From positions 372,001-436,000 of the forward strand of contig NZ_JAMSLS010000002.1 of the NCBI RefSeq assembly GCF_023806465.1: 64,000 bases of DNA, written 5' to 3'. Source of the DNA: Thermomicrobium sp. CFH 73360. Its GTDB lineage: Bacteria > Chloroflexota > Chloroflexia > Thermomicrobiales > Thermomicrobiaceae. Position numbers and translations under genes: made by a program. The notes beneath the pieces are model-generated. The model was not told the origin of the DNA, searched no databases, and saw nothing but the letters and a program-made list of their open reading frames with translations. Below, piece after piece: positions 1-64,000 of the stretch (its first letter is position 1; each line of letters starts with the position of its first letter).

Positions 1-424
1 CCTCGATCGTATACGCTTCGCGCGCCCCCGCGCTCAAGGCCGCATCCTTCGCCGCCCGCTTTTCGACTTCGGTCACCCCGGAAGGGATCCCAATCACAAC
101 GCGTGGGTGTGGGGTCAGGAGCTGCTGAGAGTGCACCTTGCGAATGAAGTAGTGGAGCATCACCTCGACGGTATCGAAGTCGGCGATCACCCCGTCCTTG
201 AGCGGACGGACAGCGACAATCGACTCCGGCGTCTTCCCAACCATCGCCTTCGCTTCGACACCGACTGCGAGCACGCGCTTCGTTTTCTTGTCGACAGCTA
301 CGACGGACGGCTCGGAGATCACAATTCCCTTCCCGCGCACGTAGACCAAGGTGTTCGCCGTGCCCAGATCGATCCCGAGATCACGGCTGAACAACCCGAA
401 CAGTGCGCTGAGCGGTCGAATCAT
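1..424 (-). CDS. mreB: Rod shape-determining protein MreB (N-terminal part, cut by window edge)
   Basis: This is the bacterial actin homologue that forms membrane-bound filaments and directs lateral cell-wall synthesis. About 141 N-terminal codons are present. They carry the actin-fold phosphate-1 signature ([14 protein letters not shown], about residues 15-28), the segment [15 protein letters not shown] and the [14 protein letters not shown] block. The ATG at 422-424 is the first sensible start: the protein begins [10 protein letters not shown], a typical amphipathic membrane-binding start for MreB. The gene lies 26 bp behind the stop of the LysM/M23 peptidase gene on the same strand, so the two are probably co-transcribed. 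The remaining two thirds or so lie outside the window. Confidence 0.96.
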
Positions 425-450
425 CCTTTTGCCCTTCCTCCCACCGGCTT

Positions 451-2274
451 CTACCGAAGGTAGAGTGCCGGGTCTTGATAAACGCCGTTGTACATGATGA
501 TGAAGTGGACGTGTGGTCCAGTCGAATAGCCGGTGCTCCCCATCGGCCCGATATATTGTCCCTGATTGACCCACTGCCCCACCTGCACCGGCGGGGGCTC
601 AGCCATATGCCCATACCACGTCACGAAACCGTTCCCATGGTCAATCGCCACGGCATAACCGAGCCCATAGTTGTTCCAGCCACTAAAGATCACCGTGCCA
701 CTGTCGGCTGCCACAATCGGCGTGTACATGTTGTTGGCGATATCCCAACCGTTGTGGCGGGCGTGGAAGTATTGCGTGATCACCCCAGTCGTTGGCCAGA
801 TAAACGAGCCACGTGGTGCCTGCCGCTGCGCTGGCGGACTGCTGGGTGCCGACGCTGGCGGCGCACTCGGGGCAGGTGGCGGGGGTGGTGGAGGTGGTGG
901 CGGTGGTGGTTCACCACCGGGAATCATCACCAGCTGCCCCACTCGGAGCACCCCGTTTGGGCCAATCCCGTTCATCGGGTAATCGCGGATCGCTTCCGGT
1001 TTCACACCCCAGTACTCAGCCAGCGATTCGATTGTGTCACCCTCTTTGACCTTGACCATCACCCCATCGGTCGGCAAGATGGCCAGCTGCTGACCCGGAT
1101 AGATGAGCTCCGGATCAGGCAACGAGTTTGCCCACGTGATTGTCTGCACCTTAAGTCCAAAGCGCTGCGCTATCTTCCAGAGGGTATCTCCCTCTTGCAC
1201 CGTGTACATAATCACTCGGTCTCGGCTCGGCATCTTCCCGCCGGGAACCATGATGAGCCGGTTGGGCACGAGGTCCGTATCGCGTTGCACACCGTTCGGC
1301 TCATACCCGGTGATCGCCTCCGGCGTGACGCCATATCGGGCTGCCACCGACTCCAGCGTGTCACCCTCACGCACCACGTGCAACATCCCGTCGACCGGCG
1401 GCACACGCAGCTGCAGCCCGGCTGGTAGCGGAGCACCCGGGTCAAGCAAGTTGTTTGCCCAGAGGAGCGTCTCCACGCTCCGCCCCGTTGCACGGGAGAC
1501 GTCATAGATCGTCTCACCGGCACTCGTCACGTACGTGTCGAGCACCAAGACGTCTGGCTTGACCGCTAACCCACCGGTCGCAAGGTATCCGAGTCGAGGA
1601 TCGCTGACGCTGAGGCTTGCAATCTGCGCGACTGGTTGTCCTTGCACCCCAGTCACACCATTCCACACCGCGGCAATCTGATCCGTACCGGCAGCCACCC
1701 GCACCGGCAGCGGTCGTCGCCAGAACCCACCGCCGAGTGTGACAACAACAACACAGGTTAGGACCGCAACGTGGAGCACCCACCACGCACGCAACCGGGG
1801 GTGCCAAACAGACGCTGATACTGCGCGCGAGACGACCGCTCGTGCTACCGCACCAGCGGTCGGCCGCTGGACCGGGGCGAGCACAGGAGCCGCACCCACT
1901 CTCCTATTCCCTAACGCGCGCTGGGGCAACCAAGGCTCCCGAGCGCCGTTGATCCCATCCCCGACCGTGTGGCTGGCACCAACCGTCTCGCCTTGTGGTG
2001 CACGCCGATCCATCCCAGGAACGCTGGCACCATTCGTCTCAGCGGGGGAACCGTTGCTGACCGGCCCCCTCCCGTTTGGGACGACCTCCTCACGTTTCGG
2101 CTCCGGGGACCATCCGAAACGAACAACGGTCGGGGTACCGGTCGATTCCTGATTGCTTTCCGATGGCGGGTACTGCGGCATCGGCCTCGCCCGGCTTCCC
2201 TTCCCTTGGCCCTGCGCCGAATCTGTGCGCCCTGATGCCGAACTCGCGAAGTCCGCCATTTTCACGCGCAGCAT
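451..2274 (-). CDS. Membrane-anchored LysM / M23 metallopeptidase
   Basis: This is a predicted envelope peptidoglycan hydrolase. In order, it has a low-complexity N-terminal region of about 150 residues, one transmembrane segment (around [20 protein letters not shown]), four LysM-like repeats (three with a clear EGDT core), a run of 12 prolines followed by a Pro/Ala/Ser linker, and a C-terminal M23 (LytM) domain. The M23 Zn ligands are visible as HNGWD and GPHVHF, so it should be catalytically competent. The ATG at 2274 was chosen because the longer reading frame (to 2373) would run through a perfect inverted repeat; ATG at 2259 is an alternative. Neither has a strong Shine-Dalgarno. It sits just upstream of mreB, which fits cell-wall elongation. 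Family assignment is firm; the start is not. Confidence 0.9.
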
Positions 2275-2280
2275 AACACG

Positions 2281-2308
2281 CACTCGCGATTGCGTCAAAT
2301 CGCGAGTG
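2281..2308. repeat. Perfect 11-bp inverted repeat upstream of the LysM/M23 gene
   Basis: The arms CACTCGCGATT (2281-2291) and AATCGCGAGTG (2298-2308) are perfect complements separated by GCGTCA. The repeat lies 6 bp upstream of the proposed peptidase start and has no T-tract. It could be a repressor operator or a leader hairpin controlling the peptidase-mreB transcript. Function is inferred from position only. Confidence 0.6.
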
Positions 2309-2445
2309 GCAAGTTCGGCAGTTTTTGCATCACCAGATAGTCCGTTTTTCCCGCCTTGCAGTGGCGACAACAATTCGCAGAACGCAAACCTTGCCCCTCC
2401 GAAGCATCACATGGCATCCCCAAGGCACAGAGGCACCCCATGCGT

Positions 2446-2474
2446 TTCACAAGAACGCTACTTTGCGCTACTAT
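2446..2474 (+). promoter_or_regulatory. Sigma-70-like promoter for the lipid kinase gene
   Basis: A -35 TTCACA (2446-2451) and a -10 TACTAT (2469-2474) are separated by 17 bp. They match the vegetative consensus at 5/6 and 4/6. The predicted start of transcription is about 2481, shortly before the kinase start codons at 2493/2511. Confidence 0.5.
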
Positions 2475-2492
2475 GGGGTCGGTCGTGGGAGA

Positions 2493-3509
2493 ATGAGGGC
2501 GTCGACTCCGATGCAGCACGAGCAACGAACAACGATCACACCGAGTACTGTCCGCTACCTCCCGTCAACGGTTCACGCCATCGTGAATCCGGTTGCTGGG
2601 AGCGGTCGACCAGCACGCGCCTGGCCTTCCATCCGCCAACAACTGGAACGGCTTGGGCTTCGTGTCGACGAGCTTTACACCGCTGAGCCCGGCGCTGCCA
2701 CCCACCTCGCGCGCCACCTGGTCCAGAACGGAGTACGGGAACTCCTCGTCGTTGGCGGTGACGGAACGCTGAACGAGGTGGTGAACGGGATCCTCGATGA
2801 AGACGGGCATCCACTCGGGCCAGTCACATTGACCATTGTCCCTTGTGGCACCGGCCGCGACTTCCCCCGCTTGTTCGGGATCGCTCGACCTGAACAGGCT
2901 GTCGATCTCTTGCGCTGGGGAGAGACCTGCCGGGTTGACGTGGGCTCTCTGCACTTCCGCGACTCCGCCGGTCTGCCGCGCAGGCGATTCTTTGTCAACA
3001 TGGCTGATATCGGCCTTGGCGCAGAGACGGCCGCCTGGGTCAGCCACTCGACGAAACAGCTCGGCGGCTTTCTGGCCTACCTCGTCGGAGCGACGCGCAC
3101 GATCTTGCGCCACCGGGCCGCTCCGCTCTCCATTACCGTCGATGACCGCCATGTTTTTGAAGGCCCGGCGCTGATGGTTGCGATCGCCAACGGTCGCTTC
3201 CACGCCGGAGGCATGCGGCTTGCACCGATGGCTTCAGTCACCGACGGGCGGTTGGAGGTGTTCGTTCTGCGCAGTGTCTCGCGGCTGGAGCTCCTAAGTT
3301 CCCTGCTCCCCGCCGTCTACCGTGGCGCGCATGTCCGACATCCCGCCGTCGAGCATTGGTCAAGCCAAACGGTTCGCGTCGAGGCAGCCGAGCCGCTCCG
3401 CGTCGAGATCGATGGCGAGCCAGTAGGGACAACGGACATCGAAGCACGTGTCGTGTCCCGCACCCTGACGCTCCGTGTCCCTCAGGGCACCTGCCCACCG
3501 AGCGGTTGA
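2493..3509 (+). CDS. Diacylglycerol kinase / YegS-type lipid kinase
   Basis: This is a cytoplasmic lipid kinase of the DAGK catalytic family, which phosphorylates diacylglycerol or a related lipid with ATP. Visible family motifs are NPVAGSG, the nucleotide-binding GGDGTLNEVVNG, PCGTGRDFPR and the C-terminal beta-sandwich ending in VEIDGEPVG. The length, about 330-340 residues, is a little above typical. ATG 2493 is used; ATG 2511 is equally possible and places GAGGG 11 bases upstream. The upstream in-frame extension to 2325 does not look like protein and precedes the likely promoter. The gene is divergent from the LysM peptidase. The exact lipid substrate cannot be told from the sequence. Confidence 0.9.
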   Translation: MRASTPMQHEQRTTITPSTVRYLPSTVHAIVNPVAGSGRPARAWPSIRQQLERLGLRVDELYTAEPGAATHLARHLVQNGVRELLVVGGDGTLNEVVNGILDEDGHPLGPVTLTIVPCGTGRDFPRLFGIARPEQAVDLLRWGETCRVDVGSLHFRDSAGLPRRRFFVNMADIGLGAETAAWVSHSTKQLGGFLAYLVGATRTILRHRAAPLSITVDDRHVFEGPALMVAIANGRFHAGGMRLAPMASVTDGRLEVFVLRSVSRLELLSSLLPAVYRGAHVRHPAVEHWSSQTVRVEAAEPLRVEIDGEPVGTTDIEARVVSRTLTLRVPQGTCPPSG

Positions 3510-3597
3510 CCGTCGCTCCTCGCCTCTGCCACAATCGAACGGCGTGGGCGCATTGTCCCGCGACTTTCGCTGGATCACAAGGAGAACGAGTAGCACG

Positions 3598-4764
3598 ATG
3601 ACGACCGAACAGCGGATCTTCAACCAAACTGAGGCACTGGCCGAAGCGTTACGTATCCTCGCCGAGGAGCCAGAAACTGGCACCTTTACAATCCATGGTG
3701 AACCCCCAAGCGACCAGCTCCGCTGGTTCATTGACGGACTTCGACGTGAGCTCGAGCGACGAGGACATGAGTACCATCCGAAGCCGATCCCCGATATCCG
3801 ACTCGTGCTGAGCGTCTTCCCGCACGACCGGCCTGTTCGCTATCGCCGCAAAGCACAGGCCACCTTTGTCGTCGGCATTACGGAATTCCCAGAGCGCCCG
3901 GAGGACATTCTCACAGCCTGTTACCCCTACTTGCTCTATGCACTGGCCAACCTCGTACTCATCCTGATTCCAGGCGAGCAGGGGCCGGAGGCGCACTTCG
4001 TCACGCTGGAACGGGGACATTACGGCATCCTGTATCGTCCTGGTGAAGATGACCTCTTCTTCGCGACGATCTACGAGCGTCTTCATCCACTCGCTGCATC
4101 ACGGCTTGTCATTAATAACGTGTTTCGCACCGATCTCGAGCCGGAACTCTGGAACGGCGATGAGATTACGCAGCAGATCTCACGGGCTGGGAAGCGCCTG
4201 GAGGCGATGAATCTGTTGCCCGCCCCCTTCCCGGTGCACGAACTCCTGAGCGAAGAGGATCTTCGCCACGTCAAGCGGCTCTACGGCCTTGGCGGCCTGA
4301 GCTACGGCAACCTTAGCGCTCGCAAGGACCGTCACCGCTTCTGGATGAGTGCAAGTGGCGTCAACAAGGCGCAGTTGGAAGTGATTGGTCGCGACATCCT
4401 GATGGTCAGTGGCTTTGATCCGACCATCCCCGCCATCATCTTGAGCGTGCCACCCAACGTCGAGCCACGCCGCGTTTCGGTGGATGCGATCGAACACTGG
4501 ATGATCTACCAGCAGCATCCCGAAATCGGCGCGATCGTCCATGTTCACGCCTGGATGGAAGGAATCCGCTCGACCGAGATTAACTATCCCTGCGGGACAT
4601 TGGAATTGGCACTCGCCGTCTCGAACACACTCGCACAAGAACCGGATCCGACCCGTGCGGTCATCGGCCTGAAGAACCACGGCGTGACGATTACCGGCCG
4701 CAGCATGGACGAGATCCTGGAGCGGATCGAGGGGAAGCTTATTCCGCAAGTTCCTATGTCCTGA
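3598..4764 (+). CDS. Class II aldolase/adducin-family protein with an N-terminal extra domain
   Basis: The C-terminal half (about residue 210 onward) is a class II aldolase/adducin fold, as in sugar-phosphate aldolases and epimerases. It has LSYGNLSARKD, the Zn-ligand pair in IVHVHAW and a third His in LKNHGV; the Glu of AIEHW is probably the catalytic acid. The first 200 or so residues are a separate domain I do not recognise, which makes this 388-residue protein much longer than a stand-alone aldolase (about 210-230). The start is ATG 3598, with AAGGAG 13 bases upstream. It follows the lipid kinase by 88 bp and ends at a strong bidirectional terminator. The substrate is unknown. Confidence 0.8.
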   Translation: MTTEQRIFNQTEALAEALRILAEEPETGTFTIHGEPPSDQLRWFIDGLRRELERRGHEYHPKPIPDIRLVLSVFPHDRPVRYRRKAQATFVVGITEFPERPEDILTACYPYLLYALANLVLILIPGEQGPEAHFVTLERGHYGILYRPGEDDLFFATIYERLHPLAASRLVINNVFRTDLEPELWNGDEITQQISRAGKRLEAMNLLPAPFPVHELLSEEDLRHVKRLYGLGGLSYGNLSARKDRHRFWMSASGVNKAQLEVIGRDILMVSGFDPTIPAIILSVPPNVEPRRVSVDAIEHWMIYQQHPEIGAIVHVHAWMEGIRSTEINYPCGTLELALAVSNTLAQEPDPTRAVIGLKNHGVTITGRSMDEILERIEGKLIPQVPMS

Positions 4765-4771
4765 GACAGAG

Positions 4772-4815
4772 GACAAGCCGCGGCCTGATTTCCTCCAGGT
4801 CGCGGCTTGTCTTTA
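4772..4815. terminator. Bidirectional intrinsic terminator between convergent genes
   Basis: A 16-bp stem (4772-4787 with 4796-4811, one mismatch) has an 8-nt loop and is followed by CTTTA on the plus strand. It lies between the aldolase stop and the convergent alcohol dehydrogenase stop, so it can serve both. Confidence 0.8.
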
Positions 4816-6063
4816 GGACACTGAGACGCCCGTCTCGCCGGGAAACTCAAACACCGCTTTGATCACCCTGCTCTCACCCTTCGCCGTCACGGCGGCTAAC
4901 GCCGCACGGTAGTCCGAGAGCGCGAACCGGTGCGTCACGAGCCAGCCCAGTTCCACACGCCGCTCCGCCATGAGCCGTACCGCATGTGCAACGCAGGAGG
5001 CGCGAATCCCATCGAGTTCCGCCTCTCCGTAGGCCATTGAGCCACGGATCTCCACTTCCCGTAGCCAGACCGGAGTCCAGTCCACCGCCCGCGGGTCGCT
5101 TGCCAACCCAACCAGCACAACTCGGCCACCAGCCTTCGTGACCGCGAGCGCGTCACGGACCGATCGCCCTGATCCAACACAATCGAACACCTCGTCCACC
5201 CCACCCTGCATCAACCAGCGGCCAAACCGGGCCCGCAGTACCCGTGCTCCGGTCAGGCGGGACAACTCGCGATACAGCGCAGGGCCCGAGCGACCAAGCA
5301 GGACGACGTCCGCACCCAGCCGTTCTGCTGCCTGTGCCTGGAAAGGGTACCGTGCCGTGACCAGTACCCGCGCCCGCGAACCGATCGCCCGCAACGCAGC
5401 GATCGTCAGCAGCCCGATAATCCCCGCGCCGAGCACCAACACCGTCGAGTCGTCAGCTGGGCGATTCTGTAGTACTGCGTGTAAGGCCACTGCGAACGGC
5501 TCGGCCAGCACTCCTTCCTCATCGCTCACGTTGTCAGGGATGGGAACAACCTGTGACCGGTGCGCAACGAAGCTCTCGCTCCATCCCCCACCAGTATCTC
5601 GGCAGAAGCCGATCATGATACCCGGAGAAACAGTCCCCTCGCGAAAGCGTAAGCAGCGGTTCGGCATGCCACGCGCACACTCTGGGCACGGCTCACGAAA
5701 CCCGCGAGCTACACAGGCGAGCAACGGATTCACCGTGACGCGCTGGCCAATGTGCAGTCCTTCGACTCCAGTCCCTCGTTCCACAATGCGACCGACCGTC
5801 TCATGCCCCAAGGTGAAAGGGAAGGAAACCAGCGGCGACGTCGTCGGACTGGCATGGAGCGTGATGAGCCCCACATCACTGCCGCAAATACCGCTGTAGC
5901 GGGTCGCAATGCGCACCCATTCGGCGGTTGGTAGTCTCGGCACGGGGACATCTCGGAATTGCAGGAGGCCAAGCCCATTCCAGAAGACTTCAGGACGCCA
6001 CCGCCCAATGGCCTTGGCAAGGACATAGCGAGGGACGCTCTCAACGACCTGCAAGGCGAGCAT
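4813..6063 (-). CDS. Zinc-dependent medium-chain alcohol dehydrogenase
   Basis: This is an NAD(P)-dependent MDR-family dehydrogenase (threonine dehydrogenase/sorbitol dehydrogenase-like). Catalytic Zn ligands are visible in SGICGSD and in the GHE of FTLGHETVG. A structural-Zn cysteine set lies in CPEC...NRC, with a further Cys upstream. The Rossmann motif is VLGAGIIGLL. It has 416 residues, somewhat longer than average because of an N-terminal extension. The ATG at 6063 has AGAGGAGGA just upstream. It starts 11 bp after the amidohydrolase stop on the same strand, so it is probably the last gene of that transcript. It likely oxidises a hydroxyl intermediate of the adjacent catabolic route; the substrate is not predictable. 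Confidence 0.88.
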   Translation of the reverse strand: MLALQVVESVPRYVLAKAIGRWRPEVFWNGLGLLQFRDVPVPRLPTAEWVRIATRYSGICGSDVGLITLHASPTTSPLVSFPFTLGHETVGRIVERGTGVEGLHIGQRVTVNPLLACVARGFREPCPECARGMPNRCLRFREGTVSPGIMIGFCRDTGGGWSESFVAHRSQVVPIPDNVSDEEGVLAEPFAVALHAVLQNRPADDSTVLVLGAGIIGLLTIAALRAIGSRARVLVTARYPFQAQAAERLGADVVLLGRSGPALYRELSRLTGARVLRARFGRWLMQGGVDEVFDCVGSGRSVRDALAVTKAGGRVVLVGLASDPRAVDWTPVWLREVEIRGSMAYGEAELDGIRASCVAHAVRLMAERRVELGWLVTHRFALSDYRAALAAVTAKGESRVIKAVFEFPGETGVSVS

Positions 6064-6074
6064 GCATTCCTCCT

Positions 6075-7703
6075 CTACGCGCAGGCACGCCCAGAGACAA
6101 TCCGGCCCGGTAGTGCTCCAGTGTGAACACCGTCTCGCAGCACCTGGACGCCATTCACCCAGACGTGTCGGATCCCCGTGGGCAGCTGGTGGGGATCCGC
6201 GAAAGTTGCTCGATCACTAATTGTGACTGGATCGAAGACAACGAGGTCTGCAAAGAAGCCCGGACGTACCTGACCGCGGTCACGCAGGCCCAGCCGATCC
6301 GCGACGGCCGAGGTCATTTTGCGAATCGCCTCCTCCAGGGTGAGGTCACGGCTTTCCCGTACGTAGCGCGCAATCACCCGTGGGTATGTCCCGTAGGCAC
6401 GCGGGTGTACCGGTCCATCTCCCCGTGCCCAGGCGGGATCAAGGCCACCAGCATCCGTCGCCACTTTTACCCAGGGCTGTCGGAGTGCCAACCGCACGTT
6501 CGCTTCATCCATGACAAAGTAAATGGTAAAGATGTTGCGCTGCTCAGTGAGCAAAAGGTCGATCGCAGTCTCGATCCAGTCTTGCCTCCGCTCAGCTGCA
6601 ATTTCTGAGAGGCGCTTCCCAACATATCTTTGGAGTTCCGGATGGCGCATCCCGACCGGCAGAATCCCCTCCGGCCCAGCCTCTAGCCCCAGCGCTTCCC
6701 AGTCACCCGAGGGCTGTTCAACCTCACGCCGGATACGGGCTCGCATCACCGGGTCACGGAGATTGTCGTAGAAGCGACCCTCCGCCGCTACCCAGGGTGG
6801 CAAGACCGACGCGAGTCCGGTACCCGCCGCCGTGTAGGGGTAGACATCTGCAGTGATGTCGAGCCCTTCGCGCCGAGCCTGCTCGATTCGGGCAATGACG
6901 CTCGGGAACTTCCACCAATTTCGCCTGCCTGAGGCCTTTAAGTGATAGATTTCAACAGGGATCTCAGCCTGCCGGCCGATTGTAATCGCCTCCTCGAGCG
7001 CCTCAAACAGCCGTTCCGCCTCGGAGCGGATATGCGTGATGTAGAGGCCTCCCCAGCGTCGTACCTCGCGGCAAATCTCCACGAGTTCCTCCGTTGAGGT
7101 ATAGGCATCCGGCGGATAGATGAGCGCGTAGGCCACGCCAAACGCACCATCTTCCATCGCCGCGGCAGCGAGGCGACGCATCGCCGCAAGTTCGTCAGGG
7201 GTGGCAGGCGTCATGTCGTAGCCCTTCACGAACTCACGGAGGGTCCCACCGGCTAGAAACGCTCCAATGTTTGGCGAAACACCGCGTTCGACCATCGCCT
7301 CTAGCCAGTCGCGGAAACGACGCCACCGGCGCGCTCGCTCTTCCCATTCCGGGAGCCGCCGCGCGAAATAGGCGCTCGGGATCGGTTCCTTGATCCTCCC
7401 GCCGAACGGCGCTGGAGTCCACCCCTCCCCCATAATCTCGGTGGTGACCCCCTGCGCGATCTTAGAGACAGATCGCCCATCGACCATGAGAGGATAGATC
7501 GAATGACTTTGAATATCGATGAATCCTGGGGAAACAATGCAGCTGGTCGCATCGATGACTTCCCGGGCATTTCCCGGCGCTATGCAGCCCGGTGGTGTCA
7601 CGGCAATGACCCGATCACCCCGCACTGCGACATCACCACGGAACCATGGGTTCCCCGTTCCATCGACGATCTGCCCGTTACGAATGAGGAGATCGACTTC
7701 CAC
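6075..7703 (-). CDS. D-aminoacylase-like (N-acyl-D-amino-acid deacylase family) amidohydrolase
   Basis: This is an amidohydrolase-superfamily protein resembling N-acyl-D-amino-acid deacylases. It opens with LLIRNGQIVDGTGNPW and ends with the usual small beta domain (GFFADLVVFDP). Metal-site regions are ITHIRSE, IYHLKASG and the Asp of VATDAGG. Two positions differ from classical D-aminoacylases: the HxH motif after GFID reads QSH, and the NCG cysteine loop reads GEG, so the metal centre may be altered. GTG 7703 is preferred because GAGGAAGGA lies 9 bases upstream; ATG 7730 is the longer alternative. The gap of over 400 bp to the RraA-like gene suggests it may have its own promoter. Confidence 0.82.
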   Translation of the reverse strand: MEVDLLIRNGQIVDGTGNPWFRGDVAVRGDRVIAVTPPGCIAPGNAREVIDATSCIVSPGFIDIQSHSIYPLMVDGRSVSKIAQGVTTEIMGEGWTPAPFGGRIKEPIPSAYFARRLPEWEERARRWRRFRDWLEAMVERGVSPNIGAFLAGGTLREFVKGYDMTPATPDELAAMRRLAAAAMEDGAFGVAYALIYPPDAYTSTEELVEICREVRRWGGLYITHIRSEAERLFEALEEAITIGRQAEIPVEIYHLKASGRRNWWKFPSVIARIEQARREGLDITADVYPYTAAGTGLASVLPPWVAAEGRFYDNLRDPVMRARIRREVEQPSGDWEALGLEAGPEGILPVGMRHPELQRYVGKRLSEIAAERRQDWIETAIDLLLTEQRNIFTIYFVMDEANVRLALRQPWVKVATDAGGLDPAWARGDGPVHPRAYGTYPRVIARYVRESRDLTLEEAIRKMTSAVADRLGLRDRGQVRPGFFADLVVFDPVTISDRATFADPHQLPTGIRHVWVNGVQVLRDGVHTGALPGRIVSGRACA

Positions 7704-7730
7704 GTCTCGCCGTCCTTCCTCAGCCGCCAT

Positions 7731-8142
7731 GCCTCAGCGCTATCCTAGCGCAGCACTCCGTGACACAGGCCAGTGAGCAAGTGACGGGCCGGAGTCTGTT
7801 GCCTGACCACCAGGCGTGAGAATGAGTATCCAACTGGTATTCTTCTTTTTCTTCGCAACGACGGGCAACGTTTCCGCCATGTGGAGTGGCCATCTCTGTT
7901 GGTGCCCGCTCATCGTCATGTGGGAGTGTGCTGAAAGGGAGACGGAACCACAACGACCAACTTCTGCGGTACTGCGCCACAACCTGACACTGCTCCAGAG
8001 TCCGGGCGTGAGAGGAGCTCCCGCTCAGGGGCGTGCCCTGTTCCGCGCCCTCTCAGCTTTGCGCTGGCGCCAGGGGCTCTGCAAACAGCGGATGGCTCAG
8101 GCGAGCGGGGAATCAAAAACCCGTCTCGCTCAGTCGTTCGCG
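7731..8142. other. Intergenic region without a supported gene
   Basis: About 410 bp lie between the RraA-like and D-aminoacylase-like genes. I see a short hairpin GCCTG-ACCAC-CAGGC near 7802-7816, a polypyrimidine run near 7845 and an imperfect stem just after the RraA stop (about 8102-8130). No convincing -35/-10 pair or protein was found. Confidence 0.5.
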
Positions 8143-8895
8143 TCAGCGTTGTTGGCGTGCTTGTCGCCAGGCCTCATACTCGACCCGGGCCGCCTCTGTC
8201 AGGGGATAGTAGATCCGCAAGTCGCCACCAGCCGCAAGGCGTTCTCGGGCGAACGTCTCCCACTCCGCATGCTCACGCGCGTCAGCAAGCACCGCCGCGG
8301 CGAGCTGACGCGGCACGACAATCGCACCATCGTCGTCGGCGATGATGATATCGCCCGGCAAAACCAGGCGTTCCCCGCAGGCGATCGGCACGTTCACCGC
8401 GAAGGGGAAGAGATCGGTTTGGGTGTGGAAATTCGGCGTGACGCCTCGGAGCCAGAGGCCAAGGCCGAGCTCCTTGACGCGTGGAAAGTCGCGGATACAA
8501 CCATCAATGACCACTCCGATCCCCCCTTTGGCCTTAAAGTATGTCAGCATCATTTCGCCGAAAACACCACTCCCAAGATGTCCCCGTGAATCCACGACGA
8601 CAACGTCGCCCGGCTGTGCCTTGTAAAGCACATGACGGTGCAGCTGCCGTTCCACGTCGTCATACTCCGTCTGGCCGTACACGTCCTCTCGCTTCGGCAT
8701 GAACTGGAGCGTGAGCGCTGGCCCAACGACTTTCACCCCGGGGCTGAAGCTCACCAGGCCCCGCAGATGCGAGTCACGGATGCCGAGACGATAGAGCGCA
8801 CTGGTTGCTGCCGCACTACTTACTTCTGCTTCGAGCGCTGCGAGAAGATCGCGAGGTGGCCGCTCGATATCGGGGATATCGAAGTTCAGGATCAT
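8143..8895 (-). CDS. RraA-like / 4-hydroxy-4-methyl-2-oxoglutarate aldolase-family protein
   Basis: This is a RraA/HMG-aldolase fold protein (older name: dimethylmenaquinone methyltransferase family). Family features are the substrate/metal loop GVVIDGCIRDFP with the conserved Arg-Asp, and the segment LVLPGDIIIADDDGAIVVP. Members cleave 2-oxo-4-hydroxy acids to pyruvate or act on related oxo-acids; some only bind RNase E. Here the neighbours favour catabolism. Length is 250 residues, slightly longer than RraA because of an N-terminal helix and a C-terminal tail. The start is ATG 8895, with AGGGGGAAG upstream. It follows the enolase-superfamily gene by 25 bp, so those two form an operon. Confidence 0.85.
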   Translation of the reverse strand: MILNFDIPDIERPPRDLLAALEAEVSSAAATSALYRLGIRDSHLRGLVSFSPGVKVVGPALTLQFMPKREDVYGQTEYDDVERQLHRHVLYKAQPGDVVVVDSRGHLGSGVFGEMMLTYFKAKGGIGVVIDGCIRDFPRVKELGLGLWLRGVTPNFHTQTDLFPFAVNVPIACGERLVLPGDIIIADDDGAIVVPRQLAAAVLADAREHAEWETFARERLAAGGDLRIYYPLTEAARVEYEAWRQARQQR

Positions 8896-8920
8896 CGCTT
8901 CTTCCCCCTAACACTCACGG

Positions 8921-10117
8921 TCACTCATCGAAAAATCCCCGATCTTCCTCGGCCAGATACTGCCGCGCACGTTCGACGTCGAAGCGAACACCAAGGCCCG
9001 GACGATCCCAGACTGCAATATGCCCATCAACAACGATCGGGTTCGGGAGACCAACGACGATGTCATACCACCATTCCGGTCGGGCCACCGGGTACTCAAA
9101 GGCGATGAAGTTGTCAGGCAGCGTTGCACAGACATGCACGAGCGCGGCAAGACCAATAAGACCATCATAGATCCCATGCGGAGCAATCAGGAGACCGTGA
9201 AGATCCGCGTACTCAGCAACCCACTTCAGCTCGGCAAGACCACCGACATCGGCCGGGTCAGGACCGATGATCCGGACTGCGTGCCGCTCGATCAACTCCA
9301 CAAAGTTTTCACGGAGGTAGATCTGTTCTCCGGTATGGATCGGTACGGTGGTTTGCTGCGTCACCTCGCGGTAGACGTCGGCCAGGACGTACGGCGTGTA
9401 GTCACCGGTGATCAGATCCTCAAGCCAGAGCAGGTTCAGATGCTCAACGGCACGAGCGAAGCGAATCGCGTCCGGGACAGTCCAGCCTGGCCCACAATCC
9501 AGCGCGAGCCCGATCTCCTCGCCGAGTTCTGCCTTCATTGCCTCCACGCAAGTGACAAGGTGCCGGAGCCCACGTTCGGTGAGTGGTCCACGACTCAGGT
9601 ACGGCGTCGCACCACGCACTGGATCACCGTAACGTGCACCAGAAAGCGCGTCGAACATCGGTCCGTGATAGCCGACCGAGACCTTCACAATAGAAAATCC
9701 CTCTGGTGCTTGCTTCATAAAACGAACGTGCTCAACAAAGTCCTCCGGCTGGTACCCGCGGAGCGGCTGTCGCACACCGCCGTTGTAGACCCGCACTCGA
9801 TCGCGAAGTTTCCCACCGAGCAGCTTGTACACCGGCACGCCATATGCCTTGCCCGTGATGTCCCACAGCGCCATCTCGATCGCACTGACCGCGCTGCCCC
9901 ACGGCTTGAATGCACCCAGACGACGGATCTTACGCATCACCCGCGCGACATCGGTCGGATCCTCACCGAGAAGGTGCTCACGGTAAAAAAGCACGTGCCA
10001 CCTGACAGAGGACTTGGTCGACTCGATCTGCCCGTACCCATCGATCCCTTCATCGGTCATGATGCGCACGATCGGGTACCCGCCGAGTACTGCGCAGCGG
10101 AGATCTGTGATCCGCAT
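8921..10117 (-). CDS. Mandelate racemase/muconate-lactonizing-type sugar-acid dehydratase
   Basis: This is an enolase-superfamily enzyme that abstracts the alpha-proton of a carboxylate. It has the capping domain followed by the TIM barrel, with the lysine strand SIVKVS, metal ligands in LALDCG, WLEDL and HTGEQ, and a late His in APHGIYD. That His resembles galactonate/other acid-sugar dehydratases more than muconate lactonizing enzymes. The normal KxK reads KVS, so the base may be the His. ATG 10117 is chosen because GGGAGG lies 6 bases upstream; seven extra in-frame codons to 10138 are unlikely. It is the first gene of the minus-strand catabolic set. A sugar acid is the likely but unproven substrate. 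Confidence 0.88.
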   Translation of the reverse strand: MRITDLRCAVLGGYPIVRIMTDEGIDGYGQIESTKSSVRWHVLFYREHLLGEDPTDVARVMRKIRRLGAFKPWGSAVSAIEMALWDITGKAYGVPVYKLLGGKLRDRVRVYNGGVRQPLRGYQPEDFVEHVRFMKQAPEGFSIVKVSVGYHGPMFDALSGARYGDPVRGATPYLSRGPLTERGLRHLVTCVEAMKAELGEEIGLALDCGPGWTVPDAIRFARAVEHLNLLWLEDLITGDYTPYVLADVYREVTQQTTVPIHTGEQIYLRENFVELIERHAVRIIGPDPADVGGLAELKWVAEYADLHGLLIAPHGIYDGLIGLAALVHVCATLPDNFIAFEYPVARPEWWYDIVVGLPNPIVVDGHIAVWDRPGLGVRFDVERARQYLAEEDRGFFDE

Positions 10118-10237
10118 TGCTGCCCTCCCATTTCCCACGAAACTCGCGGCGAATCATACGACGGATTCTCCGAGGGTGATACGCCGCGCAGACAGCGAAC
10201 ACAGCCTCCTGCGCTTTCCAAGAGTTGCGACATCTGG

Positions 10238-10267
10238 ATCGTTCTGCTTGGCAGAAACAAGAACGAT
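10238..10267. repeat. Inverted repeat upstream of the dehydratase operon
   Basis: ATCGTTCT (10238-10245) and AGAACGAT (10260-10267) are perfect 8-bp arms around a 14-bp spacer, about 120 bp upstream of the dehydratase start. Nearby on the minus strand is a -10-like TATGAT (about 10154-10159). It is a candidate operator for the catabolic operon. Confidence 0.4.
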
Positions 10268-10269
10268 GC

Positions 10270-11190
10270 GACAAGATGATGCGAAGTCTCTGGACCATCC
10301 CGGTATTCCTCACAGCATCGTACCTTTCCCCCTGGCATCGCTCCCGCACTCACCGATGTCGAGCGCAGCAGCAATCCCACGCCGCTGACAGCGCAGGAAA
10401 ACTGCGCTGCCCAGAGATCAGAGCGCACATGCGGTCAACACGGGTGGCTAAGCGCGTTGCATGATTCCCGCGGAGGCGTAGAGAGTACAGCGTGGCGCAC
10501 CGAACCGGATTTTTGCCGCAGTACCACTCGTGGGGCCCGCACCTGTTCGACAAGCGTGGCGCAGCACGCTCCTCGCATACCCACGGGCGTCCACCAGAGT
10601 CCGTGCATCCTGCCAGCACGCGAGGACCAGGGCAACAGAGCTCTCACCCCCGACGCGGCTCATGGCGCGGAGAATAGCAGGGATATGCTGCCGTGCGACC
10701 GCCTGCTCACACTGTTCAACACCGCGTTGCTCCAACGGAGACAACGAACTCGCGCAACCAGCCTTGGGGAACAAGCCAAAGTTTTCCGGCGCACGGACTA
10801 GCCCGAGAGGTTCCAAGCCTGTTGTCGTAGTCCCACCCAATCCCTCTCCGGTTGAGCTCTTTCCATCAACGGAAACAAGCGACATTTGCGCGACGGGCAT
10901 GCTCAGTACCGGTAGCTTGCCACCCAGGCTCTATCTTCACCACACCACGGCGGGCTTCCCAGATCGCGCATGACCACGAACGATCAAGCGGCATGCAGCG
11001 GAGGAGCTCGATGACTCCTCGCCATTGCTCGCCGAGATTACCGCTGCTCAGTGACTTGGCAGACCACGCTCAGCAACCCCAGTGGGCTCCTCTGCTTTCC
11101 GTTTCAGAACATTCCTTGGCTGGGAGCGGGTGCACAGACGACTTCCTCGCACCTTTCGATCATGTAGACACTCGCAAAATCGTCAATGAT
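10270..11190. other. Gene-poor intergenic region
   Basis: About 920 bp lie between the catabolic operon and the CDF transporter promoter. Several open frames exist on both strands (the longest is about 150 codons on the minus strand, near 10448-10900). None has a recognisable domain, a good ribosome-binding site or conserved-looking composition. I found no tRNA or rRNA. Confidence 0.5.
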
Positions 11191-11193
11191 CGA

Positions 11194-11221
11194 TTGTCCA
11201 TGTCATGTTTGCTGGTATGAA
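11194..11221 (+). promoter_or_regulatory. Promoter for the CDF transporter gene
   Basis: A -35 TTGTCC (11194-11199), a 16-bp spacer and a -10 TATGAA (11216-11221) preceded by TGG (extended -10). This predicts a leader of about 70 nt before the GTG start at 11301. Confidence 0.5.
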
Positions 11222-11300
11222 TTCAGGGTTTACTCTTCTCCGCATGAGAACCGGCCAAGTAGAGTTACGCTGAGGCACGGCAGTCCGTCGGAGGAAGTCG

Positions 11301-12212
11301 GTGAACACCCGATCTCGGGCCCGCGCTATCAGACGAACACTTGCGTCCGTTCTCGTGCTCAACCTCGTCGTCGCAGTAGCCAAGCTGGGTATTGGAGTTC
11401 TCACTGGCAGTCTCTCGATTCTCGCGGACGGATTGAACTCGCTGCTCGACGCCTCCGCGAATGTCGTCGGACTGATCGGGATGGCCGTCGCCTCTCGACC
11501 GCCTGACCCAGAACATCCCTATGGCCATCGACGCTTTGAGGCACTTACTGCACTTGTCATCGCCGGCGCAATGGGCCTGCTCGTTGTCCAGATCCTGCAA
11601 GAGGCCTGGCGCCGCCTCCAGATTGGTGCAATGCCGGAGGTGACTGGCCTTTCTTTTGCGGTCATGATTGTCACCCTGGGCATCAACAGTGGCGTGAGTT
11701 TGTGGGAGCGTCAACGTGGGCGCGAACTGCGCAGCCCAATCCTGAGTGCTGACGCCAAACATACCGCTGCCGACGCGTTCGTCTCGATCGCCGTAATCGG
11801 TGGGCTGATCGCTGTTCGCCTCGGGTATCCGATCGTCGATCCGCTCCTCGCGGTTGGTATCGCCGGCGTCATCGGCTGGGGCGCGTGGACGATCATTCGC
11901 GATGCTGCCCTGACACTGTCCGACACTGCCGTTGTGCCGGTCGAAGTAATTGAGGAAGCCGTACGCAACGTTCCCGGCGTCCAAGGGGTCCACAATATCC
12001 GCACCCGTGGCGGCGACGGACTCGTCTGGGTTGATTTACACATTCAGGTCGATCCGGAGCTCAGCGTGCGGACTGCCCATGACATCGCCAGTGCGGTTGC
12101 CCGCGCTGTCGAGGCAGCAGTGGGACAATCGGCAGACGTCACGGTGCACGTTGAACCTGCGCTCCCGGAGCACTTGCGCCTCACACGTGGCTACCGTATC
12201 TGGACGGAATGA
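11301..12212 (+). CDS. Cation diffusion facilitator (CDF) metal exporter
   Basis: This is an inner-membrane divalent-metal/proton antiporter of the CDF family (Zn, Fe, Mn, Co or Cd). It has about six transmembrane segments and a cytoplasmic C-terminal dimerisation domain (VPGVQGVHNIRTRGGDG...). Site A lies in LADGLNSLLDASAN and DAKHTAADAFVS. The first ligand position, aspartate in YiiP-like proteins, reads Asn (residue 46), giving an N-D-H-D set that may affect metal choice. The start is GTG 11301 with GGAGGAAG immediately upstream. It has 303 residues, normal for the family, and is apparently monocistronic. The metal cannot be assigned with confidence. Confidence 0.92.
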   Translation: MNTRSRARAIRRTLASVLVLNLVVAVAKLGIGVLTGSLSILADGLNSLLDASANVVGLIGMAVASRPPDPEHPYGHRRFEALTALVIAGAMGLLVVQILQEAWRRLQIGAMPEVTGLSFAVMIVTLGINSGVSLWERQRGRELRSPILSADAKHTAADAFVSIAVIGGLIAVRLGYPIVDPLLAVGIAGVIGWGAWTIIRDAALTLSDTAVVPVEVIEEAVRNVPGVQGVHNIRTRGGDGLVWVDLHIQVDPELSVRTAHDIASAVARAVEAAVGQSADVTVHVEPALPEHLRLTRGYRIWTE

Positions 12213-12582
12213 CACGCTACCGCTGTTCCTGTTGCTGGAGAGACAAACCGCCATCACAGCCGGTTTGGGACGCGAACCACCTCTCAAGGTCGCGGCAGGC
12301 GGTGCCCTCGGGACCTCAGCAGTCGCAAGAGCGGCTACTTTCACCTCCTGCTCAGGATACGTGGGTGGGCAACCCCACCCACTCATGGCCAACGTCTTTC
12401 GATTCGGTCCCTGCTCTGCATCGGTTGAGTTGAGAAGCCCAAGGCCCCTATCGATGACGGCCCACACGTCGCATCGGAAGCGGCAGCACAAGCTCCGACG
12501 ATCAACAACCTGACGAGAGAATGTACGACGCTCGAACCACACGCGGAAATATCTCGCTCCGACCGCCCTCTTCCCATGGTAT
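12213..12582. other. Intergenic region with a strong hairpin
   Basis: About 370 bp lie downstream of the CDF gene. The only clear structure is the hairpin at 12361-12382, annotated separately. No protein-coding frame looks genuine. Confidence 0.5.
12361..12382. terminator. Perfect 9-bp hairpin, possible terminator of the CDF gene
   Basis: GTGGGTGGG (12361-12369) pairs perfectly with CCCACCCAC (12374-12382) around a CAAC loop. It lies 150 nt after the CDF stop. There is no T-tract, so it could instead be an RNA-stability element. Confidence 0.45.
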
Positions 12583-12596
12583 CCTGTAGTTACAGG
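12583..12596. promoter_or_regulatory. Small palindrome upstream of the small membrane-protein pair
   Basis: CCTGTA and TACAGG are perfect 6-bp arms with a 2-bp spacer. They lie 64 bp before the first small gene and next to a possible -10 (GTATCCT, around 12579-12585). Candidate operator; inference only. Confidence 0.35.
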
Positions 12597-12659
12597 GGCC
12601 AAATGCGGCTGTGGAACTCGCGTCGTGCAAGCGAGTTTTCCAGCGAAAGGAGCGTTGCC

Positions 12660-12833
12660 ATGCCGCGTTTGCAGGTCTTGATCTGGTTCCTGCTACCGCT
12701 CTTCGGCCTGCTCGCCTTACTCACCTTCGCTGGTTGGGTCAGTGGAGCAGTCGGTGCCGTGCTCTTTCTTGCACTCGGAGCACTCGTCTTGATCTTGGCG
12801 GTCATCGCTGTCCGCCAGCGCGCGACAAGTTGA
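12660..12833 (+). CDS. Small hydrophobic membrane protein A
   Basis: This is a 57-residue protein of unknown function with two predicted transmembrane segments (about residues 4-24 and 28-50), ending in VIAVRQRATS. The ATG at 12660 is well supported by AAAGGAG with a 7-base spacer; the upstream in-frame extension lacks such a site. It is followed 22 bp later by a second small membrane protein with a similar two-segment layout and a similar tail, so the two look like a duplicated pair in one operon. No function can be assigned. Confidence 0.7.
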   Translation: MPRLQVLIWFLLPLFGLLALLTFAGWVSGAVGAVLFLALGALVLILAVIAVRQRATS

Positions 12834-12855
12834 GAGACGGGCCAGGAGCCTTCTC

Positions 12856-13074
12856 ATGCTCGACGTCATCACAGCGCTCCTGGCCCTACTTGTCTTTCTC
12901 ATCGGACCACATTGGTTGCTCGACTGCATCCGCCAGGCAGAACTCAGTGACGCGACCGGCGAGCCTCTCAGCGGGCTCACATGGACGCTTGCGGCCGTCC
13001 TTGGTGCCTATCTCATTGGTCTCGCCTTCCTTGTGTTGGTGATCACAGCAGTTCGACAGACAGCCACAACCTGA
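12856..13074 (+). CDS. Small hydrophobic membrane protein B
   Basis: This is a 72-residue protein with two predicted transmembrane segments separated by a polar loop (about residues 25-42). It ends in VITAVRQTATT, close to the tail of the preceding protein, which suggests a distant paralogue. The start is ATG 12856, with GGAG (near 12846) about 7 bases upstream. It ends 11 bp before the convergent purine permease stop. Unknown function; the layout resembles small two-helix accessory subunits, but that is only an analogy. Confidence 0.68.
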   Translation: MLDVITALLALLVFLIGPHWLLDCIRQAELSDATGEPLSGLTWTLAAVLGAYLIGLAFLVLVITAVRQTATT

Positions 13075-13084
13075 CCTTTGTAGA

Positions 13085-14536
13085 CTACACCACGAGCCCA
13101 AGCGCGTGACGCAAGAAGTAGATGATGAATGCCAGGCTCACGACGTAGAGCACAGGATGCACCTCATGGTACTTCCCGCGAAAGACTTTGATGAGTGTGT
13201 AAGTGATGAACCCTGCACCGATCCCGTCAGTGATACTGTAGGCGAAAGGCATCATCAGCATCGTCGCCGTGACCGGCAAGCCGATCTCAAGGTTTGCAAA
13301 GTCGATGCCGCCAATCCGGACACGCGATTCCTTTGCCTCCGCCTCAGCCTCAGCCTCGCTCAGCACACCCATCATCATCCAGCCTACAATGATCAGTGCT
13401 GGTGCCGTCGCCTGTGCCGGAACAATCCCAACTACCGGCCAGAACGGCATCGACAGGAGAAAGAGGATTCCGGTCACGACCGAGACCAGACCGCTCCGGC
13501 CGCCAACGCTAATGCCCGCTGCCGATTCAATGTAGGTCGTGGCTGAAGAGGCACTGCAAGCACCGCCCATCACTGCTCCCAGAGAATCGACAAGAAGGGC
13601 TCGCTGAGCCTGCGGAAACTCGCCCCGCTCGTTCAGGTAACCAGCTCGCCGCCCTACTCCAATTAAGGTCCCCATCGTGTCGAAAAAGTCGGCCAGCATG
13701 ATCGAAAAGACGACAAGAATCGCCGTCAGGACGCCGAGCTTGGTGAAGAATCCGAAGCTGAAATCACCAATCCGGCTGAAGTCCGGCACGGCAATCCACT
13801 GGCTGGGGAGCTGGGCAACACCGGGCGGGAAGGCTTCAGTGCCGGTCACTGCCCGCACCACAATGGCGACGACAGTGGTGAGCAGGATTCCCCAAAGCAG
13901 TGCGCCGCGGATCCCGCGCGCCAGCAAAAACAGCGTGATGATCAGGCCGACACCAGTCACGAAGACGGGAACGCCGCGAAGATCGCCGAGCCGGACAAGT
14001 GTTGCCGGGTCTGCAACCACAATTCCTCCATTGACCAAGCCGATGAGCAGGATGAAGAGACCAATCCCGACAGAGATTGCCTGCTTGAGCTCCAGTGGGA
14101 TCGCCTCCATCACGTAGCGCCGGATACCAAGCAACACAAGAATCGTGATCACGATCCCTTCCGCAACGATCACCCCCATCGCCTCTGCTGCGGTCAGCCC
14201 CATCGCGCCCATCAGCTGGAAGGCGACGACAGCATTCAGCCCCATGCCTGGTGCCATTGCAAAGGCTCGGTTCGTCGCCAACCCCATAGCGATTGTCATG
14301 ATCCCAGCCACGAGCGCCGTGGCTGTCGTGACCGCCGAGATCGGGAGTTTATCGGGGACATCAGGCGTATGAAGGATCTGCGGGTTCACGAAGATGATAT
14401 AGGCCATCACGATGAACGTCGTTACGCCCGCAAGAATCTCCGTTCGCACATTCGTGCCAAGTTCGCGGAGATGGAAAAAGCGTTCGAGCCAGCTCTCGCT
14501 CCCTGTGACACCCGTCGCCATGGCACGCTCGCCCAC
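13085..14536 (-). CDS. AzgA/NCS2-family purine (adenine/guanine/hypoxanthine) permease
   Basis: This is an integral-membrane nucleobase:proton symporter of the AzgA branch of NCS2, with about 12-14 transmembrane segments over 483 residues. Family markers are EILAGVTTFIVMAYIIFVNP, FAMAPGMGLNAVVAF, the FDTMGTLIGVG block and SASSATTYIESAAGISVGGR. The GTG at 14536 is favoured by a near-perfect AGGAGGTGA with a 6-base spacer; an ATG six codons in is weaker. A short acidic (EA) repeat, encoded by a tandem hexamer near 13335-13362, sits in a cytoplasmic-looking loop. It is single-gene, with its own promoter. I found no purine-riboswitch core in the leader. Confidence 0.93.
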   Translation of the reverse strand: MGERAMATGVTGSESWLERFFHLRELGTNVRTEILAGVTTFIVMAYIIFVNPQILHTPDVPDKLPISAVTTATALVAGIMTIAMGLATNRAFAMAPGMGLNAVVAFQLMGAMGLTAAEAMGVIVAEGIVITILVLLGIRRYVMEAIPLELKQAISVGIGLFILLIGLVNGGIVVADPATLVRLGDLRGVPVFVTGVGLIITLFLLARGIRGALLWGILLTTVVAIVVRAVTGTEAFPPGVAQLPSQWIAVPDFSRIGDFSFGFFTKLGVLTAILVVFSIMLADFFDTMGTLIGVGRRAGYLNERGEFPQAQRALLVDSLGAVMGGACSASSATTYIESAAGISVGGRSGLVSVVTGILFLLSMPFWPVVGIVPAQATAPALIIVGWMMMGVLSEAEAEAEAKESRVRIGGIDFANLEIGLPVTATMLMMPFAYSITDGIGAGFITYTLIKVFRGKYHEVHPVLYVVSLAFIIYFLRHALGLVV

Positions 14537-14562
14537 GCGTCACCTCCTCATACTATTTGTCC

Positions 14563-14602
14563 GTACACTGCGTACTGTACCCGCGTAGTGAAAAGCCGAC
14601 AA
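14563..14602 (-). promoter_or_regulatory. Promoter with overlapping palindrome for the purine permease
   Basis: On the minus strand, TTGTCG (14602-14597), a 17-bp spacer and TACAGT (14579-14574). An inverted repeat with GTACA/TGTAC arms (14563-14567 and 14576-14580) covers the -10 and probable start point, suggesting a repressor operator. Confidence 0.5.
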
Positions 14603-15690
14603 GGCACAAGCACATTGCTGCCCCTCAATACGAGAGCGGCGTCTCTCCCGGGATGATTTAGATCCCCTTTGCACTTTGGGCCACGTGATCTTGCCCGGCC
14701 CCACGCAAACACTGATCCGTGGGTTCCCGCACGATCTCGAGCGGTATCGCGCACTCTGATCTGGCACGTGGTTGGCAACAGAGATCAGCCACTTCTGTTG
14801 ACGGTAAAGCCCTGCGCTAGCCCAAATAGCCACACGCTTCTGCAAACCCACCACTGGCAGTCACGCAGGGAAGGTTTGAGGCAACGTCCATCCTTCATTG
14901 ACCACCGAGAGCGCGGCGAGCGTTGTGGCACTCATGGACGAGGTACCATCTGTCTGCACTTGCTTCACCATCGTGCGGCATCACAACGAACGAGGCAACA
15001 AAACAAGAAGTCCTGCCAACATCGAGGGAATAGTTACCCTCTTGCAGAGAGATTCCCCCAGACCATGAATAGGAATGTACCCGGCGTTCCAATCTATGCG
15101 ACCAGCGTGTGACCAGATTTCTCTCCCTTGGTGACTGGATAGCCAAGGGAAGTCCCGCCTGAAAAGCAATGTTGTCAGCATGATTCGCAGCGAGCGGCCA
15201 ACACATGTTTTGCTCCGACCGCAGCTGCGCGTACCTCGGTCATGTCTCTCGACACCGAGCATTCGGGCTCGCCCTACGGAGGATTGGAACGCGAGCTTCC
15301 GAGAGCGCTGCCCGTTCGGTCGCACCCCTCTGGCCCGGAGCTAATCGATCACTCGATCCATTTCATCCACAAACACCAAAGTGCGTCACCGCTTGTGTCG
15401 GAAGGTAAGAGAGCACGCTAACCGGGTTCTCGGTCGGACGTAGGGAAGTCCACGGGAGCGTACCGTGATTTCTGTGACAGAAGCGGTTGCAACCAGCTAC
15501 TGTTGTTGGGACAAGGAACACAGACCATCACCGCTGCGGGCGCCCCATACCGTAGCACTCCAGAAGCCTGTGCATCGATATTGGCGGCGAATACCCGCTG
15601 CAGTGCCTGAACACGTTGGTTATCCTTGCCCCAAGCTGCATGGTGTCCGACGCTGTAGAAAGACGAGCACGACACGCGGTAGTGCGGGAA
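14603..15690. other. Gene-poor intergenic region
   Basis: About 1.1 kb lie between the divergently transcribed permease and ABC exporter genes. An 8-bp inverted repeat TCCCTTGG/CCAAGGGA sits at 15124-15150. Open frames are short and not protein-like. No RNA gene recognised. Confidence 0.5.
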
Positions 15691-15701
15691 GGGTTGCTGC
15701 G

Positions 15702-16496
15702 ATGGGCGACGCAGCGCATGAGGCTGATGGAGAGGGACGGCCAATTGAGCGAGCGCACGCCGCCATTGTCGCAGAGGACGTCTCGCGCATCTTCGGTCCA
15801 CTGCGTGCTGTGGATCGAATCTCTCTCGTCATTCCGCGCGGCGTCGTCTATGGGGTGCTTGGTCCAAGCGGCTCGGGGAAGACAACGTTTCTCCGCATGG
15901 TCGTCGGCGCACTACGGCCGAGCGAAGGACGCCTTTTTGTCTTTGGCCGGGAGATGCCAGATCGACGTGTGGCTGCACGAATCGGGTACATGCCGCAGGC
16001 GCCGGCACTCTATCCCGACCTGACCCTGCGTGAGAATCTCCGCTTCTTCGGTGCAGTCTATGCGGTCGGTCGCCGCGAACTCGAGCAACGCATCGAAGAT
16101 CTGGCGACGCAGCTCGACTTGCTCGCCTGGCTGGACCACCAGCTCTACCGGTTTTCTACCGGTATGCTCCAGCGTGCTTCGTTGGCTGTTGCCCTCCTTC
16201 ATCAACCGGAACTCCTCGTGCTCGATGAGCCGACCGTCGGCCTTGATCCGCTTTTGCGACGAGCACTTTGGCAGCATTTTCGTGCCCTCGCTGCACGAGG
16301 GACGACGCTCCTCATTTCGACACACATCATGGACGAAGCTGACCGTTGTGATCTGCTTGGTATCCTGCGCGATGGCCGTCTCTTGGCGAGCGACACACCA
16401 GCTGCGCTGCGTGTACTGACCGGTCAGAGAACGCTCGAAGACGCTTTCCTTACCCTGGCTGGTCAACCTCTGCTTCCTGTGGAGCCGGCCCGATGA
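15702..16496 (+). CDS. ABC-2 type exporter, ATP-binding protein
   Basis: This is the cytoplasmic ATPase subunit of an ABC-2 (NatA/CcmA-like) exporter. Walker A is GPSGSGKTT, the Q-loop region is IGYMPQAPALYPD, the signature is the variant FSTGMLQR instead of LSGGxxxR, Walker B is LLVLDEP, and the switch His is in STHIMDEADR. The ATG at 15702 is chosen because GGGAAGGG lies 8 bases upstream and the protein then begins shortly before the ABC fold; the longer frame reads as non-protein. The stop overlaps the permease ATG (ATGA), so expression is coupled. The substrate (drug, lipid or ion) is unknown. Confidence 0.92.
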   Translation: MGDAAHEADGEGRPIERAHAAIVAEDVSRIFGPLRAVDRISLVIPRGVVYGVLGPSGSGKTTFLRMVVGALRPSEGRLFVFGREMPDRRVAARIGYMPQAPALYPDLTLRENLRFFGAVYAVGRRELEQRIEDLATQLDLLAWLDHQLYRFSTGMLQRASLAVALLHQPELLVLDEPTVGLDPLLRRALWQHFRALAARGTTLLISTHIMDEADRCDLLGILRDGRLLASDTPAALRVLTGQRTLEDAFLTLAGQPLLPVEPAR

Positions 16497-17563
16497 GTTG
16501 GCGTCGTGTGCTCGCTATCACCATCCGGATTGTGCGTCAGATCCGGCGTGACCGACGCACCCTGGCACTTATCTTCCTCGCTCCCATCGTGATCCTCTCC
16601 CTCCTTGGGTATGTCTACCGCGGCAGCTCTCGCACTATCACCCTCGCCCTCAGTGCCCCCGATAACCCGTTCGTCACTGCATTCGCTCAGGAACTCACCG
16701 CTCTCTCTATCCGGATTGAGCGTGTCTCACCCGAACAGGCCATTGAGCGCGTCCGTGCCGGGCAGGCAGCTGGCGCCGTACTCATTGAACCGGCTACTTC
16801 CTCGCCAATGCGACTGGTACTGGACGGCTCGCAGCCCGGTCGAGCACGCCAGGTCAGTACGATCGTCAGCCAAGCCGCGATGCGCACCGTGCTGCAACAG
16901 CTCCTTCCTCAAGGCACCGAGCCGTCACTGACGCTCGAGTACGTGACCGGTAGCCCACAGTTCGATGAGCTTGATACCTTTGCGCCGGTCTTCATCGGCT
17001 TCTTTGCGTTTTTCTTCGTGTTCCTCCTCACGTCGGTCTCCTTCCTGCGCGAGCGTCTGCAAGGAAGCATTGAACGCCTCATTGTCTCCCCACTGGACCG
17101 GGCCGAGATCGTCCTCGGGTACATGCTCGGTTTCGCCTTCTATGCCCTCATTCAATCTCTGCTTATGGTACTCTTCACCGTCTCTGTGTTACGCATCAAT
17201 ACCGTCGGCTCACTCTGGTTAGTTATCCTTTTTACTGTTATCTTGACAGTTGGTGCGGTGAACCTTGGCATTTTCCTTTCCACCTTCGCCAGAACAGAGC
17301 TTCAGGTCGTTCAGTTTATCCCCCTCGTCATTTCGCTCCAAGGACTGCTGTCAGGCATCATCTGGCCAGTGGAGAGCTTGCCCCGGCCACTCCGGTGGGT
17401 CGCACAGTTTCTCCCGTTGACCTGGGCAAACGAGGCACTGCGCGCCATCATGTTGCGTGGGCAAGGGCTCGAGGAGCTCGTCCCGCACCTTGTTGTGCTC
17501 GTCAGCTTTGCTGCGCTCATGCTTGTCCTTGCCATGACGACGCTCCGCCGGGAGGTTGCTTGA
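16493..17563 (+). CDS. ABC-2 type exporter, permease protein
   Basis: This is the membrane subunit partner of the preceding ATPase. It has 356 residues with one N-terminal transmembrane segment (LALIFLAPIVILSLLGYVY), an extracytoplasmic loop of about 130 residues, then five C-terminal segments, the standard ABC-2 layout. The motif SFLRERLQGSIERLIVSPLDR is the typical coupling-helix region. The start overlaps the ATPase stop by 4 bp. The next gene starts 3 bp after its stop, so all three may share a transcript. Substrate unknown. Confidence 0.92.
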   Translation: MSWRRVLAITIRIVRQIRRDRRTLALIFLAPIVILSLLGYVYRGSSRTITLALSAPDNPFVTAFAQELTALSIRIERVSPEQAIERVRAGQAAGAVLIEPATSSPMRLVLDGSQPGRARQVSTIVSQAAMRTVLQQLLPQGTEPSLTLEYVTGSPQFDELDTFAPVFIGFFAFFFVFLLTSVSFLRERLQGSIERLIVSPLDRAEIVLGYMLGFAFYALIQSLLMVLFTVSVLRINTVGSLWLVILFTVILTVGAVNLGIFLSTFARTELQVVQFIPLVISLQGLLSGIIWPVESLPRPLRWVAQFLPLTWANEALRAIMLRGQGLEELVPHLVVLVSFAALMLVLAMTTLRREVA

Positions 17564-17566
17564 CTT

Positions 17567-18145
17567 ATGGGAGACCTTGGGCCACCCGTCCGCATAGCGC
17601 TCGGCTCCCAGCACCCAACCAAACGTGCCGCAGTCGAGCGTGTGGCCCCACACTTCTGGCCAAGTTGGGAACTGGTCTGTCTCGCTGTCCCCAGCGGTGT
17701 GCGGGCGCAACCGTTAAGCGACGAAGAGACAGTCGCGGGTGCGCTTGCCCGAGCTCGGGCCGCGCGAAGTAAGACCGATGCGGATTTCGGAATCGGCTTA
17801 GAATCAGGGGTCACACCTGGCCCCCTTGGACGCTGGTACGTGGTGAGCTGGGCCGTCGTGATTGACCGAGAAGAGCGTCTCGGCATCGGCGGTGCCGAAC
17901 GGTTTCCGCTCCCAGATCAGCTTGCCAAGCGCGTACTCGCGGGACTCGATCTGGCCACAGCGCTCACCGTCACCTTCGGAACAGCAAGCCGGAAGAATGG
18001 CGCCGTGGCAGTGCTCACTCGTGGTCGGCGAGACCGGGTCGAACTCTTCGCGATCGCTCTGCTGCATGCACTCTGCGATCTGGAGCGACAGCGCAGCGAC
18101 TCGCTTCACGTCGCCCGCTCGAGCGCTGCACCCGGTGGCAAGTGA
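17567..18145 (+). CDS. Inosine/xanthosine triphosphatase (DUF84, YjjX family)
   Basis: This is a predicted non-canonical purine NTP phosphatase that removes ITP/XTP and so protects the nucleic-acid precursor pool. Family features are the opening VRIALGSQHPTKRAAVERV, FGIGLESGV and the later NGAVAVLTRGRRDR, which corresponds to the G-x-x-T-G-R type region. It has 192 residues. It is translated close behind the ABC-2 permease (3-bp gap, GGGAGG 11 bases upstream inside the permease gene). Its 3' end overlaps the convergent DUF5671 gene by 40 bp. Confidence 0.85.
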   Translation: MGDLGPPVRIALGSQHPTKRAAVERVAPHFWPSWELVCLAVPSGVRAQPLSDEETVAGALARARAARSKTDADFGIGLESGVTPGPLGRWYVVSWAVVIDREERLGIGGAERFPLPDQLAKRVLAGLDLATALTVTFGTASRKNGAVAVLTRGRRDRVELFAIALLHALCDLERQRSDSLHVARSSAAPGGK

Positions 18146-19764
18146 TCGGCGAGTTCTCGCACCACAGCATCCACGTCACTCTCCGGGGGCAGCCGCAGGA
18201 CGAGCCGGACCGTTTGCGTGACCGGCCGGGCAGCAATCGCCCGCGCGTCGTGCATCAGCACTATGAGGTGTGAGATCAAGACGCCGAGCGCGACGAGCGT
18301 GAAGCCAAACGCCGGGGCAGCATCGCTGAGTGCGCTGGTCAAGGAGAGGAGACCGAAAAGCCAGGAGACAAGTTGATACACGACATAGCCAGCTGTGCCG
18401 AGCAACGCCAGAACACTCAGTCCCAGCGTCCCATAGAGGTACACCCGCCGGCTGAGGCTCGTTCGTTCCGCTTCGGGTTGGCGCAGGGTGCGCAACGCGA
18501 CTTCCCGCCAGAGCGCCAACCACGCAGCACCGCCAACCACACTCAGCGACACTGTGAAAGCCAGATCCTCACGCCAGTTACCGAGCGTCGTGCCTGTCGC
18601 TGCCGCGACCAGCGCTCTCAGCAAGAGTCCAACGAGCCCACCCGTCCCCAAGACAGCGAGCAGCAACCCTGCGAACGTCGAGAGATAGACAAGTAGGCGT
18701 GTCACCCCCAGGGCCCAGTCGGGGCCGACGCGTGGGTGCCTGGCAAGCACCGCTGCTTCGCGCTGCATGGTTACCCGGTGGTACCACCACACCAGTACGA
18801 GTGGGATCGCCCAGGCCCACGGGCTCAAGAGCTGGCGGAGACGCTGAAGCGTCTCTCCATCGGGGACACCAAGCATCCAACGCAGGATGGCATTGAGAGA
18901 GGCCGCCAGTGCAACCAACAGACCCGCCAGGCCCGCAAAGACGGCCAAGCCAAGATAGGTCCAGCGGACGAGCGAGTGTCGCTCGCGCTCCGCCGCGGGG
19001 AACGCACCAGTTACCAAGCGCAGTGCTTCGCCCCAGTGCAGTCCCCAGGCCACCAGACCGCCGATCGCAAATGCCGTGAAGGCCGCTAGCGGAAAGCGGA
19101 TTGTCCCAGTCACGACCACTGGCGTGAGGAGTACATCAAGCATTGTCTGCAAGAGGTTCGCGATCCCGACAACGAGCAGTGTCAGTCCAGTCGCTGCTGC
19201 ACCATACCCGTAGAGTCGCAAAAGCCAATCAGCCGCCCCTTCCAGCGACACAATTCGGCGCTCCGCGCGCGCCAGCCTGGCGTGCCCGAGCCAGAGGGCT
19301 CCAGTCACCAGAAGCAGCGCAAGCTCTTCGAGGGCACGAGGAACGCTGACCTCCATCGAATCTGCCACACCGAGCAGGCCGAGGAGCGTCAGTCGCAGGA
19401 GCTCCACTCCGCTGCTCAACCAAAAACCGAAGGTCACCAGGAGCACCAGCGTGAGGAACAGTGAACGAAGAGCCGAGCGACGCTCGGTCGGGTCAGCAGC
19501 GATCTCACGCAGGAGCAGCCACCAGTGCACGGCCCAAATTGGGAAAGCAACAACGAGCAACGCAACACTCACGCTCAATTGACGACGAAACGCCTCTGGA
19601 TCACCAGCCGTGGCCGGCTGCGCAAGAAACTCCCAAAGAGCGAAAAACAGCGCCCGCAGGAGACGCACCGTACCAGTCGCCCAGACGGCGAGCGCGATTC
19701 CTACAACGAGGTAGAGGTAAAGACGCCTCGCGATCGCCACGATATCGCTCCTCTCGCGGACCAC
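18106..19764 (-). CDS. DUF5671-repeat integral membrane protein
   Basis: This is a 552-residue multi-pass membrane protein of unknown function. It contains at least three copies of a unit that starts with a motif like RRLYLYLVVGIAL (also RWTYLGLAVFAGL and RRVYLYGTLGLSV), followed by paired hydrophobic helices and a charged cytoplasmic loop with W(L/R)LLLRE or LWREVALR. This matches DUF5671. The soluble C-terminal tail (about 35 residues) begins VRLVLRLPP. The ATG at 19764 follows the TAG stop of the short anchored protein's upstream neighbour region by no obvious gap: it lies 6 bp below that gene's stop, so the two form an operon. Confidence 0.78.
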   Translation of the reverse strand: MVRERSDIVAIARRLYLYLVVGIALAVWATGTVRLLRALFFALWEFLAQPATAGDPEAFRRQLSVSVALLVVAFPIWAVHWWLLLREIAADPTERRSALRSLFLTLVLLVTFGFWLSSGVELLRLTLLGLLGVADSMEVSVPRALEELALLLVTGALWLGHARLARAERRIVSLEGAADWLLRLYGYGAAATGLTLLVVGIANLLQTMLDVLLTPVVVTGTIRFPLAAFTAFAIGGLVAWGLHWGEALRLVTGAFPAAERERHSLVRWTYLGLAVFAGLAGLLVALAASLNAILRWMLGVPDGETLQRLRQLLSPWAWAIPLVLVWWYHRVTMQREAAVLARHPRVGPDWALGVTRLLVYLSTFAGLLLAVLGTGGLVGLLLRALVAAATGTTLGNWREDLAFTVSLSVVGGAAWLALWREVALRTLRQPEAERTSLSRRVYLYGTLGLSVLALLGTAGYVVYQLVSWLFGLLSLTSALSDAAPAFGFTLVALGVLISHLIVLMHDARAIAARPVTQTVRLVLRLPPESDVDAVVRELADHLPPGAALERAT

Positions 19765-19770
19765 GACCAG

Positions 19771-20265
19771 CTAGAGATAGAACGCAAGTTCATCAACTTT
19801 CCAGGCTCCGTCCTCGCGGACCAGGGTCAAGGTGCGCTGGTACGTGAACGTCCCACCGCCAAGGATCGGCAATGGGAAACCAGGCTGGATGTCAGTCGCG
19901 GTGCGCTCGATCGTGAGGATGATGGTCGCCCGGCCATCGCGAGCCTCAACTCGGTCAATCCGCACCCGCGCATTCCGCAATGATTCGCTTGCCCCCCGAA
20001 GCTCAGCCTCAAAATTGTAGTAGATCTCCAACTGCTCCCGCCGTTCGAGCTCCTGCTGTGCACGCTTCGAGAGAGCCTCCCGGACACGCTCAGGATCTCC
20101 GGCCCGCAGCGCCTCGATGTAGCTGACGACCGCGGCTTCGGGCGAGCCCGGAGGATACTGCGGCGGCCCACGCCGCTCCACGAGCAAAACGACGACTGCC
20201 GTTACAACGACAAGCGCAGCGAGAACGGCACCGACCAAAATGATGAACCGTGTCGGCTGTTGCAC
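19771..20265 (-). CDS. Membrane-anchored extracytoplasmic protein, DUF4878/NTF2-like
   Basis: This 164-residue protein has one N-terminal transmembrane helix (about residues 8-28) and an outside domain containing a helix pair (SPEAAVVSYIEALRAGDPERVREALS) followed by a beta-rich part ending DGAWKVDELAFYL. That pattern is typical of NTF2-like or DUF4878 extracytoplasmic domains, which often bind small ligands or act as accessory proteins. The start is ATG 20265. It lies just upstream of the DUF5671 gene on the same strand. No enzymatic residues stand out. Confidence 0.65.
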   Translation of the reverse strand: MQQPTRFIILVGAVLAALVVVTAVVVLLVERRGPPQYPPGSPEAAVVSYIEALRAGDPERVREALSKRAQQELERREQLEIYYNFEAELRGASESLRNARVRIDRVEARDGRATIILTIERTATDIQPGFPLPILGGGTFTYQRTLTLVREDGAWKVDELAFYL

Positions 20266-20283
20266 CCCGTGCCTCGATTCTGA

Positions 20284-20297
20284 ATGCGCTTGCGCAT
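20284..20297. repeat. Palindrome upstream of the anchored-protein/DUF5671 operon
   Basis: ATGCGC-TT-GCGCAT is a perfect palindrome 19 bp upstream of the anchored-protein start. Two direct CTGATCGA copies follow (20298-20318). Possible operator; position only. Confidence 0.3.
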
Positions 20298-20355
20298 CTG
20301 ATCGAACCGCTGATCGATTAGACCAGTGTACCGGGCAGAGTTCGTCAGAGCAAGA

Positions 20356-21690
20356 TCACACGTTACGCGATTCCTGTTCGTCACGGGCCTCGTAGACAAC
20401 GCGGACGAGCCGCACTCGGTGCCCCTCCATCGAACGCACCTCGAGCTGGAGCGGGCCAAGTTGAACCGTATCTCCAACCTCAGGGAAGCGCCCTAAGCAC
20501 TCGGTGATGACCCCTCCCACCGACTCGGCCTCGAACTCCGCACCGAGCTCCTCTTCGTCCAGTTCCAACCGATCCAGAAGCTCATCCAACGACACTCTCC
20601 CGTCTACTTCGAGCACGCCCGGCGCAATCTCACGGAGCGGCTCGTAGTCCGGGTCGAACTCGTCAGCGATCTCGCCGACGATCCGCTCAAGCAGATCCTC
20701 CAGCGTCACCAGCCCTGCCACACCCCCGAACTCGTCGACGACGATCGCGATCTTGGTTCGTCGCAGCCGCAACAGCCGTAACGCCTGACGCGCCGGCGTG
20801 TGTTCAGGGACGAAGACTGCGGGGCGCGCGAAGCGATGGCACGGAAGCGTCCTCGCTTCTGGTTGCTGCCAGACTAACCGGAAGACGTCCTTGACGTACA
20901 GAATGCCGCGGATATCGTCCGGTGAATCCCCCACAACAGGAAGGCGCGAGAGTCCCGTACGAAAGAACTGCTCGACTGCTTCTTGGAGCGACATCTCTGC
21001 CGACACAGTCACCATATCGACCCGAGGAACCATCACGGTGCGGACGGTAATCTCGCCGAACTCGAAAGCATCCTCAACGAGGCGGGCTTCGTCTTGGCTC
21101 ACTGCGCCCTCACGCGCCGCGACATCAAGCAGCGTGAGGAGTTCCTCACGTGTCACACTCGGTACCCGCCCAGGATGCGCCACGCCAAGCCCGCGCAACA
21201 CAATGGTCGTCACACTCGAGAGGAGCCAGACAACAGGCGCGGTAATTCGCGCCAAGAACACGAGCGGGCCCGCACTCGCCAGCGCCATTCGTTCGGCATG
21301 TTGGACAGCGAGTGTTTTGGGCACGAGTTCCCCGAGCACGATGCTCACGAATGAAAGGCCAGCCGTGACGATGATGAGCGCCAGTGCAGCAGCCTGTTGC
21401 TCGGTGAGTGGCAGTCGAGCGAGGACTTGTGCGAGTGGCATAGCCAGCGAGACGGCACCAACAGCCGACGTAAAGAAGGTGGCCAGCGTGACACCGACTT
21501 GTATCGTCGACAAGAGACGGGACGGCTCCTCGAGCAGACGCAACACCGAGCGCGCCGCAGCATTACCTTCTTCCGCGAGCGCCTGGAGATATGCTCGTCG
21601 GACCGAGACGACCGCGATCTCGGCTGCCGCAAAGTACGCATTCACCGCCAGCAGGGTCACGATGACGAGGAGCTGACCGAGTAACGGCAT
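20356..21690 (-). CDS. CNNM/HlyC-CorC family transporter-like protein (DUF21, CBS pair)
   Basis: This is an integral-membrane protein of the hemolysin C/CorC/CNNM family, associated with Mg2+/Co2+ efflux or tolerance. The N-terminal DUF21 domain has about four transmembrane helices (NAYFAAAEIAVVSVRR; VLGELVPKTLAVQ). It is followed by two CBS motifs (about residues 200-320, including TVMVPRVDMVTV and IAIVVDEFGGVAGLVTLEDLLERIVGEI) and a C-terminal CorC_HlyC domain. ATG 21690 is used because AGGAGGGGG precedes it; the ATG at 21720 is less likely. About 444 residues, full length. Confidence 0.9.
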   Translation of the reverse strand: MPLLGQLLVIVTLLAVNAYFAAAEIAVVSVRRAYLQALAEEGNAAARSVLRLLEEPSRLLSTIQVGVTLATFFTSAVGAVSLAMPLAQVLARLPLTEQQAAALALIIVTAGLSFVSIVLGELVPKTLAVQHAERMALASAGPLVFLARITAPVVWLLSSVTTIVLRGLGVAHPGRVPSVTREELLTLLDVAAREGAVSQDEARLVEDAFEFGEITVRTVMVPRVDMVTVSAEMSLQEAVEQFFRTGLSRLPVVGDSPDDIRGILYVKDVFRLVWQQPEARTLPCHRFARPAVFVPEHTPARQALRLLRLRRTKIAIVVDEFGGVAGLVTLEDLLERIVGEIADEFDPDYEPLREIAPGVLEVDGRVSLDELLDRLELDEEELGAEFEAESVGGVITECLGRFPEVGDTVQLGPLQLEVRSMEGHRVRLVRVVYEARDEQESRNV

Positions 21691-21745
21691 CCGCCCCCTC
21701 CTCTCCTGCTCGTGCCGCACGAGCCACGGCGCTCCGGGCCTGTTG

Positions 21746-22378
21746 TCAGCCCGCTCCGACTGAAGGCCACCCCGCCTCAGCGAGCGCCTGCTCCAGGAGC
21801 TCCCGCAACGATCGGTCAGTTACCTCGTCGAGCGCTCCCAGGATAAAGGAGTCGATGATCAAGTCTGGTTGGCGCTCGCGATACTCTAGGGCCTGGAGCA
21901 CCGTCTCAAGCTTATCCAGCTGGCGAACGAAACGCGCTTCCGCTGTCAGAGCCGCTTCATATTCCTCCCATGTTTCGAGCAGACGCTCGCCAACCAGCCC
22001 TGGGAGCAATGCCGCGAGCTCGCGGAGGGCGGCCCGCTCGGCAGCTGTCTTCCGCGCTTCGGCCTCGGGATCATACACCGGTCGCTGACGGAAGAGGACT
22101 GCCGGCTCCGCCCCGGACTGAAGTGCCGCATCAAACGGAGTCCGGTCACCCGCAATCGCCTCAGCCGCGTCGTGCACGAGTGCGAGGAGCATTGCCCGGG
22201 TCGCATCCAGATCCGGACGCCTCTGTGCCAGCACCCACGCCATCAGCGCGAGCCGGAAACTGTGATCAGCCACTGACTCCGGCTCGCGCACTCCGCGGTC
22301 GATCCAGCCCTGGCGACGCAGTGTCTTCAGGCGGCCGATCGCGCGAGCGAAACGCAGCAATTCCGACGCCTCGGCCAC
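21746..22378 (-). CDS. HD-domain phosphohydrolase (YfbR/HDDC2-like)
   Basis: This is a metal-dependent phosphohydrolase resembling 5'-deoxynucleotidase YfbR/HDDC2. It has ESVADHSFRLALMAW, the HD pair in ALVHDAAEA and a late Asp in VRQLDKLETVLQA. About 210 residues. GTG 22378 is chosen: AGGAGG lies exactly 6 bases upstream, whereas the longer TTG reading would place that ribosome-binding site inside the gene. It lies 11 bp downstream of the fumarylacetoacetase-family stop on the same strand, so the two are coupled. The likely role is dNMP dephosphorylation and nucleotide-pool control. Confidence 0.85.
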   Translation of the reverse strand: MAEASELLRFARAIGRLKTLRRQGWIDRGVREPESVADHSFRLALMAWVLAQRRPDLDATRAMLLALVHDAAEAIAGDRTPFDAALQSGAEPAVLFRQRPVYDPEAEARKTAAERAALRELAALLPGLVGERLLETWEEYEAALTAEARFVRQLDKLETVLQALEYRERQPDLIIDSFILGALDEVTDRSLRELLEQALAEAGWPSVGAG

Positions 22379-22389
22379 CCCAAGCCTCC

Positions 22390-23169
22390 TCAAACTCGAT
22401 CGTCACGCGCACCAACGAGATTGCGGAGGACACCAATCCCCTCAATCTCCACCTCGATGACATCTCCAGGCTTCATCGGCCCCACTCCATAGGGAGTCCC
22501 TGTCATGATGATGTCACCCGGCTCCAGCGTCATGACGTGTGAAATGAAGGAAACAAGGAAAGCGGGGGAGAAAAGCATCTGGCTCGTGCGGCTGTTCTGG
22601 CGTAGCTCCCCGTTCAAGCGCGACCGAACCGCAAGGTCGCTTGGGTCAAGTTCTGTCTCAATCCACGGTCCTAACGGGCAAAACGTGTCGAACCCCTTCC
22701 CGCGGACCCATTGGCCGTCCTTGTACTGAAAGTCGCGATGACTTACGTCGTTCCCACAGGTGTATCCGAGGAGATACCCTAGCGCTTGCGACTCGGGCAC
22801 GCGCCGTGCCCGTCGACCAACGACAAGGCAGAGCTCCGCCTCGTAGTCAATCCGATTCCCGGGTGGCAAGAGAATCGTCCCCCCGTGACCAAGGAGCGCA
22901 CTGGGTGGCTTGAGAAACAAAACCGGCTCGTCAGGGATCTTCCGCGTCGGATCGTTCTCTGTGACGTGCGCAGCGTAGTTCAACCCGACCGCCACGATCT
23001 TGCTTGGTCGCTCCACTGGTGGCAACACACTGAACGACTCAAATGGACCAAGCGGACGCCCACGGCGTGGACGCTCGACGAACCAGTCCCCTTGCGCTTC
23101 GTAAGCGATCCCATCTTCGACGACAACCGCTTTCGGTACCCCGTCGACCAGAATCCGGGCAAGTTCCAC
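22390..23169 (-). CDS. Fumarylacetoacetate hydrolase-family protein
   Basis: This FAH-fold metal-dependent hydrolase/decarboxylase/isomerase acts on C-C bonds of oxo-acids (for example acylpyruvases and homoprotocatechuate enzymes). Metal ligands are visible in IDYEAELCLVVGR (ExE) and GNDVSHRDFQ (Asp); the C-terminal ITGTPYGVG-type loop reads IMTGTPYGVGPMKPGD. GTG 23169 is selected because AAGGAGG lies 5 bases upstream; the 21-residue upstream extension is non-conserved in appearance. About 259 residues. It is followed closely by the HD gene. The substrate is unknown. Confidence 0.9.
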   Translation of the reverse strand: MELARILVDGVPKAVVVEDGIAYEAQGDWFVERPRRGRPLGPFESFSVLPPVERPSKIVAVGLNYAAHVTENDPTRKIPDEPVLFLKPPSALLGHGGTILLPPGNRIDYEAELCLVVGRRARRVPESQALGYLLGYTCGNDVSHRDFQYKDGQWVRGKGFDTFCPLGPWIETELDPSDLAVRSRLNGELRQNSRTSQMLFSPAFLVSFISHVMTLEPGDIIMTGTPYGVGPMKPGDVIEVEIEGIGVLRNLVGARDDRV

Positions 23170-23228
23170 ACTGTCCTCCTTCTCTTTGCACCCGCCGTAC
23201 CGAAAACCTTTTCGAGCATCGTCTACCC

Positions 23229-23879
23229 TCACAGCAGCAACACCTGCTGGAGCTGCTCGTCACGCCCTGCGATCGTCAACTCGTCACCGAGGCGCAAGCG
23301 CTCACCACGATGAGGGTTCATGATGACCTGGTCACCGCGACGCAAGAACAGTGGTGTCACCCCAAAGCGCTCGCGGAGATCGAGTTCTTCGAGCGTCTTT
23401 CCTGCCATGCGCTGATCGACGACGACTTTGGCAAGACCATAACCCGGGCCAACATCAAAGTAGTCCTTTGCCAACGGCATCGTGAGGCTGTGCGCGACGC
23501 GAATACCGGTCTCCCGTTCCGGATAGACCACGCGGTCGGCACCAACCATCGTCAAAATGTCACCGTGCAGCTGGTTCTGCGCCTTGGCGAGGACGAAGCG
23601 CACACCGAGTTTTTTGAGCAATACCGTCGCCATGATACTCGAACGCTCGTCGGTGCCGATCGCAACCACCGCCGCGTCGAAGTCCTGAGCACCCAGCGTC
23701 CGCAAAACCTCCAGATCGGTCACATCGGCAGTCACCGCGTGGGTGACATAGTCGGCCACCGCCTCAATCGCTCGCTCAGAACGATCGATCGCCAGCACTT
23801 CGTGCCCTAGCCGCTCCAGCTCGATCGCAATCGCGCTCCCGAACCGCCCGACCCCCAACACCATAAACTGCTTGCGCAT
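23229..23879 (-). CDS. trkA: Potassium uptake regulatory subunit TrkA/KtrA
   Basis: This is the cytoplasmic RCK protein that gates a TrkH/KtrB channel in response to nucleotide. It has an N-terminal Rossmann RCK_N domain (VLGVGRFGSAIAIELERLGHEVLAID, about residues 7-32) and a C-terminal RCK_C domain (about residues 135-216). Its 216 residues are typical of single-unit KtrA proteins. It lies 10 bp after the stop of the first trkH on the same strand, so channel and regulator are co-expressed. There are two channel genes next to one regulator here; a second TrkA-like gene sits at the right edge of the window. Confidence 0.94.
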   Translation of the reverse strand: MRKQFMVLGVGRFGSAIAIELERLGHEVLAIDRSERAIEAVADYVTHAVTADVTDLEVLRTLGAQDFDAAVVAIGTDERSSIMATVLLKKLGVRFVLAKAQNQLHGDILTMVGADRVVYPERETGIRVAHSLTMPLAKDYFDVGPGYGLAKVVVDQRMAGKTLEELDLRERFGVTPLFLRRGDQVIMNPHRGERLRLGDELTIAGRDEQLQQVLLL

Positions 23880-23889
23880 CTCCTTCCTC

Positions 23890-25344
23890 CTAGCCGAGCC
23901 GAATCGATTCTTGAGCGTAATGCATTACTTCCCGCGGAATTTCCGTTGCAAAGACCAACGCGATAGCGAGCGGCCCGAAGCGTCCGAGTACAAGCAGGAT
24001 CGCCAACACTGCCTGCCCAGCCAGACCTAAACTGGCAACGAGCTCGGTCTCCGCTCCAGCCAGCCCGAATGCTTGCACGACCAAGAGCCACACGACGGGC
24101 AATTCATACGGCGCCCAGACCGCCAGCACCACAGTACCGCCAAAGGTGACGACCAACGCGAAGATTGCAATCGTGAGGGCACGAAAAACCTGCGTATCCG
24201 CAACTTCTCGGCTAAAGGCCACAACATGTCGGCTCCCTCGCACTGTGGCGATAATCGCCAGGAGTAGCAGACTAAACGTCTGCAATTTGATCCCACCCGC
24301 GACTGAGCCGCTCGCACCGCCGATGAAGGTCAGCGCTCCCAGGAGGAACGACGTTTCCTCACCGAGCATGCGTGTGTCGATCACCCGAGGACCACCGGTA
24401 CGGCTAGCGGTGATCGTAAAGGAATCAAGGAGCTGCAGATGCCAAGGCAAGCCAGCAAGCGTCGCCGCATTCGCCCGCTCCATGAGCCAGATACTTCCGG
24501 TGCCAATCGCCAAGAGGATCACGCTCGAGACTAGCACCAAGCGCGTATCGGGATAGAGGCGCCGCCACGAGCGCCGCGCAACAACATTGGAAAGCGCCGG
24601 GAAACCAGTCGCGCCAAGCAGCACCAGCACGCTGATCGGCAGTATCGCACTCGCATCACGCTGGTAGGCCGCAAGTCCGCCGAAGCCGGGCTCGAAGTCA
24701 AAGCCAGCGTTGTGGAATGCCGTCACTGCGGTGACAAACGCCCACCAGAGTGCTTCTGGCACGTCGCGATGGACACGGACACTCGCCGGTAACAAGAGCA
24801 GGAGGCCAACAAGCTGAATTGCGAGCGTCGCCATGAGGAGACGGCGCAGTAACGGCTGGAGCTCCCCAAGCTGCTCTTCTCCGAGCCGCACACCAAGCAC
24901 GTGATGCGCTTCGAAGACCGTGCCCCGCCGCATGATACCGGCCAAAAGCAAGGTCACTGTGGCGACGTATGCGAGCCCACCGATCTCTACCAACAGGACA
25001 ATCACAGCCTGTCCCCAGTGGTTCCAAACCGTCCCAATATCCACCGGTGCGAACCCCGCGGTGCAGACTGCAGAAAGTGCAACAAACATCGCCTGCCACC
25101 AGGACACCGCTTGACCCGGCTCCCATGTTGCAGGCCAACGGAGAAGCAGCGCACCAGCGATCGTCAACAGCGCTGCACCACCCCAGAGTGCAACGAGGAG
25201 CGGCACCGTCAGGCGCCGACGGTGCCGCACGCGGAGCCGCACGACCTCGCTGGGCAAAGCCTCACGCCGGATCGTCCGGTCACCCGGACGACGCACGAGT
25301 GACGGAGGGCGACTGGGATGTCTCGGATGTGGTGAGCGTTCCAC
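23890..25344 (-). CDS. trkH: TrkH-family potassium channel subunit (copy 1)
   Basis: This is an integral-membrane K+ uptake protein of the TrkH/KtrB superfamily with four M1-P-M2 repeats. Selectivity-filter-like segments are visible as AVCTAGFAP, FHNAGFD, SRTGGPR and a last one around LAGAETELVASLGLAG. The 484-residue protein carries an N-terminal arginine-rich cytoplasmic tail of about 45 residues containing RRPGDR, which is also present in copy 2. Start is GTG 25344 with only a weak Shine-Dalgarno; a later start would remove the conserved tail. It precedes trkA by 10 bp. Confidence 0.92.
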   Translation of the reverse strand: MERSPHPRHPSRPPSLVRRPGDRTIRREALPSEVVRLRVRHRRRLTVPLLVALWGGAALLTIAGALLLRWPATWEPGQAVSWWQAMFVALSAVCTAGFAPVDIGTVWNHWGQAVIVLLVEIGGLAYVATVTLLLAGIMRRGTVFEAHHVLGVRLGEEQLGELQPLLRRLLMATLAIQLVGLLLLLPASVRVHRDVPEALWWAFVTAVTAFHNAGFDFEPGFGGLAAYQRDASAILPISVLVLLGATGFPALSNVVARRSWRRLYPDTRLVLVSSVILLAIGTGSIWLMERANAATLAGLPWHLQLLDSFTITASRTGGPRVIDTRMLGEETSFLLGALTFIGGASGSVAGGIKLQTFSLLLLAIIATVRGSRHVVAFSREVADTQVFRALTIAIFALVVTFGGTVVLAVWAPYELPVVWLLVVQAFGLAGAETELVASLGLAGQAVLAILLVLGRFGPLAIALVFATEIPREVMHYAQESIRLG

Positions 25345-25490
25345 TGTGGTCGCCTGCTCTTAGGGACGCAGTTGCGCGCCCCGATCGAACGCGCCCTGAA
25401 GCCTACGCCGACGCCGTTTCACCGTCAACTGAGGTCGCCGCCCTGCCGGCGCGAACTACTCGGACACCGCTCGCAAGAACGCCGATCGCA

Positions 25491-26972
25491 TTAACCAAGA
25501 GCAACTGCGGTCCGCGCATAACGCACCGGCTCCGGTCGTGTCCGTTCTGCCAACGCCAGCGCCAGCGTGAGCGGCCCAAGCCGCCCTACGAACATCGTCC
25601 CGACGAGGATGAGCTTGCTGAGCGGATGGAGCGCCGGCGTGATCCCCATACTCAGCCCGACCGTTCCAAAGGCTGAGGTCGCCTCAAACCAGATCTCCAG
25701 CAACCCGAAAGGTTCGAGAAGCGAGAGGAAAAAACTCGCCAGGAAAACAAGTGCGACCGCCAAGAGTGCAATCGTCATTGCGCGGAACACGAAAATGGCG
25801 GGAACTTCCCGCCCAAACGCAGCGACCTGCCGCTGCCCCCGCAGGACGGTCCACACGGCGAGGAGCAGGAGAGCAAAGCTTTGCACTTTGATTCCACCGG
25901 CAAACGAACCGCTCGCACCACCAACAAACATGAGCCCAATCGTCACGAACAATGCCTCGTCATTCATGCGCGCTACATCAAGCGAATTGAAGCCGGCAGT
26001 TCTCGGCACCACCGCCTGAAAGAAGGCGTTGAGGAGGCGATCACGCAGTGGCAAGACACCGAGCGTCCGTGGGTTATCCCATTCGAACGCCAAGATGAGT
26101 AGCGTACCTGTTACAAGGAGCACAGCAGTCGTCGACAAGACAACTTTGCTATCCAGCGTCAGCCGCCCCCAGCGACGCTCGCGCACGACGTCCGAGAGTA
26201 CGGCAAAGCTGAGCCCTCCCAAGACGATCAGGATGGCGATGGGAAGCAAGACCTCTGGCGCATGCTGGTAGGGTGTCATCGAGCGGAATCCACCTACGAT
26301 ATCGAATCCGGCGTTATTGAACGCCGACACACTATGGAAGAGCGACCACCAGATCCCTCGCCAGAACGAGCCCGTTGCCGCAATCCCACTTGGCAACAAC
26401 ACGAGCGTCCCAGCTAGCTCGATAGTCAGTGTCAGAACAGCAAGCCGTTGAAGCAGCCGAACCACTCCACCGGGTCCTGGTTCGCCAAGACTCATCCCGC
26501 AGGCCAGGCGATCCCGCAACGTGGGCCGTATTCCCAGAAGCGCCAGCAGGAGCGTGGCGCTGGTCGCAAACCCAAAGCCACCGAGCTGGATGAGAATCAG
26601 AATGACCGCCTGCCCAAAGCCACTCCACGCGGTCGCGGTATCACGGACCACGAGTCCTGTCACACAGACTGCTGAGGTTGCTGTGAAGAGAGCATCGACA
26701 ACCGACGCACGATGACCATCGGCCGAGGCGAACGGTAAGCTCAAGAGCGCAGTACCCACCAGGATCAGCAACGCAAACCCGATGGTGAGTCGGAGTGCAA
26801 TGGGGCGCGGGCGACGCGGTGCACGCGGCCGCGGCAGTTGCACAGCCTCGCGCGGGGCGACAGCGCGACGCACAATCCGATCGCCAGGGCGACGCACCTG
26901 TTCTCGAGGACGGCTCGGATGCCTGAGGCGATCCATGAGCTGACTCGCTTCCACTCCCCCACTCTCGGGCAA
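25491..26972 (-). CDS. trkH: TrkH-family potassium channel subunit (copy 2)
   Basis: This is a second TrkH/KtrB-type K+ transporter, paralogous to the downstream copy, with filter segments SAVCVTGLVVRD, FNNAGFDIVGG, RTAGFNSLD and FGTVGLSMGIT. These are closer to the KtrB consensus than those of copy 1. The N-terminal arginine-rich tail shares 15 of 20 residues with copy 1 over the RHPSRP...RRPGDR stretch. The reading begins at TTG 26972; GTG 26954 and ATG 26936 are alternatives, and both keep the conserved tail. The 146-bp gap to copy 1 holds no obvious terminator, so the K+ block may be one transcript. Confidence 0.92.
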   Translation of the reverse strand: MPESGGVEASQLMDRLRHPSRPREQVRRPGDRIVRRAVAPREAVQLPRPRAPRRPRPIALRLTIGFALLILVGTALLSLPFASADGHRASVVDALFTATSAVCVTGLVVRDTATAWSGFGQAVILILIQLGGFGFATSATLLLALLGIRPTLRDRLACGMSLGEPGPGGVVRLLQRLAVLTLTIELAGTLVLLPSGIAATGSFWRGIWWSLFHSVSAFNNAGFDIVGGFRSMTPYQHAPEVLLPIAILIVLGGLSFAVLSDVVRERRWGRLTLDSKVVLSTTAVLLVTGTLLILAFEWDNPRTLGVLPLRDRLLNAFFQAVVPRTAGFNSLDVARMNDEALFVTIGLMFVGGASGSFAGGIKVQSFALLLLAVWTVLRGQRQVAAFGREVPAIFVFRAMTIALLAVALVFLASFFLSLLEPFGLLEIWFEATSAFGTVGLSMGITPALHPLSKLILVGTMFVGRLGPLTLALALAERTRPEPVRYARTAVALG

Positions 26973-27006
26973 GCCTAGGGGATAGCCGTGACGCTCGTCA
27001 ACGCGC

Positions 27007-27012
27007 TATACT
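27007..27012 (+). promoter_or_regulatory. Likely -10 element for the ferredoxin-NADP reductase gene
   Basis: TATACT matches the -10 consensus 5/6, about 95 bp upstream of the ATG; the -35 is weak. A small hairpin CGGAAG/CTTCCG (about 27032-27050) follows in the leader. The same TATACT hexamer occurs before gatB and the small-RNA candidate. Confidence 0.4.
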
Positions 27013-27106
27013 CTGCCAGTGACGTGCGTTCCCGGAAGGGACCCGCTTCCGACCGACGTTGTTCGGGGGACGGGTGCACCATGAGTGGTGCGGAGGTGAG
27101 AAGGCA

Positions 27107-28132
27107 ATGACGCAGCACGATGTCTTTGATACCACGATCATCGGTGGGGGACCGGTTGGGCTGTTTGCCGCCTTCTACGCTGGCATGCGTGGGCTCAAGA
27201 CCAAGATTATCGATAGCTTACCCGAACTCGGCGGACAGCTCATCGCCGTCTACCCCGAAAAGTACATCTACGATATCGCCGGCTTCCCCAAAGTGTTGGC
27301 CAAGGACTACGTGAAGGGCGCGGTGGAGCAAGGACTCTCCACCGGCGCCGTCCCTTGCCTGGGTGAGTCCGCCCAGACCCTCACCTGGCTCCCTGAGGCC
27401 GGCCACTACCGCCTCACAACCGACAAGGCCGACCACTACACCCGCACCGTCATCATCTGCGCCGGCGTCGGCTCCTTCGAACCCAAGCGCCTGGAGGCCC
27501 CCGGCGTCCGGGAGTTCGAAGGCCGCGGCGTCACCTACCTCGTCCGCTCCCTCGAGGAGTTCCGCGACAAGGATGTCGTCATCGTCGGTGGCGGTGACTC
27601 CGCCGTCGACTGGGCTTTGGCTGTCTACCCCCTCGCCCGCTCCACAACGCTCGTCCACCGCTCGAAGTTCCGCGCCCACGAGCGTTCCGTCCAGCAACTG
27701 CACGACTCCCCGGTCGCTCTCTACTACCCCTTCTATGAGGTCAAGGAGGTTCGCGGCAATGCCTGGCTCGAGGAAGTCGTCGTCCACCAGACCCGGACCG
27801 GTGAGGAGCGTGTCTTCCCCGCTCAGGCCCTGATCGTCGCCATCGGCTTTGCCGCCGACCTCGGTCCGTTGAAGACCTGGGGCCTGACGATCGAACGCAA
27901 CAACATCGTCGTCGATCCGCGGACGATGGCAACTGGACTGCCCGGCGTCTTTGCCGCTGGTGATGTGGTGACGTACCCCGGTAAGTTCAAACTGATCGCC
28001 ACCGGGGTTGCCGAGGCGATCACCGCCGTCAATCATGCCGTCGTCCATCTCGACCCCTCTGCCCGCCTTGACGCTGGCCACTCCACCAACGTCATGGAAA
28101 AACGCGAGCGCACCGCAGTCTCGGCTGACTGA
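27107..28132 (+). CDS. Ferredoxin/flavodoxin-NADP+ reductase (thioredoxin-reductase-like)
   Basis: This flavoprotein has a thioredoxin-reductase fold with FAD motif TIIGGGPVGLFAAFYAGMRG, NADPH motif VVIVGGGDSAVDWAL and FAD motif GVFAAGDV. It lacks the redox CxxC of true thioredoxin reductases, which places it with type-2 ferredoxin-NADP+ reductases that exchange electrons between NADPH and ferredoxin. The ATG at 27107 follows GGAGGTGAGAAGG; the upstream in-frame stretch is untranslated leader. About 341 residues. It is monocistronic between a -10 element and a hairpin/T6 terminator. Confidence 0.9.
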   Translation: MTQHDVFDTTIIGGGPVGLFAAFYAGMRGLKTKIIDSLPELGGQLIAVYPEKYIYDIAGFPKVLAKDYVKGAVEQGLSTGAVPCLGESAQTLTWLPEAGHYRLTTDKADHYTRTVIICAGVGSFEPKRLEAPGVREFEGRGVTYLVRSLEEFRDKDVVIVGGGDSAVDWALAVYPLARSTTLVHRSKFRAHERSVQQLHDSPVALYYPFYEVKEVRGNAWLEEVVVHQTRTGEERVFPAQALIVAIGFAADLGPLKTWGLTIERNNIVVDPRTMATGLPGVFAAGDVVTYPGKFKLIATGVAEAITAVNHAVVHLDPSARLDAGHSTNVMEKRERTAVSAD

Positions 28133-28167
28133 GCCCGCTCGCAAGTCACCCTTCTCTCCGCTAGTCC

Positions 28168-28200
28168 GTGCAGAGCGCACGGTCTGGCGACCTCTTTTTT
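28168..28200 (+). terminator. Terminator of the ferredoxin-NADP reductase gene
   Basis: CCGTGC-AGAGC-GCACGG is followed by a GGTC/GACC mini-stem and then TCTTTTTT ending near 28200, about 35-68 bp after the stop codon. The T-run makes termination likely. Confidence 0.6.
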
Positions 28201-28343
28201 GGATCTAGTGCCCGCACACATCCCTTGTCTTATGCCGGATACTTGCCGCTGGAATGCAGCGGTGGTTCCGCGCAGTCGCGTGACCAGCCGAGTACATCGG
28301 CAAAACCTGCGACGAATGCCGGTTCATACCGCTCTCCCAGGGG

Positions 28344-28375
28344 CATTGACAGCGATTCCGTCAATGTGGTAGTGT
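28344..28375 (+). promoter_or_regulatory. Promoter and overlapping operator of the peptide ABC-transporter operon
   Basis: A perfect -35 TTGACA (28346-28351), an 18-bp spacer and a -10 TAGTGT (28370-28375, preceded by TGG). A perfect inverted repeat CATTGAC (28344-28350) / GTCAATG (28360-28366) overlaps the -35, so a repressor bound there would block RNA polymerase. Confidence 0.6.
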
Positions 28376-28456
28376 GCAGGCACAAGGGTCGCACTGAGCG
28401 GTTGCGGCAAGACGGGGCACTCCGAACGAGGCGACGACAAGAGTGAGGAGTGGACG

Positions 28457-29389
28457 ATGGCGCAGTATATCGCGCGCCGGCTTCTCATGGTCATTCCAAC
28501 ATTAATCGCGATTTCGCTGATCACCTTTATCATTATGCATGCAACGCCGGGTAGCCCGCTCCAACCACGCGCCCCACAAGCCAATCCGCTGCCACCCGCT
28601 GCCCAAGAGGCGCTCGCGCGCAAATACGGGCTCGATAAGCCCCTCTGGCAACAATACCTGACGTATCTCCGCCATATCTTCACCCTGGACTTTGGCTATT
28701 CCTACCAGTACCAGACACGCGAAGTCCGCGACATTATGGCAAGCACTCTCCCCATCTCGCTCCATTTGGGCATTATGGCGATGGCCTTAGCAATCCTGGT
28801 GGGCATCCCGCTCGGAGTCATCGCGGCGATCAATCAGAACGGTCCGGTCGACTACCTCTGTAGCTTTATCGCGACGCTTGGCGTTGCTGTTCCCAACTTT
28901 ATCCTCGCGCTGTTCTTGATCGTGCTCCTGGTCCTGCTCATCCCCGTCATTCCACGTACGGGTGGCTGGGACTCTCCGATCGACTGGGTGCTGCCGACGA
29001 TCGCGCTCGCGCTGGGCCCCATCGGCATCATCGCTCGCTACACCCGCGCCAGTATGGTCGAGGTATTACGGCAGGACTTCATTCGCACCGCCTATGCCAA
29101 GGGATTAAGTGACCGTCAGGTCATTCTGCGGCACGTGCTCAAGAATGGACTCATCCCCCCGATTACCATCCTCGGTCCGATGTTTGCTGCGATTGGGACA
29201 GGCTCTCCCTTCGTTGAGAAGATCTTCCGTGTCCCTGGCATGGGGCGGTTCTTTGTTGATAGTCTGATCGCACGCGATTATCCGATGATCATGGCGGTCA
29301 TCTTGATTTATGGAGCCTTCCTGGCCATCATGAACATCATCGTGGATATCTTGTACGGCATCGTCGATCCGCGGATTCGCTTGGCCTGA
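28457..29389 (+). CDS. Peptide/nickel-type ABC transporter permease (DppB-like)
   Basis: This is the first membrane subunit of a dipeptide/oligopeptide/nickel-type importer. It has the canonical N-terminal helix after MAQYIARRLLMVIPTLIAISLITF, a periplasmic loop with AREKYGLDKPLWQQY-like spacing, and five further helices. The coupling loop is AYAKGLSDRQVILRHVLKNGLIP. It has 310 residues, normal for DppB. It is the first gene after the promoter/operator; the second permease follows after 32 bp. It should act with the downstream permease and binding protein. Confidence 0.93.
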   Translation: MAQYIARRLLMVIPTLIAISLITFIIMHATPGSPLQPRAPQANPLPPAAQEALARKYGLDKPLWQQYLTYLRHIFTLDFGYSYQYQTREVRDIMASTLPISLHLGIMAMALAILVGIPLGVIAAINQNGPVDYLCSFIATLGVAVPNFILALFLIVLLVLLIPVIPRTGGWDSPIDWVLPTIALALGPIGIIARYTRASMVEVLRQDFIRTAYAKGLSDRQVILRHVLKNGLIPPITILGPMFAAIGTGSPFVEKIFRVPGMGRFFVDSLIARDYPMIMAVILIYGAFLAIMNIIVDILYGIVDPRIRLA

Positions 29390-29421
29390 CGCGTGAGGAA
29401 GTACTGGGAGGAAGTGACCTC

Positions 29422-30348
29422 ATGGCGACTGCTGGTGCTGGGATGACCGGACAGGCACAGCGGCTTGACGCCCTGGTCTGGGCAGCCCGACCGCACCGCA
29501 CACTCTGGCGCGATGCGCTGAGCCGGCTCCTTGCGAACCGCTTAGCGATGTTTGGCCTGATCATCGTCCTCATCTTTACTGCTCTGGCACTGTTCGCACC
29601 GATACTCGCACCCTACCCGTACGATAAGGCCGATTTCACCGCAGTTTCCCAGTTCCCGACCTGGACCGGTAAATACCCGCTCGGCACGGATCTCGTCGGG
29701 CGGGACATGCTGAGTCGGCTGATCTGGGGAGCCCAAGTCTCGATGGCTGTTGGACTGGGCGCTCAGGTGCTCGTCTTCCTGATTGGCGTGCCGATCGGCG
29801 CACTGGCCGGGTACGTGGGTGGCCGCGTCGACTCGCTCCTTATGCGCTTTGTCGACGTCATGTACGCCTTCCCGCAACTCCTGTTCGTCATCCTGATCAT
29901 GGCCGCCCTGGGACGCGGCATGCAAAACATCTTCATCGCTATCGGTATCACTGGCTGGGTGACACTGGCACGCCTCACCCGTGCCGAGTTCCTGGCACTC
30001 CGCGAGCGCGATTTCGTCATCGCTGCACGAGCGGCAGGAGCTTCTCCGTGGCGCATTATCACCCGTCACATGCTCCCCAACGCGCTCTCACCAATCATCG
30101 TCGCTCTCACTTTCGGCATCCCACAGGCGATCTTCACCGAGGCCGCGCTCAGCTTTATCGGCATTGGAATCCCCGAGCCGCGACCGAGCTGGGGCAAAAT
30201 GGCCGGTGAAACGCAACAGTACATCACTTCCTACTGGTACATGCCGCTTTTCCCGACTATCCTGATCGCGCTTCTCATGCTGAGCTTCACGTTCCTTGGC
30301 GACGGACTGCGCGATGCCCTCGATCCGCGAACGCGGAAGCGCGAGTGA
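29422..30348 (+). CDS. Peptide/nickel-type ABC transporter permease (DppC-like)
   Basis: This is the second membrane subunit of the importer, with an N-terminal segment then a first helix (FGLIIVLIFTALALFAPILAP), a loop with the family motif HxLGTDxxGRD reading YPLGTDLVGRDMLSRLIWG, and the coupling loop AARAAGASPWRIITRHMLPN. It has 308 residues, full length. SD GGGAGGAAG lies upstream of ATG 29422. It sits between the first permease and the binding protein. No ATP-binding (DppD/DppF) genes follow, so ATPases must come from elsewhere. Confidence 0.93.
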   Translation: MATAGAGMTGQAQRLDALVWAARPHRTLWRDALSRLLANRLAMFGLIIVLIFTALALFAPILAPYPYDKADFTAVSQFPTWTGKYPLGTDLVGRDMLSRLIWGAQVSMAVGLGAQVLVFLIGVPIGALAGYVGGRVDSLLMRFVDVMYAFPQLLFVILIMAALGRGMQNIFIAIGITGWVTLARLTRAEFLALRERDFVIAARAAGASPWRIITRHMLPNALSPIIVALTFGIPQAIFTEAALSFIGIGIPEPRPSWGKMAGETQQYITSYWYMPLFPTILIALLMLSFTFLGDGLRDALDPRTRKRE

Positions 30349-30440
30349 GAGGGGGTGACACAAGGGAGCGGCCTTCCGACACTTGTTGACTTACCGTGCA
30401 CGTTCGAGGTGAGCAGCTCATCTTGAGAGGAGGAGGTACG

Positions 30441-32285
30441 ATGAGCGACAAACTCCGCTGGTGGGAAGATCCCGAACAGGTGGCGCTTCTCTGGAAACGT
30501 TTCCAGGCAGTCAACCTCGATCGCCGCGAGTTCGTGCGGTTTGTCGGTGCAGTTGGGGGTACGACTGGTGCCGCGTTGGCCATGGCTGCATGCCAACGCG
30601 GTCCAGAGGCGACACCCACACCAGCCGCTGCTGTCACTCCGCCTCCCGTCCCCACACCAACCCCGCCACGTGCTGTCGGTCCAACGCCGACCGCCGCTCC
30701 AACGCCGACGGCAGCAGAAGGTGAACTCGCCCCCGAGCAAGTCTTCCGCACCAACATGGAACGTGACCCGCAGAGCTTTGACTTTAACCGCGACCTCTAC
30801 TGCGAGGGAGATTCCTCGTGCTTCGCCATGCTGGGTATGTTCACACCGGATCTCGAGGTTGTTCCCGACATCGCGGAACGCTGGGAGCCGAACGAGGACG
30901 CATCCGTCTGGACGTTCTATCTCCGGAAGGATACCTACTGGAGTAACGGTGACCCAGTGACCGCCCACGACTACGAGTGGTCCTGGAAGCGGCAGCTTGA
31001 CCCCGCCACCGCGGCACCTTACGCTGGTTTCCTCTACGACATCAAGAATGCTGAGGCGTTCAACACGCAGAAACCCGGTGTCACCCGCGATGACGTCGGG
31101 GTCAAGGCCCTCGACGATTACACACTCCAAGTGACACTTGAGGGACCACGCGGCTATTTCCCCATTCTCGCCGCCTACATCGCCGCTGCCCCGGCGCACC
31201 GCCCCTCAGTCGAGAAGTACGGCGACAAGTGGACCGAGGCAGAGAACATCGTCTGCAACGGCCCCTTCAAGCTCGTCCGTTGGGAGCACGATAAGATCGT
31301 GGTGCTGGAGAAGAACGAGAAGTACTGGAATGCCAAGAACATCACGCTTCAGCGTGTCGAACGCCCAATTATTCCGAGCGAGGCGGTACTCCAAGCTTAC
31401 GAAAACAACGAAATCGACTGGATGTGGCGCGGCCCGCTTGGCCAACTCGACCGTGTCCGCTCCGATCCAAAGCTCAGCAAGGAATATCAGCAGTTCAACC
31501 TCTACGGCACGTGGTACCTTGTGCCTGACCCGAACTTCGAACCATACAACCTGAAGGAAGTCCGCCGCGCGATGGCCCACGCCATCGACCGCGAGACGAT
31601 CGTCAAGCAGGTCCTCAAGGGGCTGGCCACGGTCGCCTACACCTTTAACCCGCCCGGTATGCCCTACTACATCGAGCTGGACGACAAGATTCGTGAACTC
31701 ACAGAGTACAACCCCGATAAGGCACGCCAGTGGCTCAAAGGAACGCCCTACGAGGGCGGGAAGAACTGGCCGAAGGGCCTGACACTTACTCACCGCGAAG
31801 AGGGCGACGCTCCGAAAGCTGCTGCGGCTGCCATCATCCAAATGCTCAAGGAAGTGCTCGGCATGGAACTCGAGCACATCGTCGGTGAACCACGCGAGAC
31901 CTACGAACGGATGTGGAAGCACGAGATCCCGCTCATGTGGGTCCGTTGGTACATTGACTACCCTGATCCCGCCAACACCCTCTTCCAGGTCTGGTACTCC
32001 AAAGCCCCGACCGGTCACCGCCACAGCTGGGCGAACGACGAGTTCGACCGGCTCGTGCTCCAAGCCAACGGAGAACAAGATCCTCAGAAGCGGTACCAGC
32101 TCTATTACCAGGCCCAACTGATCCAGCTTGAGGACGCCGCGGCAATCTATGTGTACAATCCTTGGAACTACGGACTCATGAAGCCTTGGGTCACAAACCT
32201 TCCGCGTAATCGGAACGGTGACTTTACCCCGGAGTGGAACATCTTCATCCGGCATTACGATTACTACAAGATCCTCAAGCACTAA
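30441..32285 (+). CDS. Peptide ABC transporter substrate-binding lipoprotein (DppA/OppA-like)
   Basis: This is an extracytoplasmic solute-binding protein, family 5. The N-terminus has a twin-arginine-like signal (DRREFVRFVGAVGG, about residues 27-40) followed by a lipobox AMAAC with Cys at about residue 51, so it is probably exported folded and lipid-anchored. A Thr/Pro/Ala-rich linker precedes the SBP_bac_5 domain (WTFYLRKDTYWSNGDPVTAHDYEWSW). The 614 residues are normal. The ATG at 30441 follows a strong AGGAGGAGGT. It is the last gene of the importer operon and ends at a perfect hairpin terminator. The ligand is probably a peptide. Confidence 0.93.
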   Translation: MSDKLRWWEDPEQVALLWKRFQAVNLDRREFVRFVGAVGGTTGAALAMAACQRGPEATPTPAAAVTPPPVPTPTPPRAVGPTPTAAPTPTAAEGELAPEQVFRTNMERDPQSFDFNRDLYCEGDSSCFAMLGMFTPDLEVVPDIAERWEPNEDASVWTFYLRKDTYWSNGDPVTAHDYEWSWKRQLDPATAAPYAGFLYDIKNAEAFNTQKPGVTRDDVGVKALDDYTLQVTLEGPRGYFPILAAYIAAAPAHRPSVEKYGDKWTEAENIVCNGPFKLVRWEHDKIVVLEKNEKYWNAKNITLQRVERPIIPSEAVLQAYENNEIDWMWRGPLGQLDRVRSDPKLSKEYQQFNLYGTWYLVPDPNFEPYNLKEVRRAMAHAIDRETIVKQVLKGLATVAYTFNPPGMPYYIELDDKIRELTEYNPDKARQWLKGTPYEGGKNWPKGLTLTHREEGDAPKAAAAAIIQMLKEVLGMELEHIVGEPRETYERMWKHEIPLMWVRWYIDYPDPANTLFQVWYSKAPTGHRHSWANDEFDRLVLQANGEQDPQKRYQLYYQAQLIQLEDAAAIYVYNPWNYGLMKPWVTNLPRNRNGDFTPEWNIFIRHYDYYKILKH

Positions 32286-32308
32286 GCACGCTGCATCAGA
32301 ACGAGGTT

Positions 32309-32340
32309 GTCCCCTTATCCCGTGATTGGGATAAGGGGAC
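32309..32340 (+). terminator. Intrinsic terminator of the peptide-transporter operon
   Basis: A perfect 13-bp stem GTCCCCTTATCCC/GGGATAAGGGGAC with a 6-nt loop lies 24 bp after the binding-protein stop and is followed by a pyrimidine-rich stretch (GTCTTCTT). Confidence 0.75.
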
Positions 32341-32344
32341 AGTC

Positions 32345-32600
32345 GTCTTCTTCCGAGCCACACATCTGTCTCGTACTGCAGCACGGGAGTAGTGAGAAAC
32401 GAGGCAGCATGCCAGAGCCCCCTCAGCAATTCACGACAGACCGACAACTTAACGAGGGAAGATGAGACGCTCACGACAAGCTCCGTCGATACCGCGTGGC
32501 GTTCTTCCTGCGAAACGACCACCAGGCGACTCCCCAAAGAGCGAAGTGACAGCGCCAGCAGTGCGATCCGCAGTGCTAGTCTACCAAATCAATCTCAGGA
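32345..32600. other. Intergenic region without a supported gene
   Basis: About 250 bp lie between two convergent transcription units. I see no protein-like frame, promoter or RNA here; only the flanking terminators are clear. Confidence 0.5.
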
Positions 32601-32603
32601 AAA

Positions 32604-32637
32604 CCGAGGGAGAAAGCTGGCTCAAGAAGGCTTCTCC
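32604..32637 (-). terminator. Terminator of the sigma/anti-sigma operon
   Basis: On the minus strand, GGAGAAGC pairs with GCTTTCTCC (one bulge) 10 bp after the anti-sigma stop, followed by CTCGGTTTTCC. Confidence 0.6.
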
Positions 32638-32646
32638 ACCTCGCAG

Positions 32647-33432
32647 TCAGCCCTGCCCAGCCTCCAGCCGCGGGCGAGCGATCCCGTCATAAATCGCCCA
32701 CGCCTCCCAGTCCCATGCGCATCCCGCGATTCGTTCGCCAGTCGGTTGCCCGCTCCCTTCTGGTCCTGGCTCGACAGTGATCCCCATCCCTTGGTATGTC
32801 GTCCAGGGATCCCGCGCGTGGATCACAAGGAGCGCTCTCCCTTGAAAGTCTGGAAGGAATACCCCCGCACTATCTCGCCCGCCATCGGACCGGATGAGCC
32901 ATACCTGGTAGACGTGCCCCTTATCGGGACGTGGGAGTTCCTCAAGCACCACCAAGCCGGTTCGCCCCTCCCGATCCAAGTACACGCGCCCCACCCGGGC
33001 TGGCATGTCGGCTCGTTCGCCCTCCATCGCTGTCGACCAGTCCGCAGCTGCCAAGACCGCCGCGATACTTGCTTGTCGTGCTGCGAGCTCGTTGACCTGC
33101 CGGTCAGCTCGAGTGATCGCGAGCAGGAGTGCGAAGACAAGCAACACTGCCGCCGCTGCAAGCAGTCCACGCGCCCATGCCAACCGCCAGCGCTGGCGCC
33201 CCTCAAACGCAGCGGCGGCGAGGACGCGGGCACGCAGCGCCGGAGAGGGCTCGACTTGTGGCACCGCCGTCCCAAGCCAACCGAGTGCCTCTTCAATCCG
33301 AAGGAGCTCTGCCCGGCAGCGTTCACATCCTTCAAGATGTCGGGCAACACGTGCTGCCGTCTCGGGATCGAGTTCCCCGAGGGCATACTCCACGAGTTCC
33401 TGCTCATGTTCCGTCACCGCGTGTCCGTCCAT
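32647..33432 (-). CDS. RskA-type anti-sigma factor with zinc-finger N-terminus
   Basis: This is a single-pass membrane anti-sigma factor. The N-terminal cytoplasmic anti-sigma domain carries the HxxxCxxC motif (RHLEGCERC, about residue 30), one transmembrane helix follows at about residues 88-108 (ARGLLAAAAVLLVFALLLAI), and the outside domain is the anti-sigma-K (RskA) fold with KGHVYQVWLIRSDGG and GRALLVIHARDPW. Its start overlaps the sigma gene by 19 bp, so the pair is translationally coupled. It presumably holds the sigma factor inactive until an envelope signal triggers proteolysis. Confidence 0.92.
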   Translation of the reverse strand: MDGHAVTEHEQELVEYALGELDPETAARVARHLEGCERCRAELLRIEEALGWLGTAVPQVEPSPALRARVLAAAAFEGRQRWRLAWARGLLAAAAVLLVFALLLAITRADRQVNELAARQASIAAVLAAADWSTAMEGERADMPARVGRVYLDREGRTGLVVLEELPRPDKGHVYQVWLIRSDGGRDSAGVFLPDFQGRALLVIHARDPWTTYQGMGITVEPGPEGSGQPTGERIAGCAWDWEAWAIYDGIARPRLEAGQG

Positions 33433-33998
33433 AGCTCCCGGTCCCCCGCCAATGCTGCCGCGAGACGCTGCAGTGCCGTCCGAACCCGCGTCTTCACTGT
33501 TCCGAGCGGCACCCCCAATCGCTCGGCGATCTCCCGCTGCGTTAACCCTTCAAAGTACGCAAGCTCAATCACTTGTCGCAGACCGCTGTCCAGCTCAGCG
33601 AGCACCTGCCGAACACGGGCTACTGCCTCGTTCTGGAGCGCAGTGTCGTCGGGATCATTCTGGTTGGTGACATGCGTCGTCATCTCAAGGCGCCAGCTGA
33701 GTTGCCGCTCGCGAGTCCGCCGGCGTAGGACATCGATGGCACGATTCCGAGCCGAGCGAAGCAACCACGGACCAAATGGACCGCGTGCCGCATCATACAG
33801 CTGCGGGTACTGCCACACGTGGAAGAACAACTCTTGCGTCACCTCTTCGGCTGCTCCCGGATCGTGGAGGATACTCAACGCAAGTGAGTAGACCGACCGC
33901 GCATATCGGTCGTAGAGCACTTCCAACGCCGCTCGGTCCCGACTACGAACGCGCGCGACCAGTTCTGCGTCGCTCGCTTCACTCACGTCGGTGTCCAT
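33414..33998 (-). CDS. ECF RNA polymerase sigma factor (SigK-like)
   Basis: This is an extracytoplasmic-function sigma factor with region 2 (LYDRYARSVYSLALSILHDPGAAEEVTQELFFHVW) and region 4 (LRQVIELAYFEGLTQREIAERLGVPLGTVKTRVRTALQRL) but no region 3. It has 194 residues, typical of the SigK/ECF group paired with RskA. The overlap with the downstream anti-sigma gene is 19 bp. It is divergent from a membrane-anchored HtrA protease across a 112-bp spacer, which suggests that the protease gene or the shared spacer belongs to its regulon; no clear ECF promoter was found. Confidence 0.94.
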   Translation of the reverse strand: MDTDVSEASDAELVARVRSRDRAALEVLYDRYARSVYSLALSILHDPGAAEEVTQELFFHVWQYPQLYDAARGPFGPWLLRSARNRAIDVLRRRTRERQLSWRLEMTTHVTNQNDPDDTALQNEAVARVRQVLAELDSGLRQVIELAYFEGLTQREIAERLGVPLGTVKTRVRTALQRLAAALAGDRELWTDTR

Positions 33999-34110
33999 CC
34001 AGCCTGCCCGTTCGCCGTATCCGGCTCGACGTCTCTATCATACGCACTGCTCGGGGCGTAGGATTGACCTGCGAACCGGCCCGTGGTGCTGGGGGAGGGA
34101 GGACGAACCG

Positions 34111-35265
34111 ATGCGTCGCAGCATGATCGGAGCGATTGCGGTGATCGCATTCCTCGCTGGCTGGATCGCCGGGAGCGGGTGTCTTCGTGTCCGGATCGCT
34201 GCGAGCCCCACACAGTCAGCCCGCATCATAGCGACAGCGGCACCCACTCCGAGCACTGCACCGATCACCCTCGGCTCCACACCATCGCGCAGTCCGTCAG
34301 TGATCCCTCCCGCGCCAGCTCCAGGCAGTGACTTCGCAACTGCGATCGAAAGTGTCGCGGCTCAGGTGACGCCAGCTGTCGTCTACGTCGCTACCCGAGC
34401 CATCGTGCCCAGCCTGTTTGGCTTCGGCCAGATCCAACAAGGTGTAGGATCCGGCGTCATCTTCGATCCACGTGGCTACATCCTCACCAATGACCACGTC
34501 ATCGCCGGAGCACAAGAAATCCTCGTCGTGCTTGGTGATGGGCGCCAGTTTACCGGCCATGTGATCGGCCGCTCGCCCGTCAACGACATCGCAGTGGTGA
34601 AGATCGACGGGGACAATCTCCCCGTCGCATCACTGGGCGACAGCGACCAGCTTCGAGTCGGCCAGTGGGTTGTCGCGATTGGCAACGCGCTCGGCCTCGA
34701 GGGCGGACCAACAGTGACTGCAGGTGTCGTCAGTGCGCTGAGCCGTACCATCACACCCGGTCCAGGGGAGCCCGCGATCGGGCCACTCATTCAGACTGAC
34801 GCCGCCATTAATCCGGGGAACTCAGGCGGACCTCTTGTGAATCTTGCAGGAGAAGTCGTCGGCATCAATAGCGCCAAGATTCAGACAGCGGAAGGAATTG
34901 GATTCGCCATCCCAATCAACAAGGCCAAGGAGATCGTGCAACAGCTGCTCGAAGCCCGTCCGCGAGCCTATCTCGGTATCACCTCTGTCTCCGTGACCCC
35001 GGCACTCGCCGCTGCCTACGGACTCCCCGTCAGTCGCGGTGTCCTCGTGGTCGACGTGGAAGCAGGTGGACCAGCAGATCAGGCCGGCATCCAGCCAGGG
35101 GACATCATCGTCGGCTTCGACAACCGGACAATCACGAACGCCAACGATCTGCAAGCAGCCCTTGGTACGCACCAGCCGGGCGACCAGGTCACAGTGACTG
35201 TTCATCGTGGGGGCCGTGAAGAGCGCCTCACCGTCACGCTCGGGGTTGCTCCAGTTGTCCAATAA
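34111..35265 (+). CDS. HtrA/DegP-like serine protease, membrane-anchored, one PDZ
   Basis: This is an envelope quality-control protease. It has an N-terminal signal anchor (IGAIAVIAFLAGWIAGSG), a Ser/Thr/Pro-rich linker and a trypsin-like domain with the catalytic triad His (TNDHVIAG), Asp (NDIAVVKI) and Ser (GNSGGPLV), then one PDZ domain (YLGITSVSVTP...). About 384 residues. The ATG at 34111 follows GGGAGGGAGGA. It is divergent from the sigma/anti-sigma pair, supporting an envelope-stress role, and is followed by a methyltransferase 16 bp later. Confidence 0.93.
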   Translation: MRRSMIGAIAVIAFLAGWIAGSGCLRVRIAASPTQSARIIATAAPTPSTAPITLGSTPSRSPSVIPPAPAPGSDFATAIESVAAQVTPAVVYVATRAIVPSLFGFGQIQQGVGSGVIFDPRGYILTNDHVIAGAQEILVVLGDGRQFTGHVIGRSPVNDIAVVKIDGDNLPVASLGDSDQLRVGQWVVAIGNALGLEGGPTVTAGVVSALSRTITPGPGEPAIGPLIQTDAAINPGNSGGPLVNLAGEVVGINSAKIQTAEGIGFAIPINKAKEIVQQLLEARPRAYLGITSVSVTPALAAAYGLPVSRGVLVVDVEAGGPADQAGIQPGDIIVGFDNRTITNANDLQAALGTHQPGDQVTVTVHRGGREERLTVTLGVAPVVQ

Positions 35266-35281
35266 GGGAAGGGACACCGCC

Positions 35282-36064
35282 ATGGCGAGCCAGAGCGATC
35301 TTCTCTTCCACCGCCTTGTGCGTGACTTCGGACGTCCTGCCCCAACTGATCTAGCGCGCCGCCAGCTTCTGGATTCGCTTGCCCAGCGGAAGCTTCTCAC
35401 AACTGGAACCAGCGTCCTCACCCTCCTTGCCTCCCCGGAAATCATCGCTGAGCTCGCAGCGCGCGGTGCGAGCGTGACTGCTGTCGAGCCGCACGAAGAG
35501 TTGCTCGAGCAGGCACGCCGTCGCTTAACGGGGACGACCGCGACCGTGCATTGGGTACGCCGCGATCCGCATCGCCTCCCATTTCGCCGGGCCTTTGATC
35601 TCATCCTCAGCATAGGCCTCGTCCTTGGAACCAGCGGGAACGAGGTCGAGGATCAGGAGTTCCTCCGTTCACTGGCTGCTGCGCTACGTCCTGGTGGGAC
35701 GCTCGTTCTCGAACTTCCCAATCGTGACCTTCTGGTGCGCGAGTTCGTGGAGCGGTTTTGGGCCGAACTGGACGGGCTGCGCGTCCTCATTCGTCAAGAC
35801 TGGGATGTTCCCATGGGAACAGTACGTCTGGATTGGCATTTCGTGTGGCCACACGGCACTGTTGAAACGCGCCAGGTTGCCCTGCGTCTCTATTGTGCCG
35901 CCGAACTTGCTGCCCGTTGCCGCGACGCCGGCTTGACGATGCTCGAATGGTGGGGAGACGACAATGCGACTCCATACGGGCTCTGGGCACCGCGCTTGTT
36001 GCTCGTCGCACGCCTTGGCAGCGAGCCTACCGAGCCACTTGTCGTCGGCAGCGAACGAGGCTAG
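35282..36064 (+). CDS. Class I SAM-dependent methyltransferase
   Basis: This is a Rossmann-fold methyltransferase (Methyltransf_11/25 type), about 260 residues. Motif I is degenerate (VLTLLASPEIIAELAARGASVTAVEP, normally DxGxGxG); the acidic residue at the end of strand 2 is the Glu of AVEP. Motif IV-V regions are FDLILSIGLVLG and LRPGGTLVLELPNRD. The start is ATG 35282 with GGGAAGGGA 8 bases upstream. It is 16 bp after the HtrA gene and 13 bp before the DUF2236 gene, so it is part of that operon. The substrate is unknown. Confidence 0.82.
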   Translation: MASQSDLLFHRLVRDFGRPAPTDLARRQLLDSLAQRKLLTTGTSVLTLLASPEIIAELAARGASVTAVEPHEELLEQARRRLTGTTATVHWVRRDPHRLPFRRAFDLILSIGLVLGTSGNEVEDQEFLRSLAAALRPGGTLVLELPNRDLLVREFVERFWAELDGLRVLIRQDWDVPMGTVRLDWHFVWPHGTVETRQVALRLYCAAELAARCRDAGLTMLEWWGDDNATPYGLWAPRLLLVARLGSEPTEPLVVGSERG

Positions 36065-36077
36065 GGAGCTCCTGAGC

Positions 36078-36938
36078 ATGCGATCCACCACTCGACCGCT
36101 CGTCCAGATCGTCAACGCTGAGCGGATCGTTGTCCTCGGGTGGGGTCGAGCGATCCTTGCACAGTTGGCTCATCCCCTTGTCGCAGCTGGTGTCGCCGAC
36201 CACTCGACCTTCGCTCGAGACACGTGGTCTGCATTCCGGCGATTCCAGGCCACTGTACGAGCGATGCGCGCATTCACCTTCGGCCCACCTGAAGCAGCAC
36301 GTGAAGCAGCCCGGCGCATCGCGCGGAAACATGATCAGGTGCAGGGCATGCTCCGCGAGCCCCTCGCTCGATTTCCGGCCGGTACTCGTTACTCGGCTCA
36401 CGATCCCGAACTGCTAACCTGGGTTCATGTGACAACGATCGAGGCAACGCTCGTCGCCTACGAGCGTTTCGTCGCACCACTCACACCTGCACAGCGCGAT
36501 CAGTACTGCCAGGAAGCAACAGCAATGGCACAGTGGCTCGGTATCCCGCCCGACACTTTTCCCGACTCCTGGCAAGCACTGCAGGAAATCATGACCCAAG
36601 CACGGCAGGACGGCATCGTTACCGTGACCCCGCTTGCAAAAGCGTTGGCGGACCGTGTCCTCGACCCACCACGTCCGTGGTGGCTCACCCCAGCGGCTCG
36701 TTCCTGGCGCTGGTTGACGGTCGGCTTGCTGCCCGACTGGCTCCGCCAGGCATACGGGCTGTCCTGGTCAGCAGGCGACGAGCATTGCTTCAACCGCTTC
36801 TGCGCCTTCCTCCGGCGCCTGTGGCGCCATCTGCCGAACCTCATTCGCCAGTGGCCAGAAGCCCGTGCTGGTTTGCCGCTCCCCACACCTCCTGAATATC
36901 GCTCAGAGTCGACAGCGAACGCGAGGGTCAGCTCGTGA
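36078..36938 (+). CDS. DUF2236 / MpaB-like oxygenase-family protein
   Basis: This is a DUF2236 protein (annotated in other genomes as oxygenase MpaB family; related to latex-clearing proteins). Diagnostic features are the N-terminal GRAILAQLAHPLVAAGVADHS, the SAFRRFQATVRAMRAFTFGP segment and the conserved HDPELLTWVHVTTIEATLVAYERF, where the His residues are candidate haem or metal ligands. 286 residues. The ATG at 36078 lies in an operon with the methyltransferase; the stop overlaps the next GTG by 4 bp (GTGA). The reaction is not known for most family members. Confidence 0.88.
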   Translation: MRSTTRPLVQIVNAERIVVLGWGRAILAQLAHPLVAAGVADHSTFARDTWSAFRRFQATVRAMRAFTFGPPEAAREAARRIARKHDQVQGMLREPLARFPAGTRYSAHDPELLTWVHVTTIEATLVAYERFVAPLTPAQRDQYCQEATAMAQWLGIPPDTFPDSWQALQEIMTQARQDGIVTVTPLAKALADRVLDPPRPWWLTPAARSWRWLTVGLLPDWLRQAYGLSWSAGDEHCFNRFCAFLRRLWRHLPNLIRQWPEARAGLPLPTPPEYRSESTANARVSS

Positions 36939-37906
36939 CGGCAGTGTTTGGGCTCCTGCGTCGGTTTGGTCTCGCCTTTCTGCTCCTGACACTTAGTGTC
37001 ACGATCGCCGGGCTCACGCTTACCCGTTACGCTTCATTGGGGACAACCCTCCCCACACCCACAGTTGGCAGGACACCGTCACCGGTACCCACACCGACAC
37101 CATCACCGACGCCCACCCCGTTTCCACCCCCGCTTACTGCGCGTGTCACCCTCGTCATCGATCTCACTGGCGACCGTGTCTTACTCGACCAGCAGAGTGA
37201 GCTCCCGCTCCCACCGGCGAGCACACTCAAGCTCCTCACCGCCCTCACCGTGCGGGAGCTCTTGCATCCTGAGGAGATCGTGACGGTTCAGTCGGAGGAT
37301 GAGGTCGACCCGACGATGGAATCAACCATGGGGCTTGCCGCAGGCGATACCATCACTGTCCACGACCTGCTCATCGGCCTTCTCTTGCCATCTGGGAACG
37401 ACGCGGCGCGTGCCCTCGCCCGTGTTGCCGGTGAGCGCCTGGCAACCCCCAGCGAGCTCCCACCACGCGAGCGTTTTCTTGCCAGGATGCAAGCGAAGGC
37501 AGCGGAACTTGGGCTCGAACAGACAATTGTGCGAACGCCGGACGGGGACGACGTACCGGGACAGGTGGCAAGCGCACGGGATTTGGCCCGGCTCGCACAT
37601 GCCGTGTTGGCTGATTCCGAGCTTGCCACCATTGTCGCGATGCGCGAAGCGCACGTTCGCGTGGGTGGCCCCAACGCCCGCATTCTCAAACTCACCAACA
37701 CCAACGAACTCCTTGGGCATCTCGGGGTGATCGGGGTCAAGACGGGCACCTCGCCCGCTGCAGGCCAATGCCTCGTTGCCGCCTGGCGGACGTTCGATGA
37801 GCGGCTTTATCTTGCCGTCATCCTTGGTAGTCAGGATCGCTATAGCGATCTACGCGCACTCATCGCCTGGGTGACTGCTGCGACTGGCAGCGCGCCTAAC
37901 CCTTGA
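36935..37906 (+). CDS. Serine-type D-Ala-D-Ala carboxypeptidase (PBP5-like)
   Basis: This is a penicillin-binding protein of the S11 family that trims the terminal D-Ala from peptidoglycan stem peptides. It has an N-terminal signal anchor (about residues 10-30), then a Thr/Pro/Ser-rich linker (PTPSPTPTPFPPP), and active-site motifs STLK (SxxK), SGN (SxN) and KTG (KTGTS). 323 residues, somewhat short because the usual C-terminal domain is absent. GTG 36935 overlaps the DUF2236 stop. It is translated in the HtrA-methyltransferase-DUF2236 run, which links it to envelope maintenance. Confidence 0.92.
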   Translation: MTAVFGLLRRFGLAFLLLTLSVTIAGLTLTRYASLGTTLPTPTVGRTPSPVPTPTPSPTPTPFPPPLTARVTLVIDLTGDRVLLDQQSELPLPPASTLKLLTALTVRELLHPEEIVTVQSEDEVDPTMESTMGLAAGDTITVHDLLIGLLLPSGNDAARALARVAGERLATPSELPPRERFLARMQAKAAELGLEQTIVRTPDGDDVPGQVASARDLARLAHAVLADSELATIVAMREAHVRVGGPNARILKLTNTNELLGHLGVIGVKTGTSPAAGQCLVAAWRTFDERLYLAVILGSQDRYSDLRALIAWVTAATGSAPNP

Positions 37907-38063
37907 AGAGACCCCACCGCCACTCCCAGACCTCACGACTCGAGAGGATCAACTGCGTTGGCGAGAGCACTCCCCCTGGTGTCTGTTACCATTGTGCGCC
38001 GGCACGAGTGGCTCGCCCGCTGAGCCTCTTTTTCCTCAAGAGACGTCAGTGTAGGAGTGCCCT

Positions 38064-39329
38064 GTGTCACGCAATATCCCTACAATACCCACTACCCAGC
38101 GAACGTTTTTGACTCGTCTGCGTGACTCGCTGAACGAGAGTGCATTAGCTGTCCCGGCTTATCGCCGCTTCTGGCTCAGTATGCTCATTTCGAATGTCGG
38201 CAGTTGGCTTCAGCTCGTCGCCCAAGGGTGGCTGATCCTTGCACTGACGAATTCCCCGCTCTATCTCGGGTTCTATGGGCTCCTCCGTTCCGTTCCAACG
38301 CTGACCATCACCCTCATCGGCGGCGCGATTGCCGACCGCATTGATCGGCGCAAGATCCTGCTCGTCACGCAGTCGTCTGCAGCAGCACTCGCGTTCCTCC
38401 TCGGTTTTCTCGATCTCACCGGATTGGTTCGCCCCTGGCAGATCCTCGCTATTGCCTTCGCCACTGCGACAGTCATGGCGTTCGATAACCCAGCCCGACA
38501 AGCGATGGTGCCAGGCCTTGTTGGGCATGAACGCGTTCCCTCCGCAGTCGGTCTGAATTCGGCTGGGTGGAATGCAGCTGCTGTTCTCGGGCCCTCGCTT
38601 GCTGGCATGCTCGTTGCCGCTGCGGGTACTGGCTGGGCCTTTGTGTTGAACGGGCTGAGCTACCTCCCAGTCATTTGGGCAGTCTGGACCTTGCAACCAG
38701 CACGCCCGAGCGGGACAACGAGCACACCTCTGCTTGCCCATGTGGCAATCGGCATCCACGCAGCGCAGCGAGACCGTCGTCTGCTCGGACTGCTGACGCT
38801 CCTTGCAGTCCCCACGTTCCTCGGCCGCCCGTACTTGCAGCTGATGCCAGTCTTCGCAAGTGATGTCCTCCACACCAGTGCAGCTGGCTACGGGGCGCTG
38901 ATGGGAATCAACGGGGCAGGAGCATTAGCCGGTGCATTACTCGTCGGGCGAGTAAGCAAGTATCCAAAACGCGGGCAGCTCCTCTTCTTCGTGAATATTG
39001 CCTTCGCCACAACGCTGATTGCCTTTGCGGCTTCGCACCAACCCGTCCTCTCCGCCGTGCTCCTCTTCGCGGTTGGCGCCAGCCAGACGCTCCTCATGGC
39101 ACTCACGAACACACTCCTCCAGCTGATCGTGCCAGACGAGTTCCGTGGACGTGTCATGGCGCTCTACACGCTGATCCCGATGGGCTTCATGCCGCTCGGT
39201 ACGATGGCACTGGGCAGTATCGGGGACGTGCTCGGTGTTCCCTTTACGGTCGCAGTGGCGGCCGGTCTTGCACTCGGCTTCACGTTCGCCGGTCGCCGCC
39301 TTTTCCCCGAAGTCTATCGGCTCCCTTAA
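38064..39329 (+). CDS. MFS transporter (MFS_3/EntS-like exporter)
   Basis: This is a 12-helix major-facilitator exporter of the MFS_3 type, similar to enterobactin and drug exporters. The N-half has AYRRFWLSMLISNVGSWLQLVAQGW and the conserved ADRIDRRKILLVTQ loop after helix 2; the linker and second half have PDEFRGRVMALYTLIPMG. 421 residues, full length. GTG 38064 follows TAGGAG with a 6-base spacer. It is convergent with the next HtrA gene: the two stop codons share the palindromic TTAA at 39326-39329. Substrate unknown. Confidence 0.9.
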   Translation: MSRNIPTIPTTQRTFLTRLRDSLNESALAVPAYRRFWLSMLISNVGSWLQLVAQGWLILALTNSPLYLGFYGLLRSVPTLTITLIGGAIADRIDRRKILLVTQSSAAALAFLLGFLDLTGLVRPWQILAIAFATATVMAFDNPARQAMVPGLVGHERVPSAVGLNSAGWNAAAVLGPSLAGMLVAAAGTGWAFVLNGLSYLPVIWAVWTLQPARPSGTTSTPLLAHVAIGIHAAQRDRRLLGLLTLLAVPTFLGRPYLQLMPVFASDVLHTSAAGYGALMGINGAGALAGALLVGRVSKYPKRGQLLFFVNIAFATTLIAFAASHQPVLSAVLLFAVGASQTLLMALTNTLLQLIVPDEFRGRVMALYTLIPMGFMPLGTMALGSIGDVLGVPFTVAVAAGLALGFTFAGRRLFPEVYRLP

Positions 39330-40372
39330 ACCTCCCGGTTCGGCTCAGCGGCGAGTTCTGCACGCAGCGTCAACAGACGTCCCTGACGGATCACCCCGAG
39401 CACCACCGAACTCCCAAGCGGTGTACGACTCAGCATCCGCTGCAGATCAGCTGGGGAACGCAGCGGCACACCGTCCAGGCTGACAATCATGTCGCCCGGC
39501 CGCAAGCCAGCTCGCTCCGCCGGGCTACCGGCAATCACCTGGAGCACGGCGACGCCAGCCGCCTGGGACGCTCCTCGTTCCGGAACAAAACGGCCCGGCA
39601 CAGTGCGCAGTTCACCGACGATGCCTAACCAGGCACGCTGCACGCGTCCTCCGCGCAAGAGTTGCCCAACCACCCACTGCGCCGTGTTGGCCGGAACCGC
39701 GAAGCTCAACCCCTGCGCCCCTGCCACAATCGCAGTATTGACACCAATCACCTTCCCACGCGTATCGACCAGTGGGCCACCAGAGTTCCCCGGGTTGAGC
39801 GGCGCATCAGTCTGAATGACGTTCTCAATGACACGCCCATCCGGACCACGCAACGAACGCCCCAGCGCTGAGACCACTCCGGTGACGACGCTCGCCTGCA
39901 ACCCCAATGGGTTACCGATGGCGATGACGAGCTGACCAACCTGTAGGCGATCAGAGTCGCCGAGCTCAGCCACCGGCAAATCATTGGCGTGGACACGCAC
40001 CACGGCAAGATCCGTAGCAGGGTCTTCGCCGACCAGTTGCGCAGGGAGTTCACTCCCATCCGCGAGCGTCACCGCGATGCGACGTGCACGGTGGACGACA
40101 TGGCTGTTGGTGACAATATACCCGTCCGGCGCAATCACGAACCCCGAGCCCGCACCAGGCACCTCTGCCGAGCGGCGAGGAGCGCCGAAGGTGCGCATGA
40201 CCTGCACACCAACAACTGCTGGTGCTACCCGTTGTACGACGCGGACGACAGCCTGCGAGAAAGCATCGAGCAACGTCTCTGGCTCAGCTGCCTCGACGCG
40301 GTTCGTCGCGTTCGCAATTGGCTCGTGCTCGTCACCACGGATGGGATAGATTGTGAACGGCTGTCGCAGCAT
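39326..40372 (-). CDS. Signal-less HtrA-like trypsin/PDZ protease (predicted cytoplasmic)
   Basis: This is an HtrA-family serine protease with His91 (TNSHVVH), Asp121 (TDLAVVRV) and Ser197 (GNSGGPLV), and one PDZ domain from about residue 250. Unusually, it has no signal peptide or transmembrane segment: the 50 N-terminal residues are polar. The ATG at 40372 is firmly placed by AGGAGGAAACAGATC, so this is not a start-choice artefact. It lies 22 bp behind an RHH-type protein gene on the same strand. It may act on cytoplasmic substrates or be membrane-associated through a partner. Compare the anchored paralogue at 34111. Confidence 0.88.
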   Translation of the reverse strand: MLRQPFTIYPIRGDEHEPIANATNRVEAAEPETLLDAFSQAVVRVVQRVAPAVVGVQVMRTFGAPRRSAEVPGAGSGFVIAPDGYIVTNSHVVHRARRIAVTLADGSELPAQLVGEDPATDLAVVRVHANDLPVAELGDSDRLQVGQLVIAIGNPLGLQASVVTGVVSALGRSLRGPDGRVIENVIQTDAPLNPGNSGGPLVDTRGKVIGVNTAIVAGAQGLSFAVPANTAQWVVGQLLRGGRVQRAWLGIVGELRTVPGRFVPERGASQAAGVAVLQVIAGSPAERAGLRPGDMIVSLDGVPLRSPADLQRMLSRTPLGSSVVLGVIRQGRLLTLRAELAAEPNREV

Positions 40373-40394
40373 GATCTGTTTCCTCCTGTTTGAA

Positions 40395-40937
40395 TCACGG
40401 CTCTCGTTTGGTTGATTCCGCCCCTGGGCCAGATTGGCGAAGTTCCTGCACCCGTATCAGTGCCTGCCGGAGCTCCTCCAGCCAGTCCGCCTCGTGTCTC
40501 CCGACCAACCGAACACACCAGGCCAGCGCCTCGCTACGGCTCCGCGCCACGCCTGCTTCGACGAGCGTGTCCAACACCTGCCGCTCGGCAAGCCGCAGTC
40601 GCGTCATCACCGGGACACTGAGGACCGTGAAGAGTTGCTGGACAGGTCCACACGTCGCTCCCCAGGAGACTTTCCGGCCAAACCGATACTCGGCCTCGCT
40701 GGCGATACGCATACGCTGCCCACGTGTCTCTTCGCGGAAGCGCTGGATACGCGCGACGCAGGCTGCATGACGCTCTTCCTGGCTTGCTCCCTCAGGAAGG
40801 ACCGGCTCAGGAAGTCGACCGATAACGAGAATCTCGTCACGGTCGTACGTAATCTCTGGTGGCTCGACAAACCAGCCCTCAGGCAAGCGACCCACAAACC
40901 AGGCCAGAAGTTCTGCGGCAAACGGATCCCTTTTCAT
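40395..40937 (-). CDS. Ribbon-helix-helix-like protein of unknown function
   Basis: This is a 180-residue protein. The C-terminal part fits a ribbon-helix-helix DNA-binding fold: a short strand (MTRLRLAER), helix A (QVLDTLVEAGV) and the turn SRSEALAWCVRLV starting helix B. The N-terminal domain (MKRDPFAAELLAWFVGRL...) I do not recognise. ATG 40937 follows GAAGGGAG with a 7-base spacer; the ATG at 40967 is less likely. It is the first gene of a two-gene operon with the signal-less HtrA. A TGTCG-ATTG-CGACA palindrome just upstream could be its own operator. A DNA-binding role is an inference. Confidence 0.65.
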   Translation of the reverse strand: MKRDPFAAELLAWFVGRLPEGWFVEPPEITYDRDEILVIGRLPEPVLPEGASQEERHAACVARIQRFREETRGQRMRIASEAEYRFGRKVSWGATCGPVQQLFTVLSVPVMTRLRLAERQVLDTLVEAGVARSRSEALAWCVRLVGRHEADWLEELRQALIRVQELRQSGPGAESTKREP

Positions 40938-40952
40938 CAGAAAGCTCCCTTC

Positions 40953-41000
40953 TGTCGATTGCGACAATTACAGTATTACACAAGCCAAGCCGATCAACAA
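40953..41000 (-). promoter_or_regulatory. Promoter and palindrome of the RHH-HtrA operon
   Basis: On the minus strand, TTGTTG (41000-40995), a 16-bp spacer and TAATAC (40978-40973). A perfect palindrome TGTCG/CGACA (40953-40957, 40962-40966) lies between the -10 and the ribosome-binding site. Confidence 0.55.
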
Positions 41001-42026
41001 CCCTAAGACACCAGCCGCCGATCACGCAGCCGTTGATACGGTTCTGCACTCGGCGTGTGGTATTCCCGCACGACGGAACTCTTCTGCTGAGCAGCGTGGG
41101 TGGTCAGACCTTCAGAGCGTTGTCGATCTCCGTTCAGCTGGGACACGTTCACGAGAGCGCTCGTCACTGCAGCAGACCGCTGACCAGTCTGCTCACGGAG
41201 TCGGAATGTCATCAGAAGGTACCGCTGACGGTCTCGTAGCCTGCCCGTAGCGTCACCTCTTGTACCACCACCCGGCTCCCAGCCTCCGTGAGGCCATCTT
41301 GGTATCCACGCTGAGCGTCGCCAGAGCTCGAGACTTGCCTGACGGATACCACGGGTTCGCGCTGTACCGTGCGCAGGATCAGACGGCCTCAGAGACTCTG
41401 CACAACGCAGATCCCAAGCAGGGGGTAGATCAGTCCTGCCTCAGGCAATCTCCTCTAGCAACTGGCCGTGTTCGCTCGGTAGGATGCTGCCGTGGGTACT
41501 GCACGTGCCACCCCGATCCCAGACCGCCCGCTGCCCACCCCCGCAACAGGAACAAAAGGAAGTAGAAGCGACGAGCGAGCGTGCACCGCCGTGAATGTGC
41601 ACTCGGCACCCTAAACCGAGCTCCTCACTGTCCAAGCGGAGCAGCCGATCCGCATGCCATGCCGTGTATCAGTTCACGAAGAAAATATCCCACGAGGCAA
41701 ACGACCGATGGAGGAGCGCAATGTCTTGTGTCTGCAGACTCCTGAGACAGCATGTCCCGCGCCTGTACGCGCCATCGGATGTAGTGGGACCACTGTTACG
41801 TACTGCCGGGCCGAACTCTCGAGCCAGCTGGTGCGATACATTTCCCCTACACAGAACTGCCGGATGCAAGACCTCGACCCGCGAGCGCATCTCCGCTGAC
41901 GACCCCAGGCATCTGGTTGCATTACCGACTTGTGACGCCGGTGGACGTGATAAATCGTGCCCCGACGAAAGACATGCCGCTTACAAGTGGCCGATACCGG
42001 AGCTTCCAAAATCCCGCGAAACTCGT
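41001..42026. other. Gene-poor intergenic region
   Basis: About 1 kb lie between the RHH operon and the chemoreceptors. Short overlapping frames occur in all directions but none has a domain or a good start site. No repeat array, tRNA or insertion-sequence end was seen. Confidence 0.5.
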
Positions 42027-43460
42027 TCACACGGTCCGCAAAGAGTCCAGGAGTTGCACGATTTCGCCCGAGATGCGACGAACCTCTTCCACAAGTTCGC
42101 GCGCCCGCTCGCGGTCACCTCGATTCCAGGCACGTACTGCCTCGGCAGCTGTCTGGTGCAAACGCTGGTGCGGCGCTTCCAGCGAACGGAAAATGTTCGA
42201 CGTGCCGTACCGCTCGCGACCACGTCCGTAGTACCAGCGCCCAAGCCGGCAGGCTGTCCAGTCTGCGACTTGCTCAGGCTGCAGTTGCTCGCGCCCGTGC
42301 AGCATCGCCAACAGGCGCTGGACCCAGAGCAAGTGATCAGCCTTTGCCACCAGCACCAGCTGCGTATCGGTCAGCGGCAGCATCGTCTGCGCCACCAGTT
42401 CCCGCATCGTCCGGAGGCGCTGCATCTGGTCAAGGACACCCACCGTGAGTTCACCTGCCCGATCCCCCACACGTTCAGCAACGGCAGCCACCTGCGCTAC
42501 ATTCCGCGCTAGTTGCCCGACCGCCTGCGCCTGTTCCTCCGCTGCGGAGGCAATCTCCTGCAGCGGCGCCACGATTGCATCGACGGCCTTACGAATCGCT
42601 GTCAATGCCTCTTGTCCACCGGCCGCAACTGCCGCCCCGCTTTCAACTTGATCAGCCACGATGCCCATCGCCTCACCAACGCGTTGCATCCCCTCAGAGA
42701 GGGCCTGCACCTGGTTACGGATGCCGGAGACCGCCTCTTGTGTCGAAACTGCAAGTCGCCGAACCTCCTCGGCGACAACCGCGAACCCGCGGCCATGCTC
42801 TCCTGCTCGTGCTGCCTCGATTGCCGCGTTGAGCGCGAGAAGATTCGTCTGCTTGGCAATCGTGGCAATAGTCCCGAGAACCTGCGTGATGGGGCCAACT
42901 GCTTTCGACAAGTCCTCGATCCGCTGCTGGAGCTCCGAGACAGAGCGAGTCACACTTGCAAGTGACTGCAGAGCTTCGGTGACTCGCGCGATTCCGGCCT
43001 CGGCACGCTCCGCTGCACCACGCGCCGCCTCCGAGACCTGGCCGACGCTCCCCGAGACGACCTCCACCGAGGTCGCAAGTTCCCGCGCTACCTGAGCTGC
43101 CTCTACCGCTTGCTCTTGCTGTTCCCGGAAGGCACGGAGAAACTCGTCGGCTGCTCGGACCGGCACGAGCCCCTCCGCCACCGCACCTGAGGCAGCAAGC
43201 AGGAGGTCGATAATCCGCTCTCGCCAAGTCGCGACCACCGGTTCCCACACTGGACGGATCTCTGGAGGCAGTTGTCGAACCACCTGCTCTGCCTCAACAA
43301 GGTCGCCACGCGCCAGGGCATCGGCGAGCGCACGAAGTGCACCGAGCCAGGTCGGCTGTGAGTCCTGGTCGGCGATCTCCAGAGCCACCCCTTCCCTGAC
43401 TGCACGACCGCTTCCTTTCGTCACACGCAAGTCCGCCTCAAGTGTGCTTCGCTCCGTCAT
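42027..43460 (-). CDS. Soluble chemoreceptor with C-terminal CZB zinc-binding domain
   Basis: This is a methyl-accepting chemotaxis-type protein without transmembrane segments. The N-terminal helical region (1-100) is followed by the MCP signalling coiled coil with its tip [27 protein letters not shown] (about 201-227), split here for clarity as the conserved hairpin. The C-terminal part is a CZB (chemoreceptor zinc-binding) domain: His376 (DHLLW), Cys404 (CRLGRWYYG), His431 and His435 (PHQRLH). CZB domains bind zinc and can sense zinc or hypochlorous acid. Start ATG 43460 after GGGAGGG. It lies 93 bp behind a second soluble receptor. No che genes are in the window. Confidence 0.9.
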
Positions 43461-43553
43461 CGTACCCTCCCGGTCGTCACAGTCACCGATCCCCGGACCG
43501 TCCTACTCGGGAATCTTCGGCGCGGTGACCAGAAAACTTGAGACGGCGTTGCC

Positions 43554-45287
43554 TTACGCCTCTTCCTTCCATCCAACGAGAGCTGCTCCCCAGCGCTGTC
43601 CCTTCACAAAGAGCGGAACGGTAATGACCGTCATCACCTCGCCCGTATCGCGAGCATAGGTCTGGACGAGGAACTGTTCGCGTTGGCGCGGTGATTCGCG
43701 AAGATCGCACCCAGCCTCGAGAAACTGCCGTCTCGTGGCCATGTTGGGGAGGCGCTCCGCAGTTGCCCCGAGCCCGACCCGTGCTCCCCGAACGAGTACT
43801 CGTTGATCCCAGAAGAATCGCTTAACACGGTTTCCCACAAGATCACGCTCTGGTATGCCGGTCCAGTCCTTGCAAAACGCCCGGTTATGCATCGGCGCAT
43901 AGGTGTTGAGATCGATCGGCAACGCGAAGACAAGTCGCGGCTCTTTTCGCAGCACCGCCTCCATCTCCTCAGAAAGCGCAAGATCCACCACCGCGTCATA
44001 GGCAGTCGCGTACTTTGGTGGCTGAAACCCCTCCGGCGGCACGCGACTCACGTCGAAAAGTCGTGCCAGCGAGCGGATCGCAGGGCCTTTGATTTCCGTA
44101 TACCGGAGTTCGAGGACATCTTCCAAACTCACGCGCCCCTCGTCGATCGCTCGTTCGAAGACACGCTGACACCGCTCGGCAAGCTCGCGGCACAACGCAA
44201 GCGCACGATGGAAGGTCGCGCCGGTATCAACTTTGGCGAGATGCTCATACGCTGCTTGTGTCCCTTGCGAAAGGACAAACGTCTCCTCAGCGACGTGCCG
44301 TGTTTCGCGCTCGATTGCGCCGACACTCCCTGTCGCCTGCTCGAGTGCACGCGTTGCGCTCTCTAACGCAGCCGTCTGTTGTTGGACTGCCGAGGCAATT
44401 GCGTCGATCGCCTGAGCCGCCTCGCTAGCGAGGACACTTGTCTCACGGAGGACACCCGCCAGTTCGGCAGTCACCCGATCTGCGCCCTCGACCAGTTCCA
44501 GGCTCCGTGCCAACGCGATCCGGGCCGGATCCAGCTGCGCTGCAACCGCATCGGTCAGCGTGCGAATCTCTCGCGTCTGGGTCGCCGTATGTTCAGCCAG
44601 CTTACGCACCTCCTCCGCAACGACCGCGAAGCCACGCCCGTGTTCCCCCGCTCGTGCCGCCTCAATTGCCGCGTTGAGTGCCAGAAGATTCGTCTGCTTT
44701 GCAATACCAGCAATAAGCTCGCTGACATGCGTGATCGCTGCCACCTGCTCCAACAGCACCTGAAGACGATCGGCAACCTCCTGCATCTGCTGACGAAGCG
44801 CTGCGACGTGGGCCTCCGCGTCTTTGCTTGCCCGCAGACCCTTTGCTGTTCGCTGATCGACTTCGCGCGCAGCAGCAGTGGCCTGCCCGGCCGCATGCGC
44901 GATCTCCTCTACACCACTGTGCACGTCGCGGAGTGCTCGCGTCACTGACTCCATACTCTGCCGCGCCTGATCGATCTCTCGTGTCACCTGCTGGACACGG
45001 AGCGCGCTCCGCGCCACACCGACCGCGGAGCGTCGCACGACCGTTTCAAGTGCCCCCATAGTCGCCCGCAGGTCAGCACGAAGGTGCTCGAGCGCACGCT
45101 CCATGTGACGCGCTTCTGGTTCATCCGATGTGAAGGAGATCGGTCGCGCCACTGCGGCAATTCCAGCCTCGAAGATTGCTCGCAGAGTTTCCAAAACTGA
45201 GCGAGATGCCTGCTGCCGCGCGGGCCGATCTCCGAGGGCCAGCACCTCGCGATCATCGGTCAGTCGATGTCGCACTTCTTGCTCCAT
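43554..45287 (-). CDS. Soluble chemoreceptor with C-terminal PAS/Cache-like sensor
   Basis: This is a methyl-accepting chemotaxis-type protein, 577 residues, with no transmembrane segment. The MCP coiled coil has its tip at about 195-225 ([17 protein letters not shown]). After about residue 430 comes a globular sensor-like domain with [24 protein letters not shown] and later [19 protein letters not shown], ending [13 protein letters not shown]; this arrangement recurs in soluble receptors of other bacteria as a C-terminal PAS/Cache-like sensor. The ATG at 45287 follows GGAGG 9 bases upstream. It is probably co-transcribed with the downstream CZB receptor. The ligand is unknown. Confidence 0.88.
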
Positions 45288-45840
45288 CCTCTCAATCCTC
45301 CGTGTCCTTCATCCCAGCTACACAGATCTAGTGATGCATATCGGTTACATCGGCACAGTCCGAGAGAGTGACAAGGTCCTCAGGTGATTTCGTAACAGAT
45401 ACACGATAACCCTGTCCGTCCCACGAGCTGCCCACCAAGTCTTGGTACTGCGGCCATCATCTGGAACGTTGGGCGAGAGGAGTGATCAAAATACTCCCAA
45501 ATCGGTCATGCGCTATATGAGCAACTCTCAAAGAATGAACAACCTAAGTTCACAACCAACAAGTGTCCAATATTCTTGGATTTATCACAGTAGCTCGTTC
45601 CACCAAGTACGTAGACCTAGAGTATTCTCTACCGCGGATCGGCATATGCAGTCGCAGAGACAAAGTGACACCTGGTCGGGAGACCTCTTGCACGCAGTGC
45701 TCGAAAGACGCCCCGGATAGTGTGACTCGACTGTGGAAAGTGAGACACACCGCAGCGAAGGCCAAACGACCACGTCCCCGTGTATCGACGACCCCCTAGT
45801 TCAGGGGAGAGGGAGCGGAGGGTGTTGGGTGAGCACGTAA
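45288..45840. other. Gene-poor, relatively AT-rich intergenic region
   Basis: About 550 bp upstream of the chemoreceptor pair, visibly richer in A/T than the genes. It contains a small hairpin CCCCT-AGTTC-AGGGG (about 45792-45806) shortly before the small peptide gene. No longer frame looks like a protein. Confidence 0.5.
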
Positions 45841-45942
45841 GTGTGGCTCGGGATCCTCTTCCTCGCACTCGTTGTCATTTGGATTGTGGAACTCTACCGG
45901 GTCGCCCGCGCAGGACCCACACGGTCCTTGAGCGAGGTGTGA
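45841..45942 (+). CDS. Possible 33-residue single-helix membrane peptide
   Basis: GTG 45841 opens a 33-codon frame encoding MWLGILFLALVVIW... followed by a short basic/polar tail and a TGA stop at 45940-45942. It predicts one transmembrane helix with a positively charged C-terminal side. An in-frame TAA directly precedes the GTG, so the start is fixed; GGGTGA lies about 8 bases upstream. A hairpin GACCCC-GACGA-GGGGTC begins within 3 bases of the stop and could terminate or stabilise the mRNA. It resembles small regulatory or toxin-like membrane peptides, but homology is unknown. Confidence 0.4.
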   Translation: MWLGILFLALVVIWIVELYRVARAGPTRSLSEV

Positions 45943-45943
45943 G

Positions 45944-45960
45944 CGACCCCGACGAGGGGT
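45944..45960 (+). terminator. Hairpin directly after the small peptide gene
   Basis: GACCCC and GGGGTC form a perfect 6-bp stem around GACGA immediately after the peptide stop codon. There is no T-tract, so factor-independent termination is doubtful. Confidence 0.3.
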
Positions 45961-45964
45961 CACG

Positions 45965-46525
45965 CGCCACTGCACGCCAGTGTGCTCACTCCGGTGCTGG
46001 TCAGAGGCGCTTGGAGTGAGCGCCGCAGACAGGCTCTCTCGACACTAGTCGCACCGGTGACTCCCAGTATCCGCATTGACCGATCCAACCGAACCAGATG
46101 CGTCTGCACGTCCCGACTCTGCCAGGCCACCAGGATATATCCTGCAGGAAACGCCATCGTAAGACATACCGTCAGCAGCGTTACCCGGCGCTTCAGAATA
46201 GTCCGTACATCCTGACTGCACCACCGGTGCCAGTTCTGTGACGTTCCAGCTATTCGTAAACATCGCAGGAGGCACCTGCTCCAGACTCAGGCAGGTCAGT
46301 CACTGCTGGGAGTTCTCACGCGCCAGTCGCTCCACCATCTCTTCCCGGGTCGTCGAACACAAACCCGAAACGAGAAGGGAACCTCTTCCCACTTGAGCCG
46401 CCCAGTTACGCGCATTGATCGCTTCCCCATTGGGGTGTCCTGAGGCGCCCACGCCCGGCACGTCGACGCCAAATGTTCCGCGACGTTGTACGGAGTGGAA
46501 GGAGCTACTTTTCTCATGACCATGC
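45965..46525. other. Gene-poor intergenic region
   Basis: About 560 bp. A minus-strand frame (45960-46157) reads like a helix plus polar tail but lacks a ribosome-binding site. Another minus frame ends ...EEMVERLARENSQQ near 46296, which could be a decayed gene end. Neither is supported well enough to call. Confidence 0.45.
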
Positions 46526-46529
46526 CGGT

Positions 46530-46559
46530 TTGCACTCGACAGAACAAGAGTGGTATACT
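46530..46559 (+). promoter_or_regulatory. Extended -10 promoter of the small-RNA candidate
   Basis: TGG-TATACT (46551-46559) is an extended -10 element with a weak -35 TTGCAC (46530-46535) at 18 bp. The predicted start is about 46566, with a complete terminator about 100 nt downstream and no start codon between. Confidence 0.5.
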
Positions 46560-46565
46560 GTCTGC

Positions 46566-46666
46566 TGGCGGGCGGGGAGCACCCCCGCTGCCCGACCCGC
46601 ACCCCAATCCCTTCCCTTCCCTTGGCGCGCGGAGCGCTCCGTCCCCCGGTGCTCCGCGCGTTTTTT
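46566..46666 (+). ncRNA. Candidate small non-coding RNA of about 100 nt
   Basis: This is a stand-alone unit. A promoter is followed by a G-rich 5' hairpin region (GGGCGGGG pairing with CCCCGC..CCC near 46570-46593), a C/T-rich single-stranded linker (CAATCCCTTCCCTTCCC, 46605-46621) and a perfect 10-bp terminator stem CGCGCGGAGC/GCTCCGCGCG with T6. I saw no ATG/GTG with a ribosome-binding site. It does not show SRP RNA, 6S, tmRNA or RNase P signatures. The pyrimidine-rich linker is exactly complementary to purine-rich ribosome-binding sites such as GGGAAGGG, so antisense regulation is a reasonable guess. Confidence 0.5.
46626..46666 (+). terminator. Strong intrinsic terminator of the small-RNA candidate
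   Basis: Stem 46626-46635 with 46651-46660 (10/10 pairs), 15-nt loop, followed by TTTTTT (46661-46666). Confidence 0.8.
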
Positions 46667-46870
46667 CGCCCGAGTCTACTCGCGTCATGTGGGGCTGAAC
46701 TGGAGCGGTTCCGCGCCACCTGGTGGACCAGTCAGCACACTGCTGTGGACAGCCGCCGACCAAAGTGCTTCTGACTGTGCTTCTCCCAGGACTCTCCGGA
46801 ATCCACACAAGCAAATCGATCACATTATTGTTCAGGATAGTTAGCGACTCAACAGAGGCTATGAACTCAG

Positions 46871-46901
46871 AGGGGCCGACAGCACTGAGCCGTCAGCCCC
46901 T
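46871..46901 (-). terminator. Hairpin downstream of the aminotransferase gene
   Basis: AGGGGCCGAC (46871-46880) pairs with GTCAGCCCCT (46892-46901) with one mismatch, about 57 bp after the aminotransferase stop on the minus strand. It has a weak T content. Confidence 0.45.
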
Positions 46902-46957
46902 TGGATAACTCGACACAGAAATGTGCCGAACCCTCACTGCTACGCCAGCCGTTCTGT

Positions 46958-48235
46958 TTATTCCGCTGCTTTCAGTGCCTCGGCAAAGACATCTAAGAAA
47001 GCGTCCGCCTGCTCTTGGGTGATGATCAATGGCGGAATGACGCGGATCACCTGGTCGTGCTCGCCAGCGGTAATGAGTAACGTCCGGAGTTCTTGCGCCC
47101 GCTGCACGACGCGCTTGACTGCCTCGCCGTTGGGGGAACGATCTGGTTTGACCAGTTCCACACCGATCATCAGCCCCAGGCCACGAACCTCCCCGATGAC
47201 TGGGAACTCCTGCTGCATCTCGCGCAGCTGTGCCATGAGGTAACTCCCGATACGGGCGGCGTTCTCTGGCAGCTTTTCGTCGCGCATCACTTCGAAGGTT
47301 GCCACGCCAGCTGCACATGCCACCGCGTTCCCCCCGTAAGTCCCGCCGTGCGCACCCGGCTCCCAACGATCCATCAGCTCACGGTTCGCCACCACCGCAG
47401 CGAGCGGTAACCCTGAGGCAATCCCCTTGGCCAACGTGACAATGTCCGGCACGATCTCAAAGTGCTCGAAGGCCCACATCCGGCCAGTACGGCCGACCCC
47501 GGTCTGAATCTCGTCCACGATGAGCAGGATGCCGTAGCGGTCGCAGATGGCGCGCAAGTTCTGGAGGAATCGTTTGGGCGGCAGGATGTAACCACCTTCG
47601 CCGAGCATCGGCTCGACGATGATCGCGGCAACGTCGTCCGGCATGACCATCGTCTGGAAAAGCCGCTCTAGCTCGGCAATGCAGACAAGATCAACGTCCT
47701 CTGGCGGCACATTGTAGGGATTCCGAAACGGATACGGATACGGTGCGTAGTAGATCGAGGGGACGAGTGGCTCATAGTGACCACGCACCTTGACCCGCGA
47801 ACTCGTCAGCGCCATGGCGAGATGCGTGCGCCCATGGAAGGCACCGCGGAAGGCGATGACTGCTGGACGGCCGGTTGCGACCTTTGCCAGCTTGACCGCC
47901 CCCTCCACAGCTTCCGCGCCTGAGTTGGTGAAGAAGACCTGGTTGAGTTTCGGCGGAAGCGTCGCAGTGATAAGTTGGGAGAGGCGAAGCATCGGCTCGT
48001 GAATGAGGATATTCGCCTGGGCGTGGATGATCTTTCCCGCCTGCTCACGGATTGCCGCCACAACGCGCGGATGACAGTGCCCGGTATTGACGACAGCGAT
48101 GCCAGAGGTGAAGTCCATCCAGCGCTCGCCATTCACGTCCCACACATAGAGCCCCTCGGCCCGATCCACGACGACCGAGGAGTACCGAGCGAGCACCCTC
48201 GGGAGAATCTGCAGTGGATCAACGTGCAGCTGCAT
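46958..48235 (-). CDS. Class III aminotransferase (GABA/ornithine-type)
   Basis: This PLP-dependent omega-aminotransferase resembles 4-aminobutyrate and acetylornithine transaminases. It has FTNSGAEAVEGAVKLAK, AFHGRTHLAMALT, the VDEIQTG aspartate and the PLP lysine in TLAKGIASGLPL, then HGGTYGGNAVACAAG. 425 residues, full length. The ATG at 48235 is favoured, with GGAAGGA 9 bases upstream; a GTG two codons earlier is possible. It is 45 bp downstream of an M20 peptidase on the same strand. With the nearby aldehyde dehydrogenase it could degrade GABA or a similar omega-amino acid, transferring nitrogen to 2-oxoglutarate. Confidence 0.9.
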   Translation of the reverse strand: MQLHVDPLQILPRVLARYSSVVVDRAEGLYVWDVNGERWMDFTSGIAVVNTGHCHPRVVAAIREQAGKIIHAQANILIHEPMLRLSQLITATLPPKLNQVFFTNSGAEAVEGAVKLAKVATGRPAVIAFRGAFHGRTHLAMALTSSRVKVRGHYEPLVPSIYYAPYPYPFRNPYNVPPEDVDLVCIAELERLFQTMVMPDDVAAIIVEPMLGEGGYILPPKRFLQNLRAICDRYGILLIVDEIQTGVGRTGRMWAFEHFEIVPDIVTLAKGIASGLPLAAVVANRELMDRWEPGAHGGTYGGNAVACAAGVATFEVMRDEKLPENAARIGSYLMAQLREMQQEFPVIGEVRGLGLMIGVELVKPDRSPNGEAVKRVVQRAQELRTLLITAGEHDQVIRVIPPLIITQEQADAFLDVFAEALKAAE

Positions 48236-48280
48236 GGTCACCTGTCCTTCCTGTTGTACCCCATCCGTCCCATGCCCTAC

Positions 48281-49417
48281 TCAGAGGTGATGCAGGAGCG
48301 CTGTGAGGAGCGCGGTGCGTTCAATCAACCCTGAAAGGCTGATCTGTTCGTGCTCAGCGTGCGCCCCGTCACCCGGACAACCCAGTCCATCCAGGGTCGA
48401 AATGCCGAGCGCCGCGGTGAAGTTCCCGTCACTTGCTCCACCGGTTGCCGCTTCGGTCAACTCGAGTCCGACCTGACGACCGATCGCCCGGGCCCTCTCG
48501 AAGGCGGCGACAATTACCGGCGTCCTCTCCATCGGTGGTCGATTCATGCCACCCTCGACCGTGACGCTCGTTCCTGGAAGCCATGGACGTGCACCAAGCA
48601 CAGCCGCACAGACCCGGTCGGCCTCGTCTTGCGTCGTCACACGTACGTCAACGTACGCCCAAGCCTCTGCGGCCACCACATTGCTCCGTGTTCCACCACC
48701 AACTACCCCGACATTCACCGTGGTGCCGCGTGCCAGATCATTCAAGCTATGCAAAGAGTGGATTTGATTCGCCAACTCCTGAATCGCACTGATCCCGCGC
48801 TCGGGATCCGCTCCCGCATGTGCCGCCCGACCGGTGATCCGGAGCGTAAAGATGCCAACCCCCTTGCGTGCTGTCTTGAGTGCACCACCTGGCGCCGGTG
48901 GCTCCAGACAGAGAACGAACGCGCTTCGTTGCGCTTCCGCCTCGATCAGCGGCCGTGACACCGGACTCCCGACCTCTTCCTCGGTATTGATGAGCCACCG
49001 GATCGGACGGTGCGCCAGACCACGCTCTCGCAGCCAACGCATTGCCTCGAGGAACATCGCAACGCTCGCCTTCATGTCGTAAATGCCTGGACCGAAGGCG
49101 AGATCTCCTTCAATGCGAAATGGCCGTCTGGCCAGTGTCCCCACCGGCCAGACGGTATCGACGTGCGTCAGGACAAGCAACGGTTCGGCCGCTGCATCGC
49201 TCGTGCCCTGCCAGCTCGCAATCGTCAGGTCACCGTAGTCTCGTTGCGGATACGCTTCAATCGTCGCCTCAAGTCCGCGCGCCCGCTCGCGCACGTAACC
49301 AACGAGTCGATCGACAGCGGCTTTATCGGTACTCGGCGACTCCAGCTCGACCAAGGAGCGGAGGTCGGCCAGCAACGCGTCGCGGCGCGTGGCGAACTCA
49401 GCGATCGAGATCGTCAT
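48281..49417 (-). CDS. M20-family zinc peptidase/deacylase (carboxypeptidase G2/ArgE-like)
   Basis: This is a cytoplasmic di-zinc hydrolase of the M20/ArgE/DapE/CPG2 group. Metal and catalytic regions are visible as LVLTHVDTVWPVG, GPGIYDMKASVAM, the general base in INTEEEVGSP, and the final His in GDGAHAEHEQI. The insertion dimerisation domain is present (ITGRAAHAGADPERGISAIQELA). ATG 49417 follows GGGAG; the longer frame to 49504 overlaps the NYN gene and is unlikely. It overlaps the NYN gene's 3' end by 20 bp. It could release amino acids from peptides or acyl derivatives for the neighbouring transaminase. Confidence 0.9.
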   Translation of the reverse strand: MTISIAEFATRRDALLADLRSLVELESPSTDKAAVDRLVGYVRERARGLEATIEAYPQRDYGDLTIASWQGTSDAAAEPLLVLTHVDTVWPVGTLARRPFRIEGDLAFGPGIYDMKASVAMFLEAMRWLRERGLAHRPIRWLINTEEEVGSPVSRPLIEAEAQRSAFVLCLEPPAPGGALKTARKGVGIFTLRITGRAAHAGADPERGISAIQELANQIHSLHSLNDLARGTTVNVGVVGGGTRSNVVAAEAWAYVDVRVTTQDEADRVCAAVLGARPWLPGTSVTVEGGMNRPPMERTPVIVAAFERARAIGRQVGLELTEAATGGASDGNFTAALGISTLDGLGCPGDGAHAEHEQISLSGLIERTALLTALLHHL

Positions 49418-50030
49418 CAGCGAACTCCCGCTCCTCCCAGGCCGCCTCCGAGTCCGACTCCGGCCGAGTGCGCCACTGTTCACCCACGCGATTCGTTCCG
49501 CCACTCTCCGGTCGTCCTTGAGTCGGCGGGCGCGGCTGGCTGAAGTGGCGCAGATTTGCCTCCAGGTCGACGTAGTAGTCAGCGAGCTCCATCAGTTCTA
49601 CCGCCGTGTTCCGCGGGGCAGAAGCGATCTCCACCCGCCGACCGAGCCGCTGCACCGTCTCCACCAGGTAGCAGTAGTCACCGTCTCCGGTCACCAGCAC
49701 AACGACATCGACATGCGGTGTCTGGAGCAGGACATCAACCGCAAGCTCCAAGTCAAGATCCCCGCGCAGGGTGCCATCGCCGGCCCGCCGCAACGTCCGG
49801 GTCACGACGCGGAAGCCGTTCCGGCGCAGCCAGGTGAGGAAGGGAACGGCACTCGACTCCTCACTGGCGAGGGTCACATAGGCGTAGGCGCAGGCCAAGC
49901 GCCGTCCCGCAACCAGGAACTCGAGCAGACGCGAGTAGTCAATGCGCACGCCGAGGTCTCGCGCGACGAAGTAGAGGTTCGACATATCGAAAAAGACCGC
50001 TACTCGATCCGTCTGGTTCGGCAAGATCAT
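49398..50030 (-). CDS. NYN-domain (LabA/PIN-like) putative ribonuclease
   Basis: This is a 210-residue NYN/LabA-family protein with a PIN-like fold. The acidic residues expected for a metal-dependent RNase are visible in VAVFFDMSNLYF, DLDLELAVDVLL and LVTGDGDYCYLVE. The C-terminal 50 residues are a disordered, charged tail. Start ATG 50030 with AGGAGG upstream. It is inserted between the diaminopentanoate-dehydrogenase-like gene (36 bp) and the M20 gene (overlap), an unusual place for an RNA-processing enzyme. RNA target unknown. Confidence 0.85.
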   Translation of the reverse strand: MILPNQTDRVAVFFDMSNLYFVARDLGVRIDYSRLLEFLVAGRRLACAYAYVTLASEESSAVPFLTWLRRNGFRVVTRTLRRAGDGTLRGDLDLELAVDVLLQTPHVDVVVLVTGDGDYCYLVETVQRLGRRVEIASAPRNTAVELMELADYYVDLEANLRHFSQPRPPTQGRPESGGTNRVGEQWRTRPESDSEAAWEEREFADDDLDR

Positions 50031-50066
50031 ACAAACCTCCTCGCTACTACCGAAAGACCGCCAACA

Positions 50067-51071
50067 TCAATCCCGAGCCGTGATAAGAGGGAGATCAGCC
50101 ATGGTGACCAGGCCAGGGGCATGCTCCACCACGCGAGGCACTGCGTTGAGTGCAATCGCGGTCGTCGCCCGATCACCCTGAAGACCCCCAGGAATTACGA
50201 GTTCCAGCGGCGTCGGTCCCTCCAGCCGCACGCGATCGTAAGCCGGATCGGCATCAAGGTACATGCGCAGGTGCAGCGTGATGCGTTCCTCGCCAGCAAC
50301 GAAACCCCGGCCGAGCTGATCGACACCACACACGCGTCCCGGTTCCACCGTGAAGTACTGTGTCACGATCCGCCGCTCAGCCAGCACCGGTTCTATCCGC
50401 TCCTCGTAGTGCTCGATTGTCCAGCCCAGACCAGCTGCGAGGAGATATGCCGACTCCCGCAAGCCAACGTGCCGCACCGTCCCCGCGGCCACGAGTTCCT
50501 GGAACTCCTCAACCGTCTTGCCAGAGCCGATTTTCTCCTGGAGTGGTCTTCGGCGCGTCGAGGCGTTTTGAATCCGCTCGACGCGAACAGCCGTCACTGC
50601 CTGCGCGACACCGCTCAAGAAGAGCGGAAGGGTATCCATGACATAGCCAGGATTGACGCCCGTTCCGAGGACTGTCACCCCATGCTCCCGGGCGAGCGCA
50701 TCAAGCCGAGCCGCAAGTTCAGGATGGCCCGCGGTGGGAAACGCGAGTTCTTCGCACGTCGAGACAACATTGCAGCCCAGACGCACCGCCAGCTCCAACT
50801 GGGGAAACACGCGGTCGAGGTACGACCCTGTCGCGTGGAGAACACAGTCTGGACGCGTCTCTGCCAGGACTGCTTCGGCATCCTCCCGGACGACCACGCC
50901 AACTGGCTGCCCCAGCCCGATCAGCTCCCCCGCATCACGTCCGACCAAGGTCGGATCAATATCGATGACCCCGACCAACTCGCATGAGCGACGCTCGAGC
51001 ACGAGCCGTACCAATTCCTGTCCAATGGGCCCCAGCCCAAACTGCACAACGCGATACACGCGCCCGCTCAC
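50067..51071 (-). CDS. Dihydrodipicolinate reductase-like / 2,4-diaminopentanoate dehydrogenase-like protein
   Basis: This NAD(P)-binding protein has a Rossmann start (YRVVQFGLGPIGQELVRLVLERRS...GVIDIDP) and the DapB-like catalytic half (GTGVNPGYVMDTLPLFLSGV; RVERIQNASTRRRPLQEKIGSG). This pattern matches 2,4-diaminopentanoate dehydrogenase (Ord) of ornithine fermentation and its relatives, rather than true DapB. 334 residues. Start ATG 51071. It lies 36 bp downstream of a small conserved-looking gene and 36 bp upstream of the NYN gene, in the amino-acid catabolic run. It likely deaminates an amino acid or amine oxidatively. Confidence 0.82.
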   Translation of the reverse strand: MSGRVYRVVQFGLGPIGQELVRLVLERRSCELVGVIDIDPTLVGRDAGELIGLGQPVGVVVREDAEAVLAETRPDCVLHATGSYLDRVFPQLELAVRLGCNVVSTCEELAFPTAGHPELAARLDALAREHGVTVLGTGVNPGYVMDTLPLFLSGVAQAVTAVRVERIQNASTRRRPLQEKIGSGKTVEEFQELVAAGTVRHVGLRESAYLLAAGLGWTIEHYEERIEPVLAERRIVTQYFTVEPGRVCGVDQLGRGFVAGEERITLHLRMYLDADPAYDRVRLEGPTPLELVIPGGLQGDRATTAIALNAVPRVVEHAPGLVTMADLPLITARD

Positions 51072-51107
51072 GCTCCTCTCTCCCTTCCGGCTCCCCGGGC
51101 CGGCGTC

Positions 51108-51461
51108 TCAGGACTGTCCCGGCTTGCGGCGCTCGCGTTCCTTGAGCTCGCGGTAGTACTTCTTTGGCTTCGGTAACGGTCGCTCTTCTTGCTGGGCTCG
51201 TGCTGCGGCCGCCTGTGCCGCCTGCTGCGTCAGTTGCTCCTCCAGGACTGCCAGGTCGTCATAAATCACGACGTTGCTGTTCGCCTCGGGAGTCCGCATC
51301 AGCCGCCGCACGAGCTCCAGTAACGACCGCACCTGAGCCTGCTCACCGCCTGCTCGCTCCGCCGTCGCCAGCACGCGATCCACGAGCGCGAGTGTTTCCG
51401 GTCGTGCGCGGTTCTCCACCAGTCGCTGGCGGATGCGTTGGAGCGCATCAGTCAAATACAT
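51108..51461 (-). CDS. Small helical hypothetical protein
   Basis: This is a 117-residue protein, nearly all helical. It starts MYLTDALQRIRQRLVEN, has a heptad-like middle region (GEQAQVRSLLELVRRLMRT) and ends in a basic tail (PKPKKYYRELKERERRK). ATG 51461 follows GGAAGGAG; the 41-residue upstream extension is unlikely. It is the first gene of the minus-strand run with the diaminopentanoate-dehydrogenase-like protein. No family recognised; the basic tail could contact nucleic acid or ribosome. Confidence 0.7.
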   Translation of the reverse strand: MYLTDALQRIRQRLVENRARPETLALVDRVLATAERAGGEQAQVRSLLELVRRLMRTPEANSNVVIYDDLAVLEEQLTQQAAQAAAARAQQEERPLPKPKKYYRELKERERRKPGQS

Positions 51462-51464
51462 CCG

Positions 51465-51920
51465 CCACTCCTTCCTTCTCTCGGGCACACTGCGAGCCCG
51501 ATCCGCATTCAGCGTACATCGGCAACTCCGCCGCGGCCACAGCGTCACACCCGCGCCGCCCCGAGTATCCGGCAACGGCCGCACGAACGCAAGAGTTGCT
51601 CCGCTCGAAACGACTGTACGGGATGAGGATGCCGAACCCGCCCATCTCTACAAACGGCTCTCCCGAGAAGACTCGCGCCTGCCCTTCGGAGTGAGCGCTA
51701 ACTCTGCTCATTCGAGCAAGATGCTCGTCTGGGGGAGAGCAAAGCGTTCCTCTGCCCGCATGTGAGCGTGAGTCGTCACATTGTTGTGAGAGACCACGCG
51801 TCTGACTGCTACTCTGCTTACGGCAGGACGATCACTCCACGCGAACGCGCTGATTCTCGGCACACAGTCCTCGTCACGTGTTTCACTTATAAAGGGGAAG
51901 GATACGAAGGAGACGTGCAC
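51465..51920. other. Divergent intergenic region
   Basis: About 455 bp lie between a minus-strand operon and the plus-strand ADP-ribosylglycohydrolase gene. I see no protein-like frame or clear structure; it probably holds the two promoters, but no convincing -35/-10 pair was found. Confidence 0.45.
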
Positions 51921-51921
51921 A

Positions 51922-52929
51922 GTGCAGGAACGTGAGCGAGCCGACCTTCTCGACCAGTTCACTGGATGCTTACTTGGACTAGCAATCGGCGACGCACTTG
52001 GCGCGCCGGTAAGCGGCTGGACACGCGAGGCGATTGCAGCACGCTACCATTGGCTGGATCAGTTCGTCCCACTTCTCACAGAGGATGGCACGATCATTAT
52101 TCGAGCCGGCGAGTTCACCGACGAGACGGAGCTCGCACTTTGCCTTGTTGAGAGTGTCATTAGTGCACGTGGCTATCTTGATGTTGCTGCAGCGGGCTAC
52201 CGCTTTCTGCGTCTGCTCGATGGGCCAACAGCCCGTTTCCTCGACGAGCCGACACGACGGGCCCTTACTGCAGCCGCGGAGCACGGGGACTTCCAGCGTG
52301 GTGTCGCTGGCCCGGGTACTGCGACCGGCAGTGCTGCTGCTCGGGTCGCGCCGATTGGCCTTCTGCACGCCCTCTCTCGCTTCAACCCCGACCTCCTTGT
52401 CCGCGATGTGCTCCGGTCCACGCTTATTACCCATGCTGAGCCAGAAGTCATCAACGGCGCACTAGCCGTGGCCTATGCCATCCTCTTGCTCGTCCAAGGC
52501 ACGACACCTCCCGATGTCCTCCTCGACGAAGTGGCCCGCTTCATCGACGAGGACGCCGTGGCCCAACGGCTCCGCCAGGCTGCGTTACATCCTGTACCAG
52601 CAGATGATGACGAGCTTATCCGTACACTTGCGGCGCTGGGAACATCTGCTGCTGTCGATGAGGTCGTCGCGACCGCCTTTGCCTCGTTCGCCGCCGCACA
52701 CGATGATTTCGCCCGTGCAGTGACACTCGCGATCAACATTGGCGGGGCGACCGACACACGCGGTGCAATCACTGGCGCGTTGGCTGGCGCGTACCTCGGT
52801 GCTTCCCGACTCCCATCCGCACTCGTCGAAGAGCTTGAGGGCCGTCCTTCTCTCCTTCTGGCCGCCCGTGGTCTCTTCCAGGCCGCCCAGCAGCGTGCCG
52901 GACGCTTCGTCCGGCTGCTCGTCCGGTGA
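51922..52929 (+). CDS. ADP-ribosylglycohydrolase-family protein with altered metal site
   Basis: This 335-residue all-helical protein is of the DraG/ARH family. The first motif GCLLGLAIGDALGAPV is intact. The two Mg-binding loops are changed: the usual TDDT reads TDET (66-69) and the usual GGDTDT reads GGATDT (274-279). It may therefore have weak, altered or no ADP-ribose hydrolase activity. GTG 51922 follows AAGGAG 9 bases upstream. A HAD phosphatase starts 4 bp after its stop, which suggests joint nucleotide- or sugar-phosphate processing. Confidence 0.85.
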   Translation: MQERERADLLDQFTGCLLGLAIGDALGAPVSGWTREAIAARYHWLDQFVPLLTEDGTIIIRAGEFTDETELALCLVESVISARGYLDVAAAGYRFLRLLDGPTARFLDEPTRRALTAAAEHGDFQRGVAGPGTATGSAAARVAPIGLLHALSRFNPDLLVRDVLRSTLITHAEPEVINGALAVAYAILLLVQGTTPPDVLLDEVARFIDEDAVAQRLRQAALHPVPADDDELIRTLAALGTSAAVDEVVATAFASFAAAHDDFARAVTLAINIGGATDTRGAITGALAGAYLGASRLPSALVEELEGRPSLLLAARGLFQAAQQRAGRFVRLLVR

Positions 52930-52933
52930 ACCA

Positions 52934-53608
52934 ATGCGGCAAGACCAGCGACTCGCGGCCATCATTTTCGATCTTGACGGTGTTCTGGTCGACTCAGAAT
53001 CCCTTCAACTTGCCGCCTGGGAGCGGTACGTTGCTCGTTTCGGCCGCACGCTTCCCACCGACCTCCTCCCTCGGCTTTTTGGCCGACGTCTGATCGATAC
53101 GGCCCGGATCATCGTCGAGACATTGGGATTACCGGTCGACTCGCTGCAAGCCGCTCGGGAGCGCGATGAACTCTTCCTCATGAGCGTTCACGGAAACGTC
53201 CAGCCAATGCCGGGAGCGCTCGAGCTGATCGCAGAACTCCATGCCCGCGCCGTTCCATTGGGCTTGGCGACAAGCGGTCATCGGCAGTACGTCACCCTCG
53301 TGCTCGGTGAACTCGGACTCGCTGACGTGTTTGCAGCTGTTGCGACCGGCGACGATGTCATCCACGGCAAGCCGGCTCCCGACTGTTACCGGCTGGCTGC
53401 CTCGCGACTCGCATGTCCACCGGAACGCTGTTTTGCGATCGAGGATGCGCCGCTTGGTGTCATGGCCGCACGGGCGGCTGGCCTCCGCTGCATTGCCGTA
53501 CCCAACGCTCACACCCGCGAACTCGGCGGCTTCGACGCTGCCGACGCACTCCTGCCCAGCCTTGGCGCTGTGTTGCCGTGGTTGGAACGTAACGGGTGGC
53601 TGGGGTGA
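52934..53608 (+). CDS. HAD-superfamily phosphatase/mutase (beta-phosphoglucomutase-like)
   Basis: This is a subfamily IA HAD hydrolase, about 224 residues. Motif I IIFDLDGVLVDSE supplies the nucleophile and acid Asp, motif II is the Thr-Ser in LATSGH, motif III Lys is in HGKPAPDCY, and motif IV is AIEDAPLGVMAARAAG. The cap domain after motif I resembles beta-phosphoglucomutases or 2-deoxyglucose-6-phosphatases. ATG 52934 lies 4 bp after the glycohydrolase-family stop, so translation is coupled. The likely role is dephosphorylation of a sugar phosphate; substrate unknown. Confidence 0.9.
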   Translation: MRQDQRLAAIIFDLDGVLVDSESLQLAAWERYVARFGRTLPTDLLPRLFGRRLIDTARIIVETLGLPVDSLQAARERDELFLMSVHGNVQPMPGALELIAELHARAVPLGLATSGHRQYVTLVLGELGLADVFAAVATGDDVIHGKPAPDCYRLAASRLACPPERCFAIEDAPLGVMAARAAGLRCIAVPNAHTRELGGFDAADALLPSLGAVLPWLERNGWLG

Positions 53609-53895
53609 GCTTAAGTCGTGCGAGCGTCCCACGAGACTGGTTTTGCCGGCTGCAGCCCCGGACGCTGACCAATCCGACTTTCACACTGGCGGGACAGTGT
53701 GCACCGGTACCCCCTGTCAGCGTCACACCGCGTGACCAGGCTGCCCAGACATGCCTGAGTGACTCCGACGAGCACTGGACCGACGCGTGGCAGTGCACAG
53801 AGTCACGGATCCTCCAACGAGGCTCGGCATCAGGTGACCCACATGACCGATCTGGCAAAGACGCGCATTTCGTTCAGCACCATGAATGAAACAAC
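53609..53895. other. Intergenic region without a supported gene
   Basis: About 290 bp lie between convergent genes. Only the terminator that follows is clear. Confidence 0.5.
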
Positions 53896-53896
53896 A

Positions 53897-53933
53897 GGCC
53901 CCATACCGCCTGCGACAATACGGGTATGGGGCC
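53897..53933 (-). terminator. Terminator of the aldehyde dehydrogenase gene
   Basis: GGCCCCATACC (53897-53907) pairs perfectly with GGTATGGGGCC (53923-53933). On the minus strand it is followed by TGTTGTTTCATTC, about 40 bp after the dehydrogenase stop. Confidence 0.7.
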
Positions 53934-53973
53934 CAACCGCAAAGGCATTGCAGCCCGACGGAAACCTGGGTCT

Positions 53974-55410
53974 TTACGACAACTCCGGGACTCGATTGAA
54001 TACCACAAGGCGCAACTCTGTCATATCTTCAATCGCATACCGGAGACCTTCACGGCTGAGGCCAGAATCCTTGACGCCACCATACGGCATATGGTCGATG
54101 CGGAACGTCGGGATGTCGTTGATGATCACCCCACCGACTTCCAGAACCTCGAAGGCCCGCAGCGCGTGTTCAAGGCTGCCGGTGAAGACACCCGCCTGGA
54201 GGCCGTACACCGAATCGTTCACCGCCGCGAGCGCCTGCTCGAAGTCGTCAAAGGGGAAGAGGACGACAAGCGGTGCGAATGCCTCTCGACTGCAGACCGG
54301 ATGCCACGGTGGTGCATCGACGAGTACCGTTGGCTGGAAGAATCGCCCTTCGGCCTTTCCCCCCACCAGCACCTTCGCTCCCTCGGCGACCGCCGAGTCG
54401 ACCCAGTCCTGGGTTCGGCGCGCAGCCTTCTCGTCGATCATTGGGCCAAGGTCGGTCGTCTCATCCAATGGGTCGCCCAACTTGATCTTCCTCACTTCTT
54501 CGACGAAACGCTCGACGAACTCGTCCCACCGTGATCGGTGAACGAAGACGCGCTGCACCGAAATGCAGACCTGGCCAGCGTAGGCAAAGGCGCCGACGCG
54601 GATACGGGGAATCGCCACATCCATATTGGCCGTGCGGTCAACGATGACACCCGCATTTCCGCCGAGCTCGAGGACGACCTTCTTCTTCCCGGCTCGCGCC
54701 TTCAGATCCCAGCCCACGTCTGGCGACCCCGTGAAAGTCAGCAACTTGAAACGCTCGTCAGTCACCAGCCGGTCGCCGACGACGCGATCCATTGGCATGA
54801 TGCTGACTGCTCCCTTGGGGACGCCGGCTTCGTCCAGAAGTTCGGCGAAAGTGAGCATCGTGAGCGGGTCACGGCTGGGCGGCTTCAGGACGATTGTGTT
54901 TCCAGAGGCAAGCGCTGGAGCAATCTTGTGCAGCGCCAGATTGAGCGGGAAATTGAAGGGCGAGATGCCAGCGATCGGGCCAATCGGGAAGCGCCGCGTG
55001 AAGCCGAATCGTCCTTGGCTGTACGCCATCAGGTCGAGCGGGATCACCTCTCCACCGATCCGCTTCGCTTCCTCCGCCGCGGTCGTCAGCGTGAAAATCC
55101 CACGCTGCACTTCTACTCGCGCATCGCGGATCGGTTTCCCAGCCTCCTGGGCAATCAAGCGGGCGAACTCCTCCTGCCGCCGGCGGAGCCCATCGGCGAG
55201 GCGCAAGAGGATTTCGGCCCGCTCGTAGCTCTGGAGCCGCCGTGTGACCTCGAAGGCTCGCTGCGCTGCCGTTACCGCGTCCTCGAAGTCCTGGTTGGTC
55301 GCGGTAGAGGTCACGCCCACAAGCTCATCGTTGTACGGATTGCGGATTTCCACCCGGTTCGGTGAAGTCCGCCACTCACCAGCGCAGTAAAACGGGTATT
55401 CGCGTGCCAT
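53974..55410 (-). CDS. NAD(P)+-dependent aldehyde dehydrogenase
   Basis: This is an aldehyde dehydrogenase-superfamily enzyme, 478 residues. It has the N-binding SPFNFPLNLALHKIAPALASGNTIVLKPP, the Gly-rich TFTGSPDVG, the general base Glu in LELGGN, and the catalytic Cys in YAGQVCISVQR. It resembles succinate-semialdehyde or lactaldehyde/glyceraldehyde-type dehydrogenases (short form). The ATG at 55410 has a good GGAGG (near 55419). It is 114 bp downstream of the aspartase/fumarase. It may oxidise the semialdehyde made by the transaminase at 46958, though the two are 6 kb apart. Confidence 0.92.
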   Translation of the reverse strand: MAREYPFYCAGEWRTSPNRVEIRNPYNDELVGVTSTATNQDFEDAVTAAQRAFEVTRRLQSYERAEILLRLADGLRRRQEEFARLIAQEAGKPIRDARVEVQRGIFTLTTAAEEAKRIGGEVIPLDLMAYSQGRFGFTRRFPIGPIAGISPFNFPLNLALHKIAPALASGNTIVLKPPSRDPLTMLTFAELLDEAGVPKGAVSIMPMDRVVGDRLVTDERFKLLTFTGSPDVGWDLKARAGKKKVVLELGGNAGVIVDRTANMDVAIPRIRVGAFAYAGQVCISVQRVFVHRSRWDEFVERFVEEVRKIKLGDPLDETTDLGPMIDEKAARRTQDWVDSAVAEGAKVLVGGKAEGRFFQPTVLVDAPPWHPVCSREAFAPLVVLFPFDDFEQALAAVNDSVYGLQAGVFTGSLEHALRAFEVLEVGGVIINDIPTFRIDHMPYGGVKDSGLSREGLRYAIEDMTELRLVVFNRVPELS

Positions 55411-55524
55411 TGCAGTACTCCTCCCATGCCGAGACGACTACAGTCAGCCGATCCGGACACGACGCAAACGTACGGCGAGCCTCGATCGGCCGGACGACGC
55501 TCACTGTACCCGACATCCACCCGT

Positions 55525-56940
55525 TCAGCACTGGTTCGCGTCCGGATCCAGCGGGAGCGCCATCTTGACCGGATCCAAGATCTCCTCGGCCTCCTCCGGT
55601 GAAAGCACACCCTCTTCGACGACCACCTCGCGGACAGTCCTCCCTGTCTGCCAAGCCTTCTTGGCAATCTCGGCTGCCTTCAGGTAGCCAATCCGCGGCG
55701 TCAGGATCGTCGCCAGCGCAATGCTGCCGTGGGCCAGCTCCGCTAACCGCGCTTCGTTCGCCTGGATCCCTTCGATGCAGCGTGTGCGGAAGACCTCGAG
55801 CGCGTTGGTCAAAATATCGGTCGCCCAGAGCAAGTTATAGACGATCAGCGGTGTCCAGACGTTGAGGTCGAGCTGTCCGGAGAGGACGCCCAGCGAGACC
55901 GCATGGTCATAGCCCACCACCTGGAAGGCAACCATATTGACCATCTCGGCGATTGACGGGTTCACCTTACCCGGCATGATCGATGATCCTGGTTGCACTG
56001 GCGGGAGGATGATCTCGCCCAGCCCTGCCCGCGGCCCCGAGCCGAGCAGCCGGATATCGCTGGCAATGCGAATCACTTCCAGCGCCGCATTGCGGAGAGC
56101 ACCCGAGAGATGCGCGAAGTCAGCATGGCTCTGAGTGATCTCGAACGTGTTGCGCGCTGGCCGGAGCGGAAACCCCGTAATTCGACTTAGCTCCTCCGCG
56201 ACCTGCATCCGGTATCCGGGGAAAGCGTTGATTCCCGTCCCAAGCGCAGTCGCTCCAAGGTTGATCTCTGTCAGCGCCAGTCGCGCTTCTGCGATCCGAT
56301 CGGCCGCCCGGCGCAGCGCCGCACCATAGCCAGTGAACTCGTCACCGAGCCGGATCGGTACGGCGTCCTGAAGATGGGTACGCCCCGTTTTCGTCAGATT
56401 GCCGAATTCCTGCGCTTTCTGGCAGAAGGCGTCGGCAAGTCGGTGAAACGCCTCGATCAGCTTGGGAGTGGCACGCAGCAGTGCCAGCCGTCCCGCGGTC
56501 GGAATAACGTCGTTCGATGACTGTCCGAGGTTGACGTGGTCGTTCGGATGCACCGGCCGGTACTCACCACGCCGCCCGCCGAGAATCTCGTTCGCACGAT
56601 TGGCAATGACCTCGTTGGTGTTCATGTTGTGCGACGTGCCGGCACCAGCCTGATAGGGATCGACGACGAAGTGCTCATGCCACAACCCGTCAATGATCTC
56701 CTGCGCCGCCTGTTCGATTGCCCGCGCTTGCTCATCGGTGAGCCGCCCGGCTCGGTGATTGACGCGTGCGGCCGCGAGCTTCACCTGTGCCGTCGCGACG
56801 ATCAAGTCAGGATGCGGACGAAGGCCGCTAATTGGAAAGTTGCGGACCGCTCGCGCCGTCTGGGCTCCATAGAGCGCGTCCGCCGGGACCTCCACCTCAC
56901 CGAGTGAATCGCGTTCGAGACGCACCGTTCCCACGACCAT
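55525..56940 (-). CDS. Aspartase/class II fumarase-family lyase (probably aspartate ammonia-lyase)
   Basis: This 471-residue homotetrameric lyase has the signature GSSIMPGKVNP and the catalytic-region motifs GAGTSHNMNTNEVIANRA, HPNDHVNLGQSSNDVIPTA and TGRTHLQDAVP. Class II fumarases and aspartases share these. The C-terminal GIQANEARLAEL and the RTRCIEG segment look slightly closer to aspartases, but fumarase remains possible. It reversibly makes fumarate from aspartate (or malate). ATG 56940 is 24 bp downstream of nuoI, so the genes probably share a transcript with nuoG-nuoI. Confidence 0.85.
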   Translation of the reverse strand: MVVGTVRLERDSLGEVEVPADALYGAQTARAVRNFPISGLRPHPDLIVATAQVKLAAARVNHRAGRLTDEQARAIEQAAQEIIDGLWHEHFVVDPYQAGAGTSHNMNTNEVIANRANEILGGRRGEYRPVHPNDHVNLGQSSNDVIPTAGRLALLRATPKLIEAFHRLADAFCQKAQEFGNLTKTGRTHLQDAVPIRLGDEFTGYGAALRRAADRIAEARLALTEINLGATALGTGINAFPGYRMQVAEELSRITGFPLRPARNTFEITQSHADFAHLSGALRNAALEVIRIASDIRLLGSGPRAGLGEIILPPVQPGSSIMPGKVNPSIAEMVNMVAFQVVGYDHAVSLGVLSGQLDLNVWTPLIVYNLLWATDILTNALEVFRTRCIEGIQANEARLAELAHGSIALATILTPRIGYLKAAEIAKKAWQTGRTVREVVVEEGVLSPEEAEEILDPVKMALPLDPDANQC

Positions 56941-56964
56941 CGTTCCTGCCCCCTGTCCAGGTCC

Positions 56965-57420
56965 TCACCGTGCCTCACCGAGCCCGCCATCTGCTTCCCA
57001 CCAACTCGGCCGCTGTGAGCCGATTGCGGCGAGCTCCGTCTTCACGTAGATCAATCCCTCGCGATCGAGCACCGACTGCTCGTATTCACCGCTCATGGTG
57101 ATGGCATCGACCGGACAGACCTGCGCACAGAGCCCACAGAACATGCAACGACCTGCACGCAGGATGAATTCCCCAAGTTCACGATCACCCTCTTCTGAGG
57201 GCACAACGTGCATTTCCAAGCAACTCGTCGGGCAGATCCGCGCACAGAGCCCGCAGGCGACGCAAAGCGCCTCCCCAGTCTCCGGGTCAGAGCGCAAAGC
57301 CGGGAGCCCCCGGAAGCGCGGTGCCTGCTCCCGCTTCTGCTCCGGATACTGGATCGTCACCGGCCGCTGGAAGAAGTGTCGCAGAGTCACCAGAAAACCG
57401 CGAATGTCCTGTAAGACCAT
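56965..57420 (-). CDS. nuoI: NADH-quinone oxidoreductase subunit I (two 4Fe-4S ferredoxin domain)
   Basis: This is the 8-iron ferredoxin subunit that carries electrons from the NADH arm of complex I to the membrane arm. Two complete 4Fe-4S motifs are visible: CVACGLCARICP and CMFCGLCAQVCP, with the N-terminal amphipathic stretch GFLVTLRHFFQRPVTIQYPE. 151 residues. It lies 24 bp after nuoG; in most bacteria nuoH sits between G and I, but there is no room for it here. ATG 57420 has GGAGG (57423-57429 complement) just upstream. Confidence 0.93.
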   Translation of the reverse strand: MVLQDIRGFLVTLRHFFQRPVTIQYPEQKREQAPRFRGLPALRSDPETGEALCVACGLCARICPTSCLEMHVVPSEEGDRELGEFILRAGRCMFCGLCAQVCPVDAITMSGEYEQSVLDREGLIYVKTELAAIGSQRPSWWEADGGLGEAR

Positions 57421-57444
57421 CGGTGCCTCCTTGCACGCGCATTG

Positions 57445-59883
57445 TTAGAGCGCGTGGAACCGAAGCCGGCCTGCGAGCGGTGGAGCATCAACACGCAGCC
57501 AGGCCTCACTTACGGCAAGACCTTGCCCAAGCCAGACCGCCCAGCCGCCGCCCGGCACGTTCTGACCAAGTCGGAGCACTTGGCGCGAGGGCACACCGCT
57601 CGGCATAACCGGCCAGGCGAGTGGTCCACGCTCTAGCCGTGGGAAGGTCATGCCTCGGTACAGGGGAACCGCTCGGACCAGCTCTTGGAAGACGTGCACG
57701 GCGTGCCGCCCCTGCCACCGGTAACCGAGTCGGCGTGCCAGTTCCTGAACCAACTGCCAACTCGGTCGCGCGTCGCCCGGCGGATCAACCGCCCGGCGCA
57801 AGCGCTGCACCGCTCGTTCGGCGTTCGTCATGGTCCCGTCTTGCTCCATGAACATCGCCACTGGCAGCACCACCTGCGCTCGCTCGACCAACGGGCTCCG
57901 GAAGCAGTCTTCGACGATCAGGACATCGAGCCGTTCGAGCGCCGCCAGGAGTCGCTCATCGATCGGCTGGGCAAACGGGTGGCTTCCTCCCGCGACGTAG
58001 AGTGCACGCACGGTTCCACGCTCGATCGCCTCGACGAGTTCGTCGAACGTAAGCCCCGGTTCACTGGGAAGTTCGGCTTTTCCGGTGCCGTTGCCACCTG
58101 TGTCGGCCCAGAGCGCTGCGAGTTCCGCTCGCGCGTCCGCGTCAGTCACCAGACGATAACCCGGCAGCCAGTTCGGGTGGCAACCAACGTCCAGCGCCCC
58201 CTGGGCGTTCGCGGGCCCACGGAAAGCGACAACACCACTCCCGGCACGTCCGAGGTTCCCGGTCAGGAGCGCCAAGTCGTTGGCCCGTAGCGCCGCGGAG
58301 AAGACATCGCCCTGTACGGCGTGGGCAAGCGTCTGCTGGATCTGGCTCGGCGGATACGGCGATGGCCCAGTACCTCGGCCGCCAGTCGCATAGAGCACTG
58401 CGGCCCGCTCGAGCGCCGCGAGGCTCACGCCAGCTCTCTCCGCTGCGGCAGCAGGATCGACGGTATCGAGCGAGGCCAGGAACCCCGCAAGCCCTTCAGC
58501 CTGCTCGATCGGCGAAGCAAGACCCCGGTCACGGATGACACGCGCCATTGCAGCAAGGACGAGCGCCTCCGTCCCAGGATGAATGCGCAGCCAGACATCT
58601 GCGCGATGGAAGAGCGGGAACTCGTCTGAGCTCACCACCACCAGTGCCGTCTCGCGGTACTGCTTGGCCCAGGAATGCCAATAACTGGCGACCGGTGCAG
58701 TCCGGCCGATGTTTGGCCCGACGATGAGAAGACAACCGGTATCGGTGAAGACCTCCTGCACCGAGTTTGTACTGGCGGGGAGGCCGAACGACGCAGCAAG
58801 TGCCGCATCCACGGCCCGCTGGGCCGGGGTCGCGAGCCGCTCGACGTTCGGAGAACCCATCACTTGCCGGGCGAAACGCTGAAGAAGATAGAGTTCCTCG
58901 TTTGTCCGATCAGGTGCAGCCAGTAAGGCGAACGCCGCGCCACGATATGGCCGCAGGAGCTCAGCAGCGCGATCGAGTGCATCCTCCAACGCAACCGGCA
59001 CCAACTCATCATCCTGGCGGACGAAGGCAGTCTCCAGCCGAGCCGGATGCTGCACCTGCTCGTAGCTCCACTTGCCACGAACACAGGTATAGCCGTAGTT
59101 CACCCCGCGTTCCCAGAGGTGGGTGATCCGTCGCACCAGTCCACGGTTATGCTCGACATTCAGCGTGCAACCAACGTCGCAGAAACCACAGATCGTCTCT
59201 GTCGCATCGAGCTCCCAAGGGTGATGTGCGAAGCGCCGGTCGGTGAGTGCCCCAACCGGGCAAACTGCGATGCACATCCCGCATGAGGTACACGTCGTCT
59301 GCTCGAGATCGACGTCCCAGGCACTACCGATCTCGCCCTCCAGGCCACGCCGTAACACCTCGATTGCCGTCACACCGATCATCTCGTCGCAGACGCGCGT
59401 ACAGCGGGCGCAGAGGATGCAGCGCTCCCATTTGTAGTCGATATACTGGCTAAGATGCTTGTACGGACGTGCCAGTTTGGGACGACGAAATGGGTTCTCG
59501 TACACATTGTGCGAGTAGGTGTTGTCCTGGAGGTAGCATTCCCCTGACTTATCACAGGTTGGGCAGTCCAGTGCGTGATCGATGAGGTACAGCTGAAGCA
59601 CGAATCGCCGTGCCGCCTCACAGGCCGGTGATTTGGTCGCAACCTCCATGCCGTCTCGCACTTGTGCGGCACACGACTCGACAAGCCCTCCCCGCCGACC
59701 CAAGATCTCAACGGTGCAGATGCGGCAAGACCCCCAGGGCCGGAGCAGCGGCTGATAACAGAGATTTGGCACCTCGATGCCGACCATGCGGCAGGCCTCG
59801 AGGATCGTCAGGCCTTCGGGGACCGTATACTGCTGGCCATCAATGGTGACTGTAACGAGGCGCGTTTCCGTCGTTGCCGTCAT
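57445..59883 (-). CDS. nuoG: NADH-quinone oxidoreductase subunit G (molybdopterin-oxidoreductase-like)
   Basis: This is the large iron-sulfur subunit of complex I, 812 residues. From the N-terminus it has a 2Fe-2S ferredoxin ([15 protein letters not shown]...[10 protein letters not shown]), the NuoG His/Cys 4Fe-4S site ([14 protein letters not shown]), two further 4Fe-4S motifs ([27 protein letters not shown]), and a 4Fe-4S molybdopterin domain start (CGFCDVGC). A long FdhF-like domain follows, lacking an obvious metal-cofactor Cys. ATG 59883 is divergent from gatB. Similar proteins serve complex I or NAD-linked formate dehydrogenase/hydrogenase; the pairing with nuoI favours complex I. Confidence 0.92.
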
Positions 59884-60001
59884 TCAGTACGTCCCCTTTC
59901 GGGAACCGGAACACGGACACGCGTGGTCCGTTCCAGACCACACCTGGCCTGATCTTACCACGTGTTCTCCAAGCTACAGCTGAGCGGCGAGCGTGGGATG
60001 C

Positions 60002-60007
60002 TATACT
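60002..60007 (+). promoter_or_regulatory. Likely -10 element of gatB
   Basis: TATACT, 5/6 to consensus, lies 28 bp upstream of the gatB GTG; the -35 is weak. It defines a very short leader and supports the GTG 60036 start. Confidence 0.4.
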
Positions 60008-60035
60008 CGCCACCGAGAGCGGGACGGAGGTTCCT

Positions 60036-61487
60036 GTGGAGCTGGAAACGGTCATCGGGCTGGAGGTGCACGCCCAGCTCTTGACCCGGTCGAAGATGTT
60101 CTGCGGCTGCTCAGCAGACTACGCTGGAGCTCCGCCGAATACCCACGTCTGTCCGGTCTGCCTCGGTTTACCTGGCTCACTTCCGGTTATCAACCGGCGT
60201 GCCGTGGAGATGACTGTGATGACCGGACTCGCCTTGGGGTGCCGCATCCCACCATACAGCAAGTTCGACCGCAAGAACTACATGTATCCGGATCTTCCCA
60301 AGGGCTATCAGATTTCCCAGTACGACCTCCCGCTCTGTGTTGACGGGATGCTGGAGTTCCTGGTCAATGGCGAACGCCGCCGCGTGCGGATCCGGCGGGT
60401 CCATCTTGAGGAGGACACCGCGCGCCTGGTCCATCGCACTGTCGCTGGTGAGAGCTACAGCCTGATCGATATGAACCGCTCCGGTGTTCCGCTCATCGAG
60501 ATTGTGACGGAGCCGGACTTGCGCTCGCCAGAGGAGGCACGGCTCTTCCTGATGGCGCTGCGCCAGGTGCTCCGCTACCTCGGCGTCTCTACGGGGAATA
60601 TGGAAGAGGGAGCGTTCCGTTGCGACGCCAACATCTCACAGCGGACGCGCGACGGTGGGCAACAGTGGCCAAAGAGCGAAATCAAGAACCTCAATAGCTT
60701 CCGTTCGGTCGAACGCGCGCTGGCCTATGAGGAAGAGCGCCAGCGTGCCGCGATCCGCCGCGGCGAGCAGCTCGTGCAGGAGACACGCGGCTGGCTGGAA
60801 GACCAAGAGATGACCATCACCCAACGAGCCAAGGAATACCCAGACGACTACCGGTACTTTCCCGAACCAGACCTTCCGCCGATCTTCTTGACTGAGGACG
60901 ATCTGGCGCGCATTCGGGCAGCCATGCCCGAGCTCCCGGTGGCTCGCTGGGAGCGCTTCCAGACCGAATACGGACTTGGGCCACAAGAGGCGGCGCTCCT
61001 CACCGAAGAGCGAGCGATCGCTGACTACTTTGAGGCGTGCGTCGCCGGCGACCGCACGCGAGCGCGCGAGATCGCGAATTGGATCACCGGCGAGCTGTTC
61101 GCGCTGCTGCGCGAGCGTGGCCGCAGCATCTCCGAGGTCGGAGTGCAACCACGTCAGCTGCGACAGCTCATCGACCTGGTTCGGCGCGGAACCATCAGCA
61201 TGCTCACCGCCAAGGAACTCCTGGTGGCGGTCAGCGAGACGGGAATCGACCCGGAGGTGCTCGTTGCCGAGCGCGGGCTCGCCCAAATCAGCGACGAAGC
61301 ACAACTTCGCCAAGTGGTCGAGCGCGTGTTGGCCGAGAACCCAAAGGCGGTCGCCGATTATCGCAAGGGGAAGACGGCTGCAATCGGCTTCCTCCTCGGC
61401 CAGGTCAATCGCGCACTCGGGGGACGCGCCAACCCGGCTGTCGCTCGCCAAATCTTGGAGGAAGCGCTCCGGCAACCGGTCGAGTGA
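60036..61487 (+). CDS. gatB: Aspartyl/glutamyl-tRNA amidotransferase subunit B
   Basis: This is the kinase/tRNA-binding subunit of GatCAB, which converts Glu-tRNA(Gln) or Asp-tRNA(Asn) to the amide. The N-terminal catalytic part begins [10 protein letters not shown] and has [25 protein letters not shown] (Cys-rich Zn region, here shown in part) and [16 protein letters not shown]; the C-terminal YqeY-like tRNA domain begins after about residue 400. About 483 residues. GTG 60036 follows GGAGG by 5 bases; the 54 upstream in-frame codons contain the promoter and are not protein. The need for GatCAB is usual in this phylum. Confidence 0.95.
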
Positions 61488-61606
61488 CCCCGCTCGCCCC
61501 GCACCCCAATCGGCGGTGACGCAAACCGTGTGGCCGCAATTCGTGCAAGGCCGCACGGCATCAGGAACGCTTGAACGCTGGATGCCGATGATTCTGGGGG
61601 CGAAGG

Positions 61607-62872
61607 ATGGCGATTGCAGCACCACAGCAGAGCTTGTACGACATTGCGGTCGAGCAGTTTGAACAGGCTGCTGATCTCATTGGCCTCGAAGACGAACTCC
61701 GCCAGATTCTGAGAACCTGCAAACGCGAACTGATCGTCAATTTTCCCGTCGAGATGGATGACGGATCGGTCAAGGTCTTCACAGGTTACCGCGTTCACCA
61801 CAACCTGGCCGCTGGACCAGCCAAGGGCGGTATCCGCTACCACCCGAACGTGACGCTCGACGAGGTCAAAGCCCTCGCCATGTGGATGACCTGGAAATGC
61901 GCCATTATGGGGCTCCCCTTCGGTGGGGGCAAAGGCGGTGTGCGCGTTGATCCAAAACTTCTTTCGCCTGGCGAACTCCAAAATCTCACCCGGCGCTATA
62001 CCACCGAGATCTCAATCCTCCTCGGACCGCACCAGGATATTCCGGCCCCAGACGTGAACACGAATCCCCAGATCATGGCTTGGATCATGGATACCTACAG
62101 TATGCATCGACATAGCGGAGTTGGTGTCCCCGCCGTCGTCACCGGTAAACCCACGTTACTCGGTGGCTCCGCCGGTCGCCTCGAGGCAACCGGTCGTGGT
62201 GTCGTCTTCGCGATCGAAGAGGCGGCCAAGACTTCTAACATCGACCTGACAGAGGCCCGCGTGGTCATCCAGGGATTCGGCAACGCTGGATCGACTGCCG
62301 CCCGGTTGCTCGACGAACTTGGGAGCCGGGTGGTCGCGGTCTCTGATTCCCGTGGGGGAATCTACAATCCGCGAGGTCTCGATATCCCCGCTGTCATCGC
62401 CTATAAGCAGCAGACCGGTTCTGTCGTCGGCTTTCCGGAAGCCGAGATGATTACGAACGAGCAACTCCTGGAACTCCCCTGCGACATCCTCATTCCTGCT
62501 GCGCTCGAAGAGCAGATCACCGAGCACAACGCGCCGCGCATCCAGGCCCGACTCATCGCGGAAGCGGCAAACGGACCGACGACACCAGAAGCAGATCGCA
62601 TCTTGTTCGACCGTGGGGTGATTGTTCTCCCCGATATCTATGCCAATGCCGGAGGTGTCACGGTTTCCTACTTCGAGTGGGTCCAAGGTCTCCAGCACTT
62701 CTATTGGACCGAGGAGGAGGTAAACAGCCGTCTGCGCACCATCATGACACGCGCCTTCCAGGCAATCCATGCCACAGCTGAGCGTTACCGCGTGCAACTG
62801 CGCACCGCAGCACTGGTACTCGCTGTTCAGCGGGTCGCGGAGATCACACGGCTGCGCGGCATCTACCCGTAA
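61607..62872 (+). CDS. gdhA: Glu/Leu/Phe/Val-type dehydrogenase, probably glutamate dehydrogenase
   Basis: This cytoplasmic NAD(P)-dependent hexameric amino-acid dehydrogenase interconverts glutamate and 2-oxoglutarate plus ammonium. It has [11 protein letters not shown] and [19 protein letters not shown] (substrate Lys residues), [20 protein letters not shown] (catalytic Asp region), and the Rossmann motif [10 protein letters not shown]. 421 residues, typical of thermophilic GDH. ATG 61607 follows GGGGGCGAAGG. It lies 119 bp after gatB and ends at a strong hairpin. It closes the nitrogen cycle with the transaminase (46958) and aspartase (55525). Confidence 0.93.
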
Positions 62873-62900
62873 ACCGAGGACCTCAGGTGGGAACGTGAAT

Positions 62901-62950
62901 GGAGGCCGGTTCTCCCTTGCACTCCGCTGAGCCGGCCTCCGTTTGCGTTT
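62901..62950 (+). terminator. Intrinsic terminator of gdhA
   Basis: GGAGGCCGG (62901-62909) pairs with CCGGCCTCC (62932-62940); the stem extends to 12 bp with one wobble pair, and GTTTGCGTTT follows. Confidence 0.75.
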
Positions 62951-63617
62951 CGCTGGCTCCTAAGCTGTGGTGGCGGAAAAACGATCGCCTGTGCCATTAA
63001 GGTAAACCGACGAGCGGCTCGGAGTAACAACATCTGACCTGAACGAGACGGGCGCTCCCTGAAAAGTACCCGACCGTTCGATCCGGAACGGCTCCGCCAC
63101 AACACCAGCGAGAAGGCTGCTATGCAACGCGCCTGTGCTCTCCGCGGAGACTCGTGAGGCCCTGCAGATCGCGCCTCGCGATCCCGGCCGGTAAAACGGA
63201 CGAAAACTTGGTCCGCAACACCTTGCCCCCTACACAGTGCACTGTCCCTCGTTGCGCCCACTGTTACGCCATACCTCTTCGGTCCATCCTACCGGGGAGA
63301 CGACAGCACCACTGATGAAAAGGTGATCCACGTTGAGGAGGTGGTAAGGAACTCCATCACTCACGTCTCCCACTGTACCAGTATTGCATCTTGCCAAAAC
63401 CGGAGAATCACGCCTCCTTACAAGTGACAGTGTAAGCTCAGGGTGACACCAACAAAATGCCAATGTGGTCGGGCAAAGCGTCTGTCCTTCGTTCTCTACA
63501 AAGGAGGCGCACAGGCAACATGCCGCGCGGAGAAAAAAATGCTCACGCTTTGTCGAGGCACCAAGGATCGTCCTGAGTCACGAGGCCTGCGTTCAATCGG
63601 GGCCCGAGCGGATCCAC
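62951..63617. other. Gene-poor intergenic region
   Basis: About 670 bp lie between convergent transcription units. A perfect AAAGGAGG (63499-63506) precedes an 18-codon frame (ATG 63520 to TGA 63576) that I do not think is a gene. A 77-codon minus-strand frame (63230-63463) has no recognisable domain. Confidence 0.45.
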
Positions 63618-64000
63618 CTACCGCGTTGCCGGAACGCACAGGAGTTCGCGGAGCTCCGCCTCACGCTGTTGCTTGGTGACAATGATCAGTTCGTCACCCG
63701 GCTCAATCATCGTCTGCCCCGTGGGGATAATAAGTTCACCCCGGCGGAGAATCGCGGTGATGATCGACTCCGGCGGAAGCGGCAGCTGCCAGATCGGCTG
63801 ATGCACAACCGGCGACTCGGCAGCAACCTTGGCCTCGACGATGGCGAGATCCGCGTGGCGTAAAGCCAAGAGATGCACGAAGGGTCGCTCGGGGATCTGT
63901 TGCTCGATCAGACTCAGGATGACGTTCGTCTGGCTCACCGTGACGTCGATCCCTAACCGGCGGAACAGCTCTTCGTTCTTCGGATTGTTCACCCGCGCGA
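63618..64000 (-). CDS. TrkA-type RCK regulatory protein (C-terminal part, cut by window edge)
   Basis: The frame runs off the right edge (reading ...ARVNNPKNEELFRRLGID into the window), so what is seen is the end of an RCK_N domain followed by a full RCK_C domain (about 60 residues, ELIIPTGQTMIEPGDELIIV). This is a TrkA/KtrA-like cytoplasmic nucleotide-sensing regulator of K+ uptake, distinct from the copy at 23229. The start and N-terminal Rossmann motif lie outside the window. The GTG at 63992 is internal to the protein, not its start. Confidence 0.85.
   Translation of the reverse strand, partial: ARVNNPKNEELFRRLGIDVTVSQTNVILSLIEQQIPERPFVHLLALRHADLAIVEAKVAAESPVVHQPIWQLPLPPESIITAILRRGELIIPTGQTMIEPGDELIIVTKQQREAELRELLCVPATR

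Follow-up and report, generated by a model that had tools for sequence, protein, structure and literature searches.

The AbmR-HtrA locus

What controls a protease of the HtrA type that carries no export signal? The question is raised by two genes on the minus strand of Thermomicrobium sp. CFH 73360, within a window of 64,000 nucleotides (the whole stretch of DNA that was analysed). A gene for a 180-residue protein is followed by htrA, and the original prediction read the pair as a self-regulated module. The features of the locus are, in the direction of transcription:

40995..41000, minus strand: -35-like hexamer TTGTTG (sequence)
40978-40973, minus strand: -10 box TAATAC, 16 bp from TTGTTG at 41000-40995 (sequence)
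40967..40980, minus strand: TGTAAT-AC-TGTAAT, a tandem direct repeat that overlaps the -10 box and is the putative operator for AbmR
40953..40966, minus strand: TGTCG/CGACA palindrome, not conserved, probably fortuitous (relatives and shuffles)
40395..40937, minus strand: abmR orthologue, 180 aa (NF058631 equivalog match, AlphaFold2 models, Foldseek)
39326..40372, minus strand: signal-less HtrA-type serine protease, 348 aa (Pfam, triad alignment, tree)

The gap between abmR and htrA is 22 bp, and a ribosome-binding site precedes each gene. When the reading frames, this gap, the ribosome-binding site and the promoter hexamers (TTGTTG-16-TAATAC) were derived again, all came out as first described. 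The -35-like hexamer is poorly conserved; family members have TTGACG or TTGACA instead. A scan for consensus promoters and terminators gave no match. The stretch of about 1 kb between a chemoreceptor-like gene and abmR (41006-42026) contains no convincing gene and is poorly conserved even within the genus.

The regulator

By sequence comparison, the 180-residue regulator is an orthologue of AbmR (Rv1265), a known family that the original prediction overlooked. It matches the NCBIfam equivalog model for AbmR (NF058631) with 257.5 bits, for a cutoff of 160, over model positions 3-166 of 167. In Mycobacterium tuberculosis, Rv1265/AbmR is an ATP-binding and DNA-binding transcription factor that activates the small RNA Mcr11 (reviewed in PMC8628891). 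A Pfam search with the Thermomicrobium protein found no significant domain.

AlphaFold2 models (41 homologues) divide AbmR into an N-terminal alpha-beta domain predicted with confidence (residues ~1-105) and a C-terminal RHH-like domain (~106-172), where RHH stands for ribbon-helix-helix. A low-confidence linker is followed by helices 116-127 and 134-169. When the C-terminal part is modelled alone, it forms two helices (14-25 and 32-67) in an RHH arrangement. The top 12 Foldseek matches of this model are all RHH antitoxins (ParD1, ParD, ParD2, MazE-mt1, PrpA and TacA2/TacA), each of them weak with an E-value of 1 or more. VIA comparisons of the model with RHH proteins reach Z scores of 4.6-5.5. 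ParD is also a sub-threshold sequence match to AbmR (E 0.58 in PDB, 0.07 in Pfam); the Pfam ParD_antitoxin match is found for 7 of 21 members and scores under the gathering threshold. An invariant stretch of AbmR, VMTRLR..ER.xLDTLxxxGxxRSRSEALAWCV, is compatible with strand-helix-helix. The N-terminal strand, which in RHH proteins forms an intermolecular two-stranded sheet, is absent from the AbmR monomer predictions.

Because the sequence, Foldseek and VIA signals agree, though none is significant alone, a ribbon-helix-helix is the most likely fold of the C-terminal domain. The RHH-like DNA-binding domain that had been proposed for the regulator hence gains support. The abstract of the primary AbmR paper (2018) reportedly calls AbmR auto-inhibitory, places critical arginines in its C-terminus and describes the fold as new. 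The searchable literature, whose coverage does not extend to that paper, contains neither an RHH assignment for AbmR nor an operator like the one described below.

For the N-terminal domain, AlphaFold2 predicts with confidence an alpha-beta-beta-alpha-alpha-beta order, and KH-II-like uS3 domains are among its best VIA matches, with Z at most 7.3. Since these scores fall within the stated background and Foldseek gave no significant match, the KH-II-like assignment was dropped and no fold is claimed.

The protease

Pfam recognises Trypsin_2 (3e-39) and PDZ_6 (3.6e-16) in the HtrA protein, with a single PDZ domain at about 267-339. The triad His91/Asp121/Ser197 aligns across all 51 HtrAs compared, so the protease is intact at its catalytic residues and carries a PDZ domain, as had been claimed.

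Neither a signal peptide nor a membrane anchor was found. In the first 70 residues, the best 19-residue Kyte-Doolittle mean is 1.43, a peak that falls inside the protease domain; the anchored paralogues encoded by this genome reach 1.95-2.9. In a near-identical sister genome a stop codon lies 24 bp (eight codons) upstream of the htrA ATG; therefore a hidden signal peptide does not fit. The hydrophobicity profile and the stop codon together bear out the earlier description of the protein as signal-less.

In a maximum-likelihood tree, the HtrAs linked to abmR and other signal-less HtrAs form one group separate from the anchored HtrAs (support 100/99). The protein scores under the curated cutoffs of every named Deg model, and no report of a Thermomicrobium HtrA was found in the searchable literature. 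The home genome encodes two more HtrAs, one of them anchored and 5 kb away inside the window. Genes for an ECF-like sigma factor and an anti-sigma-like protein adjoin this second HtrA (32647-35265).

Linkage of abmR and htrA

In the home family, htrA adjoins abmR in every AbmR-bearing genome (11/11). Among the 47 full-length AbmR loci from other parts of the phylum, 16 have an adjoining htrA; these belong to five further families, which brings the tandem to six families overall. Most gaps between the genes linked outside the home family measure some -11 to +21 bp, so that the two overlap or nearly abut. Every linked HtrA belongs to one signal-less subfamily in the tree. The expectation that relatives would share both the linkage and the palindrome is thus half borne out: the linkage to signal-less htrA recurs across the six families, and the palindrome is not conserved.

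Among the Actinomycetota AbmR loci examined, none has htrA nearby. Most AbmR genes lack a neighbouring htrA, and therefore htrA cannot be the general function of AbmR.

A tandem repeat at the abmR promoter

The operator was originally placed at the TGTCG/CGACA palindrome (40953-40966), which is present and perfect in the window. It is broken in the closest sister, which is 98% identical, and missing in other relatives. Sites matching TGTCGNNNNCGACA at one mismatch number 3 in the window for a shuffle mean of 4.5, so they are no commoner than expected by chance. Not being conserved, the palindrome is ruled out as operator.

Conserved instead is a tandem repeat next to the palindrome and over the -10 box, TGTAAT-AC-TGTAAT (40980-40967). 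Of 195 distinct upstream regions of abmR-family genes, from Chloroflexota to Actinomycetota, 151 contain GTAA words at a spacing of exactly 8 bp. In 34 of the 195 upstream regions they are 16 bp apart, and 8 and 16 bp are the peaks of the spacing distribution. Background windows taken from the same loci contain no such pairs (0/191). An earlier upstream count found TGTAATNNNGTAAT in 58 of 135 cases, compared to 0.0 in shuffles.

The repeat is also close to unique. In the home genome (3.06 Mb) it is the sole site at up to one mismatch. Across 41 relatives, the exact repeat occurs in 10 of 12 AbmR-bearing genomes, always at abmR, but in only 1 of 29 genomes without AbmR (Fisher p 6e-7). In 48 further genomes (32 from the wider group and 16 that are mostly actinobacterial) the 13-mer was found once or twice each; almost all of these sites lie at abmR or its paralogue, and the reversed pattern, used as control, has 0 occurrences. 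One-mismatch sites elsewhere in relatives were treated as background; they are mostly intragenic or stand before no clear open reading frame. One further repeat-like site (G277:C136) lies inside an open reading frame and is probably due to chance.

From this conservation we infer that AbmR binds the repeat at 40980-40967. The proposed autoregulation is supported by a conserved, near-unique repeat at abmR, and not by the palindrome.

At six Streptomyces loci (L053, L057, L075, L079, L083 and L094) the repeat words are partly inverted (GAGTAATCGTCATTACATGATTAC), suggesting a box that is readable in both directions. One genome of the same order that has AbmR (L329, around position 2000) carries a triple repeat (CGTAATTGTGTAATGAGGTAAT) before a 131-aa open reading frame.

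A proposed model of autoregulation

We consider it probable that abmR and htrA form an autoregulated operon, in which AbmR, an RHH protein, regulates its own gene together with that of a cytoplasmic protease. This reading builds on comparative evidence: the orthology of AbmR, its RHH-like C-terminus, the conserved and near-unique operator, the recurrent linkage to htrA, the missing export signal and the intact triad.

In the model, AbmR would dimerise via its C-terminal ribbon-helix-helix and cover the -10 element and the start site of its own promoter by binding the 8-bp boxes (TGTAATNN) that lie there in tandem. Bound AbmR would limit transcription of abmR and of the translationally close htrA. 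If a signal released AbmR, then the PDZ-carrying HtrA would be made in the cytoplasm, where it would remove or hold damaged proteins. This scheme presumes an inducing signal, activity of the protease in the cytoplasm and a repressing effect of AbmR. The sign of regulation is tentative, because AbmR has been described as activating Mcr11 in M. tuberculosis (PMC8628891).

Alternative explanations

AbmR could be a direct partner of HtrA as well as a regulator. HtrA would then degrade AbmR or be activated by it, and proteolysis would feed back on the operon. What favours such contact comes from a second AbmR-like gene, found in many genomes of one family (f28), which encodes the N-domain without the RHH part and usually stands under the same TGTAAT repeat (loci L167, L168-L174, L228, L244, L290-L297 and L301). 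Five of these paralogues lie directly before a signal-less htrA, under that repeat. Their C-termini (n=23) end in Phe in 19 cases and in Val in three, and a variable Gly/Arg-rich linker runs ahead of the terminal Phe (-SQVF, -SQIF, -WQNF, -FQNF, -GRWF, -VRYF). No full-length AbmR ends in Phe. HtrA PDZ domains take C-terminal ligands (DegS and YxF). The Phe tails resemble such ligands, which suggests that the N-domain protein may contact HtrA. However, the AbmR of the window ends in -KREP, which is no such ligand. For AbmR itself we regard direct partnership as rather unlikely.

Alternatively, the TGTAAT repeat could be part of the promoter or bind a different regulator, and the adjacency of abmR and htrA could be a conserved gene order without regulatory meaning. 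The first TGTAAT does contain the -10 box TAATAC, and promoters of single genes can be conserved. However, a -10 box leaves the second and third copies, at exact 8-bp steps across phyla, unexplained. The repeat is nearly absent elsewhere in genomes that have thousands of promoters, and its co-occurrence with AbmR also speaks against this explanation.

So does the presence of the repeat at protease genes away from abmR. In two genomes (G068 and G069) a signal-less htrA stands apart from abmR, with the repeat variant GTAATCTTGTAAC directly before its ATG. Signal-less htrA genes occur in AbmR-less genomes as well (L103-L107), and no such repeat precedes the htrA genes of AbmR-less genomes. In two Acidimicrobiia genomes only (G073 and G470; L242/L341 and L249/L340), exact GTAATNNTGTAAT sites away from abmR stand just before lon, which makes lon a possible member of the AbmR regulon there. 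The repeats at solitary htrA and at lon are two independent signs of a tie between AbmR and proteases beyond adjacency. We judge the promoter-element explanation improbable.

In two related genomes (L240 and L243) the repeat is directly followed by the ATG of a gene for a luciferase-like (PF00296) oxidoreductase. In an Actinoplanes genome (L251) the repeat precedes an open reading frame starting MTGVETTLYEHVGG, a putative truncated haemoglobin.

It is very improbable that AbmR here mainly controls a small RNA, as it controls Mcr11 in M. tuberculosis (PMC8628891), with htrA as a passenger: the kilobase upstream of abmR is gene-poor, as this would have it, but an Rfam search of 39000-42200 gave no match, so that a small RNA near abmR was rejected, upstream conservation stops about 60 bp before the abmR start, and the home genome has no other repeat site.

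The autoregulated operon is thus the reading we prefer. A wider one is offered tentatively: AbmR may found a class of RHH regulators that occurs in both Chloroflexota and Actinomycetota, recognises TGTAATNN boxes in tandem and controls proteolysis in the cytoplasm, through signal-less HtrA in Chloroflexota and Lon in Acidimicrobiia. The RHH-less paralogue with its PDZ-ligand tail might then serve as protease adaptor, activator or sacrificial substrate.

Comparison with known systems

No earlier report of an AbmR-controlled HtrA operon was found in the searchable papers. If the RHH domain and the conserved operator are real, then the binding site and regulon of AbmR, a little-understood regulator of M. 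tuberculosis, can be tested directly. HtrA proteases are known in bacteria chiefly from the envelope, and a member that lacks an export signal yet has a regulator of its own would point to a role in the cytoplasm. To judge by the lon sites, the AbmR family may control proteolysis more widely.

The Thermomicrobium protein resembles AbmR/Rv1265 of M. tuberculosis in its full-length family match, and the same repeat precedes many Mycobacteriales abmR genes. In contrast to Rv1265, the Thermomicrobium gene leads an operon with htrA, and no Mcr11-like RNA was found.

With RHH repressors (MetJ, omega repressor, ParD-type antitoxins) AbmR would share the strand-helix-helix pattern containing ...LDTLVEAGVARSRSEAL... 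and operators built from short boxes repeated in tandem at a constant step. The met boxes of MetJ are likewise tandem with an 8-bp step. Unlike these repressors, AbmR adds a large N-terminal domain and has no toxin partner, and its sequence similarity to them stays below family thresholds.

The protease shares Trypsin_2, the triad, the GNSGG motif and the PDZ domain with HtrA/Deg proteases (DegP, DegQ, DegS, HhoA). It differs from them in lacking a signal peptide or anchor, in scoring below the named Deg cutoffs and in belonging to a separate subfamily. Export or anchoring is typical of bacterial DegP and DegS, but it is not required in the wider S1C protease family.
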